Assembly: GCF_023499215.1 (NCBI RefSeq)
Contig: NZ_JAKHSK010000031.1
Location: 1-57,030, forward strand
Origin: Zunongwangia pacifica
Lineage (GTDB): Bacteria > Bacteroidota > Bacteroidia > Flavobacteriales > Flavobacteriaceae
Direction of reading: 5' to 3'
Length of the DNA stretch: 57,030 bases
This document shows positions 1 to 57,030 of this stretch, in pieces. The translations under genes were made by a program, and so were the position numbers. The first letter of the stretch is position 1. Every line of letters begins with the position of its first letter. The notes under the pieces were generated by a model. It worked only from the letters and a program-made list of their open reading frames with translations. It ran no database searches and had not been told where the DNA came from.

Positions 1-24
1 TAGTCCGATAGCCTATGAAAAGAA

Positions 25-56
25 ATTGATTCTGAAAAGTACTTTTCAGAATCAAT
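25..56. repeat. 32-bp perfect palindrome
   Basis: The arms at 25-40 (ATTGATTCTGAAAAGT) and 41-56 are exact reverse complements with centre AGTACT and no loop. A short T run follows at 66-70. It may be the hairpin of a terminator for a gene left of the window, or a bidirectional one, but the T run is 9 bases away from the stem, so the role is not certain. Confidence 0.5.
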
Positions 57-120
57 CAATCACTATTTTTAATAATGAAATGTAAATTTAAAAACGGTCA
101 ACACTAATTAGGGATGTTCA

Positions 121-271
121 AGGAATCAGGATTGAAATGCTGAATTTTGAATGAAGTTTCTCCATTCCGCGGCCTTCTATCGAAATGACTTCTAGTTAAA
201 ATTGCTGATTGCTGAAAGCTAAAGGCTGCCTGTTAATTGATAATTGTTTATTGAACTTTGCCCACTGCCTA
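121..271. repeat. Long inverted repeat, left copy
   Basis: This stretch matches the reverse complement of 9071-9225 over about 150 bases. The best block is 182-262, where the reverse complement of the right copy is almost identical. It contains the common flavobacterial intergenic motif TTTCTCCATTCCGC...CGAAATGAC and an AGCT-rich part (GCTGAAAGCTAAAGGCTGCC). There is no convincing gene in 1-281. Confidence 0.75.
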
Positions 272-281
272 CTGAGACTGC

Positions 282-1409
282 TTACTGAAAAAACCTTCTT
301 CCTTTCCAATGATACCCACCAAAAAGAGAACGAAAAGCAACGTAAACCGAAAAAAACGGATGCAATACGCTACTTATTATATAATGCCGCATCAAAGATT
401 CCTGATTAAAAAACTGGCTGGCCTTATAAAGCAACACGAAATCTAAGTTGAATTTCACTAAGAAAATGATCATAAAATAAGGAAAAGGAAACAGCTTAAA
501 AATGCCCAAAAGCAGACTCAAACTAAAAGTCAGGTTCATAATAAAAACAATCAAACCGGTAAGTTTAGCGAAATTACTGGTGTATGCCGAGGTTTTTGAT
601 GCCCAGCGAATTCGTTGCTGTACCAGTTTTTTAAAATCATTCAGCGGTTTGGTAGTCACTACAGCGAACTTATCTTTAAGAAAAGTTACTTTTAATTGCT
701 GTTTGATAAATTTTTGAAGTAAAAATACATCGTCACCACTGGCGATATTAGAGTTTCCTTCAAATCCATTTTGTGCAATAAAAGCTTCTTTTTTGTAACA
801 AAGATTAGCGCCATTAGCCATAAAAGCTTTGTGTATTCCAAAAGCACCAGCACCAGAAATTTGCAGACTTAAAAAGTCAAGTACTTCAAAAGCAGTGCTG
901 AATTTTACGTTTTCAGCTTCGATAGTCACCGGTGCGGCGATCATCGCCGGGTTGTTTTTTATAATTTCAGTATTAAAACTCTGTAACCAGTTTTGCGGCA
1001 CCTTACAGTCGGCATCGGTGGTAAGAATATACTCAAATTGGGCAATTTCGATGGCGGTTTTTATGGCGTCTTTTTTTGGGGAATTAGAACTTCGGTGGTT
1101 TTGTAAAGCCTTCAGTTGAAGCTGAGGTTGATTTTCGATACATTCAGCAATAATTTTTTCTGAATCATCTTCAGATTCGTCATTTACCAATAAAATTTCA
1201 AAACGCTCTAAAGGATAATTCAGTAATGATAAACTTTCGAGTAATTCGGGTAGATTTTCGGCTTCATTTCGAAATGGGATGACGATAGAAAAGTTGTTTT
1301 CAGGAGCTTCGTAATCGTACATCGGTTCTTCAAGTTTTTTCCATCCTTTTAAAAATGCAATCATTAAGGCGGCGTAAGAAAGGGCGATTAAAACAACGAA
1401 TATTAACAT
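282..1409 (-). CDS. Membrane glycosyltransferase, family GT2
   Basis: This 375-residue protein has a GT-A fold glycosyltransferase domain between membrane helices. One helix lies at about 2-20. The nucleotide-sugar site shows SIVIPFRNEAENL (41-53), the DxD-type motif TDAD (131-134), GDD (225-227) and the QxxRW-type motif QQRIRW (264-269). Three or so helices follow from about 283 to 350. This layout is that of processive or polyprenol-dependent GT2 enzymes that act at the inner membrane. The donor and acceptor cannot be told from sequence. It is divergent from ruvC, with 127 bases between the starts, and stands alone on its strand here. Confidence 0.9.
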   Translation of the reverse strand: MLIFVVLIALSYAALMIAFLKGWKKLEEPMYDYEAPENNFSIVIPFRNEAENLPELLESLSLLNYPLERFEILLVNDESEDDSEKIIAECIENQPQLQLKALQNHRSSNSPKKDAIKTAIEIAQFEYILTTDADCKVPQNWLQSFNTEIIKNNPAMIAAPVTIEAENVKFSTAFEVLDFLSLQISGAGAFGIHKAFMANGANLCYKKEAFIAQNGFEGNSNIASGDDVFLLQKFIKQQLKVTFLKDKFAVVTTKPLNDFKKLVQQRIRWASKTSAYTSNFAKLTGLIVFIMNLTFSLSLLLGIFKLFPFPYFMIIFLVKFNLDFVLLYKASQFFNQESLMRHYIISSVLHPFFSVYVAFRSLFGGYHWKGRRFFQ

Positions 1410-1485
1410 GAAGCTGGTTTTCTTTTTCCCGAAATGCTAAAGTTTCGGTACTCGATTGGTAATTTATCGCAAAGATAGATTTCCG

Positions 1486-1493
1486 TAGCTTTG
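1486..1493 (+). promoter_or_regulatory. Probable -7 box of the ruvC promoter
   Basis: TAGCTTTG fits the Bacteroidota -7 consensus TAnnTTTG and lies 44 bases before the ruvC start. A clear -33 TTTG was not found at the right spacing. Confidence 0.45.
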
Positions 1494-1536
1494 CAAAAGA
1501 GGAATACTTTAATTTCCTTGTCAAAAAATCACGAAT

Positions 1537-2091
1537 TTGAGCGAAAAGATCATTTTAGGAATCGACCCGGGAACCACCATTATGGGGTTTGGATTGATAA
1601 AGGTGAAGAATAAGCAAATGGAGTTTTTGCAGCTGAATGAGCTTCAGCTAAAAAAATATGATGATCACTATGTGAAATTAAAAGTGATTTTTGAAAGGAC
1701 CATAGAGCTTATCGATACTTTTCATCCCGATGAAATAGCGATTGAAGCACCTTTTTTTGGGAAAAACGTACAATCGATGTTAAAGTTGGGAAGAGCGCAG
1801 GGGGTAGCAATGGCTGCCGGACTTTCACGTGAGATCCCGATTACAGAATATCTTCCTAAAAAGATTAAAATGGCCATTACCGGAAACGGAAACGCCAGTA
1901 AAGAACAGGTCGCTAAAATGCTGCAAAGCATGCTAAAATTAAAATCCCTGCCAAAAAACCTGGATTCTACCGATGGACTCGCCGCTGCGGTGTGTCATTT
2001 TTATAATTCCGGTCGGCCAGATATTGGTAAAAGTTATACCGGTTGGGATGCCTTTGTAAAACAAAATCCGGGGAAAGTCAAAAACCAATAA
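1537..2091 (+). CDS. ruvC: Holliday junction resolvase RuvC
   Basis: RuvC is the endonuclease of the RuvABC complex. It cuts Holliday junctions symmetrically during recombinational repair. The protein has 184 residues, normal for the family. All four acidic catalytic residues can be placed: D10 in GIDPG, E70 in IAIEAPFFG, and D143 and D146 in [14 protein letters not shown]. The start is a TTG codon: it gives the usual [13 protein letters not shown]-terminus and there is no ATG close by upstream in frame. The gene is followed directly by a GC-rich repeat and then hemW on the same strand. Confidence 0.96.
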
Positions 2092-2191
2092 TCCCCTAAC
2101 CCCAAAGGGGAATTTAACCCAAAATTGATGGCGGACTTAGAAAATTTTACGAATGAGAAACTCCTCTCCTTAGGGGAGGCTGGGAGGGGGA
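2092..2191. repeat. GC-rich paired palindromic repeat overlapping the hemW 5' end
   Basis: Two G/C-rich hairpins stand out in an AT-rich context: CCCCAAAGGGG at 2100-2110 and CCTCTCC-TTA-GGGGAGG at 2163-2179, followed by GGGAGGGGG at 2182-2190. They look like two members of one repeat family in opposite orientation. The second lies inside the hemW reading frame and encodes about residues 11-22. Families of this look (C-run, TTAG or TTTG centre, G-run) are common between genes in Flavobacteriia; that last point is from general knowledge. Confidence 0.6.
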
Positions 2192-3315
2192 AGGGAATCT
2201 ACATCCATATTCCATTTTGTAAGCAGGCCTGTCATTACTGCGATTTTCATTTTTCAACCTCATTGAAGAAAAAAAGTGAGCTGGTAAGTGCGCTGCAAAA
2301 GGAGTTAATACTTCGGAAAGACGAGTTGCCAGATGAACCGATTCAAACCATTTATTTTGGTGGCGGGACGCCGAGTTTGCTGAATTTAGAGGAATTGAAT
2401 GCCATTTTTGAAACGATCTATGCGGAATTTACCATTGCTGAACATCCTGAAATTACGTTGGAAGCGAATCCTGATGATCTTTCTGAGGACAAAATAAATG
2501 AACTGGCCAATTCAAAAATTAACCGACTAAGTATTGGCGTACAGTCTTTTTTTGAAGAAGATTTAAAACTGATGAACCGCGCTCATAACGCTGAAGAAGC
2601 ATTAACATCTATAAAGTTAGCGATATCCAAATTCGATAATATTTCGGTCGATTTAATCTATGGTGTCCCGGGGATGACTAACGAGCGCTGGCAAGAGAAT
2701 ATACAGATATTACTGGATTTAGGTATTCCGCATATTTCCAGCTACGCCTTAACAGTCGAACCCAATACCGCTTTGCAAAAATTTATCGAAAAAGGAAAAG
2801 TAAAACCGGTAGATGATGCCGCTGCGGCGCAACATTTTGAGCTGTTAAGAACGACATTAAAGAATGCGGGTTTTGAACATTATGAATTTTCTAATTACGG
2901 AAAACCCGGTTATTTTTCAAAAAACAATACCGCATATTGGCTGGGAAAGCCCTATTTAGGAATTGGCCCTTCTGCACATTCTTACGACGGAAATTGCCGA
3001 AAATGGAATATTGCCAATAACACACTTTACATTAAGGCCATCGAAAAATCTGAACTGCCGCTTGAAGTTGAAGAATTAAGCATTACAGATTGTTACAACG
3101 AATATATCATGACCCGCTTACGAACCCATTTTGGAGTTGATCTGGGTGAAATCGAAACCAAATTCGGTGAAAAATACCTTCAATATTTGAAGGGACAGTC
3201 GGTTGTTCTTTTTGAAAAAGAGCTTTTAAAAATTGAAAATAACGTAATACATATTACGGAAAAAGGAACCTTTTTAAGTGACGGCATTGCTGCCGATTTG
3301 TTTTATATCGATTAA
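2128..3315 (+). CDS. hemW: Radical SAM protein HemW (HemN-like)
   Basis: This is a HemW-type radical SAM enzyme of 395 residues from the ATG at 2128; a TTG at 2125 would add one residue. The cluster motif CKQACHYCDF (CxxxCxxCxF) carries F after the last cysteine. That is the HemW pattern; true oxygen-independent coproporphyrinogen oxidase HemN has a fourth cysteine (CxC). Other family motifs are GGGTPSLL, EANPDD and GVQSF. HemW is thought to be a haem chaperone. The roughly 20 residues before GIYIHIPFC are unusual and come in part from a repeat, so translation might start differently from homologues. Confidence 0.9.
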   Translation: MADLENFTNEKLLSLGEAGRGKGIYIHIPFCKQACHYCDFHFSTSLKKKSELVSALQKELILRKDELPDEPIQTIYFGGGTPSLLNLEELNAIFETIYAEFTIAEHPEITLEANPDDLSEDKINELANSKINRLSIGVQSFFEEDLKLMNRAHNAEEALTSIKLAISKFDNISVDLIYGVPGMTNERWQENIQILLDLGIPHISSYALTVEPNTALQKFIEKGKVKPVDDAAAAQHFELLRTTLKNAGFEHYEFSNYGKPGYFSKNNTAYWLGKPYLGIGPSAHSYDGNCRKWNIANNTLYIKAIEKSELPLEVEELSITDCYNEYIMTRLRTHFGVDLGEIETKFGEKYLQYLKGQSVVLFEKELLKIENNVIHITEKGTFLSDGIAADLFYID

Positions 3316-3408
3316 GATTAAGATCGCTTCGCTGTTAGAAATTAGATATGAGAATTTAGATTTTAGAAGTGCACTTTTATTCAAAGCATCTAAATCATTT
3401 AAGAAGAC

Positions 3409-3801
3409 CTATTCTTTACTTGCAGCCGGATTCGTTCTAAAAATATAAATATATGCAGTCGTAAAAAGTACATAGATCACGGTAAGTGAAATAAAAATCT
3501 CTGGATGTTGTTCGATATCAAATGCTATTTTAAAGAAAGCAACAGCGCCAACACCAAAATGCATTAAATTTCCGAAAGAAATAGGTTTGTTGTAAATCCC
3601 ACCAATAAGAGTTCCTTTGGCCATCCAATTTAAAATTGCAAAGCCCAGGTACAAAGCACTAAGTGTTTTCAAAAATAAAACTGTGATAAGGTTGGGTTCA
3701 ATATTTAAAAAGTTAAGTATTTCGGTGGGTAAAAAAGAGATAAAAAGTCCTAAAACTGCTAAGAAGAAGGCACTGGCAGTCATGACGATACTTGTTTTCA
3801 T
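3409..3801 (-). CDS. Small integral membrane protein, function unknown
   Basis: The 130 residues form about four hydrophobic helices (near 6-25, 40-58, 80-95 and 102-120) with short loops. I do not recognise a named family. The gene is convergent with hemW (93 bases between stops) and has no partner on its strand. The 93-base gap holds a decayed repeat (CTTCGCTGTTAGAAATTAGA) and no clear terminator. Coding status rests on length, a good ATG start and the regular helix pattern. Confidence 0.75.
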   Translation of the reverse strand: MKTSIVMTASAFFLAVLGLFISFLPTEILNFLNIEPNLITVLFLKTLSALYLGFAILNWMAKGTLIGGIYNKPISFGNLMHFGVGAVAFFKIAFDIEQHPEIFISLTVIYVLFTTAYIYIFRTNPAASKE

Positions 3802-3893
3802 TTTTGGTAAAATTTAGATTTCGTAACAAGTAAGTAGAATATTATTACAGTTTGTTACACAATTTATATGGGCAGGAAACCAGCGAAAAATAT

Positions 3894-3930
3894 CTAAACC
3901 TCACAGGTTTTCAAAACCTGTGAGGTTTAG
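3894..3930. repeat. REP-like palindrome, copy 1
   Basis: A perfect palindrome with 18-bp arms around a single C at 3912; the left arm is CTAAACCTCACAGGTTTT. It has the longest arms of the five copies in the window. It lies between divergent genes at 3801 and 4172. The next 240 bases hold AGCT-rich decayed repeat sequence and the small palindrome CTCGAT-A-ATCGAG at 4071-4083. Confidence 0.85.
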
Positions 3931-4171
3931 CGAGAGCATTTTTATTTTAGTAATCTTTTAGCTGCCGGCTGAGAGCTAAAAGCTGAAAGCTAATATTGAT
4001 AATTTGAAAATGGAATATATTGATCACTGCAAGCTACAACTGCCAACTTCAAAAAATATCGCTAATTTTACTCGATAATCGAGATTAAATGATCAGCGAC
4101 TTGTGCTGAGTCGGCTTATTTGTCGATTAAGAAGTAAAACCGCTTATATCATTACGTTTAGACCATAGAAT

Positions 4172-4918
4172 ATGCTTGCAAAAATTCAGTTTGAGGGAGA
4201 AAGTTTTACGATCGATTTTTCAAAACCTATCGATATATCGCTGAGTTTGCGTGGGGACGATAAAAACCCGATTGCATGGTATTTAGATGCGCCTAAAATC
4301 ACGCCTTTTAAGGATGGAAATTTTGTGGGAAAAGTTTCAGAAGGGGCTTCGGTAAATTTTAATAGTATTCAGTTTAATCCGCATGGTCACGGTACGCATA
4401 CCGAATGTGTGGGGCATATCAGCAAAGAATTTTTCAGTATCAATCAAACACTTAAAAATTTCTTTTTTAAAGCGAAACTAATATCTGTAAGTCCGCAACT
4501 TCAGAGCGAAGATCAGGTCATTTCCGCAGCAATAATTAAAGCGCAAATTGGTGATACGTGCCCGGAAGCTTTGGTGATAAGAACGCTGCCGAATTATATC
4601 GAAAAGCGAAGTAAAAAATATTCGCATACCAACTGGCCATATTTATCTGAAGAAGCCATGCTCTTTATTCGGCAGTTAAATGTCAAACATTTGCTAATCG
4701 ACCTGCCATCTGTAGATAAAGAAAAAGACGAAGGTAAATTACTGGCGCATAAAGCGTTTTGGAACTATCCTAAAAATACGCGCTTTGAGGCTACGATTAC
4801 AGAGTTAATTTATGTTCCGAATCATGTGCCCGACGGTGATTATTTTCTGAATTTACAAATCGCTTCTTTCGAAAATGATGCTTCGCCTTCCAAACCTGTT
4901 TTATATAAAATTCAGTAA
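4172..4918 (+). CDS. Cyclase family protein (kynurenine formamidase-like fold)
   Basis: A 248-residue member of the metal-dependent cyclase/hydrolase family that includes bacterial kynurenine formamidase. The signature HGHGTHTECVGH (about 71-82) is the family HxGTHxDxxxH motif, with glutamate at the usual aspartate position. No signal peptide is seen, so it is likely cytoplasmic. It is the first gene of a tight run of six genes; the next begins 3 bases after its stop. Its substrate is unknown. A second, distant family member is at 53928-54617. Confidence 0.85.
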   Translation: MLAKIQFEGESFTIDFSKPIDISLSLRGDDKNPIAWYLDAPKITPFKDGNFVGKVSEGASVNFNSIQFNPHGHGTHTECVGHISKEFFSINQTLKNFFFKAKLISVSPQLQSEDQVISAAIIKAQIGDTCPEALVIRTLPNYIEKRSKKYSHTNWPYLSEEAMLFIRQLNVKHLLIDLPSVDKEKDEGKLLAHKAFWNYPKNTRFEATITELIYVPNHVPDGDYFLNLQIASFENDASPSKPVLYKIQ

Positions 4919-4921
4919 TCA

Positions 4922-5272
4922 ATGAACGTAACGCTTAAACTCGAAGAACTTGCTAAACTTTGTTTAGGTATCTTCGCTTTCAATTTTTTAGATTATTCCT
5001 GGTGGTGGTTTGTGGGCTTATTTTTTGCTCCGGATATTGGTGCAATTGGTTATGTTTTCAATAATAAAATTGGGGCGTTTTTATACAATTTGTTTCATCA
5101 TCAGGGCCTGGCGATCCTGTTTTGGATGCTAGGTATTCACCTTCATTTTCAGGTTTTACAATTAATAGGTGTAATTTTGTTTTCTCATTCGGCATTTGAT
5201 CGTATTTTAGGATACGGACTCAAATACGAAAAAGGTTTTAAATTCACCCATCTGGGAGAAATTGTAAAGTAG
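4922..5272 (+). CDS. DUF4260 membrane protein
   Basis: This 116-residue protein fits the DUF4260 family: an N-terminal LKLEELAKL, a WWWFVGLFFAPDIGAIGY stretch, YNLFHHQGLA, and the C-terminal signature FDRILGYGLKYEKGFKFTH. About three membrane helices are visible. The function of the family is not known. It starts 3 bases after the cyclase stop and ends 3 bases before the next gene, so translation is probably coupled. Confidence 0.9.
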   Translation: MNVTLKLEELAKLCLGIFAFNFLDYSWWWFVGLFFAPDIGAIGYVFNNKIGAFLYNLFHHQGLAILFWMLGIHLHFQVLQLIGVILFSHSAFDRILGYGLKYEKGFKFTHLGEIVK

Positions 5273-5275
5273 GAT

Positions 5276-5893
5276 ATGGAATTACTTTTTATCGGGCTGG
5301 CAGCAGGAGCCATTGCAGCGTACTTTATTTTTACTGCATTTAACAAAGATCGTTCTAAGGTGAAAACCAAAGAGCAATCTGTGGTGTTAATGGAAAAAAT
5401 TAGGAGTGTTTGTAAGTTTATAACGGTAGAAGGTGATTTTTCTGAAATCTATCATTACGAAAATCTAAAAGAAAAATATATAAGCCTGATTTTCGGGAAA
5501 AAGAAGGCCATTATTTTAATCAATGCAAAGGCGCATGTTGGTTTTGATCTTAGCAAAATTAAGATGGAAAGCGATAACGAGAAAAAGCAGATTATTCTAA
5601 CCAATTTTCCAGAACCAGAATTGCTTACTATAGAAACCGATTTTAAATATTACGATAAGCGCGAGGGCTGGGCTAATCCTTTTACAACATCAGATCTCAC
5701 CGAAATTAATCGTGATGCAAAAAAGCATATTGTCGATAAGATCCCAGAGTCTCCACTGTTCGAACAGGCTAAAAAAGAAGCTTTAAACACGGTCTTGCTC
5801 ATGGAAAATATCGTACAGACCATTGGCTGGAAACTAGATTATTCGGCTTTGATTTTAGACGAAGCTGAGCAGAAAAAGATTGAGAAAAAATAA
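5276..5893 (+). CDS. DUF4230 membrane-anchored protein
   Basis: A 205-residue protein with one N-terminal helix (about 3-20) and a soluble domain that matches DUF4230: LMEKIRSVCKFITVEGDFSEIY, then KAIILINAKAHVGFDLSKI and a long charged C-terminal helix ending in a lysine-rich tail. The family has no assigned function. By topology the main domain probably lies on one face of the inner membrane. It is the third gene of the operon and is followed 17 bases later by the MmcQ/YjbR gene. Confidence 0.87.
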   Translation: MELLFIGLAAGAIAAYFIFTAFNKDRSKVKTKEQSVVLMEKIRSVCKFITVEGDFSEIYHYENLKEKYISLIFGKKKAIILINAKAHVGFDLSKIKMESDNEKKQIILTNFPEPELLTIETDFKYYDKREGWANPFTTSDLTEINRDAKKHIVDKIPESPLFEQAKKEALNTVLLMENIVQTIGWKLDYSALILDEAEQKKIEKK

Positions 5894-5910
5894 TCCTGAA
5901 AATAACCAAT

Positions 5911-6270
5911 ATGGATATCGATACCTTCAGAAATTATTGTCTGGCAAAAAAAGCGGTGACCGAGCATTTGCCTTTTGATCCTGAGACCCTTGTTTTTAAA
6001 GTGATGGGCAAAATGTTCGCTTTAGCATCTTTAGATGCCGTGCCGTTACGTGTGAATTTAAAGTGTGATCCTGAAAAAGCTTTAGAATTACGGGAAGAAT
6101 ACGATGGCAAGATTATTCCCGGTTATCACATGAACAAGCAACATTGGAATACCATGATCTTAGACGGGGAAATTCCTAACGAATTAATTTTAGAACTTAC
6201 AGACCATTCTTATCATCTTATCGTTAATAGTTTAACGAAAAAACAACAACGAGAATTCGACCAATTATAA
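5911..6270 (+). CDS. MmcQ/YjbR family protein
   Basis: The 119 residues match the MmcQ/YjbR family (CyaY-like DNA-binding fold): DIDTFRNYCLAKKAVTEHLPF, then FKVMGKMFALASLD, LKCDPEKALELRE and the C-terminal YHMNKQHWNTMILDG and SYHLIVNSLTKK. The fold has been linked to DNA binding, but no defined role is established. Its stop overlaps the ATG of the MutS-like gene by one base (TAATG), which suggests coupled translation and perhaps a shared process. Confidence 0.9.
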   Translation: MDIDTFRNYCLAKKAVTEHLPFDPETLVFKVMGKMFALASLDAVPLRVNLKCDPEKALELREEYDGKIIPGYHMNKQHWNTMILDGEIPNELILELTDHSYHLIVNSLTKKQQREFDQL

Positions 6271-8048
6271 TGACAAGACACATCGATTTTTATAAAAAAC
6301 AGATTGAAATTCATCAAAACGAAGCCGATAAACTCCATAAAAAATTACTAGCCTCCAGTTTATTGCGACTGGCTGTTTTCTTAATTATTTGTTTTCTAAT
6401 TTATTTCTTCTGGGGAAATACACAGGTGACTATTTCTTCGATCATTGGCGGGATCGCACTTTTTGTTTTTCTAGTGTCCAGGCATAGTGATCTTAAATAT
6501 AAAAGCGATAAGCAAAAAGCCATAATTCAACTCAACCAAACCGAAATTGATGTGATGCAATCACGGCGATTTCAGGATCTGCCAGATGGTAGTGAGTTTC
6601 AGGTTCCCAATCACGAATATGCGCAGGATATCGATCTCTTTGGGAGAGGTTCCTTTTTTCAGTATTTAAACCGAACCGCACTTTACGAAGGAACTAAAAA
6701 ACTGGTGAGTATTTTATTGGCAAACGATATTGAAAATATCCCACATAAACAGGAAGCACTAAAAGAACTGGCCGAAAAAGCCAAATGGCGCCAGGAATTT
6801 AGCGCTACCGCAAGTTTGGTGAAAACAACCGAATCTTCTACGACCATCGTTAACTGGTTTAAAGAATACAAACGTTTTGTACCGAAGTTTATAAAATGGC
6901 TTTCCCCTGTATTTTCGATATTATCGATAGGAGTAATTGTTGGATATGTGCTTGGGTTTGTAAGTGAATTTCAGTTACTATTATGGTTAATCGTGGGGAT
7001 TTTAATTACGGGAATCTACCTGAAAAAGATTAACTTACTTTCGGGAAGTGTTTCTAAAATTCAGGATACCTTTCACCAATATCACCAATTGTTGGGAATG
7101 CTGGAAAACGAGGAGTTTTCTTCAGCAATAATGAAAGACAAAAAGAAGGCGATTAGGACCGAAAGTAAGAAGGCTTCGCAGATTTTTAGAGAATTTTCTA
7201 AAGCCATCGATGCCCTCGATCAGCGTAACAATATGCTATTCGGGATTTTTGGAAACGGATTTTTACTTTGGGATTTACGGCAGTCGTTAAAACTTGAAAA
7301 CTGGATTGCAAACTATGGATTTCAGGTAGAAAAATGGTTTGAGGTGATCGAACTTACCGATGCTTATAATTCGTTAGGAAACTTCAGTTTTAATCATCCA
7401 GATTATACATTTCCGAAGATAAATTCCGAAGAAAAAGGAATTTCAGCAACCCAATTAGCACATCCGTTGTTACATCCAGAAAAGCGGGTAGCCAATGATT
7501 TTTATATCGACAATAAAGAATTTTTTATTGTGACCGGCGCAAATATGGCCGGAAAAAGTACGTTTTTAAGAACGGTTTCTTTACAAATTGTGATGAGTAA
7601 TATTGGTTTGCCGGTTTGTGCTGAAAATTGTGCGTACACGCCTATAAAATTAATTACCAGTATGCGAACCAGTGATTCGCTAAACGACGACGAATCCTAT
7701 TTCTTTTCTGAACTAAAACGACTTAAATATATCGTAAATCGTATACAACAAGACCGATATTTTATAATTTTGGATGAAATTTTAAAAGGAACAAACAGTA
7801 CCGATAAAGCTAATGGTTCTAAAAAGTTTGTTCGAAAATTGGTACGTTCACATTCCACAGGTATTATCGCCACCCACGATCTTAGCCTTTGTGAAATTAC
7901 CGCAGAATTACCCCAGGTAAAAAACCACTATTTTGATGCTGAAATTATTAATGATGAACTTCATTTTGATTACCGCTTTAAAGATGGAATTTGCCAAAAT
8001 ATGAATGCTTCGTTTTTATTACGAAAAATGGAGATTGTAGACGAATAG
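6270..8048 (+). CDS. Membrane-anchored MutS-family ATPase
   Basis: This 592-residue protein carries a MutS-type ATPase domain at the C-terminal end: Walker A TGANMAGKST (about 422-431), a DDESYFFSELKRL segment, Walker B YFIILDEILKGTNS and the ATHD motif. The N-terminal half differs from MutS: two hydrophobic helices lie near 29-47 and 52-69 and two more near 205-250. There is no mismatch-recognition domain and no C-terminal Smr nuclease domain. MutS-like ATPases of this sort are frequent in Bacteroidota, but their role is not known. Canonical mismatch repair is not a safe call. Confidence 0.88.
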   Translation: MTRHIDFYKKQIEIHQNEADKLHKKLLASSLLRLAVFLIICFLIYFFWGNTQVTISSIIGGIALFVFLVSRHSDLKYKSDKQKAIIQLNQTEIDVMQSRRFQDLPDGSEFQVPNHEYAQDIDLFGRGSFFQYLNRTALYEGTKKLVSILLANDIENIPHKQEALKELAEKAKWRQEFSATASLVKTTESSTTIVNWFKEYKRFVPKFIKWLSPVFSILSIGVIVGYVLGFVSEFQLLLWLIVGILITGIYLKKINLLSGSVSKIQDTFHQYHQLLGMLENEEFSSAIMKDKKKAIRTESKKASQIFREFSKAIDALDQRNNMLFGIFGNGFLLWDLRQSLKLENWIANYGFQVEKWFEVIELTDAYNSLGNFSFNHPDYTFPKINSEEKGISATQLAHPLLHPEKRVANDFYIDNKEFFIVTGANMAGKSTFLRTVSLQIVMSNIGLPVCAENCAYTPIKLITSMRTSDSLNDDESYFFSELKRLKYIVNRIQQDRYFIILDEILKGTNSTDKANGSKKFVRKLVRSHSTGIIATHDLSLCEITAELPQVKNHYFDAEIINDELHFDYRFKDGICQNMNASFLLRKMEIVDE

Positions 8049-8064
8049 CTGAAAGAAAGTTTAA

Positions 8065-9069
8065 ATGGATTCATTAACCCAGATTGTTTTAGGAGCTTCG
8101 GTAGGCGAAGTGGTTTTAGGTAGAAAAGTTGGTAACAAAGCCATGCTCTATGGGGCGATTGCCGGTACTATTCCAGACCTAGATGTGATTGCCAGTAATT
8201 TTACCGATACGATTACGGCCAACGAAATACATCGAGGATTTACCCATTCTATCTTTTTTGCGCTGATTTTCGCACCTATTTTTGGATGGATCATTTCTAA
8301 AATCGAACGAAAAGCTGATGTGGATTGGAAAGGCTGGTCTAAATTAATGTTTTGGGGCCTGTTTACGCATCCGCTTCTAGATATGTTTACTACCTGGGGA
8401 ACACAGCTTTTCTGGCCGGCAGATATTCGCCTGGCGTTTAAAACCATTTTTGTGATCGATCCCTTTTATACGCTTCCGTTTTTGTTTTTTACGGTGCTGG
8501 CAGCTTTTAGACCAAAAGGCTCCATTAGCCGTAGAAAACTGAATTATATGGGATTGCAGTTAAGTTGTTTTTACCTTTTTTGTATTACGATTCCGCTAAA
8601 GATTTATGCTTTTTATGAATTCAAAGATGCATTAGAAGAACAAAACCTTTCGTATTACGAAATTGAAACAAAACCTACGCCATTTAACACCATATTATGG
8701 ACGGCCAATGTAGAGACAGAAAAATCGTATTTGGTGGGGACGTATTCCATTTTAGATGATCAACCTATAGAATTTCGTCGTTATCCTAAAAACTATGATC
8801 TGTTAGGAACCATTAAAGATTATCCAAATTTCGAACGATTAGTAAAGATCTCGAAAGGCTGGTATACGATTACTGAAAAAGAAGGCGATTTATATTTCAA
8901 TGATCTTCGGTTTGGGACAATCGATCCAATGGGTAATGATTCGCGGTTTGTATTTAGTTATAAGCTTGAAGTGAAAAATGGCGAGTTGATCGCTACTGAA
9001 GTTGAAAAAGATTACGGCGACGCTTCTAAAATGATGAAAGGTCTATTGGAACGAATGAGAGGGAACTAG
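8065..9069 (+). CDS. Membrane-bound metal-dependent hydrolase (YdjM/DUF457 family)
   Basis: This 334-residue protein begins MDSLTQIVLGASVGE, typical of the YdjM/YbcI (DUF457) family. Possible metal ligands are D in GTIPDLD and H in HRGFTHS, plus HPLLD. Four or so membrane helices lie between about 70 and 190, followed by a soluble domain of about 130 residues. The family is annotated as metal-dependent hydrolase by similarity; the substrate is unknown. It is the last gene of the run beginning at 4172. The right arm of a long inverted repeat starts directly after its stop. Confidence 0.85.
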   Translation: MDSLTQIVLGASVGEVVLGRKVGNKAMLYGAIAGTIPDLDVIASNFTDTITANEIHRGFTHSIFFALIFAPIFGWIISKIERKADVDWKGWSKLMFWGLFTHPLLDMFTTWGTQLFWPADIRLAFKTIFVIDPFYTLPFLFFTVLAAFRPKGSISRRKLNYMGLQLSCFYLFCITIPLKIYAFYEFKDALEEQNLSYYEIETKPTPFNTILWTANVETEKSYLVGTYSILDDQPIEFRRYPKNYDLLGTIKDYPNFERLVKISKGWYTITEKEGDLYFNDLRFGTIDPMGNDSRFVFSYKLEVKNGELIATEVEKDYGDASKMMKGLLERMRGN

Positions 9070-9070
9070 T

Positions 9071-9225
9071 TTGCAGTGGGCAGTGGCAAAATTCAATAAA
9101 CAATTATCAATTAACAGGCAGCCTTTAGCTTTCAGTTCAGCAATAACCAATTTTAACTAGAAGTCATTTCGACAGAAGCGAAGCGGAATGGAGAAATCTA
9201 ATTTAAAATTTTGTTCTGATTCCTG
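9071..9225. repeat. Long inverted repeat, right copy
   Basis: Reverse complement of 121-271. It starts two bases after the stop of the upstream gene. Its outer end carries the motif TCATTTCGACAGAAGCGAAG and GCGGAATGGAGAAATC, a common flavobacterial intergenic repeat. Confidence 0.75.
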
Positions 9226-9292
9226 GATATTTGAGCTTAGAAAATAGACTTCTTTGGAATATTTTTAACCTTAAGTACTTAAAATATTGAGG

Positions 9293-9325
9293 AAACCTCA
9301 CAGGTTTTCGAAACCTGTGAGGTTT
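9293..9325. repeat. REP-like palindrome, copy 2
   Basis: Left arm AAACCTCACAGGTTT (9293-9307), loop TCG, right arm 9311-9325, fully complementary. Just upstream, 9271-9282 is another small palindrome (TTAAGTACTTAA). Confidence 0.85.
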
Positions 9326-9598
9326 AGTTGTACACTTTTGAAAGATGAAACGAATGTCATTATTTCGAGCTTTCTTCGCTGTCAGGACTTTAATGCGAGA
9401 CCGAAGGCAGGAATCCCATTCAAAATTCAAAATTTACAAAGATATCTCCACAAGGTCGAGATCACATCACTTTTACATTCAAAATTCAGCATTCAAAATT
9501 CAAAATAAATTTCGCGGCTCTTTCCTCTCTCGTCTTGTTTGTATTCTAACTTCTAAAATCTTATTTCCTTATCTTAGGTGCTGTAAAACCCCAGATTG
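9326..9598. other. Intergenic stretch of decayed repeats
   Basis: This AT-rich stretch holds fragments of the flavobacterial repeat that reads like TCATTATTTCGAGC...GGCAGGAATCCC, and tandem-like copies of CATTCAAAATTCA (near 9418, 9476 and 9490). No protein family, RNA gene or clear promoter was found; open frames here are accidental. Confidence 0.5.
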
Positions 9599-11314
9599 AT
9601 GAAACCACAATTCCTGCTTTTCTCATGTTGCTTATTTTTTACCGGTATTTTTTCAGCCCAAAATCCATCAGCCCAATTAGATAATATTATTAAGAGCGAA
9701 CAGGAGCACAAGGCGTACGATTATGCCGAATATCCTTTGGGATTACATACTGAAGAGCTTTATAAGTCGGAAGCCGATTTTGCCAAAAAACTACTTGATA
9801 ATTTATCCAAAATCGATAAATCGAAGCTCTCACAAACCGAAAAAATCACAGCCGAACTAATGAAATTTAAACTTCAGGAGCGGGTAGATCAATATGAATA
9901 CAAAGCCTATTTAAATCCGTTACTTTCAGATGCCGGTTTTCATGTAAGCTTACCGTATCATGTTGGGCGTTTAAACAATTACGATCAGGTAAAATGGTAT
10001 TTAAAAAAGCTAAATGCCATTCCGCAGTACGTCGATCAAAATTTAGCATTGTTGCGCGAAGGATTAGAACTAGGAATCACTCAGCCATTAGTTATTTTCG
10101 ATGGATATGAATCGACTTATAACGATCAGATTGTAGATGATTATAAAGAAAGTTTTTATTATAGTCCATTTCAGGAATTACCAAAAAACTTAACGCAAGC
10201 GCAAAAAGATTCGGTATTAAAAGTGGCTAAAATTGCTGTAGAAGAACATGTTATTCCGCAGTTTAAACGAATAAAGGAATTTTTTGAAACCGAATATTTC
10301 CCGAAGACACGAAAAAGCATAGGTGTTTCTGAAATCCCAAACGGTAGCGAATATTATCAAAACCGAATCCACTATTACACCACTTTAGATCTTACCGCAG
10401 ATGAGGTTCATGAAATTGGCCTAAAAGAAGTAGCGCGAATTAACGCTGAAATGAAAGCGATTATTGAAGAAGTGGAATTTGAAGGAAGTTTTGATGAATT
10501 TATCGAATTTCTACGAACTGACGATCAATTTTATGCAGAAACCGGAGAAGAGTTATTAAAAGAAGGACGGGATATCGCTAAGCGTATCGATGCGCAATTA
10601 CCGCGATTCTTTAAGGTTTTACCCAGAAAACCATACGGTGTAGCGCCGGTACCAAGTGCCATTGCTCCAAAATATACAGCAGGACGCTACAAAGGCCCAT
10701 CTTCCCCAACCGAGCCGGGATATTTTTGGATCAATACCTATAAATTAGAAAGCAGGCCAAAGTATGCATTACCAGCTTTAGCGCTTCATGAAGCCGTGCC
10801 GGGACATCATTTACAAATATCTTTAAATGCCGAATTAGGGGACAGTATTCCGCCTTTTCGACGTGGATTTTATTTGTCGGTGTATGGCGAAGGCTGGGGG
10901 TTATACGCAGAAAGTTTAGGTGAAGAAATGGGGATTTATACCACTCCGTTTGAGAAATTTGGGCAGCTGACTTATGAGCAATGGCGGGCCTGCCGATTGG
11001 TGGTTGATACCGGAATGCATGCCAAGGGCTGGAGTCGTGAAAAAGCAGTGGCATTTTTAACCAAAAATACCGCACTTTCTTTGCATGAAATTAATACCGA
11101 GATAGATCGTTATATTTCGTGGCCGGGCCAGGCGCTTTCATACAAAATGGGAGAGCTTAAGATTAAAGAATTGCGCAAAAAAGCGGAAGATGTTTTAGGG
11201 TCAGCTTTTGATATTCGGGAATTTCATAAGGTAATTTTATCGCAGGGTACGGTAACTTTAACCCTAATGGAAGATTTGGTGAACAATTATATTAAAGAGA
11301 CGAAAAATGAATAA
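9599..11314 (+). CDS. Exported DUF885 family metallopeptidase
   Basis: A secreted or periplasmic DUF885 protein of 571 residues from the ATG at 9599; a TTG one codon upstream is less likely. The signal peptide is MKPQFLLFSCCLFFTGIFSAQ. The zinc motif HEAVPGHH is at 397-404 (HExxxxH), followed by GEGWGLYAESLGEEMG, which would give the third ligand. The C-terminal part contains PGQALSYKMGELKI, also typical. DUF885 proteins are predicted peptidases. The stop overlaps the start of the M23 gene by 8 bases, so the two exported peptidase-like proteins are probably made together. Confidence 0.9.
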   Translation: MKPQFLLFSCCLFFTGIFSAQNPSAQLDNIIKSEQEHKAYDYAEYPLGLHTEELYKSEADFAKKLLDNLSKIDKSKLSQTEKITAELMKFKLQERVDQYEYKAYLNPLLSDAGFHVSLPYHVGRLNNYDQVKWYLKKLNAIPQYVDQNLALLREGLELGITQPLVIFDGYESTYNDQIVDDYKESFYYSPFQELPKNLTQAQKDSVLKVAKIAVEEHVIPQFKRIKEFFETEYFPKTRKSIGVSEIPNGSEYYQNRIHYYTTLDLTADEVHEIGLKEVARINAEMKAIIEEVEFEGSFDEFIEFLRTDDQFYAETGEELLKEGRDIAKRIDAQLPRFFKVLPRKPYGVAPVPSAIAPKYTAGRYKGPSSPTEPGYFWINTYKLESRPKYALPALALHEAVPGHHLQISLNAELGDSIPPFRRGFYLSVYGEGWGLYAESLGEEMGIYTTPFEKFGQLTYEQWRACRLVVDTGMHAKGWSREKAVAFLTKNTALSLHEINTEIDRYISWPGQALSYKMGELKIKELRKKAEDVLGSAFDIREFHKVILSQGTVTLTLMEDLVNNYIKETKNE

Positions 11315-12263
11315 ATCAGCTTTTATTTTATTCTTTTTGCTTATTTTTCAGTTTAGTTTTGGGCAAAACCAAAACGATTATGAAGAGGTGAAAGAATCGG
11401 TTATTTCAGCATATAATTCAGGTAATTATACAGCTATTTTCGATACCTATTCCATGCAGATGAAAGAGGCATTAGGTTTAGAAAAAACCGAAACCTTTTT
11501 CAAGAACCTTAAAAATTCCGCAGGAAATATTATCGATTCTGAGTTTTTAACTTTTAATCCGCCATACACCATCTATGCAACAGAATTTGATGGCGGCGCA
11601 TTTATGTTTAGTCTCGCGCTTTCAGAAAATAAAGAAATTACGGGTTTTAAGTTTACGCCCTACGGAAAAACAACCAATCTTACTGAAGCCGATACGATGC
11701 TGGATTTACCTTTTGAAGGGGAATGGTATGTGGTTTGGGGAGGTGATACTAAAGAAGACAACTACCATGTAGAACATCCTGCGCAAACGGGAGCTTTTGA
11801 TTTTTTAAAGATCAACGACGATCTTAAAACCCATGACGGTGATGGGAGTCGTAACGAACAATATTATGCCTTCGGAAAAGAAATTTTATCGCCCGCAGCG
11901 GGTGAAGTGGTGATGGTGGTCGACGGAATTTACGATAATGTTCCCGGTGAAATGAACTCCGATTTTGTAACCGGGAACACGGTGGTAATCAAATTAAAAG
12001 AGGGAGAATATTTGTGGCTGGCACATTTTAAAAAGCACTCCATACAGGTTAAAGAAGGCGAGCAGGTTGAAGAAGGACAATTATTGGGATTATGCGGAAA
12101 TTCAGGTAATTCCAGTGAACCTCATTTACACATGCATATTCAGGATGAATTAAAAATGAATAGCGCAAAAGGTTTAAAATCGTATTTTAAGCGCTTAAAA
12201 GTAGATCGAAAATATATCGAAAATTACTCCCCTGTACGCGGAGATTTGATCGAGAAGATCTAA
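11307..12263 (+). CDS. Exported M23 family metallopeptidase with N-terminal DUF3887-like domain
   Basis: The 318 residues begin with a signal peptide (MNKSAFILFFLLIFQFSFGQ). Residues about 24-115 look like the DUF3887 domain (YEEVKESVISAYNSGNYTAI). The C-terminal half is LytM/M23-like: the metal-binding Asp probably lies in GAFDF, and the HxH motif is in SEPHLHMHI. GNTVVIK and GQLLGLCGNSGNS are further M23 landmarks. M23 enzymes cut peptidoglycan cross-bridges or small peptides. It overlaps the DUF885 gene by 8 bases. Confidence 0.88.
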   Translation: MNKSAFILFFLLIFQFSFGQNQNDYEEVKESVISAYNSGNYTAIFDTYSMQMKEALGLEKTETFFKNLKNSAGNIIDSEFLTFNPPYTIYATEFDGGAFMFSLALSENKEITGFKFTPYGKTTNLTEADTMLDLPFEGEWYVVWGGDTKEDNYHVEHPAQTGAFDFLKINDDLKTHDGDGSRNEQYYAFGKEILSPAAGEVVMVVDGIYDNVPGEMNSDFVTGNTVVIKLKEGEYLWLAHFKKHSIQVKEGEQVEEGQLLGLCGNSGNSSEPHLHMHIQDELKMNSAKGLKSYFKRLKVDRKYIENYSPVRGDLIEKI

Positions 12264-12467
12264 TTCATATACCGCTTCGCTGTTAGATGTTAGATCTCGT
12301 TTGCTGTTAGTCGATAGAATTGAGTATTGAGACGCTTCGTTTTTAGAAGTTAGAGCATAAATTTAATGATATGAGAGATTTAATTTGAATGCTGAAAGTC
12401 ATTTCGGTTGGAGCGTAGCGCAATAATGAAATCCAATTTTTTTAATTCTACTTTTCTGAAAAAAGAA
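12264..12467. other. Intergenic repeat remnants
   Basis: The stretch carries a TTAGATGTTAGATCTCG/CGCTTCGCTGTTAG-type repeat (12275-12355) and a diverged copy of the TCATTTCGGTTGGAGCG-type repeat (about 12398-12430). The same families occur at 3322-3380 and 51600-51667. No gene is seen. Confidence 0.5.
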
Positions 12468-12618
12468 AAAGAGGCTGTCTAAAAATATCCCAAAACGTCA
12501 TTCTGAACTTGTTTCAGAATCTCATCTCATTGATTTAAAAATCGCTATGAGAACCTGAAACAATTACAATAGCTATTGGAACGGGTTGACTAAAATTGAG
12601 TTTTTAGACAGCCTCTTT
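12468..12618. mobile_element. MITE-like element, copy 1
   Basis: A 145-bp unit (12471-12615) whose ends are inverted repeats GAGGCTGTCTAAAAA and TTTTTAGACAGCCTC; three flanking bases on each side also pair (AAA/TTT), giving 18 bp. There is no coding capacity. Inside are the hairpin ATTCTGAACTTGTTTCAGAAT-like segment and a central palindrome. The reverse complement of 51123-51267 matches with about 9 differences in 145 bases (by eye). It lies between the stops of convergent genes. Confidence 0.75.
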
Positions 12619-12673
12619 AGTTTTAAATATCGCTGTAAGCTATGCTATAAAACTTCTCACTAAGACTGATTAC

Positions 12674-14062
12674 TTATTTCTGTGAATCAGCGAAGTTTTG
12701 AAAGAAATAGGGAATGGTTTCAATACCTTTTAGGTAATTCCAAATTCCAAAATGTTCGTTCGGCGAATGGATCGCATCGGTATCCTGGCCAAAGCCCATT
12801 AAAATAATCTTGCTTTTTAAAGCTTTTTCGAAAAGAGAAACGATAGGGATACTGCCACCGCTACGTTGTGGGATTGGTGTTTTTCCGAAGGTTTTTTCAT
12901 AAGCTTTGCTTGCAGCTTTATAGGCATCGTTATCGATTGGGGTTACATAGGCATAACCACCGTGGTGCGTATTCACTTTTACTGTTACTGCTTTTGGAGC
13001 CAGGCTTTCAAAATGCTTTTTAAAAAGTTCAGAGATTTCTTTCCAATCCTGATTAGGTACTAAACGCATCGATATTTTGGCAAAGGCTTTAGCGGGTAAG
13101 ACTGTTTTGGCGCCTTCGCCAATGTAACCGCCCCAGATTCCGTTTACATCTAAGGTTGGTCGAATAGATCCGCGTTCTAGAGTAGAGAAACCCGCTTCAC
13201 CATAAACATCGTTTATATCCAGTTTCTTTTTATATTCTTCTTCGTTATATGGCGCTTCAGCCATTTTTGCTCTTTCTTCAGCAGAAAGTTCTTCCACATT
13301 ATCATAAAATCCCGGGATGGTGATATGATTATGCTCATCGGTAAGGGAAGCGATCATTTTTGTAAGAATATTGATCGGGTTTCCAACCGTTCCGCCATAA
13401 AGTCCCGAGTGTAGGTCGCGATTTGGACCGGTAACTTCAACTTCCATATAAGATAAACCGCGCAATCCTGTAGTGATACTGGGCACATCTTTAGCGATCA
13501 TACTCGTATCTGAAATCAGGATCACATCATTTTCCAGCTTTTCGATATTATTTTCAATAAACCAGCCTAAATGCTCACTACCAACTTCTTCTTCACCTTC
13601 GATCATAAATTTTACATTACAGGGAAGCTGATTGGTTTTGGTCATATATTCCAATGCTTTTACATGCATGTACATCTGGCCTTTATCGTCGCAGGCACCA
13701 CGGGCAAAAATAGCACCGTCTGGATGCAGTTCGGTTTCTTTGATAACGGGTTCGAAAGGAGGGGAGTTCCAAAGATCTAAAGGGTCTGGCGGCTGAACAT
13801 CGTAGTGACCGTAAACCAATACGGTTGGCAGGTTTTTATCGATAATTTTTTCTCCGTATACTACAGGATGTCCCGGGGTATCACAAATTTCGACGAGGTC
13901 GCAACCTGCTTTTTCTAATTGGGTTTTCACTGCTTTTGCAGTGGTGATCATCTCATTTTTAAATTTTGAATCGGCACTTATCGACGGAATTTTAAGTAAA
14001 TCAACAAGTTCTGAGACAAATCTATCCTTATGTTCGTCGACATAAGATCTTACGTTGTCCAT
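12674..14062 (-). CDS. M20 family dipeptidase (CNDP-like)
   Basis: A 462-residue zinc dipeptidase of the M20 family, similar in length to carnosinase-type enzymes. Metal and catalytic motifs are in order: VYGHYDVQPPDP (H86, D88), ARGACDDKGQ (bridging Asp at about 125), IEGEEEVGSEH (acid base and metal Glu, 155-159), a downstream Asp in ISDTSM, and a late His in DAIHSPNEHFG. The dimerisation domain occupies about 210-380. No signal peptide is present, so it likely works in the cytoplasm and splits small imported peptides. This fits nearby exported peptidases, but no operon link is visible. Confidence 0.93.
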   Translation of the reverse strand: MDNVRSYVDEHKDRFVSELVDLLKIPSISADSKFKNEMITTAKAVKTQLEKAGCDLVEICDTPGHPVVYGEKIIDKNLPTVLVYGHYDVQPPDPLDLWNSPPFEPVIKETELHPDGAIFARGACDDKGQMYMHVKALEYMTKTNQLPCNVKFMIEGEEEVGSEHLGWFIENNIEKLENDVILISDTSMIAKDVPSITTGLRGLSYMEVEVTGPNRDLHSGLYGGTVGNPINILTKMIASLTDEHNHITIPGFYDNVEELSAEERAKMAEAPYNEEEYKKKLDINDVYGEAGFSTLERGSIRPTLDVNGIWGGYIGEGAKTVLPAKAFAKISMRLVPNQDWKEISELFKKHFESLAPKAVTVKVNTHHGGYAYVTPIDNDAYKAASKAYEKTFGKTPIPQRSGGSIPIVSLFEKALKSKIILMGFGQDTDAIHSPNEHFGIWNYLKGIETIPYFFQNFADSQK

Positions 14063-14122
14063 GTAGTTTAGATTTTGAAATTTATCAAAGGTAAGAAATT
14101 CAAAATTTTTTTTGAAAGCTTG

Positions 14123-14152
14123 TTTGTGTATTGAAAGATTTGTTTATATTTG
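14123..14152 (+). promoter_or_regulatory. tRNA-Leu promoter
   Basis: TTTG (14123-14126), an 18-base spacer, then TATATTTG (14145-14152). This is a full match to the Bacteroidota sigma-ABfr promoter TTTG/TAnnTTTG and lies 38 bases before the mature tRNA. Confidence 0.8.
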
Positions 14153-14190
14153 CATCCGCTTACCGAAAGGATAAGCACTTTATTGAGCCC

Positions 14191-14272
14191 GCGGGCGTGG
14201 TGGAATTGGTAGACACGCTAGACTTAGGATCTAGTACCGCAAGGTGTGAAGGTTCGAGTCCTTTCGCCCGCA
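14191..14272 (+). tRNA. tRNA-Leu, anticodon TAG
   Basis: An 82-base class II tRNA. The acceptor stem GCGGGCG (14191-14197) pairs with CGCCCGC (14265-14271), and A14272 is the discriminator. The anticodon stem CTAGA/TCTAG encloses CTTAGGA with anticodon TAG. A long variable arm (TACCGCAAGGTGT region) and a GGTTCGAGTCC T-arm are present. CCA is not encoded. Confidence 0.97.
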
Positions 14273-14280
14273 CAGGTTAA

Positions 14281-14309
14281 AAGCCTCTCAGCAATGAGAG
14301 GCTTTTTTT
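14281..14309 (+). terminator. Rho-independent terminator after tRNA-Leu
   Basis: Stem AAGCCTCTC (14281-14289) pairs with GAGAGGCTT (14296-14304) around a 6-base loop and is followed by TTTTT. It begins 9 bases after the tRNA. Confidence 0.9.
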
Positions 14310-14371
14310 ATACTCAGATATTTTTAATTCAAAGTTTGACTTTAATTTTAGAATATTGAAACGGAAGGGAT

Positions 14372-14423
14372 AAAAAACTACCCGGAATGTTGGCTATGTG
14401 AGCTAAACAATATACCGGGTAGT
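14372..14423 (-). terminator. Rho-independent terminator of the SusC-SusD-DUF885 operon
   Basis: Read on the minus strand, ACTACCCGG (14423-14415) pairs with CCGGGTAGT (14385-14377) and is followed directly by TTTTTT. An inner TTAGCT/AGCCAA pairing extends the hairpin. It lies about 30 bases after the stop at 14453. Confidence 0.85.
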
Positions 14424-14452
14424 GCAATTGAATAATTTGGGGTAATTATAAC

Positions 14453-16225
14453 CTAATCGATCGAATCGTAAAATTTCCAGGATGTTTTAAAATCTTCCTT
14501 TACATCCTGATCGGTCAATATAGCTCTTATCATTTCTATTGGCATGGAGTTAAGTTTCATGATTTTATCATGAAATTCTTTATCACTCATTTTACCGGTT
14601 TTTACCAATTCTTCCCGGAGCGCATAAAACTGCCTGCCACCGGTTAAATAAGCTAGTTGATATAAAGGGGGATAGCTTCCAATAAAAGAGCGTCGTACTT
14701 CACCTTCAGCATTGGCGCGTTCAAAGCCTACGCGGTCTACCAGAAAATCGATGCATTCCTGTGGAGTCCATTTTCCTAAGTGATAGTTTAATGAAAAGAT
14801 AATTCGGGCGCAACGGTGCATATGCCAAAACAACATGCCGATTCGATCTTCGGGTCCACTGGGAAAACCTTTGTCCCAAAGTAATAATTCCCAGTAGAGT
14901 GACCAGCCTTCTGTCCAAAACGGAGTGCGGTAGTTGCGGTAGGTTCTATAGCGGCTATTCATAAAACCTTCTAAATTGTGACCTGCAATTAATTCGTGAT
15001 GAACGGTAGCTTTAGAGAAATGCGGATTGTTACCCCGCATACTCATCATTTTTTGATCATAGCTCATTTCGCTTGTCGGGTAAGAAATCGTGATGTTTGT
15101 GCCACCGGTAAAAAAGGGATTTACCAATTGTCTTTGTGGCGACATCATTTGCATGCCCCAGGTTTCTTCAGCTAACGGCGGTACGCTAATAAGATCATGT
15201 TCTTTTAAAAAATCAATAGATTCATTATACAAATCTAACATGGCTTCAGGCTGATGGCCCGGTGCTACGTATGTATTTTTGACTTTTTCCTGCGCGGCTT
15301 TCCAGTCTTTGCCAAATCCCATTTCTTCTGTAGCTTTTAAAAGTTCTTTGTCACACCATGCGAACTCTTTATTGGCAATTTCAATAAGTTCTTCCGGGTT
15401 GTAGGGAATCATCTCATATTTCAATTGTTTTACCAGCTCGTCTCTTCCGGCTGGATAGCCAATAATACCACTTTCATCAACGGGACGTTTGTTTTCCAGT
15501 TTAGCTTGAAAGGCAGTTTTATAGTCTGCTAAACTAGAATCTAAAGCTTTGTAAGTCGTAGGAACCCACCAGGTAAACATGGGATCATAATCATTAAAAA
15601 ATGAGAAAATACTTGTTGCTGAATTTTTTAGATCTTCTATAGCTGAAATAGCTTCCTGAATCTGGTTGTTGTTCAGTGATTCCTCTTTTTTTAAAACAGG
15701 AAGTAATGAATCTATTTGTTTAGCTGAAGTGTTCCAGCTTTGTGCAACTTCTTTAGCATCTAACTGATAACCTCTTCGTCTTAACTTTAGATATTTATAG
15801 ATGTTTTCTGAAAAGGGAAACCAGTTTTTAACTTCAGTATAGATTTTATCATGTTGTTTTGCATTATTAATATCGTATTTAAGATCACGTTTAAATAAAA
15901 TATAATCTACTTTACACTCCTGCGGAAGTTCACTAAAATTGATTTTATCTAATTCAGCCAGATATTTTTTATTTAGTGTTACAATGCGGTCTCGTCTTTC
16001 CTGCGAACCACCGGGATCTGAAATTCTTCCCCATCTAAAACTATTTGAAGGGGAATAATAGCGCACTAAGTCACCCATATCTGCTTCGTGATTGGTAATT
16101 AGCATGGGCATTACCTGGCAGGGAACATAACTTTCTTCCTGAGACTGCGCTATAGAAGAGCAAAACATTATACCAGAGAAAGTTAAAGCAAAAAAATAGC
16201 TTTTTAATTTATCGAATTTTAGCAT
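14453..16225 (-). CDS. Exported DUF885 family metallopeptidase, third gene of a SusCD operon
   Basis: A 590-residue DUF885 protein with a signal peptide ending near CSSIAQSQ (about 22-29). The zinc motif is HELIAGH (H410, E411, H416) and the later TEGWSLYWELLLWDKG segment holds the third-ligand Glu. Compared with the other copy at 9599, HEAVPGH is replaced by HELIAGH, so the two are distant relatives. It starts 24 bases after SusD and is followed by a strong terminator. The family is predicted to be peptidase, and the operon suggests that it acts on peptides caught by the SusCD pair. Confidence 0.88.
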   Translation of the reverse strand: MLKFDKLKSYFFALTFSGIMFCSSIAQSQEESYVPCQVMPMLITNHEADMGDLVRYYSPSNSFRWGRISDPGGSQERRDRIVTLNKKYLAELDKINFSELPQECKVDYILFKRDLKYDINNAKQHDKIYTEVKNWFPFSENIYKYLKLRRRGYQLDAKEVAQSWNTSAKQIDSLLPVLKKEESLNNNQIQEAISAIEDLKNSATSIFSFFNDYDPMFTWWVPTTYKALDSSLADYKTAFQAKLENKRPVDESGIIGYPAGRDELVKQLKYEMIPYNPEELIEIANKEFAWCDKELLKATEEMGFGKDWKAAQEKVKNTYVAPGHQPEAMLDLYNESIDFLKEHDLISVPPLAEETWGMQMMSPQRQLVNPFFTGGTNITISYPTSEMSYDQKMMSMRGNNPHFSKATVHHELIAGHNLEGFMNSRYRTYRNYRTPFWTEGWSLYWELLLWDKGFPSGPEDRIGMLFWHMHRCARIIFSLNYHLGKWTPQECIDFLVDRVGFERANAEGEVRRSFIGSYPPLYQLAYLTGGRQFYALREELVKTGKMSDKEFHDKIMKLNSMPIEMIRAILTDQDVKEDFKTSWKFYDSID

Positions 16226-16249
16226 TATATATAAGTTAGCTATTTTTAA

Positions 16250-17719
16250 TTAGTTTTTATTATCCCAGGTAGTTCCTTCGTTAAACCAATCGGGCTGGCC
16301 AACTGCACTCACGTTTGGATTTCGCTCAATTTCATTTAATGGATAAGGGAATCTTCTGGCGAAAGTGGTATTGGCGTTGGTATTTTGGATCATATATTCA
16401 AAATCAAATTCAGGGTAACCGGTCCTTACATAATCAAAGTAGGTTTCCCCGGTCCTAAAAATGTTTGATACATATTTTTGCTGAATAATAAGTTGTTGTG
16501 CCTCTTCTAAATTGTTGGGCATAGTTAATGATGCCTGCGCATTGTAGCTTTCAATTTCTTCTTCGGGAACTTCCATATACTCCATGTCGGCGCGGTTTCC
16601 TGCTTTCATGGCGGCTTCAGCTAAATCCCATTCGCCTCTAAATGCATAAGCTTCAGCTTCTAAAAATTTAGATTCAGAATAAAGCATAATATGGTCTGGG
16701 TACGACATAGAAAGATAATCGAACCGGTAATGGCTAGGTCTATTCCCTGCCTGCACGGCAGAACCTGCATAATGCCCCATAAATCCATCTGGATCTGCTT
16801 CGGCATTGGTAAACATTATAGGTCTTCTGGGATCTTCAAACTCGTTCATCATATCGATAAGGAAGTTCCCCGGAGTTAATCCACGGCCTCCACTATAAGC
16901 TCTGGTCATGTAGTTATATAATGGGTTGGCGTTTCCCAGATCTTCGAGGTGTTCCCACATTACGTTATCCTGGTTAGAAGTCATCCCTTTTTCAAGGTAA
17001 GAAAGTATTGCCGTGATTTGCTCGTCCTGGTCTACCCCTGGCGCATAAATTCTTCTCATGGTCTGTCTGGCTTTTAAAGAATATGCAAAACGGGTCCAGT
17101 TATCAATATCACCATTTAGCATATAATCGTCTTGTCCCGGTAAAAGTTCTCCGCCATCCGTATTTTGAAAAAGGTCAATTGCTTCATCTAAAAGAGCATT
17201 TGCATGAGCGTACAATTCTTCCTGTGTGGCCAGTTCTGGCTGTTGGTTTTCTAAACCAGTCATGGCCTGTTCTAAGGGTGCCTTATCATATACATCTGCA
17301 ATGTAAAACCATTGATGCGCTGCGATTACACTGGCAATTCCCTGATAGTAAGTATTTCCGTTTTCTTCAGCAAAATCATGAAGCTCTACCGCGTGTTTTA
17401 AAGAATAAGAGTAGGCGTTCCAAACTTCGTTGCCAAATCCGGGATCCACATTTACAATGGCGTTAGAACCTTCGATCGCAAACCAGGACAACCAAGTGGG
17501 ATAACCATACCAGGTTTCGAATTTTTCATTGGCCATGGCAACCCATTCGGCTTCAACTCCAATTAGCATTACTTCTTCTGTGATCGATGGGCCCGCGGTA
17601 ATGCTATCTGGGTCGGTATCGATATCTGTCCAGGATTCGCAACCTGCAATAAAAAAGGCGCTAAAAAATATTAAAAATCGAATTTTATATAGTTGTTGTA
17701 TCGTTTTCATAATTCTCAT
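16250..17719 (-). CDS. SusD/RagB-like surface lipoprotein (SusD_2 type)
   Basis: The surface-exposed substrate-binding partner of the SusC protein encoded just upstream. It has 489 residues. The signal peptide ends in a lipobox with Cys27 (FFIAGC). The ESWTDIDTDPDS start, YYQGIASVIAAHQWFYIADVYDKAP segment and FRTGETYFDYVRTGYPEF are features of the SusD_2 family, which has alpha-helical TPR-like repeats. The ATG at 17719 lies one base after the SusC stop; an in-frame ATG at 17710 is an alternative start. Substrate is not predictable from sequence; the neighbouring DUF885 peptidase favours peptides. Confidence 0.93.
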   Translation of the reverse strand: MRIMKTIQQLYKIRFLIFFSAFFIAGCESWTDIDTDPDSITAGPSITEEVMLIGVEAEWVAMANEKFETWYGYPTWLSWFAIEGSNAIVNVDPGFGNEVWNAYSYSLKHAVELHDFAEENGNTYYQGIASVIAAHQWFYIADVYDKAPLEQAMTGLENQQPELATQEELYAHANALLDEAIDLFQNTDGGELLPGQDDYMLNGDIDNWTRFAYSLKARQTMRRIYAPGVDQDEQITAILSYLEKGMTSNQDNVMWEHLEDLGNANPLYNYMTRAYSGGRGLTPGNFLIDMMNEFEDPRRPIMFTNAEADPDGFMGHYAGSAVQAGNRPSHYRFDYLSMSYPDHIMLYSESKFLEAEAYAFRGEWDLAEAAMKAGNRADMEYMEVPEEEIESYNAQASLTMPNNLEEAQQLIIQQKYVSNIFRTGETYFDYVRTGYPEFDFEYMIQNTNANTTFARRFPYPLNEIERNPNVSAVGQPDWFNEGTTWDNKN

Positions 17720-17720
17720 T

Positions 17721-20700
17721 TTAAAATTTGGCAGTTAAGGTAATTGAGTATGTTTTTGTAGTAGGTAAGCTGTAGCTTAAGTAGCTATTCCCGTTAGTGA
17801 TACCATCGGTATTTATTTCGGGATCCGGTCCTTCGAAATCGTCATGAAAGCTCCTCCATAAGTTCCTTCCGGAGAAAGCGATTTGTACATCCTGTAAACC
17901 GGCACTCGCAACAAGTTTATTAGGTAGGTTATAAGCAAGCTGTACTTCTCTAAGCTTTATATAATCTTTTGGCATAATATTATCTTCTAACACCGATTGT
18001 GCTACGGTTTGATAGTAAAGATCATATCTTGTAGCCTCGGGTGTTTCGCTTGTTACAACTACTTCCCCTGTAGCCGAATCGTAATGTCCCATTACACCAT
18101 CAAAAGTTATCATGTTATCATCTGGCCGATTATTTTGATGATCTGCCATGCCATAATAGGTTAGATAATGATCATTAAGGCTATAAAGATTGCCCCCTTT
18201 AGAAACATCAAATTGAAACATGAGAGAAAGGTTTTTATAGTTTAGAGTGTTTCTTAAACTTCCAATCCACTCTGGCGCCGTTTGTCCTAAAATCTGATTT
18301 CCACTATTATCAGCAAGAGGCCTACCATAACTTAAACCAGGCGTGTCATCTAGTACCAGTCTTCCTTCATCGTCCCTTAAAAAGCCCAGGCCATAAATAA
18401 CGGGGTAGGGCTGGTCTACGATCGCATAACCGTAAGAGCCAACACTTATTGGTTCGTTATTGGCACCTAATCGATCTACGTTAGAGTTGTCTTTAGACCA
18501 GTTAAGGCTTACATCCCAATTAAAAAATTCGGTTTGTATTGGTGTGGCATTAATCCCTACTTCAAGCCCTTTATGGGTGATCCCACCAATATTTACGGTT
18601 CCATAAGTATATCCCGTAGAGGCTAAAAATTGTTCTGATAATATTTGATTGTCACTCCAGTTATGGTAGTATGAAATATCGAAGTTTAAACGACTTTTAA
18701 GTAATCGTAGCTCTAATCCAAGCTCTACTTCGCTTTTAAATTCGTTTGTAAGATTGTTATTAGGGATTCTAGAAGAAGATAAATAACTTCTCTGGCCATT
18801 AAACGGCCACATTACCCCATCACCGCCAGCCGAAACTAATGGATTGTTTCTGGCATACGCGTCTGCCGGCGCGCCTACTTTAGCGTAACTTACCCTAAGC
18901 TTACCAAAATTTAACAGGTCATTTTTTGGGAGTAATTCGGTAAATACAATTCCTAAACTGTGGCTGGGATAGAAAAAACTATCCGCAAGGCTGGAAGCCC
19001 AGTCATTTCTTCCGGTTACCGTATAGTACAGCATTTTTTTGTATCCAATCATCGCCTGGCCAAAAAATGAGTATGACCTAAACATTTCGCGATCAACATA
19101 TGCCGAATAACCACTAACATTGGTTGAGTTGTAAATTCCGGGAAGTATAAGCCCGTTTCCATTAAAATAGTTTTCTCTCCATTTGTTTTCCTGAATATTA
19201 TGGCCAATCATGGCATTTACTTCAAAATCACTAAAATCATTATCGTAGGTGATCGTTTCGGTAGACTCTATATCACGGCTAAATTTTTCTGAAGAACTAT
19301 AACTACCCTGTACCGATGCATAACCTCCAAGATTGTAATGGGAATCGGTATGAGCATTTGTGGTGCTAATCCCGGTTACAGATCTAAAGCTTAGATGATC
19401 TAAAATTTCATATTCGATAATAAACGTTCCTGCGAAGCGATCTCTTTCGTTATTAGTGCCAACATTATCCAGTACCCAGGTATAGGGGTCTCTGGAGCCT
19501 CCTCGGTAAGACCTAAGGTTTCCATCTTCATCATATATTGGATAAGGATTCCACGTATTGGGTGTAGCCATCAACGTATTCATAAAAGAACTGTTAGAGC
19601 TATCCTCAAAAAGACGTTCGTTCTTTTGAGTTGTGTAGAGAATGTTTGAAGAAACCTTAAGTTTAGGAGTGAATTTAAAAGAAGTATTAGCATTTATCGA
19701 ATTTCTTCTAAACTCCAGAGGTGATAAAATACCGTTATTATTTAAATTGCTGTAGCTAACATAATATGACGCTTTATCACCGCCGCCAGTGATGCTAATA
19801 CTATTCTCATTTGTAATTCCGGTTTCGAAAATATCCCAGCGATCATATAGTTTTGCACCGGGGACATCTGAAATTCTTGGGCCAAAACTGGTGGAGGCAA
19901 ACGAAGAATTTCCATCGACATAAACCCAATCCTCATTCTCCCAATATCCCTGTGACCACTGGTCCTGAAGAGGGATTTCGTAAATTTCATCAAAACTTAT
20001 AGAACTGCTAAGGGTAATAACCGGTTTCATGTTAAAAGTACCGGATTTTGTGGTTACCAGTATAACACCGTTAGCCGCTTCACTACCATATAATGCCGAT
20101 GCTGCCGCACCTTTTAATACGCTTAAACTTTCTATAGCATTAGGATCGATATCTGCGAGTCCTGAAGAACTACTTCCGTTAGCAGCATCAAAGGGAACAC
20201 CATTTACAACCAGGAGTGGTTGGTTATTTCCTGTAATTGAAGAACCACCCCTAATCACAATACGGGCGCCACTACCAGGCTGACTGGAAGCACTGGAGAT
20301 TTGTACTCCGGCAACTTTACCGCTCAAAGCATTTACAAAATTGTTAGTGGCTTTTACCGAACTTAGGTTACCACCATCAACTTCAGCAGTGGCATATCCC
20401 AAAGCTCTTTTTTCACTTTTAATTCCTAGGGCAGTTACGACTACCTCACTAAGCGCTTCAGAATCTTCTGCTAAAGTGATTTCAATAGAATTTTTTCCGT
20501 TTACCGGTATTTCTTGTGTAGAAAATCCAACATACGAAATGACTAAAATGGCGTTTTGCGGATTGGTAACCTGCAGGGAGAAATTTCCATCCATGTCAGA
20601 TTGTGTACCGTTAGAGGTTCCTTTAACGACAATGGTAGCGCCTAATAACGGCATTCCATTATTGTCGGTGATTTTTCCTGTAATTTGATTCTGAGCAAAA

Positions 20701-20759
20701 AGACTTGTGCTCATAATGAAAAGCATCAATAAGAGAAGGTAGATTTTCTGCTTATACAT
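17721..20759 (-). CDS. SusC/RagA-type TonB-dependent transporter
   Basis: An outer-membrane TonB-dependent transporter of 1012 residues from the ATG at 20759. An ATG at 20795 would add 12 residues, but the signal peptide (MYKQKIYLLLLMLFIMSTSLFAQ) begins at 20759. Order of domains: signal peptide, carboxypeptidase-regulatory-like domain (ITGKITDNNGMPLLGATIVV), plug (LSGKVAGVQISSASS, IRGGSSITGNNQPLLVVNGV, LKGAAASALYGSEAANGVI), and a 22-strand-type barrel to the C-terminal TAKF. It forms the transport pore under the SusD lid. It is first in the SusC-SusD-DUF885 operon. Confidence 0.95.
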   Translation of the reverse strand: MYKQKIYLLLLMLFIMSTSLFAQNQITGKITDNNGMPLLGATIVVKGTSNGTQSDMDGNFSLQVTNPQNAILVISYVGFSTQEIPVNGKNSIEITLAEDSEALSEVVVTALGIKSEKRALGYATAEVDGGNLSSVKATNNFVNALSGKVAGVQISSASSQPGSGARIVIRGGSSITGNNQPLLVVNGVPFDAANGSSSSGLADIDPNAIESLSVLKGAAASALYGSEAANGVILVTTKSGTFNMKPVITLSSSISFDEIYEIPLQDQWSQGYWENEDWVYVDGNSSFASTSFGPRISDVPGAKLYDRWDIFETGITNENSISITGGGDKASYYVSYSNLNNNGILSPLEFRRNSINANTSFKFTPKLKVSSNILYTTQKNERLFEDSSNSSFMNTLMATPNTWNPYPIYDEDGNLRSYRGGSRDPYTWVLDNVGTNNERDRFAGTFIIEYEILDHLSFRSVTGISTTNAHTDSHYNLGGYASVQGSYSSSEKFSRDIESTETITYDNDFSDFEVNAMIGHNIQENKWRENYFNGNGLILPGIYNSTNVSGYSAYVDREMFRSYSFFGQAMIGYKKMLYYTVTGRNDWASSLADSFFYPSHSLGIVFTELLPKNDLLNFGKLRVSYAKVGAPADAYARNNPLVSAGGDGVMWPFNGQRSYLSSSRIPNNNLTNEFKSEVELGLELRLLKSRLNFDISYYHNWSDNQILSEQFLASTGYTYGTVNIGGITHKGLEVGINATPIQTEFFNWDVSLNWSKDNSNVDRLGANNEPISVGSYGYAIVDQPYPVIYGLGFLRDDEGRLVLDDTPGLSYGRPLADNSGNQILGQTAPEWIGSLRNTLNYKNLSLMFQFDVSKGGNLYSLNDHYLTYYGMADHQNNRPDDNMITFDGVMGHYDSATGEVVVTSETPEATRYDLYYQTVAQSVLEDNIMPKDYIKLREVQLAYNLPNKLVASAGLQDVQIAFSGRNLWRSFHDDFEGPDPEINTDGITNGNSYLSYSLPTTKTYSITLTAKF

Positions 20760-20917
20760 TAAGGGGATTACTTGTGAATTGGTTTTTTGAAGCATATTTT
20801 AATTTTTAGTTGTTTGGGAATTGTAGCTAAGCTAAATATTGTAAGTATTGTTTTTTAACTTAAAATTATCACTTATTAATACTTTATTAGCTTTAACAGT
20901 GAAAATAATGAATTGAA

Positions 20918-20927
20918 AAAACGTTTT
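20918..20927. promoter_or_regulatory. AAAACGTTTT palindrome, putative LacI-type operator
   Basis: A perfect 10-bp palindrome with central CG, the usual core of LacI/CcpA-like operators, in the divergent region between SusC (start 20759) and the gene at 21213. The same 10 bases occur at 21101 and 25075. Confidence 0.45.
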
Positions 20928-21100
20928 ATGTATGTGTTATTTTAATTTAATTTAGTTTTTTTGGTTATTATGTAATTGCCTCTTTTAAGTCTTAAAAAGA
21001 CTAAACAGTAATTTGGAAGTGTTAGAAGTATTATTGGTGAAGTAGTTATTGCGATCAGACTTTGGATTTCTATAATTCGCCGAAAATGCTTTAATTTGCT

Positions 21101-21110
21101 AAAACGTTTT
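21101..21110. promoter_or_regulatory. AAAACGTTTT palindrome, putative LacI-type operator
   Basis: Same 10-bp core as at 20918; here one more base pair extends it to TAAAACGTTTTA (21100-21111). It lies 103 bases before the ATG at 21213. Confidence 0.5.
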
Positions 21111-21212
21111 AATGTATTCAGGACTTTCTTTTGTTTATGATCTTAGAATATTATTTAGAAATTTTAAAAGCGGAAGCTGTCGAGATATAAATCTAATTTT
21201 GAATTGTTTATA

Positions 21213-23429
21213 ATGAGAATGCACTTAAAATTATTAAGAATAGGGATTTTCTGCGAGATTATTTTTTTTACTTCGGTTGCTTTAGCGCAAACAAATAAAG
21301 CCTCTAATACTTCCAGAGCCAAAACTGCTTTTCAAACTAGTAGTAAATGGCTACCTCAGATTGATATCCGAAGTGATGTTGCTATTGTTTATGGAGTTAA
21401 TGGAAATCCTTCAGATCACGATCTTACGTCTACGTTTATGAGTAGGGTAAAATCATGGAGGGATAAAGGATATACTACTCATTTTATGACGGGGATCGCC
21501 TGGGGTTCTTATCAGGATTATTTTTTAGGAGAGTGGGACGGTAAACTACATCTTAATGAGGGACAGGTAGAACAAAGTGGTGATACTATTTGGCATGGTG
21601 AGCATGTGCCATATATCGTTCCTAACAAGTCGTTTTTAAATTACATGAAAACGGCCATAATAAAAAAAGTGATCGATGCCGGCATTAGCTCCATCTATTT
21701 AGAGGAGCCTGAGTTTTGGGCCAGGGCAGGTTACAGCTCTCAGTTTAAAAAGGAATGGGAAGATCACTATGGATTTGCCTGGCAGCCACAGTGCCAATCT
21801 CCAGAAAGTACATGGTTGTCTAATAAGCTAAAATATCAGCTTTATTACAATGCCATCGACGAAGTCTCTAAGTTTGCAAAAACTTATGGTAACGAGAAAG
21901 GATTGGATGTAAAAGTATATATTCCAACACATTCTTTAGTGAATTATTCGGCATGGCATATTGTGAGTCCAGAGGCTAGTCTTGCTTCTTTAGAGGGAAT
22001 CGATGGGTATATTGCCCAGGTTTGGACGGGAACTTCAAGAACACCAAATTATTTTAATGGTATTTTGAAAGAGAGAACCTTTGAAAACGCTTTTTTGGAG
22101 TATGGTTCTATGGTTTCTATGACGGCACCGACCAACAGGAAAATTTTCTTTCTTACAGATCCCATAGAAGATCGAAACCAAAGTTGGGAAGACTATAAAA
22201 AGAATTACCAGGCTACATTTGTCGCAAAATTATTATATCCCGGAAATGCGAATTACGAAGTGATGCCCTGGCCAGAAAGAATATATACGCGACCATACAG
22301 TGTGGCAGGAACCGATAAGAAAATCCTTATCCCCAAAACATATTCAATGCAAATGCAGATTATGATAAATGCATTAAACAATATCCAGGTTTCTGAAAAT
22401 AAGGTGAGCGGTGACCAGGGGATTGCGGTGGCAATGAGCAATTCACTGATGTTTCAAACCTTCCCAAATCACGATGACTATAAAGATCCTAATTTTTCAA
22501 ATTTTTATGGGCAGACTTTTCCACTCTTAAAAAGAGGAATTCCTGTTAGCACAGTTCATCTAGAAAATCTTGGATATCAACAAAGTCTTCAGGCTAAAAA
22601 AATATTGATTCTTAGTTATTCAAATATGAAACCCAATAATCCTGAAGAGCATGAATATCTTGCCAAATGGATTAAGAAAGGCGGAGTTTTAGTTTATGCC
22701 GGTGCCGATAATGATCCTTACCAGCAGGTGAAAGAATGGTGGAATACAGGTGATTTTAGTTATAAAAAACCGATAGAACATTTAACCGATTTGCTGAATA
22801 TCGATTATCCAGAGGTTAATAAAGTTTACCAGGCAGGGAAAGGGAAAGTTTATTTTATAAAGCAGAATCCAAAGGATTTTGTAATGAATAAAAATGGTGA
22901 TGAAGCTTTTTTAAATACCGTGAATACTGCCTATGCTGAAGTGAATAACGGGCAGAAGCTTCAGTATAAAAACAGTTTTACATTGGTTAGGGGAGCTTAT
23001 GAACTTGTTGCCACTTTAGATGAAAGTGTTTCTAAGAATCCGGTAATAACCAGAGGGAGTTATATCGATTTGTTCGATCCAGAGTTACCAGTTCTTTCAG
23101 AAAAGATCACCAAACCGGGAGAGCAAAGCTTTTTGTATAATATTAATAATGTAGAAGACAAAGATAAACCACAAGTTTTGGCTTCGGCAAGTAGAATTTA
23201 CGAGGAAGAAGTGCGTACCACATCCTATTCTTTTGTTTGTAAGAGTCCGCTGGATACCAACAATAGCATGAGAATTTTACTTCCGCAACAACCAAAATCG
23301 ATATTATTAAATAATAAATCATTACGTAAATCACCAGGAGCATATTACCAATATGACCAAAAGAGTAAAACCTTACTTTTACAATTTGCAAATAATCCCG
23401 AAGGAGTGAAACTCTTAATAAAATGGTGA
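21213..23429 (+). CDS. Secreted TIM-barrel protein, putative glycoside hydrolase of unfamiliar family
   Basis: I do not recognise the exact family. From the ATG at 21213 (a TTG at 21204 is less likely) it has 738 residues and a signal peptide ending near FFTSVALAQ. The N-terminal half reads like a (beta/alpha)8 barrel: WLPQIDIRSDVAIVYGV, a GYTTHFMTGIAWG strand, then ISSIYLEEPEFWARAGY with acidic E164, E165 and E167 at a position where clan GH-A enzymes keep the acid/base. VKVYIPTHS and DGYIAQVWTG follow. A Rossmann-like segment (KKILILSYSNMKPNNPEEHEYLAKWIKKGGVLVYAGAD), like the middle domain of GH42-type enzymes, and a beta-rich C-terminus complete it. It shares an operon with a ROK kinase. 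Confidence 0.7.
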   Translation: MRMHLKLLRIGIFCEIIFFTSVALAQTNKASNTSRAKTAFQTSSKWLPQIDIRSDVAIVYGVNGNPSDHDLTSTFMSRVKSWRDKGYTTHFMTGIAWGSYQDYFLGEWDGKLHLNEGQVEQSGDTIWHGEHVPYIVPNKSFLNYMKTAIIKKVIDAGISSIYLEEPEFWARAGYSSQFKKEWEDHYGFAWQPQCQSPESTWLSNKLKYQLYYNAIDEVSKFAKTYGNEKGLDVKVYIPTHSLVNYSAWHIVSPEASLASLEGIDGYIAQVWTGTSRTPNYFNGILKERTFENAFLEYGSMVSMTAPTNRKIFFLTDPIEDRNQSWEDYKKNYQATFVAKLLYPGNANYEVMPWPERIYTRPYSVAGTDKKILIPKTYSMQMQIMINALNNIQVSENKVSGDQGIAVAMSNSLMFQTFPNHDDYKDPNFSNFYGQTFPLLKRGIPVSTVHLENLGYQQSLQAKKILILSYSNMKPNNPEEHEYLAKWIKKGGVLVYAGADNDPYQQVKEWWNTGDFSYKKPIEHLTDLLNIDYPEVNKVYQAGKGKVYFIKQNPKDFVMNKNGDEAFLNTVNTAYAEVNNGQKLQYKNSFTLVRGAYELVATLDESVSKNPVITRGSYIDLFDPELPVLSEKITKPGEQSFLYNINNVEDKDKPQVLASASRIYEEEVRTTSYSFVCKSPLDTNNSMRILLPQQPKSILLNNKSLRKSPGAYYQYDQKSKTLLLQFANNPEGVKLLIKW

Positions 23430-23458
23430 TGAACATAAATTTTCAAAATTTAGATTAA

Positions 23459-24388
23459 ATGAATATAGCCATAGGCGCAGATATTGGGGGAACCCATATC
23501 ACCAGTGCAGCCATAGACTTAGATTCTTTTTCTGTAATAGAAAACAGTTATTACAATCAAAAAATAGATAATAAATCCCCTAAAGAAGTTATTTTTAAGC
23601 AATGGGCATCCTGTTTAAATAATTCCATTAAAGCGGTGGATGCTAGCTATAATACTATTTTAGGTGTAGGTATAGCAATTCCCGGACCTTTTGATTATGC
23701 AAGGGGAATTGGTAAGTACGAGAGAAATGATAAATATGAAAGTCTTTATAATGTATCGGTACTTGATGGACTTGCCACGGAAATTAAAAACAGTGGGATT
23801 GAATTGCGATTTTTAAACGATGCTTCGTCGTTTGGGGTGGGCAGTGATCTTTTAGAAAACTTAAATGAAGAGCGAACCATAGCTATTACTTTGGGTACTG
23901 GTTTTGGCGCTACTTTTCTAGAAAATAAGGTGCCTTTAATTTGGGGCAGCGGAGTTCCTGAAAATGGCTGTTTATGGGATAAAAATTTTAAAGAGGGCAT
24001 TGCAGATGATTATTTTTCCACACGTTGGCTTATCAATCATTACGGTGATTTAACCGGTAATGATATTACCGGTCTTGGTGTAAAAGAACTTCTTGATAGT
24101 GATCCTGAAAATATGAAGCAGGTATTTACCGATTTTGGTAATAATTTATGCGAGTTTTTATACCCTCACCTTAAAGCCTTTGATACAGATGTTTTATTTA
24201 TCGGCGGAAATATTGCCAAAGCTTCGGCTTATTTTCTGGACATACTAGAGGCTTGTATAGCAGAAGGGAAGCTAAAAACCAAGATTAGAATTGTTACTGA
24301 AGCCGAAAAAGTTGGGGTTATAGGAGCAGCCTATCTCTTTAATCCTGATTTTTGGGAAAGAATTCGTACAGCATTGCCTAGTATATAA
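23459..24388 (+). CDS. ROK family sugar kinase-like protein
   Basis: A 309-residue ROK protein. The phosphate-binding loop GADIGGTHITSA is at about 7-18, the catalytic Asp lies in FLNDASSFGVG (about 119-129), and TLGTGFGATF forms the second ATP loop. There is no N-terminal helix-turn-helix, so it should be a kinase and not a repressor. The usual ROK zinc motif (CxCGxxGC) is missing; only ENGC remains, so the zinc site may be lost. The gene starts 29 bases after the putative hydrolase and ends before a strong terminator. It could phosphorylate the sugar released by the upstream enzyme. Confidence 0.88.
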   Translation: MNIAIGADIGGTHITSAAIDLDSFSVIENSYYNQKIDNKSPKEVIFKQWASCLNNSIKAVDASYNTILGVGIAIPGPFDYARGIGKYERNDKYESLYNVSVLDGLATEIKNSGIELRFLNDASSFGVGSDLLENLNEERTIAITLGTGFGATFLENKVPLIWGSGVPENGCLWDKNFKEGIADDYFSTRWLINHYGDLTGNDITGLGVKELLDSDPENMKQVFTDFGNNLCEFLYPHLKAFDTDVLFIGGNIAKASAYFLDILEACIAEGKLKTKIRIVTEAEKVGVIGAAYLFNPDFWERIRTALPSI

Positions 24389-24470
24389 TTTTAGCATCGG
24401 TATTATTTTAAATCTAATCTCGATAAACAGGTGAAAATTTTACTTGTAATTTGTCGATTTTCGTAATAAT

Positions 24471-24512
24471 AAAATCTCTCATGCCCCATATTCAGCATGA
24501 GAGATTTTTTTG
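24471..24512 (+). terminator. Rho-independent terminator after the ROK gene
   Basis: The 14-bp stem AAAATCTCTCATGC (24471-24484) pairs with 24495-24508; the T run spans 24505-24511. It separates the hydrolase-ROK transcript from the second SusCD operon. Confidence 0.9.
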
Positions 24513-25072
24513 ATTTTCTGGGCGTCATAAATTAGACCTAAGCGCTCCAATTTAATTCAGCTCCTTGGGGGTGAAAACATCTCAATTTTCTGGATATGAC
24601 TTCAAAGAGGGGGAATTTGATTATTAAGTTGGTTGAGGTTTCATATAATTTGGCCCATAACCTAAAATACTTTTACAAGGTACTTCAAGTAGCTATTCAA
24701 TCTTCATTTTTGAAACTTAGAATTCAAATTTTGGAGACGGAAGTAAATGAATTTCGAAAATAATTTTCAGTTCATACCATTTCCATATTGAATATATACA
24801 ATTGTTGCATGTAAGTAGATGATGCAAGAATGCTAGGTAGAATACCTAAACAGGAATTTTAGTGCATAGTAAGATAATCCCTGTACTCAAAATAAAGAGC
24901 TTTGGGATACTGAGGGGGATTACTGTAATGTAAACCTTATGTAGTATATTAGTATTTAATTAATATATTTTTTGAGATATGTTAATTAATTTATATATTC
25001 GATAACATATTTTTAAGTGTTATTTGTTTTAAATTTTCTTATGGTCATTCTGACTGTTTTTTTATTTAAAAA
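24513..25072. other. Intergenic region upstream of the second SusCD operon
   Basis: About 560 very AT-rich bases with no open frame of note, no tRNA and no repeat shared with other parts of the window. It probably holds the promoter and 5' leader of the SusC gene, but no full TTTG/TAnnTTTG pair was found. Confidence 0.4.
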
Positions 25073-25086
25073 CGAAAACGTTTTCG
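25073..25086. promoter_or_regulatory. 14-bp palindrome CGAAAACGTTTTCG, putative LacI-type operator
   Basis: A perfect palindrome that contains the AAAACGTTTT core seen at 20918 and 21101. Its last base is 31 bases before the SusC ATG, so a bound protein could block transcription or early elongation. Confidence 0.6.
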
Positions 25087-25117
25087 ATTAATTTTCTAAC
25101 CAATTAAAGATTTTCGA

Positions 25118-28100
25118 ATGGAAAAAAACTTTTGCATTAGGTTGAAGCCTTTTGCTTTTATCGTATTTAGTTTATTTGCGCTCTCTTCACTTACCGCATC
25201 ATCTCTCAAATTAGAAAGTGTTGTATTTCAATCTCAAATTAGAGGGACTGTAAAATCTTCAGCCGATCAGTTACCGATGCCGGGTGTAAGTGTCATCGAA
25301 AAAGGAACTTCTAATGGAGTAGTTACCGATTTTGATGGGAATTTCGAACTTAATGTGTCTTCTAACAATGCTGTTTTAGTATTCTCTTTTATGGGATATA
25401 AAACCATGGAAATGAGTTTAAAAGGAAAAACTTCTATAGATGTAGTTATGGACGAAGATCAGGCACAATTAGATGAAGTTGTATTAGTAGGCTATAGCGA
25501 GCAGCGGCGAGAAGTAATTACCGGTGCTGTTGCGACAGTTAGTAGTAAGGAGTTAGCCAAATCACCTACTTTAAACGTTTCTAACGCGTTAACAGGAAGA
25601 ATGCCAGGGGTCGTTGCTACACAAAATAGTGGTGAGCCTGGTTATGACGGTTCAACGATTAGTATTAGGGGAAGTAATTCTTTTGGGGATAATAGTCCTC
25701 TGGTAGTTATTGATGGAATTCCAGATAGGCAAGGAGGTTTTAGCAGGCTTAATCCTGCAGATATTAAAGATATATCAGTACTTAAAGACGCCTCAGCTGC
25801 AATTTATGGAGCTCGTGCAGCAAATGGAGTAATCTTGGTAACTACTAAGAGAGGGAAAGTAGGAAAAACATCATTGTCCTATGATTATAATTTAGGTTTT
25901 TCACAGCCTACCGTTATCCCCGATCTTGCCAATGCATCGCAATACGCTATGATGCGTAATGAACTGGAAATTTACAAGCTTCCCGTAAGTGAATGGAGTG
26001 CTGCGAATGCCGGCTTTATGAGTAACGGTGTTTATACAAGGCCATCGGGGGACGAAGTTACCGCTCCATTCTCACCAGATGATATTAGTCAGTTTCAAGA
26101 TGGTAGTGATCCCTGGTTTCATCCAAATACCGATTGGTTCTCTGAAACTTTAAAGGACTGGTCGACACAAAGTAGGCATACCTTGCAAATTAGCGGAGGG
26201 ACAGAAGATTTAAAGATCTTATCTACAATTGGATATCAAAATCAGGATGCCTATTATAAGAAATCGGCAACCAATTATAAACAATATGATATCAGGTTAA
26301 ATATGGATGCTAAAATCAACGATTATATAACTGCAAAAATAGGTGTGCTAGGAAGGCAGGAAGATCGTAATTATCCAACAAAACCTGCCTCTAGTATTTT
26401 TAGAATGTTAATGCGTAGTTCTCCTACCCAGCCTGCATACTGGCCAAATGGTATGCCTGGGCCCGATATAGAATATGGAGAAAATCCAGTGGTTATTACT
26501 ACAGATCAAACAGGCTACGATAAAGATCGGAGGTATTATTTTCAATCTAATGGCCAATTAGATATAGAGATCCCCTGGGTAAAGGGTTTAAAATTTACCG
26601 GAACCGCTGCAGTAGATAAATATATTCAACAAACTAAAAGGTGGGAAATACCATGGTACCTATATACTTGGCAGGGAGGATATACTGATGATGGTACTCC
26701 AGAGCTAGTGAGAGGAAAAAGAGGCCCCGCAGAGCCTAATTTAAACCAGGGAAATCAAGATCAGTTAAATATTTTATTAGGAGGAGTTTTAAACTTTGAA
26801 AGAAAATTTGGATTCCATCAAGTTAATGTGCTTGCCGGAGTAAACAGAGAAACGATAAGAAATGATAGCTTTAGTGCCTATCGGCGTTATTTTATTTCTA
26901 CCGTAATAGATCAGCTTTTTGCAGGAGGAGATGCAGAAAAAGATAATGATGGCCGGGCTTGGGAAAGAGCAAGGCTAAATTATTTTGGTCGAGTTGGCTA
27001 TAATTATAAAGAGAAATATTTAGCAGAATTTCTTTGGCGATACGATGGTAGTTATATGTTCCCTGAGGACAACAGATACGGATTTTTTCCAGGGGTGATG
27101 ATTGGATGGAGAGTCTCTGAAGAGAATTTTTGGAAAGAGAACCTTAAGCTAATCAACTTTTTCAAAATAAGAGCTTCGTATGGGCAAATGGGGAATGATA
27201 ATATTTATTATGATGACGAATTGCAAGAATATCAATACTTCGCAACTTATGGATTCAGTAATTATGTAACAGGTAGTGCGCTAAGTCAAACCTTATTTGA
27301 AACTCGTGTGCCCAATACCGCGGTAACATGGGAGGTCGCAAATAATTATAACCTTGGTTTTGATGGCCGTATGTGGGACGGGAAAGTGAATTTTACCTTA
27401 GATCTTTTCCTTAATAAACGCAGTAGTATATTATGGAGAAGAAATGCTTCTGTTCCACAAACCACAGGGATGAGTCTTCCTGCTGAAAATATTGGCGAAG
27501 TAGAAAACCGAGGATGGGATTTCCAATTAGGTTACAATAATCAGTTTGGTGATTTAATGTTTAGTGCCAGCGTTAATGGAGGGTATGCTAAAAACAAGAT
27601 TGTATTCTGGGATGAAGCACCTGGAGCACCCGAGTGGCAACGGTCTACTGGTAGAATGATCAATGCGGGCTTGTATTATGAGTACGATGGGGTTTTTGCT
27701 ACACAAGAAGAAATAGATAATAATACCATAGATTATAGTGCAATAACAAATAATCTTAGGCCTGGAGACATGAAGTACAAAGATTATGATGGCGATGGTG
27801 CAATTACTCCAGATGACCAGGTAAGGAGAGATAAAACAACACAGCCAACTTTTCAAGGAGGCTTAAATCTTAATTTTCAATATAAAGATTTCGACCTGTC
27901 AGTATTGTTTCAAGGAGCCGCAGGAGGAGAATTACGGGTAGGTGCAGATGAGTCTGGATCTATAGGGAACTATTTAAAAGAAGTGTACGATAATCGATGG
28001 ACTATTGATAACCCAAGTAGTCAGCACCCTAGAATAGCAGATCGAGGAGACCAATATTATTCGTATGGCAATACATATTGGTTACAAAGTACCGATTATT

Positions 28101-28309
28101 TAAGATTGAAAAATATTGAATTAGGATATAATCTTCCACAAAAAATAGCAGATAAAGTGGGAATAAATAATTTTAGGCTTTATGTAAACGCATATAACCT
28201 AGTGACTTGGACGGGTATGGAATCTTTCGATCCAGAAGCGGTAAACTCTATCGGGCAATATTATCCGCAGTCCAAAATTATTAATCTAGGAGCAAGTATT
28301 AATTTCTAA
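25118..28309 (+). CDS. SusC/RagA-type TonB-dependent transporter
   Basis: A 1063-residue outer-membrane transporter. Signal peptide (about 1-29, FIVFSLFALSSLTASS), carboxypeptidase-regulatory-like domain (IRGTVKSSADQLPMPGVSVI, about 42-125), the DEVVLVGYSEQRREVITGAV TonB-box/plug junction, plug (LTGRMPGVVATQNSGEPG, IRGSNSFGDNSPLVVIDG, LKDASAAIYGARAANGVILV), then a long beta barrel ending INLGASINF. Arginine is mostly AGA/AGG here, unlike the genes on the left flank. It heads the operon SusC-SusD-isomerase-SUMF1-oxidoreductase and has a palindromic operator directly upstream. Confidence 0.95.
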   Translation: MEKNFCIRLKPFAFIVFSLFALSSLTASSLKLESVVFQSQIRGTVKSSADQLPMPGVSVIEKGTSNGVVTDFDGNFELNVSSNNAVLVFSFMGYKTMEMSLKGKTSIDVVMDEDQAQLDEVVLVGYSEQRREVITGAVATVSSKELAKSPTLNVSNALTGRMPGVVATQNSGEPGYDGSTISIRGSNSFGDNSPLVVIDGIPDRQGGFSRLNPADIKDISVLKDASAAIYGARAANGVILVTTKRGKVGKTSLSYDYNLGFSQPTVIPDLANASQYAMMRNELEIYKLPVSEWSAANAGFMSNGVYTRPSGDEVTAPFSPDDISQFQDGSDPWFHPNTDWFSETLKDWSTQSRHTLQISGGTEDLKILSTIGYQNQDAYYKKSATNYKQYDIRLNMDAKINDYITAKIGVLGRQEDRNYPTKPASSIFRMLMRSSPTQPAYWPNGMPGPDIEYGENPVVITTDQTGYDKDRRYYFQSNGQLDIEIPWVKGLKFTGTAAVDKYIQQTKRWEIPWYLYTWQGGYTDDGTPELVRGKRGPAEPNLNQGNQDQLNILLGGVLNFERKFGFHQVNVLAGVNRETIRNDSFSAYRRYFISTVIDQLFAGGDAEKDNDGRAWERARLNYFGRVGYNYKEKYLAEFLWRYDGSYMFPEDNRYGFFPGVMIGWRVSEENFWKENLKLINFFKIRASYGQMGNDNIYYDDELQEYQYFATYGFSNYVTGSALSQTLFETRVPNTAVTWEVANNYNLGFDGRMWDGKVNFTLDLFLNKRSSILWRRNASVPQTTGMSLPAENIGEVENRGWDFQLGYNNQFGDLMFSASVNGGYAKNKIVFWDEAPGAPEWQRSTGRMINAGLYYEYDGVFATQEEIDNNTIDYSAITNNLRPGDMKYKDYDGDGAITPDDQVRRDKTTQPTFQGGLNLNFQYKDFDLSVLFQGAAGGELRVGADESGSIGNYLKEVYDNRWTIDNPSSQHPRIADRGDQYYSYGNTYWLQSTDYLRLKNIELGYNLPQKIADKVGINNFRLYVNAYNLVTWTGMESFDPEAVNSIGQYYPQSKIINLGASINF

Positions 28310-28328
28310 TTAGAAAATTCAGAAAGTC

Positions 28329-30218
28329 ATGAAGCATTTAAGATATATAAAAAAATATTTATTTATAGGCCTGATAGCAGTGATCTCTTTTACTGGATGT
28401 AATGATGATTTCGTAAACACCAAACCTCTCGACGAGGTTACAGATAGAGAGGTGTGGCGAGATCCTTCTCTAGCGAGAGCTTTTGTGTTAGAACTTTATA
28501 ATGGTTTTGGACAAGGAGGTTTTGATGAGCAAATGCAAGCCTCTTTAACAGATGAAGCTTTATTTACACACCCGGGAAGAGGTATAAACACTATTACAGA
28601 ATCTAGAAGTAATCCTGCCGATCAGGGTTGGATAAATTACAATTATAATTGGAGCGATATGTATAGCCGTATAAGAGCAACTAATATCGCTATAGAGAAT
28701 TTGGAGAATCCTTCATTTGGAAGCGATGTGACTCAAGATGAAATAGACGAGATGCTGGGAGAAGCATATTTTATGCGCGCCTTCTTTTACCAACAATTAA
28801 TGAGGTATTATGGAGCAGTACCCATTATTGATTTCGTATATGAATTAGGTACAGCAGATTATTCAGTGCCAAGAGCTACTTTCGAGGAGCTTATAACATT
28901 TATTGTAGACGATTGTGAGACCGCTGCAAGTTTGTTGGAAGGCACTGATTTAGGTAATGGTAGAACCAGTAGTCTTGCTTCAAAAGCTTTAAAAGCAAGG
29001 GTTTTATTATATGCAGCCAGTGATTTACATGATATCGCAACAGCATCAGCAAATTCGTCTTTAATTTCTGGTTACTCCAATCCAGAGTATTTAGGTTATA
29101 CCTCAGGAAGTCAGTCAAACCGTTGGGAATTAGCTTTTAATGCAGCCCAAGAAGTAGTTCAGGAAGGACAAGGATATAAGTTAGATTTATCAGAAAAAGT
29201 ATCTCCAGAACAAGGAGAAGCAAACTATATAGCCGCTTCACTTGCAGGAGGAAGCGCTGTTGCTGATGCCGAAGGAAGTAAGGAAATTATTTTAGGGCGC
29301 TATTTCGTGGACGAAAAAAATGAAGGAGGAGCTAATATAAACTTGTATAATGGACCTAATGGATATCATAACTGGTCAGGGAATACTCCTACCCAGGATT
29401 TAGTAGATGCATACGAGACTATTGAAGGGGAAACCTTTAGTTGGTCTAACCAGGAACATGCTAGTGCGCCTTATCAGGATCGGGATCCTCGATTTTACGC
29501 GTCAATTTTATACGATGGGGCAGATTGGAAGCCAAGAACAAGTGACGTAGCAGGAAGTGATCCTTATGGACAAATACAAACAGGTAGATACGAAATCATT
29601 AATAATAATGGAGAAAAAGTAACCTATTGGGGCTTAGATACCCGAAATAGTGATATTGAGGATTGGAACGGAAGTTATACAGGTTATACTATGCGGAAAT
29701 TCATAGATCCCGATCCGGCAATAATAGACCAAAATACTCGGCAAACTATTCCTTTTCCCTTGTTTAGGTATACCGAAGCGGTTTTAAACTATGTTGAAGC
29801 AGCAATAGAAACAGGGAGAGAAGATATTGCGAGAGAATGGCTGAATAAAATTAGATTCCGTGCAGGGATGCCCGCAATAACAGATACCGGAGAGGAATTA
29901 ATGGATCGTTATCGCAATGAGAGGAGAGTAGAATTAGCCTATGAAGAACATCGATTTCATGATGTTCGAAGATGGATGATTGCACCTGAAAAATTTGGAA
30001 AGCAAATTAGAACCATTGAAGTAAGAGCTACCTTAAAATCAGGAGCCAATGTAACGCAATATCATTACGATCCAGACTCTTATAATTATAACTACACACC
30101 GGCTGAGTTAAATCCAGGTGTGGAGAATCGTCAATGGTTAGATAAAATGTATTTTATTTCGATTCATCGAGACGAAATGAATAGAAACGATTTGCTGGTT
30201 CAAAATCCAGGTTATTAA
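28329..30218 (+). CDS. SusD/RagB-like surface lipoprotein
   Basis: The surface lipoprotein partner of the SusC above; 629 residues. The lipobox Cys is C24 (ISFTGC), followed by NDDFVNTKPLDEVTDREVW, the classical SusD start. TPR-like helices (EMLGEAYFMRAFFYQQLMRYYGAVPI) and the C-terminal signature RYTEAVLNYVEAAIETG ... YRNERRVELAYEEHRFHDVRRW belong to the RagB/SusD family (SusD-like 3 and RagB domains). It begins 19 bases after the SusC stop and is followed by a strong hairpin before the next gene. Confidence 0.95.
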   Translation: MKHLRYIKKYLFIGLIAVISFTGCNDDFVNTKPLDEVTDREVWRDPSLARAFVLELYNGFGQGGFDEQMQASLTDEALFTHPGRGINTITESRSNPADQGWINYNYNWSDMYSRIRATNIAIENLENPSFGSDVTQDEIDEMLGEAYFMRAFFYQQLMRYYGAVPIIDFVYELGTADYSVPRATFEELITFIVDDCETAASLLEGTDLGNGRTSSLASKALKARVLLYAASDLHDIATASANSSLISGYSNPEYLGYTSGSQSNRWELAFNAAQEVVQEGQGYKLDLSEKVSPEQGEANYIAASLAGGSAVADAEGSKEIILGRYFVDEKNEGGANINLYNGPNGYHNWSGNTPTQDLVDAYETIEGETFSWSNQEHASAPYQDRDPRFYASILYDGADWKPRTSDVAGSDPYGQIQTGRYEIINNNGEKVTYWGLDTRNSDIEDWNGSYTGYTMRKFIDPDPAIIDQNTRQTIPFPLFRYTEAVLNYVEAAIETGREDIAREWLNKIRFRAGMPAITDTGEELMDRYRNERRVELAYEEHRFHDVRRWMIAPEKFGKQIRTIEVRATLKSGANVTQYHYDPDSYNYNYTPAELNPGVENRQWLDKMYFISIHRDEMNRNDLLVQNPGY

Positions 30219-30231
30219 AGGTTGTAATTAG

Positions 30232-30272
30232 TCATCTAAGCCTAACTTTATATTAAGTTTAGGCTTAGATGA
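30232..30272 (+). promoter_or_regulatory. Intercistronic hairpin between SusD and the downstream enzymes
   Basis: A 14-bp perfect stem, TCATCTAAGCCTAA (30232-30245) with 30259-30272, extended by three more pairs after a one-base bulge, closes a 6-base loop. There is no T run after it. It could protect the 3' end of the SusCD message or lower read-through into the enzyme genes. Confidence 0.6.
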
Positions 30273-30297
30273 TCTTCCTAAAATTAATTTATAAGTC

Positions 30298-31239
30298 ATG
30301 AATAGAAGAAATTTTGTAAAGCAAAATTTGAAAATTTCAGCATTAGCAGGGATTGGAGGTTTAAGTGTATATCCTAAAGCGATAAGCAGTGATATTAATA
30401 TATTAAAAGAAGAGAAGGCTCCTGATCAATTCCACTTAAAGTACGCACCCCATTTAGGAATGTTTAAAAATTTAGCAGGAGAAGATCCTATAGATCAATT
30501 AAATTTTATGGCAGATCAGGGGTTTACCGCTTTTGAAGATAATGGGATGAAGGATAGGCCTATAGAAGTACAGGAGAAAATGGCTGCTACCATGCAAAAG
30601 AGAAACATTACCATGGGCGTCTTTGTAGCCCATAAAATTTATTGGACCTCTCCTAATTTAACAAATGGTGATAAGACACTTAGAGATGAGTTTTTAAAAG
30701 AAATAAGAGAATCTGTAGAAGTTGCTAAACGAGTAAATGCCAAATGGGTTACTGTAGTTCCCGGATATATAAATGTTCGGCAAAATATACAATATCAAAC
30801 CGCCAATGTGATCGAAAGTTTAAAATATGCCGCAGAAATTTTAGAACCTCATGAAATCACGATGGTATTAGAACCATTAAATTTTAGAGATCATCCGGGA
30901 CTCTTTCTTTCAGAATCTCCTCAGGCCTATCAAATTTGTAAAGCGGTAGCGAGCCCATCCTGCAAGATTCTTTTCGATGTTTATCATCAGCAAATTCAGG
31001 AAGGCAATTTGCTTCCTAACATCGAAGCCTGCTGGGATGAAATAGGTTATTTTCAAGTGGGTGATAATCCAGGTAGAAATGAACCTACGACAGGTGAAAT
31101 TAATTATCATAACATTTTTAAATATATTCATCAAAAAGGCTATAAAGGAGTTATCGGGATGGAGCATGGAAATTCAGGTGAAGGCAAACAAGGAGAATTA
31201 GCAGTTATAGAAGCCTATAAAGTATCAGATAATTTTTAA
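30298..31239 (+). CDS. Exported TIM-barrel sugar isomerase/epimerase-like protein (hydroxypyruvate isomerase-like)
   Basis: A 313-residue protein of the xylose isomerase-like TIM-barrel (AP endonuclease 2) superfamily. The N-terminus MNRRNFVKQNLKISALAGIGG is a twin-arginine (Tat) signal. Metal-ligand candidates sit on strands: E in TMVLEPLNFRDHPG, D and H in KILFDVYHQQIQEGN, H after NPGRNEPTTGEINYHNIF, and E in GVIGMEHGNSGEG. That order is typical of hydroxypyruvate isomerase-like members. Its reaction is unknown; as an exported enzyme it should act on a sugar in the periplasm. It follows SusD and a hairpin. Confidence 0.88.
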   Translation: MNRRNFVKQNLKISALAGIGGLSVYPKAISSDINILKEEKAPDQFHLKYAPHLGMFKNLAGEDPIDQLNFMADQGFTAFEDNGMKDRPIEVQEKMAATMQKRNITMGVFVAHKIYWTSPNLTNGDKTLRDEFLKEIRESVEVAKRVNAKWVTVVPGYINVRQNIQYQTANVIESLKYAAEILEPHEITMVLEPLNFRDHPGLFLSESPQAYQICKAVASPSCKILFDVYHQQIQEGNLLPNIEACWDEIGYFQVGDNPGRNEPTTGEINYHNIFKYIHQKGYKGVIGMEHGNSGEGKQGELAVIEAYKVSDNF

Positions 31240-31241
31240 GG

Positions 31242-32195
31242 ATGAAGAAATACTGTGTTTTTACTTTCTTTTTCTTTTTATCTATAATTAATTATGCACA
31301 AAGCAAGCTACAAGACTATACGTTAGATTTTCCGGGAACTAGTCTTAAGCTCGAAATGATAGCAATTCCTGCAGGAAGCTTTATTATGGGAGGGAATGAG
31401 CAATCTCCAGAAGAAGAAAAACCGGCTCATAAAGTACAGCTAGATGAGTTTTGGATGGCCCAATACGAAACCACCTGGGATTTGTATAATTTGTACTTAG
31501 AGCGTAGCATAGAAGATCAGGAATTTCAGAAATCAGATCTAATTAAAGTTGAAATTGATGCAGTCTCGGGTGCGACTATCCCATACGTAGACATGAGTTT
31601 AGGTATGGGAAAAGGAAAAGACCTCCCTGTAGTAAATGTAACATATTTAGCCGCTTCTCAGTTTTGTAAGTGGCTCTCTGCAAAAACAGGAGATTTTTAC
31701 CGTCTGCCAACTGAGGCCGAATGGGAATATGCTGCCAGGGCGGGTAGTGAATCCTCCTATTTTTTTGGAGACGATCCTGTAGCTTTAGAGGATTTTGCTT
31801 GGTATGCGGCAAATAGTGATGCTTCTTATCACAAAGTAGGAGAAAAGCAGCCAAATCCATGGGGACTTTATGATGTTTATGGAAATGTAGCCGAGTGGAC
31901 GCTGGATGCCTATGATCCAAAATATTACAAAAGTGACGATGAAATTAGTGAAAATCCCTTCAACGTACCAACTTCGGTATACCCTAAAAGTGTGAGAGGA
32001 GGATCATATAAAGATGAGGCTTTTAAATTAAGAAGTAGCGCGAGATTCTTTTCTAGTAAAGAATGGAAAAGAAGAGATCCTCAATTTCCAAAAAGTAAAT
32101 GGTGGAATACCGATGCGCCATTCGTTGGATTTAGAATAGTACGAGACCCCAATCCTCCTTCGGTCCAAGAGTTAAAAAAATACTGGGGAGAATAA
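31242..32195 (+). CDS. Exported SUMF1/EgtB/PvdO-type domain protein
   Basis: A 317-residue protein with a signal peptide (about 1-19, FFFFLSIINYAQ) and a single formylglycine-generating-enzyme (FGE) fold: MIAIPAGSFIMGGNEQSPEE, FWMAQYETTWDLY, LPTEAEWEYAARAG, NPWGLYDVYGNVAEW, SVRGGSYKDEAFKLRSSAR and VGFRIVRDP. The two copper-binding cysteines of genuine FGE are missing: only Cys5 and one Cys in ASQFCKWL exist. It is therefore unlikely to mature sulfatases, and there is no sulfatase in the window. Such proteins in PULs may bind sugars or help neighbouring enzymes. It starts 2 bases after the isomerase stop. Confidence 0.88.
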   Translation: MKKYCVFTFFFFLSIINYAQSKLQDYTLDFPGTSLKLEMIAIPAGSFIMGGNEQSPEEEKPAHKVQLDEFWMAQYETTWDLYNLYLERSIEDQEFQKSDLIKVEIDAVSGATIPYVDMSLGMGKGKDLPVVNVTYLAASQFCKWLSAKTGDFYRLPTEAEWEYAARAGSESSYFFGDDPVALEDFAWYAANSDASYHKVGEKQPNPWGLYDVYGNVAEWTLDAYDPKYYKSDDEISENPFNVPTSVYPKSVRGGSYKDEAFKLRSSARFFSSKEWKRRDPQFPKSKWWNTDAPFVGFRIVRDPNPPSVQELKKYWGE

Positions 32196-32213
32196 ACGCT
32201 AAAATATTAAATT

Positions 32214-33545
32214 ATGAAATATAATAACCAAAATAACAAAAACTCTAGAAGGGAATTTTGTAAAAATAGTGCCATTGTAACAGCAGGTATGATAATGCCC
32301 TCAACAACTATAAATTCAATGTTTAATACGTTTAATGATAAAAAATTAAGACTAGCATTGGTAGGATGCGGTGGGCGCGGAACAGGTGCAGCAAATCAAG
32401 CTCTAAAGGCAGATGAGAATATAGAATTAGTCGCAATGGCAGATGCTTTTAAAGATCGTTTGGATAATAGTTATAATGCTTTAAAAGAAGAGTTTGAGAG
32501 CACTAAAAAAATTAATGTAAAAGACGAGCATCAATTTATAGGGTTTGATGCGTACAAGAAAGCCATAGATTTGGCAGATGTAGTTATTTTAACTACCCCG
32601 CCGGGGTTTAGGCCTCACCATTTTGAATATGCTATACAGGCAGGAAAGCACGTTTTTATGGAAAAGCCTGTGGCTACAGATGTTCCTGGTATAAGAAAGG
32701 TGTTAAAAATGGCAAAGATTGCTAAAGAAAATAAACAAAATGTAGTGGTAGGATTACAAAGGCGCTACCAAAAAAATTACATAGAGATTGCCAACCAGAT
32801 AAAAAATAATAAGGTAGGTGATATCGTTTCAGGACAAGTGTACTGGAACAGTGCCGGTGTTTGGGTGCATCCTAGAAAACCAGAGCAAACCGAGATGGAG
32901 TATCAAATGAGAAACTGGTATTATTTTAATTGGTTGTGTGGAGATCATATTTTAGAACAGCATATACATAACATCGATGTTGCTAATTGGTTTTTAGATG
33001 AATATCCCATTTCTGCACAAGGTATGGGAGGAAGGCAGGTAAGAAAAGGTCCTGAGCATGGAGAGATTTTCGATCATCATTTTGTAGAATTTACCTACCC
33101 TAGCGGTGCCGTGATATCAAGTCAGTGTAGGCATCAACCGGGAACAATGTCTAAAGTAGCAGAAGCTTTTCAGGGAACCAAAGGAAGAGTAGAAACCAAT
33201 GATGCCGGTGTGGCAAGGATTACAGATATAAAAGGAAATGATATTTTTACCTATCGGGGAGAAAATGACCCAAATCCCTATCAAGTTGAACATGATCGGC
33301 TATTTGCTGCGATCCGAAACGGGGAAGTTATAAGTGATGCAGAAAATGGAGCGAAGAGTACAATGACTGCAATAATTGGGCGTATGGCTACTTATAGCGG
33401 ACAAGTAATTACTTGGGAAGAAGCAATGAACTCAAACCATTTATTAATGCCTCAAGAAATAAACTGGGATAGTATTCCGCCAACACGACCAATGGAAAAT
33501 GGAGAGTATCCTATTCCTACACCTGGTAAAACAAAATATGTATAA
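32214..33545 (+). CDS. Exported Gfo/Idh/MocA family oxidoreductase
   Basis: A 443-residue NAD(P)-dependent oxidoreductase. A Tat-type signal is present (SRREFCKNSAIVTAGMIMP, 11-29). The Rossmann fold begins at LRLALVGCGGRGTGAANQAL, the family motif EKPVATDVPG carries the catalytic-site Lys, and GDHILEQHIHNIDVANWF holds the conserved His region. By analogy with exported glucose-fructose oxidoreductase, the cofactor is probably bound before Tat export. In PULs such enzymes can oxidise a sugar or glycoside, for example at C3. It is the last gene of the operon, 18 bases after the SUMF1-like gene. Confidence 0.92.
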   Translation: MKYNNQNNKNSRREFCKNSAIVTAGMIMPSTTINSMFNTFNDKKLRLALVGCGGRGTGAANQALKADENIELVAMADAFKDRLDNSYNALKEEFESTKKINVKDEHQFIGFDAYKKAIDLADVVILTTPPGFRPHHFEYAIQAGKHVFMEKPVATDVPGIRKVLKMAKIAKENKQNVVVGLQRRYQKNYIEIANQIKNNKVGDIVSGQVYWNSAGVWVHPRKPEQTEMEYQMRNWYYFNWLCGDHILEQHIHNIDVANWFLDEYPISAQGMGGRQVRKGPEHGEIFDHHFVEFTYPSGAVISSQCRHQPGTMSKVAEAFQGTKGRVETNDAGVARITDIKGNDIFTYRGENDPNPYQVEHDRLFAAIRNGEVISDAENGAKSTMTAIIGRMATYSGQVITWEEAMNSNHLLMPQEINWDSIPPTRPMENGEYPIPTPGKTKYV

Positions 33546-33836
33546 AAGCTTTCTGTTAAAATCAATGAAGTTCTAATAGTTATGAATACCGGATTCCTAG
33601 CTAACTTTTCTAGAATTTTCGCGACAGGGATCTTTGTGATTTTTCTTACAGTTGATTTTATTTTTGGTTTTTCTTTAATGCGGTTGGGTGTTTTGTTTTT
33701 TAATGTAAGTATTTGATTTTTAATTCTTTGTATGGTTTTTATTTGAATTTTTAGCAGGGTGATTTGTTTATAATTTTTTAATGTTAAAGTTAGAAGAGAT
33801 TAGATGGTAATGATTTAATTTTGAACCAACTAACTA

Positions 33837-34277
33837 ATGAGCTTTTTAAAAATGAAACTAAATTATTCAGGTACTCATCTAAAGGTATATAATTTAGTAG
33901 CTAGAGCTAACCAAATTATATCTAGTGTTGCTTTTCAACAAGACTTAAGAGCATTTCTTAATAATCACTATGCAGATAATGTAGTAGATGAATTTTTAAG
34001 CCATCTACAAACATCGGGTTGTGATATTAAAATCACTTCACATTGGAAACCTTTTTCTCAGAGGGTGATATATGTGGATAAAGCAGGATTAAGTATAAAT
34101 TCTGCCCGATTAAAAAGACCTTCAAAGTTTTATATCAGTCTTTTGCTAGAAAGAGCATTTATAGTTTTCGACCAGAAATATGATATTAGTGAAAAAACAC
34201 TAAAAATTAAAGATATAGAAGAGAAAGAAGATGTACTACAAGGGATAGGTTATCTGGCACAATTGCCGGTAGTTTAA
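33837..34277 (+). CDS. Small orphan protein of unknown function
   Basis: I do not recognise this 146-residue protein. It is soluble, without a signal peptide; it starts MSFLKMKLNYSGTHLKVYNLVARANQ and ends KIKDIEEKEDVLQGIGYLAQLPVV. No repeat, metal-binding cluster or catalytic motif is evident. A possible -7 box, TAATTTTG, is at 33816-33823. A clear terminator follows at 34301. The 290-base gap before it (33546-33836) shows nothing else. The single-gene unit with its own terminator favours a real gene. Confidence 0.65.
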   Translation: MSFLKMKLNYSGTHLKVYNLVARANQIISSVAFQQDLRAFLNNHYADNVVDEFLSHLQTSGCDIKITSHWKPFSQRVIYVDKAGLSINSARLKRPSKFYISLLLERAFIVFDQKYDISEKTLKIKDIEEKEDVLQGIGYLAQLPVV

Positions 34278-34300
34278 CCTTTTTATTAGATAAATTAAAA

Positions 34301-34350
34301 AAATGCTTCAATTCCTGTTATTGATAACGGGTGAAGCATTTTTATTTTTT
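34301..34350 (+). terminator. Rho-independent terminator
   Basis: Stem AAATGCTTCA (34301-34310) pairs with TGAAGCATTT (34332-34341); the inner part CTGTTA/TAACGG pairs as well. T-rich tail to 34350. Confidence 0.88.
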
Positions 34351-34416
34351 TATATGGTTGGTGTTTTGGTTCTTTTTGGGTAGTTTTTTCGGTTTCTTAG
34401 GGTGCAATAGTATTTT

Positions 34417-35124
34417 ATGGACATTTTTCTTCATGCAGATACCTGGGTGGCTTTGCTTACCCTAACATTTATGGAAATAGTATTAGGTATCGATAATATT
34501 ATTTTTATTTCGCTTGTAGCAGGTAAATTGCCAAAAGACCAGCAAAAGAAAGCCAGGATTGGTGGGCTTACGCTAGCCATGTTTACAAGGGTTTTACTTC
34601 TTTTGGGCATAACCTGGATAATTGGTTTAACTAAACCAGTGGTCACTTTTGGTGATTTTGACTTGAGTTGGAGGGATATTATTCTATTAGCAGGAGGACT
34701 TTTTCTTTTGGTGAAAAGCACCCTGGAAATTCATCATAAAGTGGAAGGGCAACAAGAAGCTGAAAGGGAGATTAAAGTAAAATCCTTTAGTCTGGCCATT
34801 GCTCAAATCGTCATGTTGGATATTATTTTTTCTTTTGATTCCATTTTAACCGCGGTTGGTTTAACTACTCAGGTTACTTTAATGATCATCGCGGTAATTA
34901 TTTCGATTTTAGTAATGATGATTTTTGCCAAAGCAGTAAGTGATTTTGTAAATAATCATCCTACAATCCAGATTTTAGCTTTAAGTTTTTTAATACTTAT
35001 TGGCGTGATGCTCATTGTAGAAGCCTTGCATTATCATGTCCCTAAAGGCTATATCTATTTTTCGGTTTTCTTTTCGCTCGCTATCGAAATGCTGAATATG
35101 CGCTATCGTAAAAATAATGTGTAG
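34417..35124 (+). CDS. TerC family integral membrane protein
   Basis: A 235-residue TerC-family protein with about seven membrane helices. The two family signatures with acidic residues inside helices are FMEIVLGIDNIIFISLVAG (about 19-37) and VMLDIIFSFDSILTAVG (about 132-148). TerC relatives have been linked to metal-ion (manganese) export and tellurite resistance; the ion handled here is not known. It stands as a single gene between the terminator at 34301 and a lipoprotein gene. Confidence 0.92.
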   Translation: MDIFLHADTWVALLTLTFMEIVLGIDNIIFISLVAGKLPKDQQKKARIGGLTLAMFTRVLLLLGITWIIGLTKPVVTFGDFDLSWRDIILLAGGLFLLVKSTLEIHHKVEGQQEAEREIKVKSFSLAIAQIVMLDIIFSFDSILTAVGLTTQVTLMIIAVIISILVMMIFAKAVSDFVNNHPTIQILALSFLILIGVMLIVEALHYHVPKGYIYFSVFFSLAIEMLNMRYRKNNV

Positions 35125-35206
35125 TTTTTTTTAGATAAAATTTTATTTCATCTCATAAGCAACCTTTTTAAGATTTTTGTATCTATCAGAAAATAAATCG
35201 TTTATT

Positions 35207-35686
35207 ATGAAGAGATTTTTACCTGTTCTAATTTTAAGCCTATTTATTTTTGCATGTAGCAAAGAAGAATCAGTGCAACATGATGTTGTTGGTGCCTGGG
35301 AAAATGTAATGCGGCCTTCAATGGGGACAAGTGATGCAATTGATTTGACAGAATATCAGATTGTAACTCAAATTATTTTTTCTGAAAGTGCCTCCTATTC
35401 CCTAGATCGATTTGTTCAAGACCCAGAGACTCATGAAGTAATAGGTTATCTTGATCGCCATATAGGTAATTTTTCAATTGAAGGGAATATGGTAAGTCTT
35501 CAGTACGATTGGTATAGCACGATAGAAAATGATCAGATTCAGGTGGTCGCTGTGGACGATCTGGAACTTTTACATGCAGAGCAAAATAGGAGACGTAGCT
35601 ATTCTTTTGAAAATGGCAAACTAATTTTAGGTTGCGATTATAACGAAAACTGTGTTGCTGTTTCTCATAAAAGAGTAAAACTATAA
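35207..35686 (+). CDS. Lipocalin-like lipoprotein, function unknown
   Basis: From the ATG at 35207 the protein has 159 residues with a lipoprotein signal MKRFLPVLILSLFIFAC (Cys17). A TTG at 35177 would put 10 residues in front of the signal and is unlikely. The mature part is short and beta-rich (VGAWENVMRPSMGTSD, IIFSESASYSLDRF, RSYSFENGKLILGCDY), like the lipocalin-type domains common in Bacteroidota lipoproteins. No neighbour gives a functional hint. Confidence 0.8.
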   Translation: MKRFLPVLILSLFIFACSKEESVQHDVVGAWENVMRPSMGTSDAIDLTEYQIVTQIIFSESASYSLDRFVQDPETHEVIGYLDRHIGNFSIEGNMVSLQYDWYSTIENDQIQVVAVDDLELLHAEQNRRRSYSFENGKLILGCDYNENCVAVSHKRVKL

Positions 35687-35695
35687 CGAGCTTTT

Positions 35696-36307
35696 TTACA
35701 AAGCGTTCTCCTTTTTAATTTCTCTTGCGAGCAGTTTTTGTTGTGCATCGCCTTTTTCTAAATGATGTATGGAAGATTTTACATCCTCTTTTTTATATCC
35801 CTGGTGTAATTTTGCAACACCTTGGATTTTAAAAGGTTCGGCCCAAAATCCCGTAATGAGTGGTAAGTGATCTAACAGCATTTGCTGCGGAATTTCATGA
35901 TAAAAAAGAGGTGATTTTTGTCGATTTTCGAAAGTATTGACCAACTTTTTTAAAGAACTTTCTAACTCTTGGGGAGTCTGAAGTTTAATACGTGCATTAA
36001 CGTGCACTGCGGAATAATCCCAGGTGCTAATGTCTTTTTCTGCATACCAGGAAGAACTTACATAACCTTGTGCGCCACTAAAGATCAGCAAAACTTCGGC
36101 ACCGTCCTGTAAAGCCTTTAATTGCTCGTTATGATTAGCGATATGAGCATATAATTTAAAATTTAGAGCATCACCTTCAGTTAAAACCGGAACATGTGTC
36201 GCCACAAAATTCTTCAACTTGCTCACCATAGTCGCAAAAGGATGATTTTGGATAAATTTGAAGATAAATTCAGGATCATCCTTTATGTAATTTTTTGGCT
36301 GATACAT
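35696..36307 (-). CDS. PaiB-type FMN-binding protein
   Basis: A 203-residue member of the FMN-binding PaiB family (Bacillus PaiB is a negative transcriptional regulator). Typical features are YQPKNYIKDDPEFIFKFIQNHPFATM at the start, HIANHNEQ, LLIFSGAQGYVSSSWY and STWDYSAVHVNA. The split-barrel FMN fold is shared with pyridoxamine oxidases, so a role as flavin-dependent reductase is also possible. It follows the YetF-like gene by 83 bases on the same strand. Confidence 0.9.
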   Translation of the reverse strand: MYQPKNYIKDDPEFIFKFIQNHPFATMVSKLKNFVATHVPVLTEGDALNFKLYAHIANHNEQLKALQDGAEVLLIFSGAQGYVSSSWYAEKDISTWDYSAVHVNARIKLQTPQELESSLKKLVNTFENRQKSPLFYHEIPQQMLLDHLPLITGFWAEPFKIQGVAKLHQGYKKEDVKSSIHHLEKGDAQQKLLAREIKKENAL

Positions 36308-36390
36308 ATTTTTCAGAAGTAATTATCGTCGGATCACGCCCACGAAGCATTTAATCTCCATGATCGAGTGAAAATTATAGTCGCAAATTA

Positions 36391-36909
36391 CTAATTTCGG
36401 TTTACATCTTTGATAAGCCATTCTTCTAATTTTTTATCTGGCGAATGTAATACTGAAACATCACCGGTGGTTTCAAAAACAACGGCTCTTACTTCAGAAA
36501 GTTGAATTACATTGGCTTCTCTAAGCTTTCCGCGTAAATCAGATTCGGTTACACGGGCTTTTTTTAAATTTTCATGCAGAATTTTTCCTTCTTCCATGAG
36601 CAATAAAGGCTCATTGTCGGTCATTTTCTGAAAAAAGGGATACCTTCTTAAAAATGCGGTGGCAATTTGTAAAATATAAACAACCAGTAAACCTACGGCG
36701 CCTTGTAGCAAACTAACATTCTTTAGTAGAATAGTTGAAGCTAAAATACTTCCGCTGGCAATAGTCATTGCAAAATCGAAGCTCGACATTTTAGAAAAGC
36801 TTCTTTTTCCCGCTATTCGGGTATAAATTATGATAGTGATATAAATACCAAATGCGCTAAGTAATATTGCAATTAAGCTTGTTCCAGATGCTTCAAACCA
36901 TTTCTCCAT
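36391..36909 (-). CDS. DUF421 (YetF-like) membrane protein
   Basis: A 172-residue protein with three N-terminal helices (about 11-30, 45-62, 68-88) and a cytoplasmic DUF421 domain (NEPLLLMEEGKILHENLKKARVTESDLRGKLREANV; AVVFETTGDVSVL). YetF-type proteins are linked to spore germination in Bacillus, but in Bacteroidota their function is unknown. The 70-base gap to the upstream SDR gene holds two small G/C-rich inverted repeats (CCCTTATTAAGGG at 36926-36938 and CCCCAGGCTTGCCCCGAGG) of flavobacterial repeat type. Confidence 0.9.
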   Translation of the reverse strand: MEKWFEASGTSLIAILLSAFGIYITIIIYTRIAGKRSFSKMSSFDFAMTIASGSILASTILLKNVSLLQGAVGLLVVYILQIATAFLRRYPFFQKMTDNEPLLLMEEGKILHENLKKARVTESDLRGKLREANVIQLSEVRAVVFETTGDVSVLHSPDKKLEEWLIKDVNRN

Positions 36910-36979
36910 ATTGTTGATTTTAATCCCTTATTAAGGGTTTTATTCCCCCAGGCTTGCCCCGAGGTTCTTGATTTGATAA

Positions 36980-37828
36980 TTATCCTCCTATTAATTCGCC
37001 ACCATTAACATGAATTGTTTGCCCCGTAATATAGCTGCTATCTTCACTGGCTAGGAAAACATAAGCAGGTGCAACTTCTCCCGGTTGCCCGGCGCGTCCC
37101 ATGGGTACTTTTTGTCCAAACTTGGTAACATTATCAAAAGTAGCCGGGATTAGGGGAGTCCATATTGGCCCTGGGGCAACGGCATTTACCCGAATTCCTT
37201 TTGACACCAGCATCGATGATAAACTTCTTGTAAAGCTGGTGATAGCTCCTTTACTACTGGCGTAGTCTAACAAATGGGCACTGCCACGATACGAAGTGAC
37301 CGAGGTAGTATTTACAATAGTCGAATTTTCTTTTAAGTGGTTTAAGGCCTCTTTTAAAATATAGAAATAGGGATAAATATTGGTTTCAAAAGTTTCTTTT
37401 AACTGATCGATGCTTATATCCTGAATATTATCTTTGGGAAACTGCACTGCCGCGTTATTGACCAAGATGTCTAAACTACCAAATTCTGTAACCACATCAT
37501 TTACCGCTTTTTTGCAAAACTTAGGGTTTTTAATGTCTCCTGCCAGTAAAAAACACGCTTGCCCTTCAGCTTCAATACGTTTTTTTGTTTCTAACGCATC
37601 CTCATCTTCTTCAAGGTAAATAATGGCTACATTAGCCCCTTCACGGGCAAAATGTACGGCGACGCTTTGCCCAATGCCACTGTCGCCTCCTGTAATTAGC
37701 GCGTTTTTACCTTTCAGCTTTTCACTGCCTTTGTAGGAGTCTCTAATAACCATGGGTTGGGGCTCCATTTTGTGCTGATCTCCCGGTTGTTTTTGATCTT
37801 GTTGCGGAAAGGTTTTTGGATGATTCAT
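36980..37828 (-). CDS. Short-chain dehydrogenase/reductase, YghA/YhdF-like
   Basis: A 282-residue classical SDR with an extra N-terminal tail rich in Q and P (HPKTFPQQDQKQPGDQHKMEPQP), as in the YghA/general-stress-protein-39 subgroup. The NAD(P) site is ALITGGDSGIGQSVA; NNAA and the catalytic YASSKGAI are present; it ends VNGGELIGG. Members are often stress induced and reduce aldehydes or alcohols; the substrate is unknown. It is probably the first gene of a short minus-strand run with the YetF-like and PaiB-like genes. Confidence 0.92.
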   Translation of the reverse strand: MNHPKTFPQQDQKQPGDQHKMEPQPMVIRDSYKGSEKLKGKNALITGGDSGIGQSVAVHFAREGANVAIIYLEEDEDALETKKRIEAEGQACFLLAGDIKNPKFCKKAVNDVVTEFGSLDILVNNAAVQFPKDNIQDISIDQLKETFETNIYPYFYILKEALNHLKENSTIVNTTSVTSYRGSAHLLDYASSKGAITSFTRSLSSMLVSKGIRVNAVAPGPIWTPLIPATFDNVTKFGQKVPMGRAGQPGEVAPAYVFLASEDSSYITGQTIHVNGGELIGG

Positions 37829-37986
37829 AAAATTTGCAATTTAGTGATTTGAAAATCGAGTCAATTTAATCATGGTGAACGCAAAAAAAATGTTAAGTTG
37901 TCCTAAGCATTTCTAAAGGAGTGCCGATTTTAATTTTTTGAACTAAAAATTATTTGAATAAAACTAACTAACAACAGACTAAACAA

Positions 37987-38652
37987 ATGGCAACTTTAAA
38001 AATCGGGCATCGTGGAGCCAAAGGTCACGTGGCAGAAAACACGCTGGAAAGTATTAAAAAAGCGATAGCGCTTAAAGTAGATATGATCGAGATTGATGTG
38101 CATCTGTGTAAAACGGGGGAGCTGGTCGTAATTCATGATGAAGAACTAGGCAATACTACTTCAGGAAATGGGATGGTGGGTGATAAAAGCCTGGCGCAAA
38201 TTAAATCGTTTAGAACTAAAGAAGGGTATCAAATCCCAACCTTAGCCGAGGTACTGGAGCTTATTCAGGATAAAGTAATTTTAAATATCGAACTAAAAGG
38301 GGAAGGAACGGCCGAGCCGGTTTTAAAATGCCTGCAAAAATACCCTGGGGCAAAAATCCTTATTTCCAGTTTTAGTTTTAACGAATTAATGACCCTGCGC
38401 AGTTTAAATCCAGAAATTCCGGTGGCGGTTTTAACCGAAGATGATCTTAGTATGGCCTTTTTACAGGCGCGACATTTAAAAGCTGTCGCCGTAAATCCTT
38501 ATTACAGAATGGTGAACAGGGATTTTATTGCAGATTGTCATCGAAACAATATTAAAGTCTATGTTTGGACGGTAAATAAACCAGAAAAGATTAAGAAATT
38601 AAAAAGTCTTGATGTTGATGGTATTTTTTCTGATTTTCCAGATCGATTATAA
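37987..38652 (+). CDS. Glycerophosphodiester phosphodiesterase
   Basis: A 221-residue GDPD TIM-barrel enzyme that hydrolyses glycerophosphodiesters to glycerol-3-phosphate and an alcohol. Catalytic motifs are near the start: IGHRGAKGHVAENTLESI (His8, Arg9, Glu18), EIDVHLCKTGELVVIHDE (Glu, Asp, His), with a later LNIELKGEG and VWTVNKPEKI. No signal peptide, so a cytoplasmic enzyme. It begins 24 bases before the flavoprotein gene, with which it likely forms a unit. Confidence 0.95.
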   Translation: MATLKIGHRGAKGHVAENTLESIKKAIALKVDMIEIDVHLCKTGELVVIHDEELGNTTSGNGMVGDKSLAQIKSFRTKEGYQIPTLAEVLELIQDKVILNIELKGEGTAEPVLKCLQKYPGAKILISSFSFNELMTLRSLNPEIPVAVLTEDDLSMAFLQARHLKAVAVNPYYRMVNRDFIADCHRNNIKVYVWTVNKPEKIKKLKSLDVDGIFSDFPDRL

Positions 38653-38676
38653 CTGAAAATAGTTTTAAAGGAACGT

Positions 38677-39927
38677 ATGGCGCATTATGATGTATTGATT
38701 GTAGGAGGCGGAGCCGCCGGTTTTTTTACCGCGATTAATCTGGCGAATTTTAATCGGGAATTAAAAATCGCCATTTTAGAGCGTGGTAAAATCGTGTTGT
38801 CGAAAGTGAGAATTTCAGGAGGTGGGCGTTGTAATGTGACCCATGCTGAATTTATTCCGAAAGAATTAACGCTTAATTACCCAAGAGGAGAAAAAGAACT
38901 GCTGGGGCCGTTTCATCGTTTTATGACTGGCGATACCATTGGCTGGTTTGCAGAGCGTGGTGTAGCATTGAAAACAGAGGAGGACGGAAGAATGTTTCCG
39001 GTTACTGATAATTCTGAAACGATCATCGATTGTTTTCTTTCTGAAACCCGGCGTTTGGGGATCGAAGTTCTTACCGGGCAGCCGGTAAAAAACATTCAAA
39101 AAAATGATGAATCCTGGCTAATAGAAAGTACAAAAGCTAATTTTACCTGCGATAAATTGGTGATTGCGACGGGAAGTAATCCCAAAATGTGGGAGATTTT
39201 GGAGAGGTTAGGGCATAAAATGGTGAATGCAGTCCCCTCGTTGTTTACTTTTAATATCAAAGATCCAAGGATTAAAGATTTGGCGGGTATTTCTACGTTT
39301 GCTGAGGTGAAAATCCCAAATTCGGGATTGGAAAGTGAAGGGCCGCTTCTTATAACCCATTGGGGAATGAGTGGTCCGGGAATTTTAAAGCTTTCGGCCT
39401 GGGGTGCAAGGGAACTAAACGACTGTGATTACCGATTTTCGATTTTGGTAAATTGGGTGCCTGGTTTTAATCCAGATACTATTTTAGAAGAATTACGCGG
39501 TATAAAAGAATCCTCGGCAAAACAAAAAGTAGCTAAATATGCGCAATTTGAACTTCCTAAACGGCTTTGGGTAAGATTAGTAATGGCGGCAGCTATTTCA
39601 GACGATGAGGTGTGGGCAAATGTTTCAAAAGCGCAATTAGATCAGTTAGCTTTTCAGCTGACTAAGGGAGAATTTCAGGTAAATGGTAAAAGCACTTTTA
39701 AGGACGAATTTGTTACAGCAGGTGGCGTAGATTTAAAAGAAATCGACTTTAAAAACTTCCGAAGTAAAAAATATGATAGCCTGTTTTTGGCAGGAGAAGT
39801 ATTAAATATCGATGCGATTACCGGGGGATTTAATTTTCAGAATGCATGGACGGGTGGCTATATTGCGGCTAAAGCAATTGCCGGGGAATTAGTTAATTCG
39901 CCAAAACTCGAAAGTGAAAACGATTAG
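38677..39927 (+). CDS. HI0933/BaiN-type FAD-dependent oxidoreductase
   Basis: A 416-residue flavoprotein. It opens with the FAD motif VLIVGGGAAGFFTAINLAN, then the family signature KVRISGGGRCNVTHAE, and closes with LFLAGEVLNIDAITGGFNFQNAWTGGYIAAKAIAG. This is the HI0933 family (BaiN/YhiN). The exact reaction is unsettled for most members. The last 39 bases overlap the 3' end of the convergent tspO gene. Confidence 0.93.
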   Translation: MAHYDVLIVGGGAAGFFTAINLANFNRELKIAILERGKIVLSKVRISGGGRCNVTHAEFIPKELTLNYPRGEKELLGPFHRFMTGDTIGWFAERGVALKTEEDGRMFPVTDNSETIIDCFLSETRRLGIEVLTGQPVKNIQKNDESWLIESTKANFTCDKLVIATGSNPKMWEILERLGHKMVNAVPSLFTFNIKDPRIKDLAGISTFAEVKIPNSGLESEGPLLITHWGMSGPGILKLSAWGARELNDCDYRFSILVNWVPGFNPDTILEELRGIKESSAKQKVAKYAQFELPKRLWVRLVMAAAISDDEVWANVSKAQLDQLAFQLTKGEFQVNGKSTFKDEFVTAGGVDLKEIDFKNFRSKKYDSLFLAGEVLNIDAITGGFNFQNAWTGGYIAAKAIAGELVNSPKLESEND

Positions 39928-40365
39928 GAAAAGCACCCAGACGGCATAAGGGATAAGAAGATAGGCTGAAAGCGCATTTACCACCTTAAACCATTTAATA
40001 GTGATAAGCAACAATATAAAAACAGCACTTATGGCTATTAAAGCGATCATGGGTTCGTGTAGACCAAAGAAAAATAAAAACCAAAAGGCGTTAAGCAGTA
40101 AAATAAACCCAAAATGGTAAAGGGCGGTTTTAACCCATTTGTGGTAAAAGCCTTTGTTCCAGACCAAACCTGCAGAAATACCAATAAGTAAATACATGAT
40201 TGTCCAAACCGGGCCAAATAAAAATTCTGGCGGTGTAAACCATGGTTTTTGCAGCGCAGCATACCAGGAGTCTAGTCCGTTTTGAAGAGCAATAATCCCC
40301 AAAAAACCAAAAACCAGACAAACAGCGGTGGCTGTTACGCTGCGGATAAGCAGCTTAGAGTTCAT
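39889..40365 (-). CDS. TspO/MBR family protein
   Basis: A 158-residue TspO (peripheral benzodiazepine receptor-type) membrane protein with five helices. Family markers are PWFTPPEFLFGPVWTIMYLL (the signature PPxxxFGPVWT) and FGFILLLNAFWFLFFFGLHEP. TspO binds porphyrins and related compounds and is linked to their transport or breakdown and to stress. The 3' end overlaps the flavoprotein gene by 39 bases in convergent orientation. Confidence 0.93.
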   Translation of the reverse strand: MNSKLLIRSVTATAVCLVFGFLGIIALQNGLDSWYAALQKPWFTPPEFLFGPVWTIMYLLIGISAGLVWNKGFYHKWVKTALYHFGFILLLNAFWFLFFFGLHEPMIALIAISAVFILLLITIKWFKVVNALSAYLLIPYAVWVLFLIVFTFEFWRIN

Positions 40366-40442
40366 GACTTAGGTTAGGTTTGACTTTAAAAATAACAAAA
40401 AAAATGAATTTTACCTCCTTTATAGGTGAAAATTTAAAAGCA

Positions 40443-40450
40443 TATATTTG
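40443..40450 (+). promoter_or_regulatory. -7 box upstream of the mevalonate-pathway operon
   Basis: TATATTTG followed by C, the preferred Bacteroidota -7 sequence, 18 bases before the ATG at 40469. The -33 element is weak (TTTA at about 40419). The leader would be very short. Confidence 0.6.
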
Positions 40451-40468
40451 CTGAAAATCTAAAGAAAA

Positions 40469-41560
40469 ATGCCTGATAAGGAGTTTATTGCAGTATCTTT
40501 AAAAAATGCTATAGAAAGTGGATCGGTTTGCTGGGAAGCCCCAAGTAATATAGCCTTGGTGAAATATTGGGGGAAAAAGGAAAATCAAATTCCGGCCAAT
40601 CCCTCGTTAAGTTTTACCCTTAAAAACTGCAAAACCACCACCACATTAAACTATGTTAAAGTTTCTGAGAATGCTACTCTTTCCGAAGAAATTGAGTTCG
40701 ATGTGATCTTTGAAGGTGTTAAGAAAGAGAGTTTTAAACCCAAAATAGCTACTTTTTTTAAACGAATTTTACCCTTTTGTTCTTATTTAAAAGCGTTTAG
40801 GTTTGAAGTGGTCTCAGAAAATTCATTTCCGCATAGTAGTGGAATTGCTTCTTCGGCCAGCGGCATGAGTGCATTGGCACTTTGTGTAATGAGTTTAGAA
40901 AAAAGCCTGTTTCCTAAAATAGAAGACGATTTTTTCTATAAAAAGGCATCTTTTTTGGCAAGATTAGGTAGCGGTAGCGCTTGTAGAAGTATAAAAGGTG
41001 ATCTTGTAGTGTGGGGAGAACATAAGGAAATCCCATTAAGTAGTGATGCCTATGGTATTCAGTATCCGTTTAAAATTGCCGATGTTTTTAAGGATTTTCA
41101 GGATACTATATTGCTTGTCGACAAAGGCAAAAAACAAGTAAGCAGCACCGTGGGGCATAATTTAATGCATGGGCATCCTTTTGCAGCAGCCAGGTTTCAA
41201 CAGGCGCACGATCATTTAAGTGCACTGATTCCTATTTTTAAAAATGGAGATTTAGCAGCGTTTATTAAAATTGTGGAACGTGAAGCACTTACGCTGCACG
41301 CCATGATGATGAGCAGTGATCCTTATTTTTTATTGGTGAAACCCAATACTTTGGCGATTATCCATAAAATTTGGGAGAAACGTGAAGAAAGCAATATTCC
41401 GGTTTGTTTCACTTTAGACGCCGGTGCAAACGTACATATGTTATATCCTTCTAAAAATAAAGAAGAGATTTTGGAATTTGTTAAGAACGAGTTAGTTGTC
41501 TATTGTGAAAATGGACACTATATTTGTGACGAAATTGGAGAAGGATCAAAAAAGTTGTAA
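40469..41560 (+). CDS. mvaD: Diphosphomevalonate decarboxylase
   Basis: The enzyme makes isopentenyl diphosphate from diphosphomevalonate, the last step of the mevalonate pathway. The 363-residue protein starts its GHMP fold with SNIALVKYWGKKENQIPANP, and the ATP loop is FPHSSGIASSASGMSALAL. A conserved Ser/Asp segment follows in SGSACRSIKGDLVVWG (about 171-186) and a late DAGANVHMLYP. The length and motifs fit the Bacteroidota form of the enzyme. It is first in an operon with a mevalonate-kinase-like protein and a UbiA enzyme. Confidence 0.94.
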   Translation: MPDKEFIAVSLKNAIESGSVCWEAPSNIALVKYWGKKENQIPANPSLSFTLKNCKTTTTLNYVKVSENATLSEEIEFDVIFEGVKKESFKPKIATFFKRILPFCSYLKAFRFEVVSENSFPHSSGIASSASGMSALALCVMSLEKSLFPKIEDDFFYKKASFLARLGSGSACRSIKGDLVVWGEHKEIPLSSDAYGIQYPFKIADVFKDFQDTILLVDKGKKQVSSTVGHNLMHGHPFAAARFQQAHDHLSALIPIFKNGDLAAFIKIVEREALTLHAMMMSSDPYFLLVKPNTLAIIHKIWEKREESNIPVCFTLDAGANVHMLYPSKNKEEILEFVKNELVVYCENGHYICDEIGEGSKKL

Positions 41561-41614
41561 ATTTACGTATATGGCTATGATTCAGGTTTTCAATTTCTGA
41601 ATGCTAAAAGGCTA

Positions 41615-42559
41615 ATGTATATGAAGGGACCTTTATTTTATTCTAAAATTTTATTGTTTGGGGAGTACGGAATTATAAAAGATTCCAAAGGATTATCCAT
41701 CCCTTACAATTTTTACAACGGTGCTTTAAAGGTTTCAGAAGAGCCTACAGCAAAGGCAAAAGAGTCTAACGAGCACTTAAGACGTTTTGCAAATTACCTG
41801 AACACACTTCAAAAAGAACATCCAGAACTGGTACAGTTTGATATTGCGACGTTAGAAGCTGATATTGAAAAAGGGATGTATTTTGATTCCAGTATTCCGC
41901 AGGGATACGGGGTAGGAAGTAGTGGGGCGCTTGTTGCCGCGATTTACGATAAATACGCTACCGATAAAATTACGGTGTTGGAAAATCTTACCAGGGATAA
42001 ATTATTAAAGCTGAAGAAGATTTTTGGTAAAATGGAAAGCTTTTTTCATGGAGAATCTTCTGGTCTGGATCCTTTAAACAGCTATCTAAGCATTCCTATT
42101 TTAATTAATTCTAAAGATAATATCGAGCCGGCCGGAATCCCTTCACAAACCGAGAATGGAACCGGAGCGGTATTTCTATTAGATAGTGGTTCTACCGGCG
42201 AAACGGCGCCCATGGTTTCCATTTTTATGGAAAATATGAAACAAGAGCCATTTAGAAAGATGCTTAAAAATCAGTTTGTAAAACATACCGATGCCTGTGT
42301 AGAAGATTTTCTAAAAGGTGATGTGAAGTCGCTTTTTAAAAACGTAAAAAGTCTTTCTCATGTAGTTTTAGATAACTTTAAACCTATGATTCCGGCTAAA
42401 TTCCACAAGCTTTGGAAAAATGGTATTGAGACCAACGATTATTACCTAAAACTTTGTGGTTCTGGTGGTGGTGGCTATATTCTTGGATTTACCGAGGATA
42501 TTGAAAAAGCCAAAAAATCACTAAAGGATTACAATCTAGAGGTGGTATATACCTTCTAA
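41615..42559 (+). CDS. GHMP kinase, mevalonate kinase-like
   Basis: A 314-residue GHMP kinase. The ATP loop is QGYGVGSSGALVAAIYDKY (about 99-117), the KILLFGEYGII segment marks the first motif, FFHGESSGLDPLNSYLS the catalytic region with Asp, and LCGSGGGGYILGF motif 3. This fits mevalonate kinase in the operon with mvaD; phosphomevalonate kinase is the alternative. Two ATG codons, 41615 and 41621, are possible starts. The gap to mvaD is 54 bases and to the UbiA gene 23. Confidence 0.88.
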   Translation: MYMKGPLFYSKILLFGEYGIIKDSKGLSIPYNFYNGALKVSEEPTAKAKESNEHLRRFANYLNTLQKEHPELVQFDIATLEADIEKGMYFDSSIPQGYGVGSSGALVAAIYDKYATDKITVLENLTRDKLLKLKKIFGKMESFFHGESSGLDPLNSYLSIPILINSKDNIEPAGIPSQTENGTGAVFLLDSGSTGETAPMVSIFMENMKQEPFRKMLKNQFVKHTDACVEDFLKGDVKSLFKNVKSLSHVVLDNFKPMIPAKFHKLWKNGIETNDYYLKLCGSGGGGYILGFTEDIEKAKKSLKDYNLEVVYTF

Positions 42560-42582
42560 GTTTACCTGAAAAAGTATAGCCT

Positions 42583-43488
42583 ATGGCTTCGCTAATGAAT
42601 AAGCGTTTTTTGCTTAAGATGCTAAGCCTCTTTTCTGTGGTACGCGGTTATAATATTTTGATGATCGTTATTGCCCAGTATCTGGCTTCAGCATTTATAC
42701 TTGCCCCTAAGCTTCCTTTGCGCGAGGTTTTTTTCGATGATAATCTTTTTTTTCTCATTTTAAGTACGGCAACGGTCATCGCTTCAGGATATATTATCAA
42801 TAATTTTTATGATAGTGAGAAAGACCTTATAAATCGACCCAAGAAAACGATGCTGGACAGGATCGTTGGGCAGCGCACCAAACTTTCGGTTTACTTTATC
42901 CTTAATATGTTTGCGGTGTTTTTTGCCAGTTATGTTTCGTTTAAAACCGTTGTATTTTTTTCCTTATATATTTTTGCTATTTGGTTTTATTCCCACCGCT
43001 TAAAGAAAATTCTGTTTGTAGGGAACCTTGTAGCTTCGATCATTGCCATCGTTCCATTTTTTGCGGTTTTTGTGTACTACCGTAATACCGAAACGGTGAT
43101 TTTTATTCATGCGGCATTTTTATTTTTGATGATTGCCATGAGGGAGCTGGTAAAAGATCTTGAAAACCTAAAGGGAGATCTGGCATTAAATTATCATACT
43201 ATTCCGGTTGTTTACGGTGAAAAATGGAGTAAGTTATTTTTAGGGATTTTATTCTTAATTTCTATCATTCCTACCTTACTACTTACCCAAAAGTTTGATG
43301 TGGGATATATGCATTATTATTTTTATGCCACCTTTTTTCTGTTGGCCTTATTTATGCTGATCCTTTACTTTAGCAAAACAAAGTGGCAATACCTGATACT
43401 TCACAATATCCTGAAATTTATTATTGTAGCCGGGGTTTTTAGTATCTTACTTATTGATCCTGATACGCTTTTAAACAGAGTGTTCTAA
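42583..43488 (+). CDS. UbiA family prenyltransferase (geranylgeranylglycerol-phosphate geranylgeranyltransferase-like)
   Basis: A 301-residue integral membrane prenyltransferase with about eight helices. Both Asp-rich motifs can be placed: NNFYDSEKDLINRP (NxxxDxxxD; about 83-96) and DLENLKGDLALNYHTIPV. It binds a polyprenyl diphosphate. The last gene of an isoprenoid operon, it may transfer geranylgeranyl to a glycerol phosphate lipid, as annotated for related flavobacterial proteins, but other acceptors (quinone rings, tocopherol-like) are possible; this part is inference. Confidence 0.87.
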   Translation: MASLMNKRFLLKMLSLFSVVRGYNILMIVIAQYLASAFILAPKLPLREVFFDDNLFFLILSTATVIASGYIINNFYDSEKDLINRPKKTMLDRIVGQRTKLSVYFILNMFAVFFASYVSFKTVVFFSLYIFAIWFYSHRLKKILFVGNLVASIIAIVPFFAVFVYYRNTETVIFIHAAFLFLMIAMRELVKDLENLKGDLALNYHTIPVVYGEKWSKLFLGILFLISIIPTLLLTQKFDVGYMHYYFYATFFLLALFMLILYFSKTKWQYLILHNILKFIIVAGVFSILLIDPDTLLNRVF

Positions 43489-43573
43489 AAGCAAATTCCT
43501 AGATTATAGTAAGTTGACTTTAAAATAAATCAAAATCTTTTAATAATCATTTTTTAACATCGATACGAACCAG

Positions 43574-43581
43574 TATCTTTG
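43574..43581 (+). promoter_or_regulatory. -7 box upstream of the pseudouridine synthase gene
   Basis: TATCTTTG, followed by CA, is a TAnnTTTG match, 16 bases before the ATG at 43597. The -33 element is not clear (T-rich at 43551-43555). Confidence 0.55.
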
Positions 43582-43596
43582 CAAAAAATTAGCGAT

Positions 43597-44433
43597 ATGA
43601 GCAGAAGTGATAATTCTTCAGGGAAAAAATTTAGTGGAAGACAGGGCGGTAGCAGTCGTAAGAAATCGTATGCTCGTGGTAATGCACCCATAAAACGTAA
43701 AAATACGGCTTTAGAAAAGCGTGAAGATGGGATGCGTTTAAATAAATATATTGCTAATGCCGGTATTTGCTCACGTAGAGATGCCGATATTTATATCGCT
43801 TCAGGCAATGTTTCGGTAAACGGTGAAGTTGTAACTGAGATGGGATATAAAGTACAACTAACCGATCAGGTGAAATTTGATGGCCGTAGCATTACTCCAG
43901 ATAAGCCAGAATATTTTGTACTGAATAAATCTAAAGGTGTTTTTGTAACCGGGAGTGTGCATAAAGGCGGACTAACTGTAATGGATATTATGGCGAAAGC
44001 CTCTAAAGCTAAATTAGATCCTATCGGGAAGTTAGATACCCAAACCACCGGTTTGTTGGTGTTTACCAACGATGGTGCTTTAGCCAAGAAACTTGCCAAC
44101 CCAAAAAACGGAATTCGCCAGATTTATCATATAAAATTAGATCATGCGCTATCGCAGGAGGATCTTGAAAAAATTAGGGAAGGCGTTTATATTGAAAGTA
44201 AAAAGATTAATGTAACAGATGTAAGTTACGTTAAAGATCGGCCTAAGAGTGAGGTAGGAATGGAACTTACCAGCACTAAACCTCATATTGTACAAAAAAT
44301 ATTTAAAAGTTTAGGTTACGAAATACTAAATCTGGATCGTGTGGTTTATGGAGGGTTAACCAAGAAAGACCTACCACGAGGAAGGTTTAGAACACTTACC
44401 AAACAAGAGGTGATTAACCTTGGAAATTTGTAG
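43597..44433 (+). CDS. RsuA/RluB-type rRNA pseudouridine synthase
   Basis: A 278-residue pseudouridine synthase from the ATG at 43597; a TTG at 43579 lies inside the promoter box and is rejected. A basic, disordered N-terminal tail (about 1-40, many K/R/S/G) leads into an S4 RNA-binding domain (MRLNKYIANAGICSRRDADIYI, 46-67). The catalytic motif GKLDTQTTGLLVFTNDG has D147. The family modifies 16S or 23S rRNA (RsuA, RluB, RluE, RluF); the exact base is not decidable here. The basic tail is a usual feature of Bacteroidota members. Confidence 0.92.
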   Translation: MSRSDNSSGKKFSGRQGGSSRKKSYARGNAPIKRKNTALEKREDGMRLNKYIANAGICSRRDADIYIASGNVSVNGEVVTEMGYKVQLTDQVKFDGRSITPDKPEYFVLNKSKGVFVTGSVHKGGLTVMDIMAKASKAKLDPIGKLDTQTTGLLVFTNDGALAKKLANPKNGIRQIYHIKLDHALSQEDLEKIREGVYIESKKINVTDVSYVKDRPKSEVGMELTSTKPHIVQKIFKSLGYEILNLDRVVYGGLTKKDLPRGRFRTLTKQEVINLGNL

Positions 44434-44753
44434 TTGATTTTTTTAATTTTTCAATTACTTTTTTATTTACATTTACCACCTGTTTCGTGACGGGTGGTAA
44501 CAACTATGATTAAAAAAAGCATCCGGCGACAAAAGTTTTTAATTAATAGCTTTATTTTTTAGTGTTTTTAGATTGAAAAACATTTTTTTCTTCAGGTATC
44601 TGTCAACTCAGTCAGTTGTTAGGTTTAGAGGCAATTCTAAATCTCAGTTTTTGCGAGTCATAAATTTTCTTAACAATATTTTATCAATCTGAATTTTCAG
44701 ACTGTGATATTAATAACTAATTTTTAATTTTTAACCAATCTACTTTTATAAAA
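44434..44753 (+). promoter_or_regulatory. Leader region of the polyamine operon with a stable hairpin at 44473-44500
   Basis: These 320 bases contain no gene. A 12-bp hairpin is present: TTACCACC (44473-44480) pairs with GGTGGTAA (44493-44500), four more pairs lie inside, and the loop is TCGT. There is no T run after it, so it is not a standard terminator of the gene upstream. A weaker stem CAACT/AGTTG is at 44603-44617. It may be an RNA element or a protein site that acts on arginine decarboxylase expression. Confidence 0.35.
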
Positions 44754-46148
44754 TTGAATACCAAGTACAGGGATTTAATCGATCAGACTTACTACTTTCC
44801 TCAGGAAGAATTTAAATTAGAGGGTAGTGAGCTTCAATTTCATGATATTGATTTAATGGAGCTGGTAAAACAATACGGCGCACCATTAAAATTCACGTAT
44901 CTGCCAAAAATTTCAGACAACATCAATCGTGCAAAAGGCTGGTTTAAAACCGCCATGAAAAACCTTGGTTATAAGGGAACTTATAATTATTGTTATTGTA
45001 CAAAGAGTTCGCACTTTCAGTATGTGATGAACGAAGCACTTAAAAATGATATTCATATTGAAACCTCTTCGGCTTTCGATATTAATATTATTGAAAAATT
45101 AAAGGCTTCCGGAAAACTGAAAGACGATGCTTATGTGATTTGTAATGGTTTTAAACGCGATCAATATGTGGCCAATATTGGGCGATTAATTAATAACGGA
45201 CATAAAAACTGTATTCCGATTATTGATAATTATGAAGAGTTAAGCCTGTTGGAAGACCGCATAAATGACGATTTTGAAGTAGGAATTAGAATAGCTTCTG
45301 AAGAAGAACCAAAATTTGAATTCTACACCTCCAGATTAGGGATTGGCTACAAAAATATTGTTCCGTTTTACAACCAATCGATAAAAGATAATGACAAAGT
45401 GAGCCTAAAAATGCTTCACTTTTTTATCAATACCGGGATTCGGGATACTGCTTATTACTGGAACGAGCTTAACAAATGTCTTAAGGTGTATATTAACCTG
45501 AAGCGAATTTGCCCCACACTGGATAGCTTAAATATTGGTGGAGGTTTTCCTATAAAAAATTCCCTGGCCTTTGATTATGATTACCAGTATATGGTAGAGG
45601 AAATCATTAATCAGATTCAACTTGCCTGCAAAGAAGCAGATGTAGAAGTGCCAAACCTTTTTACTGAATTCGGAAGCTTTACCGTAGGGGAAAGTGGTGG
45701 TGCGATTTATGAAATCTTATACCAAAAGCAGCAAAACGACCGTGAAAAGTGGAATATGATAAATTCCTCTTTTATAACGACATTGCCAGATACCTGGGCG
45801 ATTAGCAAAAAGTTTGTGATGCTTGCCATTAACCGTTGGAATGATGAGTACGAGCGTGTACTTTTAGGAGGATTAACCTGTGATAGTGACGATTATTATA
45901 ACAGTGAGCAAAACACCAATGCAATTTATCTCCCAAAATTTAAAAAAGATAAACCACTCTACATAGGATTTTTTAATACAGGAGCATATCAGCAAACCAT
46001 TGGAGGTTTTGGCGGACTTCAGCACTGTTTAATTCCGCAACCAAAACATTTGCTTATCGATAAAGATGAAAATGGTAAGATTTTTACCAAATTATTTAGT
46101 GAGCAGCAAAAAGCCGAGGATATGTTAGATATTTTAGGCTATGACTAA
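44754..46148 (+). CDS. speA: Biosynthetic arginine decarboxylase, short Bacteroidota type
   Basis: Makes agmatine from arginine with PLP. The 464-residue protein is much shorter than the 650-residue SpeA of E. coli, as is usual in Flavobacteriia. The PLP lysine should be K84 in NYCYCTKSSHFQY, at the first barrel strand. HFFINTGIRDT and SLNIGGGFPIKNSLAF give the phosphate-binding part, and LGGLTCDSDD holds the family Cys-Asp pair. The start is TTG: the resulting MNTKYRDLIDQTYYFPQ is the expected N-terminus. It heads an operon with agmatinase and a deoxyhypusine-synthase-like gene. Confidence 0.9.
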   Translation: MNTKYRDLIDQTYYFPQEEFKLEGSELQFHDIDLMELVKQYGAPLKFTYLPKISDNINRAKGWFKTAMKNLGYKGTYNYCYCTKSSHFQYVMNEALKNDIHIETSSAFDINIIEKLKASGKLKDDAYVICNGFKRDQYVANIGRLINNGHKNCIPIIDNYEELSLLEDRINDDFEVGIRIASEEEPKFEFYTSRLGIGYKNIVPFYNQSIKDNDKVSLKMLHFFINTGIRDTAYYWNELNKCLKVYINLKRICPTLDSLNIGGGFPIKNSLAFDYDYQYMVEEIINQIQLACKEADVEVPNLFTEFGSFTVGESGGAIYEILYQKQQNDREKWNMINSSFITTLPDTWAISKKFVMLAINRWNDEYERVLLGGLTCDSDDYYNSEQNTNAIYLPKFKKDKPLYIGFFNTGAYQQTIGGFGGLQHCLIPQPKHLLIDKDENGKIFTKLFSEQQKAEDMLDILGYD

Positions 46149-46214
46149 ATATGAGAACTAAAATTTATATCTTTAAAACAATCAACTATTTCTTATTAAA
46201 CCAATTAGATTAAA

Positions 46215-47090
46215 ATGAGTAAAAAGAATTATGCCGGTATACCCGATAAATATGCCAGGATAGATGAGGCGAAGGTGGTATTAATTCCTGTTCCTTATGA
46301 TGGTACCAGTACCTGGCAAAAAGGCGCAGATAAAGGGCCAGATGCTTTTTTGGAAGCTTCAGAAAATATGGAAGTATACGATATAGAAACCAGATCTGAG
46401 GTGTATAAAAAAGGAGTGTATTTAGCACCACCCGTTACAGAAAATTCTTCACCAGAGAAAATGGTAGAGGCCGTTTATAAAACTACCAAAAATTACATTG
46501 CTCAGGAAAAGTTTGTAACGCTTTTTGGAGGAGAACACAGTATTTCTATTGGGAGTATTAGGGCTTTTAATGAAAGTTTTGAAGATCTTACCGTAGTTCA
46601 ATTAGATGCCCATGCCGATTTAAGACCAGAGTACGAAGGTTCTAAATGCAATCATGCCTGTGCAATGCATGAAGCTAGTAAAAAGACCAACCTTATTCAG
46701 GTAGGAATTCGCTCTATGGATATTTCAGAGACCGAGTACATGGACGAAAATCAGGTGTATTTTGGTCACGACCTATACGAAGACTGGATGGACGATGCTA
46801 TTGGTCAAATGACGCCAAACGTATTTATCACTATAGATCTTGATGCTTTTGATCCCTCGATCTTACCATCTACAGGAACACCAGAGCCGGGAGGTTTATT
46901 CTGGTACGAAACCTTAGAGTTTTTAAAATTAATGTTTAAGAAAAAGAATGTAGTTGGCTTTGATATTGTAGAGCTTTGCCCAAATGAAAACGAGAAATCT
47001 TCAGATTTTCTGGCGGCAAAATTATACTACAAAATGCTAAGCTATAAGTTCAAATATCAAAATTATAACGAAGAAGACGAAGATGAATAA
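46215..47090 (+). CDS. speB: Agmatinase (ureohydrolase family)
   Basis: Hydrolyses agmatine to putrescine and urea with two manganese ions. The 291-residue protein has all metal ligands: H108 in GGEHSISIG, D131, H133 and D135 in QLDAHADL, and D208 and D210 in TIDLDAFDPS. The pairing with arginine decarboxylase supports agmatine over arginine or guanidinobutyrate. Its last 8 bases overlap the start of the next gene, so translation is probably coupled. Confidence 0.94.
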   Translation: MSKKNYAGIPDKYARIDEAKVVLIPVPYDGTSTWQKGADKGPDAFLEASENMEVYDIETRSEVYKKGVYLAPPVTENSSPEKMVEAVYKTTKNYIAQEKFVTLFGGEHSISIGSIRAFNESFEDLTVVQLDAHADLRPEYEGSKCNHACAMHEASKKTNLIQVGIRSMDISETEYMDENQVYFGHDLYEDWMDDAIGQMTPNVFITIDLDAFDPSILPSTGTPEPGGLFWYETLEFLKLMFKKKNVVGFDIVELCPNENEKSSDFLAAKLYYKMLSYKFKYQNYNEEDEDE

Positions 47091-48054
47091 AGGAGCGATT
47101 TCGCAATTCATAGAAAAATACTATTTACACTTTAATGCGGCAGCCCTTGTTGACGCGGCAAAAGATTACGAAAAGCAATTAGAAGGCGGTAGTAAAATGC
47201 TGGTTTCCCTGGCGGGAGCCATGAGTACAGCCGAGCTTGGTAAAATTTTTGCTGAAATGATTAGGCAGGATAAAGTACAGATCGTTTCCTGTACCGGTGC
47301 TAACCTGGAAGAAGATGTAATGAACCTTGTGGCACATTCACATTATAAGCGTGTACCACATTATCGCGATCTTACCCCAAAAGAAGAATGGGAACTTTTA
47401 GAGGGAGGCTTAAACCGTGTTACCGATACCTGTATTCCAGAGGAAGAAGCTTTTAGAAGAATTCAGGAACATATTTTTAAAATCTGGAAAGAAGCAGATG
47501 ATCAAGGTGAACGTTACCTTCCGCATGAATTTTTGTATAAATTATTATTAAGCGGAGTGCTAGAAGAATATTACGAGATCGATCTTAAAGATTCCTGGAT
47601 GTATGCTGCGGCAGAGAAAAACCTGCCCATCGTAGTGCCAGGGTGGGAAGATAGTACACTGGGGAATATTTTTGCGTCTTATGTGATTAAGGGCGAATTA
47701 AAAGCCAGTACCATGAAATCTGGTATTGAGTATATGACCTTTTTAGCCGACTGGTATACCGAGAATTCTAAAAACGGAATTGGTTTCTTCCAAATTGGGG
47801 GTGGTATTGCAGGAGATTTTCCTATTTGTGTGGTGCCTATGTTGTATCAGGATTTAGAAAGAACAGATACGCCATTTTGGAGCTATTTCTGTCAGATCTC
47901 AGATTCTACCACAAGTTATGGTTCCTACTCTGGTGCCGTGCCTAACGAGAAAATTACCTGGGGTAAATTAGATATCGATACGCCAAAACACATTATAGAA
48001 AGTGACGCAACAATTGTAGCACCGCTAATCTTTGCTTACCTTTTAGACATGTAA
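47083..48054 (+). CDS. Deoxyhypusine synthase-like enzyme, probable homospermidine or related polyamine synthase
   Basis: A 323-residue member of the deoxyhypusine synthase family, which moves the aminobutyl group of spermidine or putrescine to an acceptor amine with NAD. The catalytic lysine is K295 in EKITWGKLDI, matching the WGK motif of eukaryotic enzymes (K329 in human). The NAD-binding part shows SLAGAMSTAELG and CTGANLEED. Bacteria have no eIF5A, so a small-molecule acceptor is likely: homospermidine synthesis from two putrescines fits the arginine decarboxylase-agmatinase context. This is inference from family and operon. Confidence 0.88.
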   Translation: MNKGAISQFIEKYYLHFNAAALVDAAKDYEKQLEGGSKMLVSLAGAMSTAELGKIFAEMIRQDKVQIVSCTGANLEEDVMNLVAHSHYKRVPHYRDLTPKEEWELLEGGLNRVTDTCIPEEEAFRRIQEHIFKIWKEADDQGERYLPHEFLYKLLLSGVLEEYYEIDLKDSWMYAAAEKNLPIVVPGWEDSTLGNIFASYVIKGELKASTMKSGIEYMTFLADWYTENSKNGIGFFQIGGGIAGDFPICVVPMLYQDLERTDTPFWSYFCQISDSTTSYGSYSGAVPNEKITWGKLDIDTPKHIIESDATIVAPLIFAYLLDM

Positions 48055-48102
48055 ATTGTTTATCGATTTTAGGTAAAGTATTAACAAACTTTTACAAGAT
48101 AA

Positions 48103-48155
48103 AAAAGCTGTCCTTTAGCCTAATTTGGCTTATTTTGGACAGCTTTTCTTTTTTT
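48103..48155 (+). terminator. Rho-independent terminator of the polyamine operon
   Basis: An 11-bp stem AAAAGCTGTCC (48103-48113) pairs with 48137-48147, with an inner AGCC/GGCT pair, then a T-rich tail to 48155. It lies 48 bases after the stop. Confidence 0.9.
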
Positions 48156-48168
48156 AATTCTGCGGAGG

Positions 48169-48804
48169 ATGAATATGTGGATCGTTTATGGAATTGGTTT
48201 TTTAGCGCAGTTATGCTTTTCTGCACGCCTCATTAATCAATGGATACTCTCAGAGAAAAAAAATAAAGTTCAAACGCCTACGCTTTTTTGGCAACTTAGT
48301 TTGCTTGGTGCCATACTCTTTTTTGTATATGGTTATTTGCGAAAAGACTTATCTATTATGATCGGTCAGGCGCTTATTTACTATATCTATTTTAGAAATT
48401 TACAACTTCAAAATCAGTGGAAACCCTCTAATATTTTCTTTAAAGCTGCCGTTATTTTATCGCCAATCGTTATAGCGGGGTATCTTATATTTTTTAGCCG
48501 TTTAGACTGGTCGCAATTATTAACCGGAGATAATATTGCAATATGGTTGGTGGTTTTAGGAACTTTAGGGCAAATAATTTATACGGGACGATTTGTGTAT
48601 CAATGGATTTATTCTGAAAGGCACGATAAAAGTAGTTTGCCATGGGGATTTTGGGTGATGAGTTTAACAGGTTCTGTCATCATTTTTACCTATGCCTGCT
48701 TTAGGACCGATCCGGTTTTGTTATCGGCCCATTTTTTTGGAGGTATCGTATATATCCGTAATCTTTTTATAATTCATAGGTCACGAAAAAAGGCTAAAGC
48801 TTAA
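48169..48804 (+). CDS. Lipid-A-disaccharide synthase N-terminal domain (LAB_N) membrane protein, duplicated domain
   Basis: A 211-residue membrane protein with two LAB_N-like units: FLAQLCFSARLINQWILSEK (about 11-30) and LGQIIYTGRFVYQWIYSERH (about 127-146). Each has the FxxRxxxQWxxSE core and about three helices. The family has no proven function; it is often found with polyprenyl-phosphate sugar transferases, and such genes do follow here on the other strand. The start ATG lies 14 bases after a terminator tail. Its end overlaps the convergent glycosyltransferase gene by 24 bases. Confidence 0.9.
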   Translation: MNMWIVYGIGFLAQLCFSARLINQWILSEKKNKVQTPTLFWQLSLLGAILFFVYGYLRKDLSIMIGQALIYYIYFRNLQLQNQWKPSNIFFKAAVILSPIVIAGYLIFFSRLDWSQLLTGDNIAIWLVVLGTLGQIIYTGRFVYQWIYSERHDKSSLPWGFWVMSLTGSVIIFTYACFRTDPVLLSAHFFGGIVYIRNLFIIHRSRKKAKA

Positions 48805-50211
48805 TTTCTTCGGAAAGAAAACCTCTATAACTGCAAAGCCAATCACCACAATATATTCTAGAGTGACAAGCCATAAATTCTCCTGAAATTCTACATTTCC
48901 GTAAGCATAATAACTCAAAATAGCTACAAAAGACCAAACGATAGGGAATCGATAGTTGGTGAATACGGAGAGTAATAATAGAGTTGCAATATACCATGGA
49001 TGCACGGTAGTAGAAAACAAAAAGTAAAAGAAAAGCGCAAAAACGCACCCCGAAATTAGCGATTTTAAGCTACTCTTTTTTCTAAAAAGGCTTATCACAA
49101 GGATAATAATAAAAGTGATTACAGGAAGGATGCTACCGGCATCGGCAATGATGTTATACCCTTTAATTTGAAAGCCAATCCACCTTACGATGTAATAAAT
49201 ACTAGCGTTGAATTCGAATTTCTGAAACCAAAGTCCTACACTTTCAGAAAAATTAGTCAGAAATGCTGAATTATAGAAGGGTAGAAAGCTTAAAATAACT
49301 GTGATTAATACGATAGCGTAAAAGCTTAAAAGCTTTACCCATTTTATGGATTTTAAGTCGGATATGTTTGCTGAAATTTGATTGGTAAAACTTCGATTTT
49401 CGATAATTTCTGAAGTATTTTTTTTAATGCTGAAAAACTTTAGGAAAAGTGGTAGGAACATCAATGGCAGCAATTTTACCGAAACCGATATTCCTAAAAC
49501 GATAGCTGAAATGATCCATTTTCGTTTCCATAACAAGTAAAAACTTAGCAGAATAAAAAAGCCCATCACACTTTCAAAATGTAGGTTTCCGGTGCATTCA
49601 ATGATCACAAAAGGATTCAGTAAAAACCAGAAAATATAATATTGCGGTAAATTGAGATGTTTTAAAAGTTTTCTTCCGAAGAAAAGAATTCCGATTTCCG
49701 CTAAAAGAATAAAAACCCGAAAAATAATCACCGAAAAAAGAATACTGTTTTTTGAAATTAGTCCTGCAACAGCAAAGATCAACTGATTTATGGGCGGATA
49801 ATTCGTATAATTTGAAGCACTTAAAGCACCCATACCTTTTACCAGTTCCTGAGCCTGAGAAATGCTGCCAAAATGAGCCGATTCCATTAAAAGATTGGGC
49901 GTGGATAAATAGGGATTAATCCCATCAGCGAGTAATCGACCATCCCAAATAAACCGGTAAAAATCCTGCGAGAGATTGGGTAGTGCTAGGATAAAAATTA
50001 ACCTAAAAATCAATGCTGCACCTGCCAATAGCCAAAATCGTGTTTTTAAAAGCTGAATAAGTTTAAAGCTCAGAAAAAACAATCCGGCATAAAGCGTTAT
50101 TAGTTTCGGAAAATCCGTTCGGTCAAGATCGTAAGCAAAGCTCCAGTAAAAAGCAGCCGCCGTTAAACATAAAAGCAACGGAATTTTATAGAATTTCAGG
50201 AATTGTAGCAA
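48781..50211 (-). CDS. Polytopic GT-C type mannosyltransferase-like protein
   Basis: A 476-residue protein with 11 or so hydrophobic helices and a conserved first large loop: NLSQDFYRFIWDGRLLADGINPYL (about 85-108), with the acidic residue in DFYRF. This matches the GT87/DUF2029-like group of polyprenyl-phosphate-sugar dependent transferases that act on the periplasmic face. Together with the DPM1-like GT2 at 53148 it could use a lipid-linked mannose or glucose. The acceptor is unknown. Converges with the LAB_N gene. Confidence 0.85.
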   Translation of the reverse strand: MLQFLKFYKIPLLLCLTAAAFYWSFAYDLDRTDFPKLITLYAGLFFLSFKLIQLLKTRFWLLAGAALIFRLIFILALPNLSQDFYRFIWDGRLLADGINPYLSTPNLLMESAHFGSISQAQELVKGMGALSASNYTNYPPINQLIFAVAGLISKNSILFSVIIFRVFILLAEIGILFFGRKLLKHLNLPQYYIFWFLLNPFVIIECTGNLHFESVMGFFILLSFYLLWKRKWIISAIVLGISVSVKLLPLMFLPLFLKFFSIKKNTSEIIENRSFTNQISANISDLKSIKWVKLLSFYAIVLITVILSFLPFYNSAFLTNFSESVGLWFQKFEFNASIYYIVRWIGFQIKGYNIIADAGSILPVITFIIILVISLFRKKSSLKSLISGCVFALFFYFLFSTTVHPWYIATLLLLSVFTNYRFPIVWSFVAILSYYAYGNVEFQENLWLVTLEYIVVIGFAVIEVFFPKKLSFSLFS

Positions 50212-50613
50212 TTTTACTAGAAGTTAGAATTACGAAATACGAATGTAGTTAAAAATATGTTTTAAGAATGAGAACGTTTCGCTACTACATTCTGGAACAG
50301 AAACAAGAAACAGGAAAAAAGAACCAAAAAAGTCCATCCTCTCAACACCACCTCGCCGTCCATTTGAAGAAGAGAGCTTTATTAAGGAATGATCTCGTTA
50401 TGAAAACTACCTGAATTCATCTGGGGGTCTCTTTTAAGTTTTGAATAAAACATGTTCTTTAAGTATTACTACTACACAAAAAATAATAGTTTTGTATTTC
50501 CCGAAACTCTACGACTAAGATTGATACTGTAAGAATTACTGTTTATATAGTAAACCCTTTTAAGGCTATATTTATAATAGTTCGTTAATAGTAACAATAA
50601 AATTTAACCTATT
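50212..50613. other. Intergenic region without recognised feature
   Basis: About 400 bases between divergent genes. TAGTTTTG at 50487-50494 could be a -7 box for the gene at 50614 but lacks a matching -33. No repeat or RNA gene was seen. Confidence 0.35.
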
Positions 50614-51096
50614 TTGAATTTAAGAAATCACCTGTCAATTTTCGTAATTATCCTCGTCTCACTTTTTATTTTCTCCTGTAACGATGATGATCCTGAAAAT
50701 TGCTGTAATGTAGATATAGGATTTGAGTTAGAAATTTTAGATGCTGATAATAATGATTTATTAGATCCGGATTTTTCAGATAGCTATGATCATTCAGAAA
50801 TTAGCTATTATAAACTTGATGAGAATGATAAGAAAATCGAACTTATTTTAGAAAATCAGTTTATTAATCCGCCTTCAAACGAATCTGGCAGATATTTTTT
50901 ATACATCGCAGGACTTGGTACCAGGCAGTCTGACGGGAGTTATATTTCTTATCTAAAATTATCGAATACCGTGACCGACACGATAAAAATAATAACTAAT
51001 GAAAATGATAATAACCTGCTAAATGAAAAAATCTGGTATAATGGTGATTTAATATGGGAAACATCTGATCCTCGCTTAATTACTATTTCTAAATAG
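50614..51096 (+). CDS. Acidic lipoprotein, function unknown
   Basis: A 160-residue lipoprotein. The signal MNLRNHLSIFVIILVSLFIFSC places the lipid Cys at 22, followed by NDDDPENCC, a run of acidic residues that in Bacteroidota can act as a surface-export signal. The start is TTG; no ATG lies nearby in frame before the signal. The mature part is beta-rich (ISYYKLDENDKKIELIL, GRYFLYIAGLGTRQSDG). I do not recognise a family. A MITE-like element begins 26 bases after the stop. Confidence 0.75.
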   Translation: MNLRNHLSIFVIILVSLFIFSCNDDDPENCCNVDIGFELEILDADNNDLLDPDFSDSYDHSEISYYKLDENDKKIELILENQFINPPSNESGRYFLYIAGLGTRQSDGSYISYLKLSNTVTDTIKIITNENDNNLLNEKIWYNGDLIWETSDPRLITISK

Positions 51097-51122
51097 CTTG
51101 TAAAACTCAAAATAAGAAGTAT

Positions 51123-51267
51123 GAGGCTGTCTAAAAACTCAATTTTAGTCAACCTGTTCCGATAGCTATCGGAATTGTTTTAGGTTCTCATAAAGATTTT
51201 TAAATCAATGAGATGAGATTCTGAAACAAGTTCAGAATGACGTTTTTGGATGTTTTTAGACAGCCTC
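51123..51267. mobile_element. MITE-like element, copy 2
   Basis: 145 bp with terminal inverted repeats GAGGCTGTCTAAAAA / TTTTTAGACAGCCTC, in the opposite orientation to the copy at 12471. The central 18-bp palindrome TTCCGATAGCTATCGGAA (51157-51174) is perfect here but has changes in the other copy. TAT flanks both ends (51120-51122 and 51268-51270), a possible short target duplication, not seen at the other copy. Confidence 0.75.
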
Positions 51268-51330
51268 TATTTATTTAAGATTAAACAATAGACTCAAATT
51301 TTCTCGTCTATTATTTTAAATTTGGAAGAG

Positions 51331-51580
51331 ATTTCTCCATTCCGCTGCGTTCCAGCCGATATTTTGTTACCAATAGAAGCTTGCGTCATCTCGACCCTGC
51401 CTCGCCGGCAGGCAGGCAGGCAGAGCGGAGAGATCTCTTTTTGGAAATTTTGTTTTGGATAAGATTTCTCCATTCCGCTGCGCTCCAGTCGAAATGACGA
51501 ATTTATTTTATTCTTAAAATAAAGATTCTGTTGTCCTCAACCCTACCTTGCCGGTAGGCAGGCGAAACGTAGAGGTCCTA
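51331..51580. repeat. Cluster of flavobacterial intergenic repeats
   Basis: Two copies of ATTTCTCCATTCCGCTGCG (51331 and 51465), each followed by CCAG(T/C)CGA, and two GC-rich copies of a TCGACCCTGCCTCGCCGGCAG-type unit (about 51391-51435 and 51536-51578). In the first of these GGCA is repeated four times (51407-51422). The same families occur near 150, 9165 and 12400. There is no gene between 51268 and 51661. Confidence 0.65.
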
Positions 51581-51661
51581 CTATAAGACGGTGTCATTCC
51601 AATCATTTGTCTCTTATCTCTCGTCTCAATTCTAACTACTAAAAGCGAAGCGGTCTAAAAT

Positions 51662-53134
51662 CTAACTTTTTGAAAAAATACTCTTAAAAGCCACAAAACC
51701 AAATCCGCCAAAAAGCATAAGGTGGAAAACAATTAATCCGAAATCATTTAGCACAAAAGCGCTATACAACGCAAAGGCAAAATAGAGGCAAAGTAAAGCT
51801 TCGATAAGAATGTTTGCTGAAAATTTATCGGAGAGGTATTTATTCCCTTTCCAGGAATCTTTAAGCGTATTCACGTTGAATTTTGGAGTACGAATAAACT
51901 CTGATTTTTTACCAAAATGACCTTCTAAAACCGCCAGTGAATTATGTACAGAAAATCCCATTGCCACCGCAAAAAAGGTGATAAACATCCCGATAAAACT
52001 AAAAAAAGATTTGACGCTTTTTCCGTAGATTTTGGTGTAGGGTACATAATAACAGAAAAAGAAAATGATCGTGCTAATGCCGAAACCGGCAAGCACATTA
52101 AAATACCAGCTAAACGCAGGATTATTATTTTTAATATAGAGTACGGGAACGCTTAAAACCGCAAGTAGTAAAACGATTAAAAACATGCTTGAATTTAGCA
52201 AATGAAAAAATCCGTGAAACTTTGTACCAAAAGAAACACTGGGATCTTTAACCAATCTTAGATAATTTTTCCTGAAATTTTCAGCAGCGCCTTTGTTCCA
52301 TCGGAATTGCTGTGAGCGTGCCGCACTGATCACTACCGGAAGTTCAGCCGGAGTTTCAACATCTTCCAGGTATTTGAATTTCCATTTTTTAAGCTGTGCG
52401 CGATAACTTAGATCTAAATCTTCGGTAAGTGTGTCACCGCTCCAATTCCCGGCATCTAGGATACATTCCTTGCGCCAGATTCCAGCTGTTCCATTAAAAT
52501 TGATAAAATGCCGACCAAAATTTCTGCCGGTTTGTTCTAGTATGAAATGAAAATCTAAAGCAAAAGCCTGGATTTTTGTAAGTAGCGAATAATCCCGATT
52601 TAGATGGGCCCAGCGAGTTTGCACCACGCCAATTTCATGATCCTTAAAATAAGGAACCGTGTTTTTAAGCCAATCTGGATTCGGCATAAAATCGGAATCA
52701 AAAATCGCGATAAACTCACCTTTTGCGATTTTTAATCCTTCTTTTAGCGCCCCGGCTTTAAATCCGCTTCGCTTTTTACGTTGTATATGCTGAATATCAA
52801 TTCCGTTTTCCCGAATTTCAGAAATAATTTCAGTGGTTTTTAAAACCGATTCGTCGGTAGAATCATCGAGCACCTGGATTTCAAGTTTGTCTTTCGGATA
52901 ATCCATCTTAGCGATATTCCGCAGTAATCTTTCCACTACATACATTTCGTTGTAAAGCGGCAACTGGATGGTCACTTTAGGGATTTCAGCAGGATTATTT
53001 AGATCGAATTTTTCAGCAGTATCGACACTTTTCTTCGCTTTTAAGTAGTTCAGCAATAATTGTAATTCTGAAATACTGTAAAAGAAGATCACCAGCAAAG
53101 CCAGTGTATATATTATGATAACCGCTAAATCCAA
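51662..53134 (-). CDS. Processive-type GT2 glycosyltransferase (cellulose synthase-like)
   Basis: A 490-residue membrane GT2. After one N-terminal helix come VTIQLPLYNEMYVVERLL, VLDDSTDES, FDSDFMPNPDWL (DxD), LTEDLDLSYRAQLKKW (TED, the general base) and QQFRWNKGAAEN (QxxRW). Four or more helices follow (about 310-460). All motifs of the processive cellulose-synthase superfamily are present, as in glucomannan or other beta-glycan synthases. The product is unknown. It lies 13 bases after the DPM1-like gene on the same strand, so the two are likely one operon. Confidence 0.92.
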   Translation of the reverse strand: MDLAVIIIYTLALLVIFFYSISELQLLLNYLKAKKSVDTAEKFDLNNPAEIPKVTIQLPLYNEMYVVERLLRNIAKMDYPKDKLEIQVLDDSTDESVLKTTEIISEIRENGIDIQHIQRKKRSGFKAGALKEGLKIAKGEFIAIFDSDFMPNPDWLKNTVPYFKDHEIGVVQTRWAHLNRDYSLLTKIQAFALDFHFILEQTGRNFGRHFINFNGTAGIWRKECILDAGNWSGDTLTEDLDLSYRAQLKKWKFKYLEDVETPAELPVVISAARSQQFRWNKGAAENFRKNYLRLVKDPSVSFGTKFHGFFHLLNSSMFLIVLLLAVLSVPVLYIKNNNPAFSWYFNVLAGFGISTIIFFFCYYVPYTKIYGKSVKSFFSFIGMFITFFAVAMGFSVHNSLAVLEGHFGKKSEFIRTPKFNVNTLKDSWKGNKYLSDKFSANILIEALLCLYFAFALYSAFVLNDFGLIVFHLMLFGGFGFVAFKSIFSKS

Positions 53135-53147
53135 TCTATTTTTTAAT

Positions 53148-53846
53148 CTATTTAAAGCTATATTTAAAAATCCAGCCCAAAATCTTTACGCCTGCAAAGA
53201 TAGCGCCTTTTAGCGTTCCAGAAACTTTAGAGATGCCAATCCTGTTTTTGTAATGCACCGGCACTTCTACATACATAAAATCATGCTTTATGGCTTTAAG
53301 TTGCATTTCTACCGTCCAGCCATAGGTTTTATCTTCCATATTTAGCTGAAGCAGTTTCTCGTATTTTATCGCTCTAAAAGGACCAAGATCGGTAAATTTT
53401 GCGCCGAAAAATAAGTGCATTAAAGTGGTGGCTAGCCAGTTTCCGAAGATCTGCGGAAGCGTCATCGAGCCCTCTTCCCGCCATTTTTTTACCCGTGAAC
53501 CAATTACCATATCAATATTTTTTTGCTGAATTGGCGCAATAATTTTGGTTAATTCTGAAGGATAATCGCTGTAATCGCCATCCAGAAATACAATGATTTC
53601 AGGTTTTTGAGATTGTTTGGCGATATGGTCCATTCCTTTTAAACAGGCGTAACCATAACCTTTTCGGTTTTCCTGAAGAACGGTCGCACCGGCAGCTGAA
53701 GCATTTTTCTCGGTATCATCAGTCGAATTGTTACTTACCACAATTACTTCATCGACGATATTGGGGATTTCAGCAATAACTTTTGCAATCGAATCTGCTT
53801 CGTTATACGCAGGGATAATAACTTTTATGATGGAGTTTTTCTTCAA
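53148..53846 (-). CDS. GT2 polyprenyl-phosphate sugar transferase, DPM1/UgtP-like
   Basis: A 232-residue GT2: VIIPAYNEADSIAKVI, VVSNNSTDDTE, FLDGDYSDYPSEL (DxD), a GSRVKKWREEGSM loop and the C-terminal VPVHYKNRIGISKVSGT. This is the dolichol-phosphate-mannose-synthase-like group, which loads a sugar from a nucleotide onto a polyprenyl phosphate or other lipid. There are no DPM-type transmembrane helices beyond a short C-terminal hydrophobic end. The order on the transcript is cyclase, palindrome, this gene, then the processive GT2. Confidence 0.9.
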   Translation of the reverse strand: MKKNSIIKVIIPAYNEADSIAKVIAEIPNIVDEVIVVSNNSTDDTEKNASAAGATVLQENRKGYGYACLKGMDHIAKQSQKPEIIVFLDGDYSDYPSELTKIIAPIQQKNIDMVIGSRVKKWREEGSMTLPQIFGNWLATTLMHLFFGAKFTDLGPFRAIKYEKLLQLNMEDKTYGWTVEMQLKAIKHDFMYVEVPVHYKNRIGISKVSGTLKGAIFAGVKILGWIFKYSFK

Positions 53847-53883
53847 GTCTTTTGGGTATAAACAGTATTTCCAGATCTTGCTT

Positions 53884-53918
53884 TAGACCTCACAGGTTTC
53901 TAAAACCTGTGAGGTCTA
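53884..53918. repeat. REP-like palindrome, copy 3
   Basis: Arms TAGACCTCACAGGTTT (53884-53899) and its complement (53903-53918), loop CTA. It belongs to the G/C variant: the arm reads GACCTC where copies 1, 2 and 5 read AACCTC, and the other arm changes with it. It lies between two minus-strand genes. Confidence 0.85.
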
Positions 53919-53927
53919 GGCTGTCGT

Positions 53928-54617
53928 CTATTCAAAAATCGCAACGGCTCTAACGGTAGAACCGGTGCCACCGCGAATTTTCAAAGGTAGGGCGATAAAT
54001 CTGAAACGCCCACGTCCCACCAGTTTATCCAGGTTGATCATATTTTCGTAATGCGTAAAAGATAACTCGCCACAAATATGATGAACCTCTTTGTTGGAAA
54101 TTCCAGGTACGCCGGGCGACATGGTTTCTACACCAAAAGCTGCGATTTCCTGTTCGCCAAGCCAGCGAGCAGCTTCTGCTGAAATTCCCGGGCCATTTGG
54201 CCAATTTTCAGTATTAAAATGTTTTTGATAATGATTGGTGCAAAGCAATAAGGTGTCGCCTTTCTTTAGGTCGAGATTCGATAATTTTAGCTGCTTTTTT
54301 ATTTCTTCTGAAGTAATGATCTCTTTTAATCCTTTTGCTGAAAAGTCCAGACAAATCCCTTCAGTATAAGAAGTAGACAAAGGCATGGTGTCGATCGATT
54401 TTCCTTTATCTTCTTTACGCATATGGTTTAGTGCGTCGACATGCGTGCCGGTGTGTTCACTCATTTTAAGCGAATAAACACTGGGAGTTGGGTTTTCAGG
54501 ATTTTTGATGCCTTCCCATTCTTCGTGCGATGCATGCATTTTTATGCTTACCTGTGGCAAAACTTTGTAAACCGGCATGGCATCGTAAATCTCCTGACTA
54601 AGATCGATGATTTCCAT
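53928..54617 (-). CDS. Cyclase family protein (kynurenine formamidase-like)
   Basis: A 229-residue metal-dependent cyclase-family hydrolase with the complete motif HTGTHVDALNHM (about 57-68), as in kynurenine formamidase (HxGTHxDxxxH). GPGISAEAARWLGEQEIAAFGVETMSPGVPG and the final FIALPLKIRGGTGSTVRAVAIFE are typical for the group annotated as kynurenine formamidase-like. Its ATG overlaps the stop of the upstream ferredoxin-like gene by one base (TAATG), so it is coupled to that gene; there are no tryptophan-pathway genes near. Substrate unknown. Confidence 0.9.
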   Translation of the reverse strand: MEIIDLSQEIYDAMPVYKVLPQVSIKMHASHEEWEGIKNPENPTPSVYSLKMSEHTGTHVDALNHMRKEDKGKSIDTMPLSTSYTEGICLDFSAKGLKEIITSEEIKKQLKLSNLDLKKGDTLLLCTNHYQKHFNTENWPNGPGISAEAARWLGEQEIAAFGVETMSPGVPGISNKEVHHICGELSFTHYENMINLDKLVGRGRFRFIALPLKIRGGTGSTVRAVAIFE

Positions 54618-56200
54618 TAGTTGCTTTTCTGATTTAGAAGATCCAGTAGATCTACGTCGTTCCCAAGTAAAACCTCATTTTCGTTGATTCTGCCTTCCGT
54701 TTTTCCGTTTTCTAATTTTAAAACTCCACGAGGGCAAACCGCTGAACAGATTCCGCAGCCCACACAACTGGAGCGAACAATATTTTGTCCTTTTTGAGCA
54801 TAAGCTCTAACATCGATTCCCATTTCGCAGTACGCCGAGCAATTTCCGCAGCTAATGCATTGTCCTCCATTAGTAGTAATTCTAAATTTTGAAAATAACT
54901 TTTGCTGCATTCCAAGAATTGCCGCCATAGGGCAACCGTAACGACACCACACGCGACTTCCAAAAATCGGGTAAAAACCAACACCAATTACTCCAGAGAA
55001 CGCCGCGCCAATTAAAAAGCCGTACCATTCGCGGAGTTTATATGCCGGGAAGAAAAAGATATTCCAGTTTCCACTGAAATAATTAATCCCAATAATCGCT
55101 AATATCACCACTAAATAACCTATGGCTCCGTACTTTGCATCTTTTTGTAATTGATCTCTTTTAAAAATCATGATGAGCGAAAAAAATAGCGTAAGGAAAC
55201 CGGCACTTCCCCAAAGAAAAATATCTTTAGTTAGCCAAAATCGATCGGCATTTTCACCAAGATACGAATAGACTACCGCGATGGTCATCACGGTAACAAA
55301 AACTAATACACTATGAATTACCCAGCGTTCGATCTTCCAGGCTTTTTGAGATTTATCAGAAAGTTGTCTAAAAGGATCACCGGCAGTTTCGGCGAGACCG
55401 CCACAACCACAAACCCAGCTACAATACCAGCGTTTTCCGTATTTGTAGGTGAGAATAGGGGTGATCACGAAGATCGAAACAATACCAAAAATAAGCATGG
55501 CAACACCTAAATTTCCGGCAGATAAAAATGAATCTAAGCGATATCCCGCAAAAAGATCATAATTCAGCGGCCAGATCGTTGTCGGTGCAAAATAAGGTTG
55601 GTTAAGTCGCGCAAGAATTTCAGGAATTAAAAACGCAAAACCTAACTGAAAAAACATCACCGAACAGGTTCTAATGATCTCGTAGCGATTATGGCGATAT
55701 TTCAGGATAAATTTGAACCCGAATATCCAGATCGCAACCGTGTATAACGTTCCGTAAACGAACCATTGGCTGGCCGGGCCACCATTTATAAATTTGCTCA
55801 GGGGATCGAACAAGGCAATGATTCCGCTATTTGTACCTTCGCTATGTAATCCCAAATAATGCGGAAACCAATACAACACCATGTAAAAAAGCGTAAGTCC
55901 AATCCCAAGAATCCAGGCCCAAAATCCTTTACCGCTTAGGGATTTAAACCAAACGCCGTCGTTTTTAATTCCTGCATGTTTTTCCCAATAGGCATCTACA
56001 GAGAAAATAACCGTTCCCAGAGTGATCATTCCTAAAGATAAAGTCAGAAATAAGCTTTTATTCGGGAAATTGAAATTTGCGATCGCAAGAACCAAAATCA
56101 ATAAACCTGTAAGGCCAATGGCACTTGCTATTTTTTGAGTCGTAGAAATGCTTTTTGGAGCATCCCCAGTGATAGACATATTATGTTCGATGTTGTTCAT
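54617..56200 (-). CDS. Polytopic 4Fe-4S membrane protein (NapH/MauN-like)
   Basis: A 527-residue inner-membrane protein. About ten helices (from about residue 26) enclose CSWVCGCGGLAETAGDP and CRYGCPMAAILGMQQKL motifs, as in NapH/MauN/CcoG-like proteins. The cytoplasmic C-terminus has two ferredoxin clusters: CISCGNCSAYCEMG and CVGCGICSAVCPRG (about 445-490). Such proteins pass electrons between quinol and periplasmic or cytoplasmic partners. No reductase for it is in view. It is coupled by a one-base overlap with the cyclase gene downstream. Confidence 0.9.
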   Translation of the reverse strand: MNNIEHNMSITGDAPKSISTTQKIASAIGLTGLLILVLAIANFNFPNKSLFLTLSLGMITLGTVIFSVDAYWEKHAGIKNDGVWFKSLSGKGFWAWILGIGLTLFYMVLYWFPHYLGLHSEGTNSGIIALFDPLSKFINGGPASQWFVYGTLYTVAIWIFGFKFILKYRHNRYEIIRTCSVMFFQLGFAFLIPEILARLNQPYFAPTTIWPLNYDLFAGYRLDSFLSAGNLGVAMLIFGIVSIFVITPILTYKYGKRWYCSWVCGCGGLAETAGDPFRQLSDKSQKAWKIERWVIHSVLVFVTVMTIAVVYSYLGENADRFWLTKDIFLWGSAGFLTLFFSLIMIFKRDQLQKDAKYGAIGYLVVILAIIGINYFSGNWNIFFFPAYKLREWYGFLIGAAFSGVIGVGFYPIFGSRVWCRYGCPMAAILGMQQKLFSKFRITTNGGQCISCGNCSAYCEMGIDVRAYAQKGQNIVRSSCVGCGICSAVCPRGVLKLENGKTEGRINENEVLLGNDVDLLDLLNQKSN

Positions 56201-56212
56201 TTTATATTATTT

Positions 56213-56245
56213 AGACCTCACAGGTTTTTAAAACCTGTGAGGTCT
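56213..56245. repeat. REP-like palindrome, copy 4 (3' side of the RAYT gene)
   Basis: Arms AGACCTCACAGGTTTT (56213-56228) and its complement (56230-56245) around one T. It lies 6 bases beyond the transposase stop and 12 bases before the ferredoxin-like start. Confidence 0.9.
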
Positions 56246-56251
56246 TGAGTT

Positions 56252-56818
56252 TTATTCTAAATATAATTCACTCTTTTTCTCAAAGATTTCCTGCTGTCGT
56301 TTGTAATGCATAAACCTGAAATTGGATATATCATCAAAAAGTTCTAGAACATCATCTCTTTTTAAAAGAGTTTTTGCTGTAGACATCATTGCAATAAACG
56401 AGGAGTATTTATAATTTTCAAAATTTGTGGTAAATCCATGATGTGATGGATTTAGATGAATATATAAAATTAGTTGTTTTAGGTATTCGTCATTTTTTAT
56501 TTGAATTCTTGAAAACCTATCTTGAAAGAGACTTCCATTTCTATCGTAGGCTTTATTTATAGCTTTAGCATAGGCATTAAATAAATTTGAAAAGCTTTTA
56601 GAAAGAATCTTATTTTCAAAGTTTAGAGTTTTAATTAATAAATGAAAATGATTTTTTAATAAGCAGTATGCATGAATTTCTGCGATTGGTAAAATATATT
56701 TTTGAATCAATGAAAGAAAAAATGTGTAATTTCTATCTTCAATAAAAATGTTTTCACCATTGTTACCCCTATTGTAAATATGGTAGAATTTATTGGCTTG
56801 TAATGGCTCATATTTCAT
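56252..56818 (-). CDS. REP-associated tyrosine transposase (RAYT; Y1_Tnp, IS200-like HUH domain)
   Basis: A 188-residue HUH endonuclease of the Y1 transposase family. The ATG at 56818 is preferred; an in-frame ATG at 56845 lies inside the right palindrome. Family features: FYHIYNRGNNGENIF (11-25), the HUH motif HFH (57-59) within LLKNHFHLLIK, GSLFQDRFSRI (95-105) and DEYLKQLILYIHLNP (110-124), where Y119, or else Y112, is the candidate nucleophile. RAYTs are single-copy domesticated transposases that act on REP palindromes. Both ends of the gene carry copies of the same palindrome, 6 and 18 bases away. No IS200 left or right ends or TnpB are present. Confidence 0.9.
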   Translation of the reverse strand: MKYEPLQANKFYHIYNRGNNGENIFIEDRNYTFFLSLIQKYILPIAEIHAYCLLKNHFHLLIKTLNFENKILSKSFSNLFNAYAKAINKAYDRNGSLFQDRFSRIQIKNDEYLKQLILYIHLNPSHHGFTTNFENYKYSSFIAMMSTAKTLLKRDDVLELFDDISNFRFMHYKRQQEIFEKKSELYLE

Positions 56819-56836
56819 TTTTATCGGTGTTTTTTT

Positions 56837-56869
56837 AAACCTCACAGGTTTCTTAAACCTGTGAGGTTT
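56837..56869. repeat. REP-like palindrome, copy 5 (5' side of the RAYT gene)
   Basis: Arms AAACCTCACAGGTTT (56837-56851) and its complement (56855-56869), loop CTT. It lies 18 bases before the RAYT start. Confidence 0.9.
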
Positions 56870-56925
56870 GGTTTGCCGTATAGTCTTAATATTGCTTTTT
56901 TAAACCTGATTTTGATTATCCGCAA

Positions 56926-57030
56926 TTAGTCATAACCTGTAATTCCTGCTATAACGAGCCTATCGAAGAGTTTTTCTCCGAAATATCTTCTGTTGAGTTT
57001 GTAGATAAATTCATTCAGGTATAACTGTAG
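56926..57030 (-). mobile_element. C-terminal end of a transposase, probably IS1595 family (cut by the window edge)
   Basis: The minus strand reads 34 codons into a TAA at 56926-56928: the end includes YLNEFIYKLNRRYFG and EKLFDRLVIAGITGYD. The pattern NEF-x-Y-K-x-NRR-x-F-G followed by FDRL is what I expect at the end of IS1595 (ISXO2-like) transposases. Only the last 34 residues are visible; the rest lies beyond 57030. No terminal repeat was identified in 56870-56925. Confidence 0.6.

Follow-up and report, generated by a model that had tools for sequence, protein, structure and literature searches.

The gene at 56252..56818 on the minus strand and the palindromes around it probably form a RAYT-REP pair of a Bacteroidota type, in which a 33-nt palindrome is the most likely substrate. 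They lie in a 57,030-nt stretch of Zunongwangia pacifica DNA, the whole of which we call the window and for which an earlier note had proposed a Bacteroidota RAYT-REP system. This proposal is supported by the match of the predicted fold to 4er8, by a family of cognate palindromes and by an association of palindrome and gene that extends across the family. We also put forward, tentatively, that the 33-nt ends occur as solo elements read by a 3-nt loop code co-evolving with the enzyme, and that a sister branch has turned the downstream bracket into the in-frame linker of a RAYT-HemF protein.

A RAYT-like protein between two perfect palindromes

In the ORF listing of the window, the gene encodes 188 aa from an ATG, or 197 aa if a GTG start is used. 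The protein contains NHFH (residues 56-59) and a catalytic-type Tyr119 within YIHLNP, and both NHFH and Tyr119 are invariant in nine aligned sequences, the window protein included. The NCBIfam model NF047646 (REP_Tyr_transpos) matched it with E 5e-16 and 58.8 bits, below the cutoff of 80, and PF01797 (Y1_Tnp) with E 3e-4 and 21.2 bits, below the cutoff of 23; the Pfam search returned no HTH match. The top Foldseek match of the predicted model (pLDDT 91.5) was the E. coli TnpAREP with a REP hairpin (4er8; E 1.8e-8, TM 0.65/0.73), followed by IS200/IS605-type transposases, and 4er8 was also the sole match in a PDB sequence search up to E 10 (E 0.006). An HUH motif, a single catalytic Tyr in Y---NP and, by prediction, the Y1 fold are all present. 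With both scores below their cutoffs, the window protein is a divergent relative within RAYT/TnpAREP, which we filed as RAYT-like because of its fold, motifs and flanks and not by the score of a curated family. No other RAYT was found in the window genome (G000); its further Y1 gene, on contig C30, matches as a plain Y1_Tnp (133 bits).

Both of the bracketing palindromes described in the earlier note were located. One of 33 bp (16+1+16, AG..CT type; 56213..56245) begins 6 bp past the RAYT stop codon, and the other, also of 33 bp (15+3+15, AA..TT type; 56837..56869), lies 18 bp before the start. The host gene adjoining the unit, 54617..56200 on the minus strand, encodes a 4Fe-4S protein, which we take to resemble CcoG. 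The three further intergenic window places reported to carry the same palindrome do so, with cores at 3898, 9295 and 53887. The first copy (3894..3930) has arms extended to 18 nt and lies between divergent genes; the second (9293..9325) is also found in the congener G004 and has a sister copy with homologous flanks on contig C15 (L001); the third (53884..53918) occurs in the congeners G003, which has no RAYT match, and G004 as well. With the ORF caller used, none of the five window palindromes falls inside an ORF, and on the far side of the one at 56839 there is no ORF up to the contig end. The copy at 53884..53918 adjoins a Cyclase-family gene (PF04199; 53928-54617), which is absent at that place in G003, where homology resumes just beyond the palindrome.

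Copies of the palindrome in the genome

Five copies of the core ACCTCACAGGTTT-NNN-AAACCTGTGAGGT lie in the window, and 100 shuffles yielded none. The genome scan that the earlier note had suggested gave 21 exact copies in 5.1 Mb and 26 at up to 3 mismatches, with none for the reversed control. Coincidence as the origin of the copies was discarded, given 21 copies against none in the shuffles and the reversed control. In two of the five mismatch copies (L023 and L024), the changes are paired between the arms. A simple ORF caller places 23 of the 26 copies between genes, four of these being next to a stretch end; the other three lie in two doubtful ORFs (95 and 96 aa) and, with 1 mismatch, in an ORF of 1244 aa. 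Neighbouring genes are co-directional at 11 copies, convergent at 4 and divergent at 4, which resembles the background. The two covarying sequence types that had been claimed are evident in the outer pairs of the exact copies, 14 being AA..TT and 7 AG..CT, and never mixed. GTAG, GTGG or their complements were absent within 12 nt of all 21 exact copies, and no Rfam match was obtained in 50000-57030 at gathering scores.

Five of the 21 copies are located inside a conserved intergenic repeat of ~110 nt (two at L002, one at L019 and two at L020). Since they share this longer repeat, they are not independent, and they probably spread together with it. Another intergenic repeat, of ~100 nt and beginning TTATTGGCACCGCC, adjoins the palindrome at L013 around 1530; the matches listed for it number at least ~35 each in G001 and G003, and at least 6 to 9 in G002, G004 and G005.

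Anatomy of the repeat

In many palindrome types the arm is itself an inverted repeat with a 3-nt loop, as in ACCT-CAC-AGGT. Among 24 sequence clusters, the stem around a loop of 3 has at least 3 bp in 16 and at least 4 bp in 9, and fewer than 3 bp in 8. The stem lengths sum to 75 over the clusters; shuffling gave a mean of 37, and the highest sums reached were 51 (2000 shuffles) and 53 (a second set of 300). An excess is also seen for loops of 1 and 5 with the same centre, but not for even loops. The variable core of the palindrome is the 3-nt loop of this small hairpin. Because each arm is an inverted repeat with a 3-nt loop, the perfect palindrome may plausibly be viewed as a pair of small REPs in inverted orientation, with hardly a gap between them, although the full 33-nt hairpin is thermodynamically preferred (-15.9 kcal/mol versus -1.6 to -3.1 kcal/mol for each small hairpin).

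Association of palindrome and RAYT across the family

We surveyed 299 genomes of the family, scoring RAYTs at E 1e-10. The exact palindrome is present in 24 genomes and a RAYT, patchily distributed, in 49; both are found in 18, the palindrome only in 6, the RAYT only in 31 and neither in 244 (p=2.4e-11). As genomes are not independent, we also tabulated the 236 genera, which corrects for this partly: 14 have both, 5 the palindrome only, 27 the RAYT only and 190 neither (p=1.7e-8). The more permissive skeleton ACCTNNNAGGTTT-NNN-AAACCTNNNAGGT has 444 copies across 67 genomes, and genomes with and without a RAYT number 35 and 32 among these versus 14 and 218 among the others (p=3e-16). At least five skeleton copies are found in 23 RAYT-positive and 4 RAYT-negative genomes, and one to four copies in 12 and 28, respectively.

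For the CAC and GTC types, copies away from the brackets are commoner where the bracket is of that type. CAC copies elsewhere occur in 9 of 10 genomes with a CAC-bracketed RAYT versus 8 of 39 other RAYT-positive genomes (p=1e-4), where the bracket variants of G055 and G006 were left out of the CAC-bracketed set and a copy of G211, 880 bp from its own RAYT, was scored as elsewhere. For GTC the numbers are 3 of 5 versus 6 of 44 (p=0.04), and for AAC, 1 of 2 versus 4 of 47 is not significant. Four palindrome-rich genomes have no RAYT at E 1e-10 (G213, G049, G007 and G116). The strongest exception to the association is G213, with 22 exact GTC-type palindromes. No RAYT remnants were detected in 11 palindrome loci of G213 and G001-G003, which are known to include four of the 22 copies of G213.

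The palindrome core follows the RAYT clade

RAYT genes of other genera are also bracketed, often by palindromes with other cores (AAC, GTC, GCA, GAC and others). A perfect palindrome was detected near the gene at 47 of 66 RAYT loci, on both sides at 23, and none was detected by this test at 19. Palindrome density is far higher near RAYTs, with 77 in 37 kb versus 22 in 209 kb farther away, and 44 of the 77 near-gene palindromes are exactly 33 nt long. Most named relatives come from Bacteroidetes MAGs. Of the 13 named MAG loci found, which include Bacteroidales, Chitinophagaceae, Chlorobiota and Ignavibacteriae, 12 were examined; in seven of them a 33-nt palindrome of quite another sequence stands beside the gene or within it. 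In L155 and L157 the RAYT frame itself contains a 33-nt palindrome, or 11 codons; it is found 263 nt after the start, between the HUH and Tyr motifs. Two RAYT copies with internal stop codons, L060 (G248) and L035 (G018), still keep their bracketing palindromes.

We assigned core labels by hand to 35 RAYTs and compared them with a RAYT tree of 53 rows, which does not include proteins of <150 aa, duplicate loci or the helicase fusion L094; L089, which has two bracket types, stayed unlabelled. All 11 CAC-labelled proteins fall into one clade together with three unlabelled ones (SH-aLRT 80), four AAC-labelled proteins and one unlabelled form another (80), and five GTC- and three GCA-labelled proteins all sit in a third (98). 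L083, whose bracket core ACCCACAGGGT is related to the CAC core, sits in the third clade, outside the CAC clade. The labels require 14 changes on the tree, compared with a minimum of 20 in 500 shuffles. The palindrome core follows the RAYT clade. Since palindrome and enzyme change together, it is very probable that they act as a pair. Seven genomes carry two RAYTs from different clades (G012, G041, G120, G138, G166, G203 and G211); G041 and G211 contain both CAC and GTC palindromes, and G138 and G203 have, of these two, CAC only.

We considered whether the palindromes could be double-stranded operators of a transcription regulator that stand beside RAYTs incidentally. The perfect dyad and the nested half symmetry would suit protein dimers. 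However, the sequence varies with the RAYT clade, unrelated letters bracket the gene in the named relatives, and no common gene context is evident in the ORF layout of the copies, so that we regard operators as very improbable. A second possibility is that the palindromes are bidirectional transcription terminators, two of which do no more than insulate the RAYT. T/A-rich flanks at 8 of the 21 exact copies agree with this idea, as do the L023 and L024 hairpins, which are kept at the same gene end in 6/6 genomes of the genus (see below). It is opposed by the 13 exact copies without a terminator-like flank, by the divergent genes that flank 4 of 26 copies, by the background-like orientation classes, by identical arms in 19 of 236 genera, by the tie of the core to the RAYT clade, and by the preference for 33 nt near RAYTs (44/77). 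We therefore judge terminators to be an improbable explanation of the palindromes as a whole.

RAYT-HemF fusions

All 12 long RAYT ORFs (488-535 aa) contain a complete C-terminal domain of coproporphyrinogen III oxidase (HemF). They come from 12 genomes (L054, L057, L058, L059, L073, L076-L080, L082 and L083), and their RAYT part was recognised by its similarity to the window protein, with Pfam Y1_Tnp matching in only 4 of the 12 at different E limits. In 11 of the 12, the expected bracket position is occupied by the junction peptide D-[LP]-x-[GD]-F-[EQK]-N-[LP]-x-[GD], for example DLSGFENLTG. In eight fusions the junction DNA forms a palindrome, perfect or nearly so, that is translated in frame 0, and the positions in L079, L080 and L083 point to the same frame; no palindrome-type linker was found in L059. 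Of the 12 HemF-fused genomes, 8 have GTC copies, versus 6 of 287 others (p=1e-9); part of this difference arises since the junction copy may be among those counted. We found no earlier report of a RAYT-HemF fusion in the literature searched. Rickettsia palindromic elements are short palindromes translated in frame inside proteins. The HemF fusions recall them, with the difference that the palindrome here goes with a RAYT and with a single fusion junction. In these proteins a repeat-processing enzyme is linked to a metabolic one through its own repeat. A different fusion, L094:1518-4595, joins a RAYT-like N-terminus to a PIF1/RecD-like helicase with HRDC and HTH_40 domains.

History of the unit within the genus

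Among six genomes of the genus, the bracketed RAYT is present at the same site in two, G000 and G004, and is missing together with its brackets from G001, G002, G003 and G005, which have one common empty arrangement. In G003, the gap between the upstream gene (oxidoreductase-like by eye) and the 4Fe-4S gene is 5 bp. Both brackets persist in G004, although the 3' one has decayed. In a tree of the neighbouring gene, for which G002 was chosen as the root, G000 joins G004 with moderate support (87/82); a single gain is therefore the simplest reading. From the common empty sites, we infer that the gene and both brackets were gained as one unit in the ancestor of G000 and G004. The window RAYT gene is thus not vertically old. 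Of the two traits that the earlier note listed for gamma-proteobacterial RAYTs, vertical retention does not hold here, as the gene is absent from 4 of 6 genomes at this site and RAYTs are patchy in the family (49/299); the single-copy state was confirmed, with one copy each in G000 and G004.

The gain of a unit at one defined site, together with the 5-bp gap in G003 and the IS200/IS605-type transposases as the next fold matches, is what an ordinary IS200/IS605-like insertion sequence might leave, and the solo palindromes would then be leftover ends. We consider this unlikely: the gene is single in G000 and in G004 instead of present in several moving copies, the same palindrome stands at both ends, NF047646 scores better than Y1_Tnp, and solo palindromes far outnumber the genes.

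The RAYT-REP reading also fits the copy numbers in the congeners, by which the earlier note had proposed to test it: the two RAYT-bearing genomes have 21 (G000) and 7 (G004) exact copies versus 2, 2 and 5 in G001, G002 and G003 without a RAYT match, six genomes being few. G005 has 3 copies. It was rejected as a RAYT-bearing congener; its match is only a C-terminal fragment resembling another RAYT type, and the 3.2-kb locus of this fragment contains no core-like arm. No RAYT matching the NF047646 model was found in G001-G003. Several of their palindromes are at sites common with G000, and the window gene copy is therefore not the maker of all of them. Some palindromes are older than the window RAYT gene; part of the palindrome family must therefore be accounted for by earlier RAYTs, transfer or retention for another role. 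No clean single-palindrome empty site was seen among four sites compared, two of them by one flank only; at L018:7896 the palindrome is missing in G004 alongside other indels. The copies at L023 and L024 (2 mismatches) retain the hairpin at the same gene end in 6/6 genomes with arms that have changed and still pair for the most part. These two hairpins look like terminators, and they may represent reuse of old palindrome copies or have an independent origin.

A candidate mechanism and its relation to known systems

On sequence and predicted fold, the window gene would encode an HUH single-strand nuclease of the TnpAREP family, most likely acting on the 33-nt palindrome as single-stranded DNA. 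The single strand could form one hairpin of 15 bp or, alternatively, a pair of small inverted hairpins (ACCT-CAC-AGGT and its complement), which would amount to a minimal REPIN. Recognition would depend mainly on the 3-nt loop of the small hairpin, since this loop varies with the RAYT clade. The enzyme would cut beside the hairpin and rejoin it elsewhere, mostly between genes, via Tyr119. The gene with both brackets would have entered its site as one unit in the ancestor of the two congeners, and some palindrome copies may later act as transcription terminators.

The 2018 survey (PMC6006769) calls the Bacteroidetes structures atypical and, in the text available, gives no further description of them. 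Our data offer a candidate substrate that has a preferred length and a variable core that can be read, along with 35 labelled natural RAYT-core pairs. The favoured length and the readable core, together with the seven two-RAYT genomes, make specificity directly testable by loop swaps. No relevant paper was found for the present palindrome sequences, and sequence-letter matches were unrelated. As far as we searched, the 33-nt rule, the nested half symmetry, the RAYT-core correspondence, the unit gain and the in-frame RAYT-palindrome-HemF fusions are new.

GTAG-less Bacteroidetes RAYTs with atypical flanks have been known since 2018. The survey assigns RAYT group 5, mostly from Bacteroidetes, to TnpAREP subclass 2.6, whose genes are flanked by atypical structures without GT[AG]G that have copies elsewhere in the genome (PMC6006769). 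The window system shares the GTAG-less flanking structures with copies elsewhere and the serine motif after the catalytic Tyr, and most of its named relatives are likewise from Bacteroidetes. However, subclass 2.6 is described with NH[LIV]H, WQ, YIH[QN]NP and a median HUH-Y distance of 82 (PMC6006769), whereas the window protein has NHFH, FQ, YIHLNP and 63 residues from HUH to Y; some of its relatives do show a longer distance. The 33-nt rule, the half symmetry and the RAYT-core code do not appear in the portions of the subclass 2.6 account available to us (PMC6006769). In its NHFH, FQ and YIHLNP, and in the inverted repeats beside the gene, the window protein resembles TIRYT/TIRtron subclass 2.1 (NH[YF]H, FQ, Y[IV]HLNP), which differs, in the parts of these accounts at hand, in having many TIRs with GGGGWSAS and proteins with a C-terminal HTH (PMC3733652, PMC6006769).

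The distinction from the classical systems drawn in the earlier note was upheld in part. The lack of GTAG/GTGG stood (0/21 copies), but it does not set this system apart, as GTAG-less Bacteroidetes RAYTs had been reported (PMC6006769); nor does perfection of the palindromes, because RAYT group 3 REPs, of which the loop bases are important, are described as perfect palindromes too (PMC8266576). As far as the available accounts of gammaproteobacterial TnpAREP/REPIN groups 2 and 3 go, the present system resembles them in the HUH/Y1 fold, the single-copy gene and the genome-wide flanking repeats (PMC8266576, PMC2817692). Unlike these groups, it has no GTAG/GTGG foot and ~20 exact copies instead of hundreds (PMC8266576, PMC2817692), and here the whole element is one perfect palindrome, the two strands of which are equal save at the centre.
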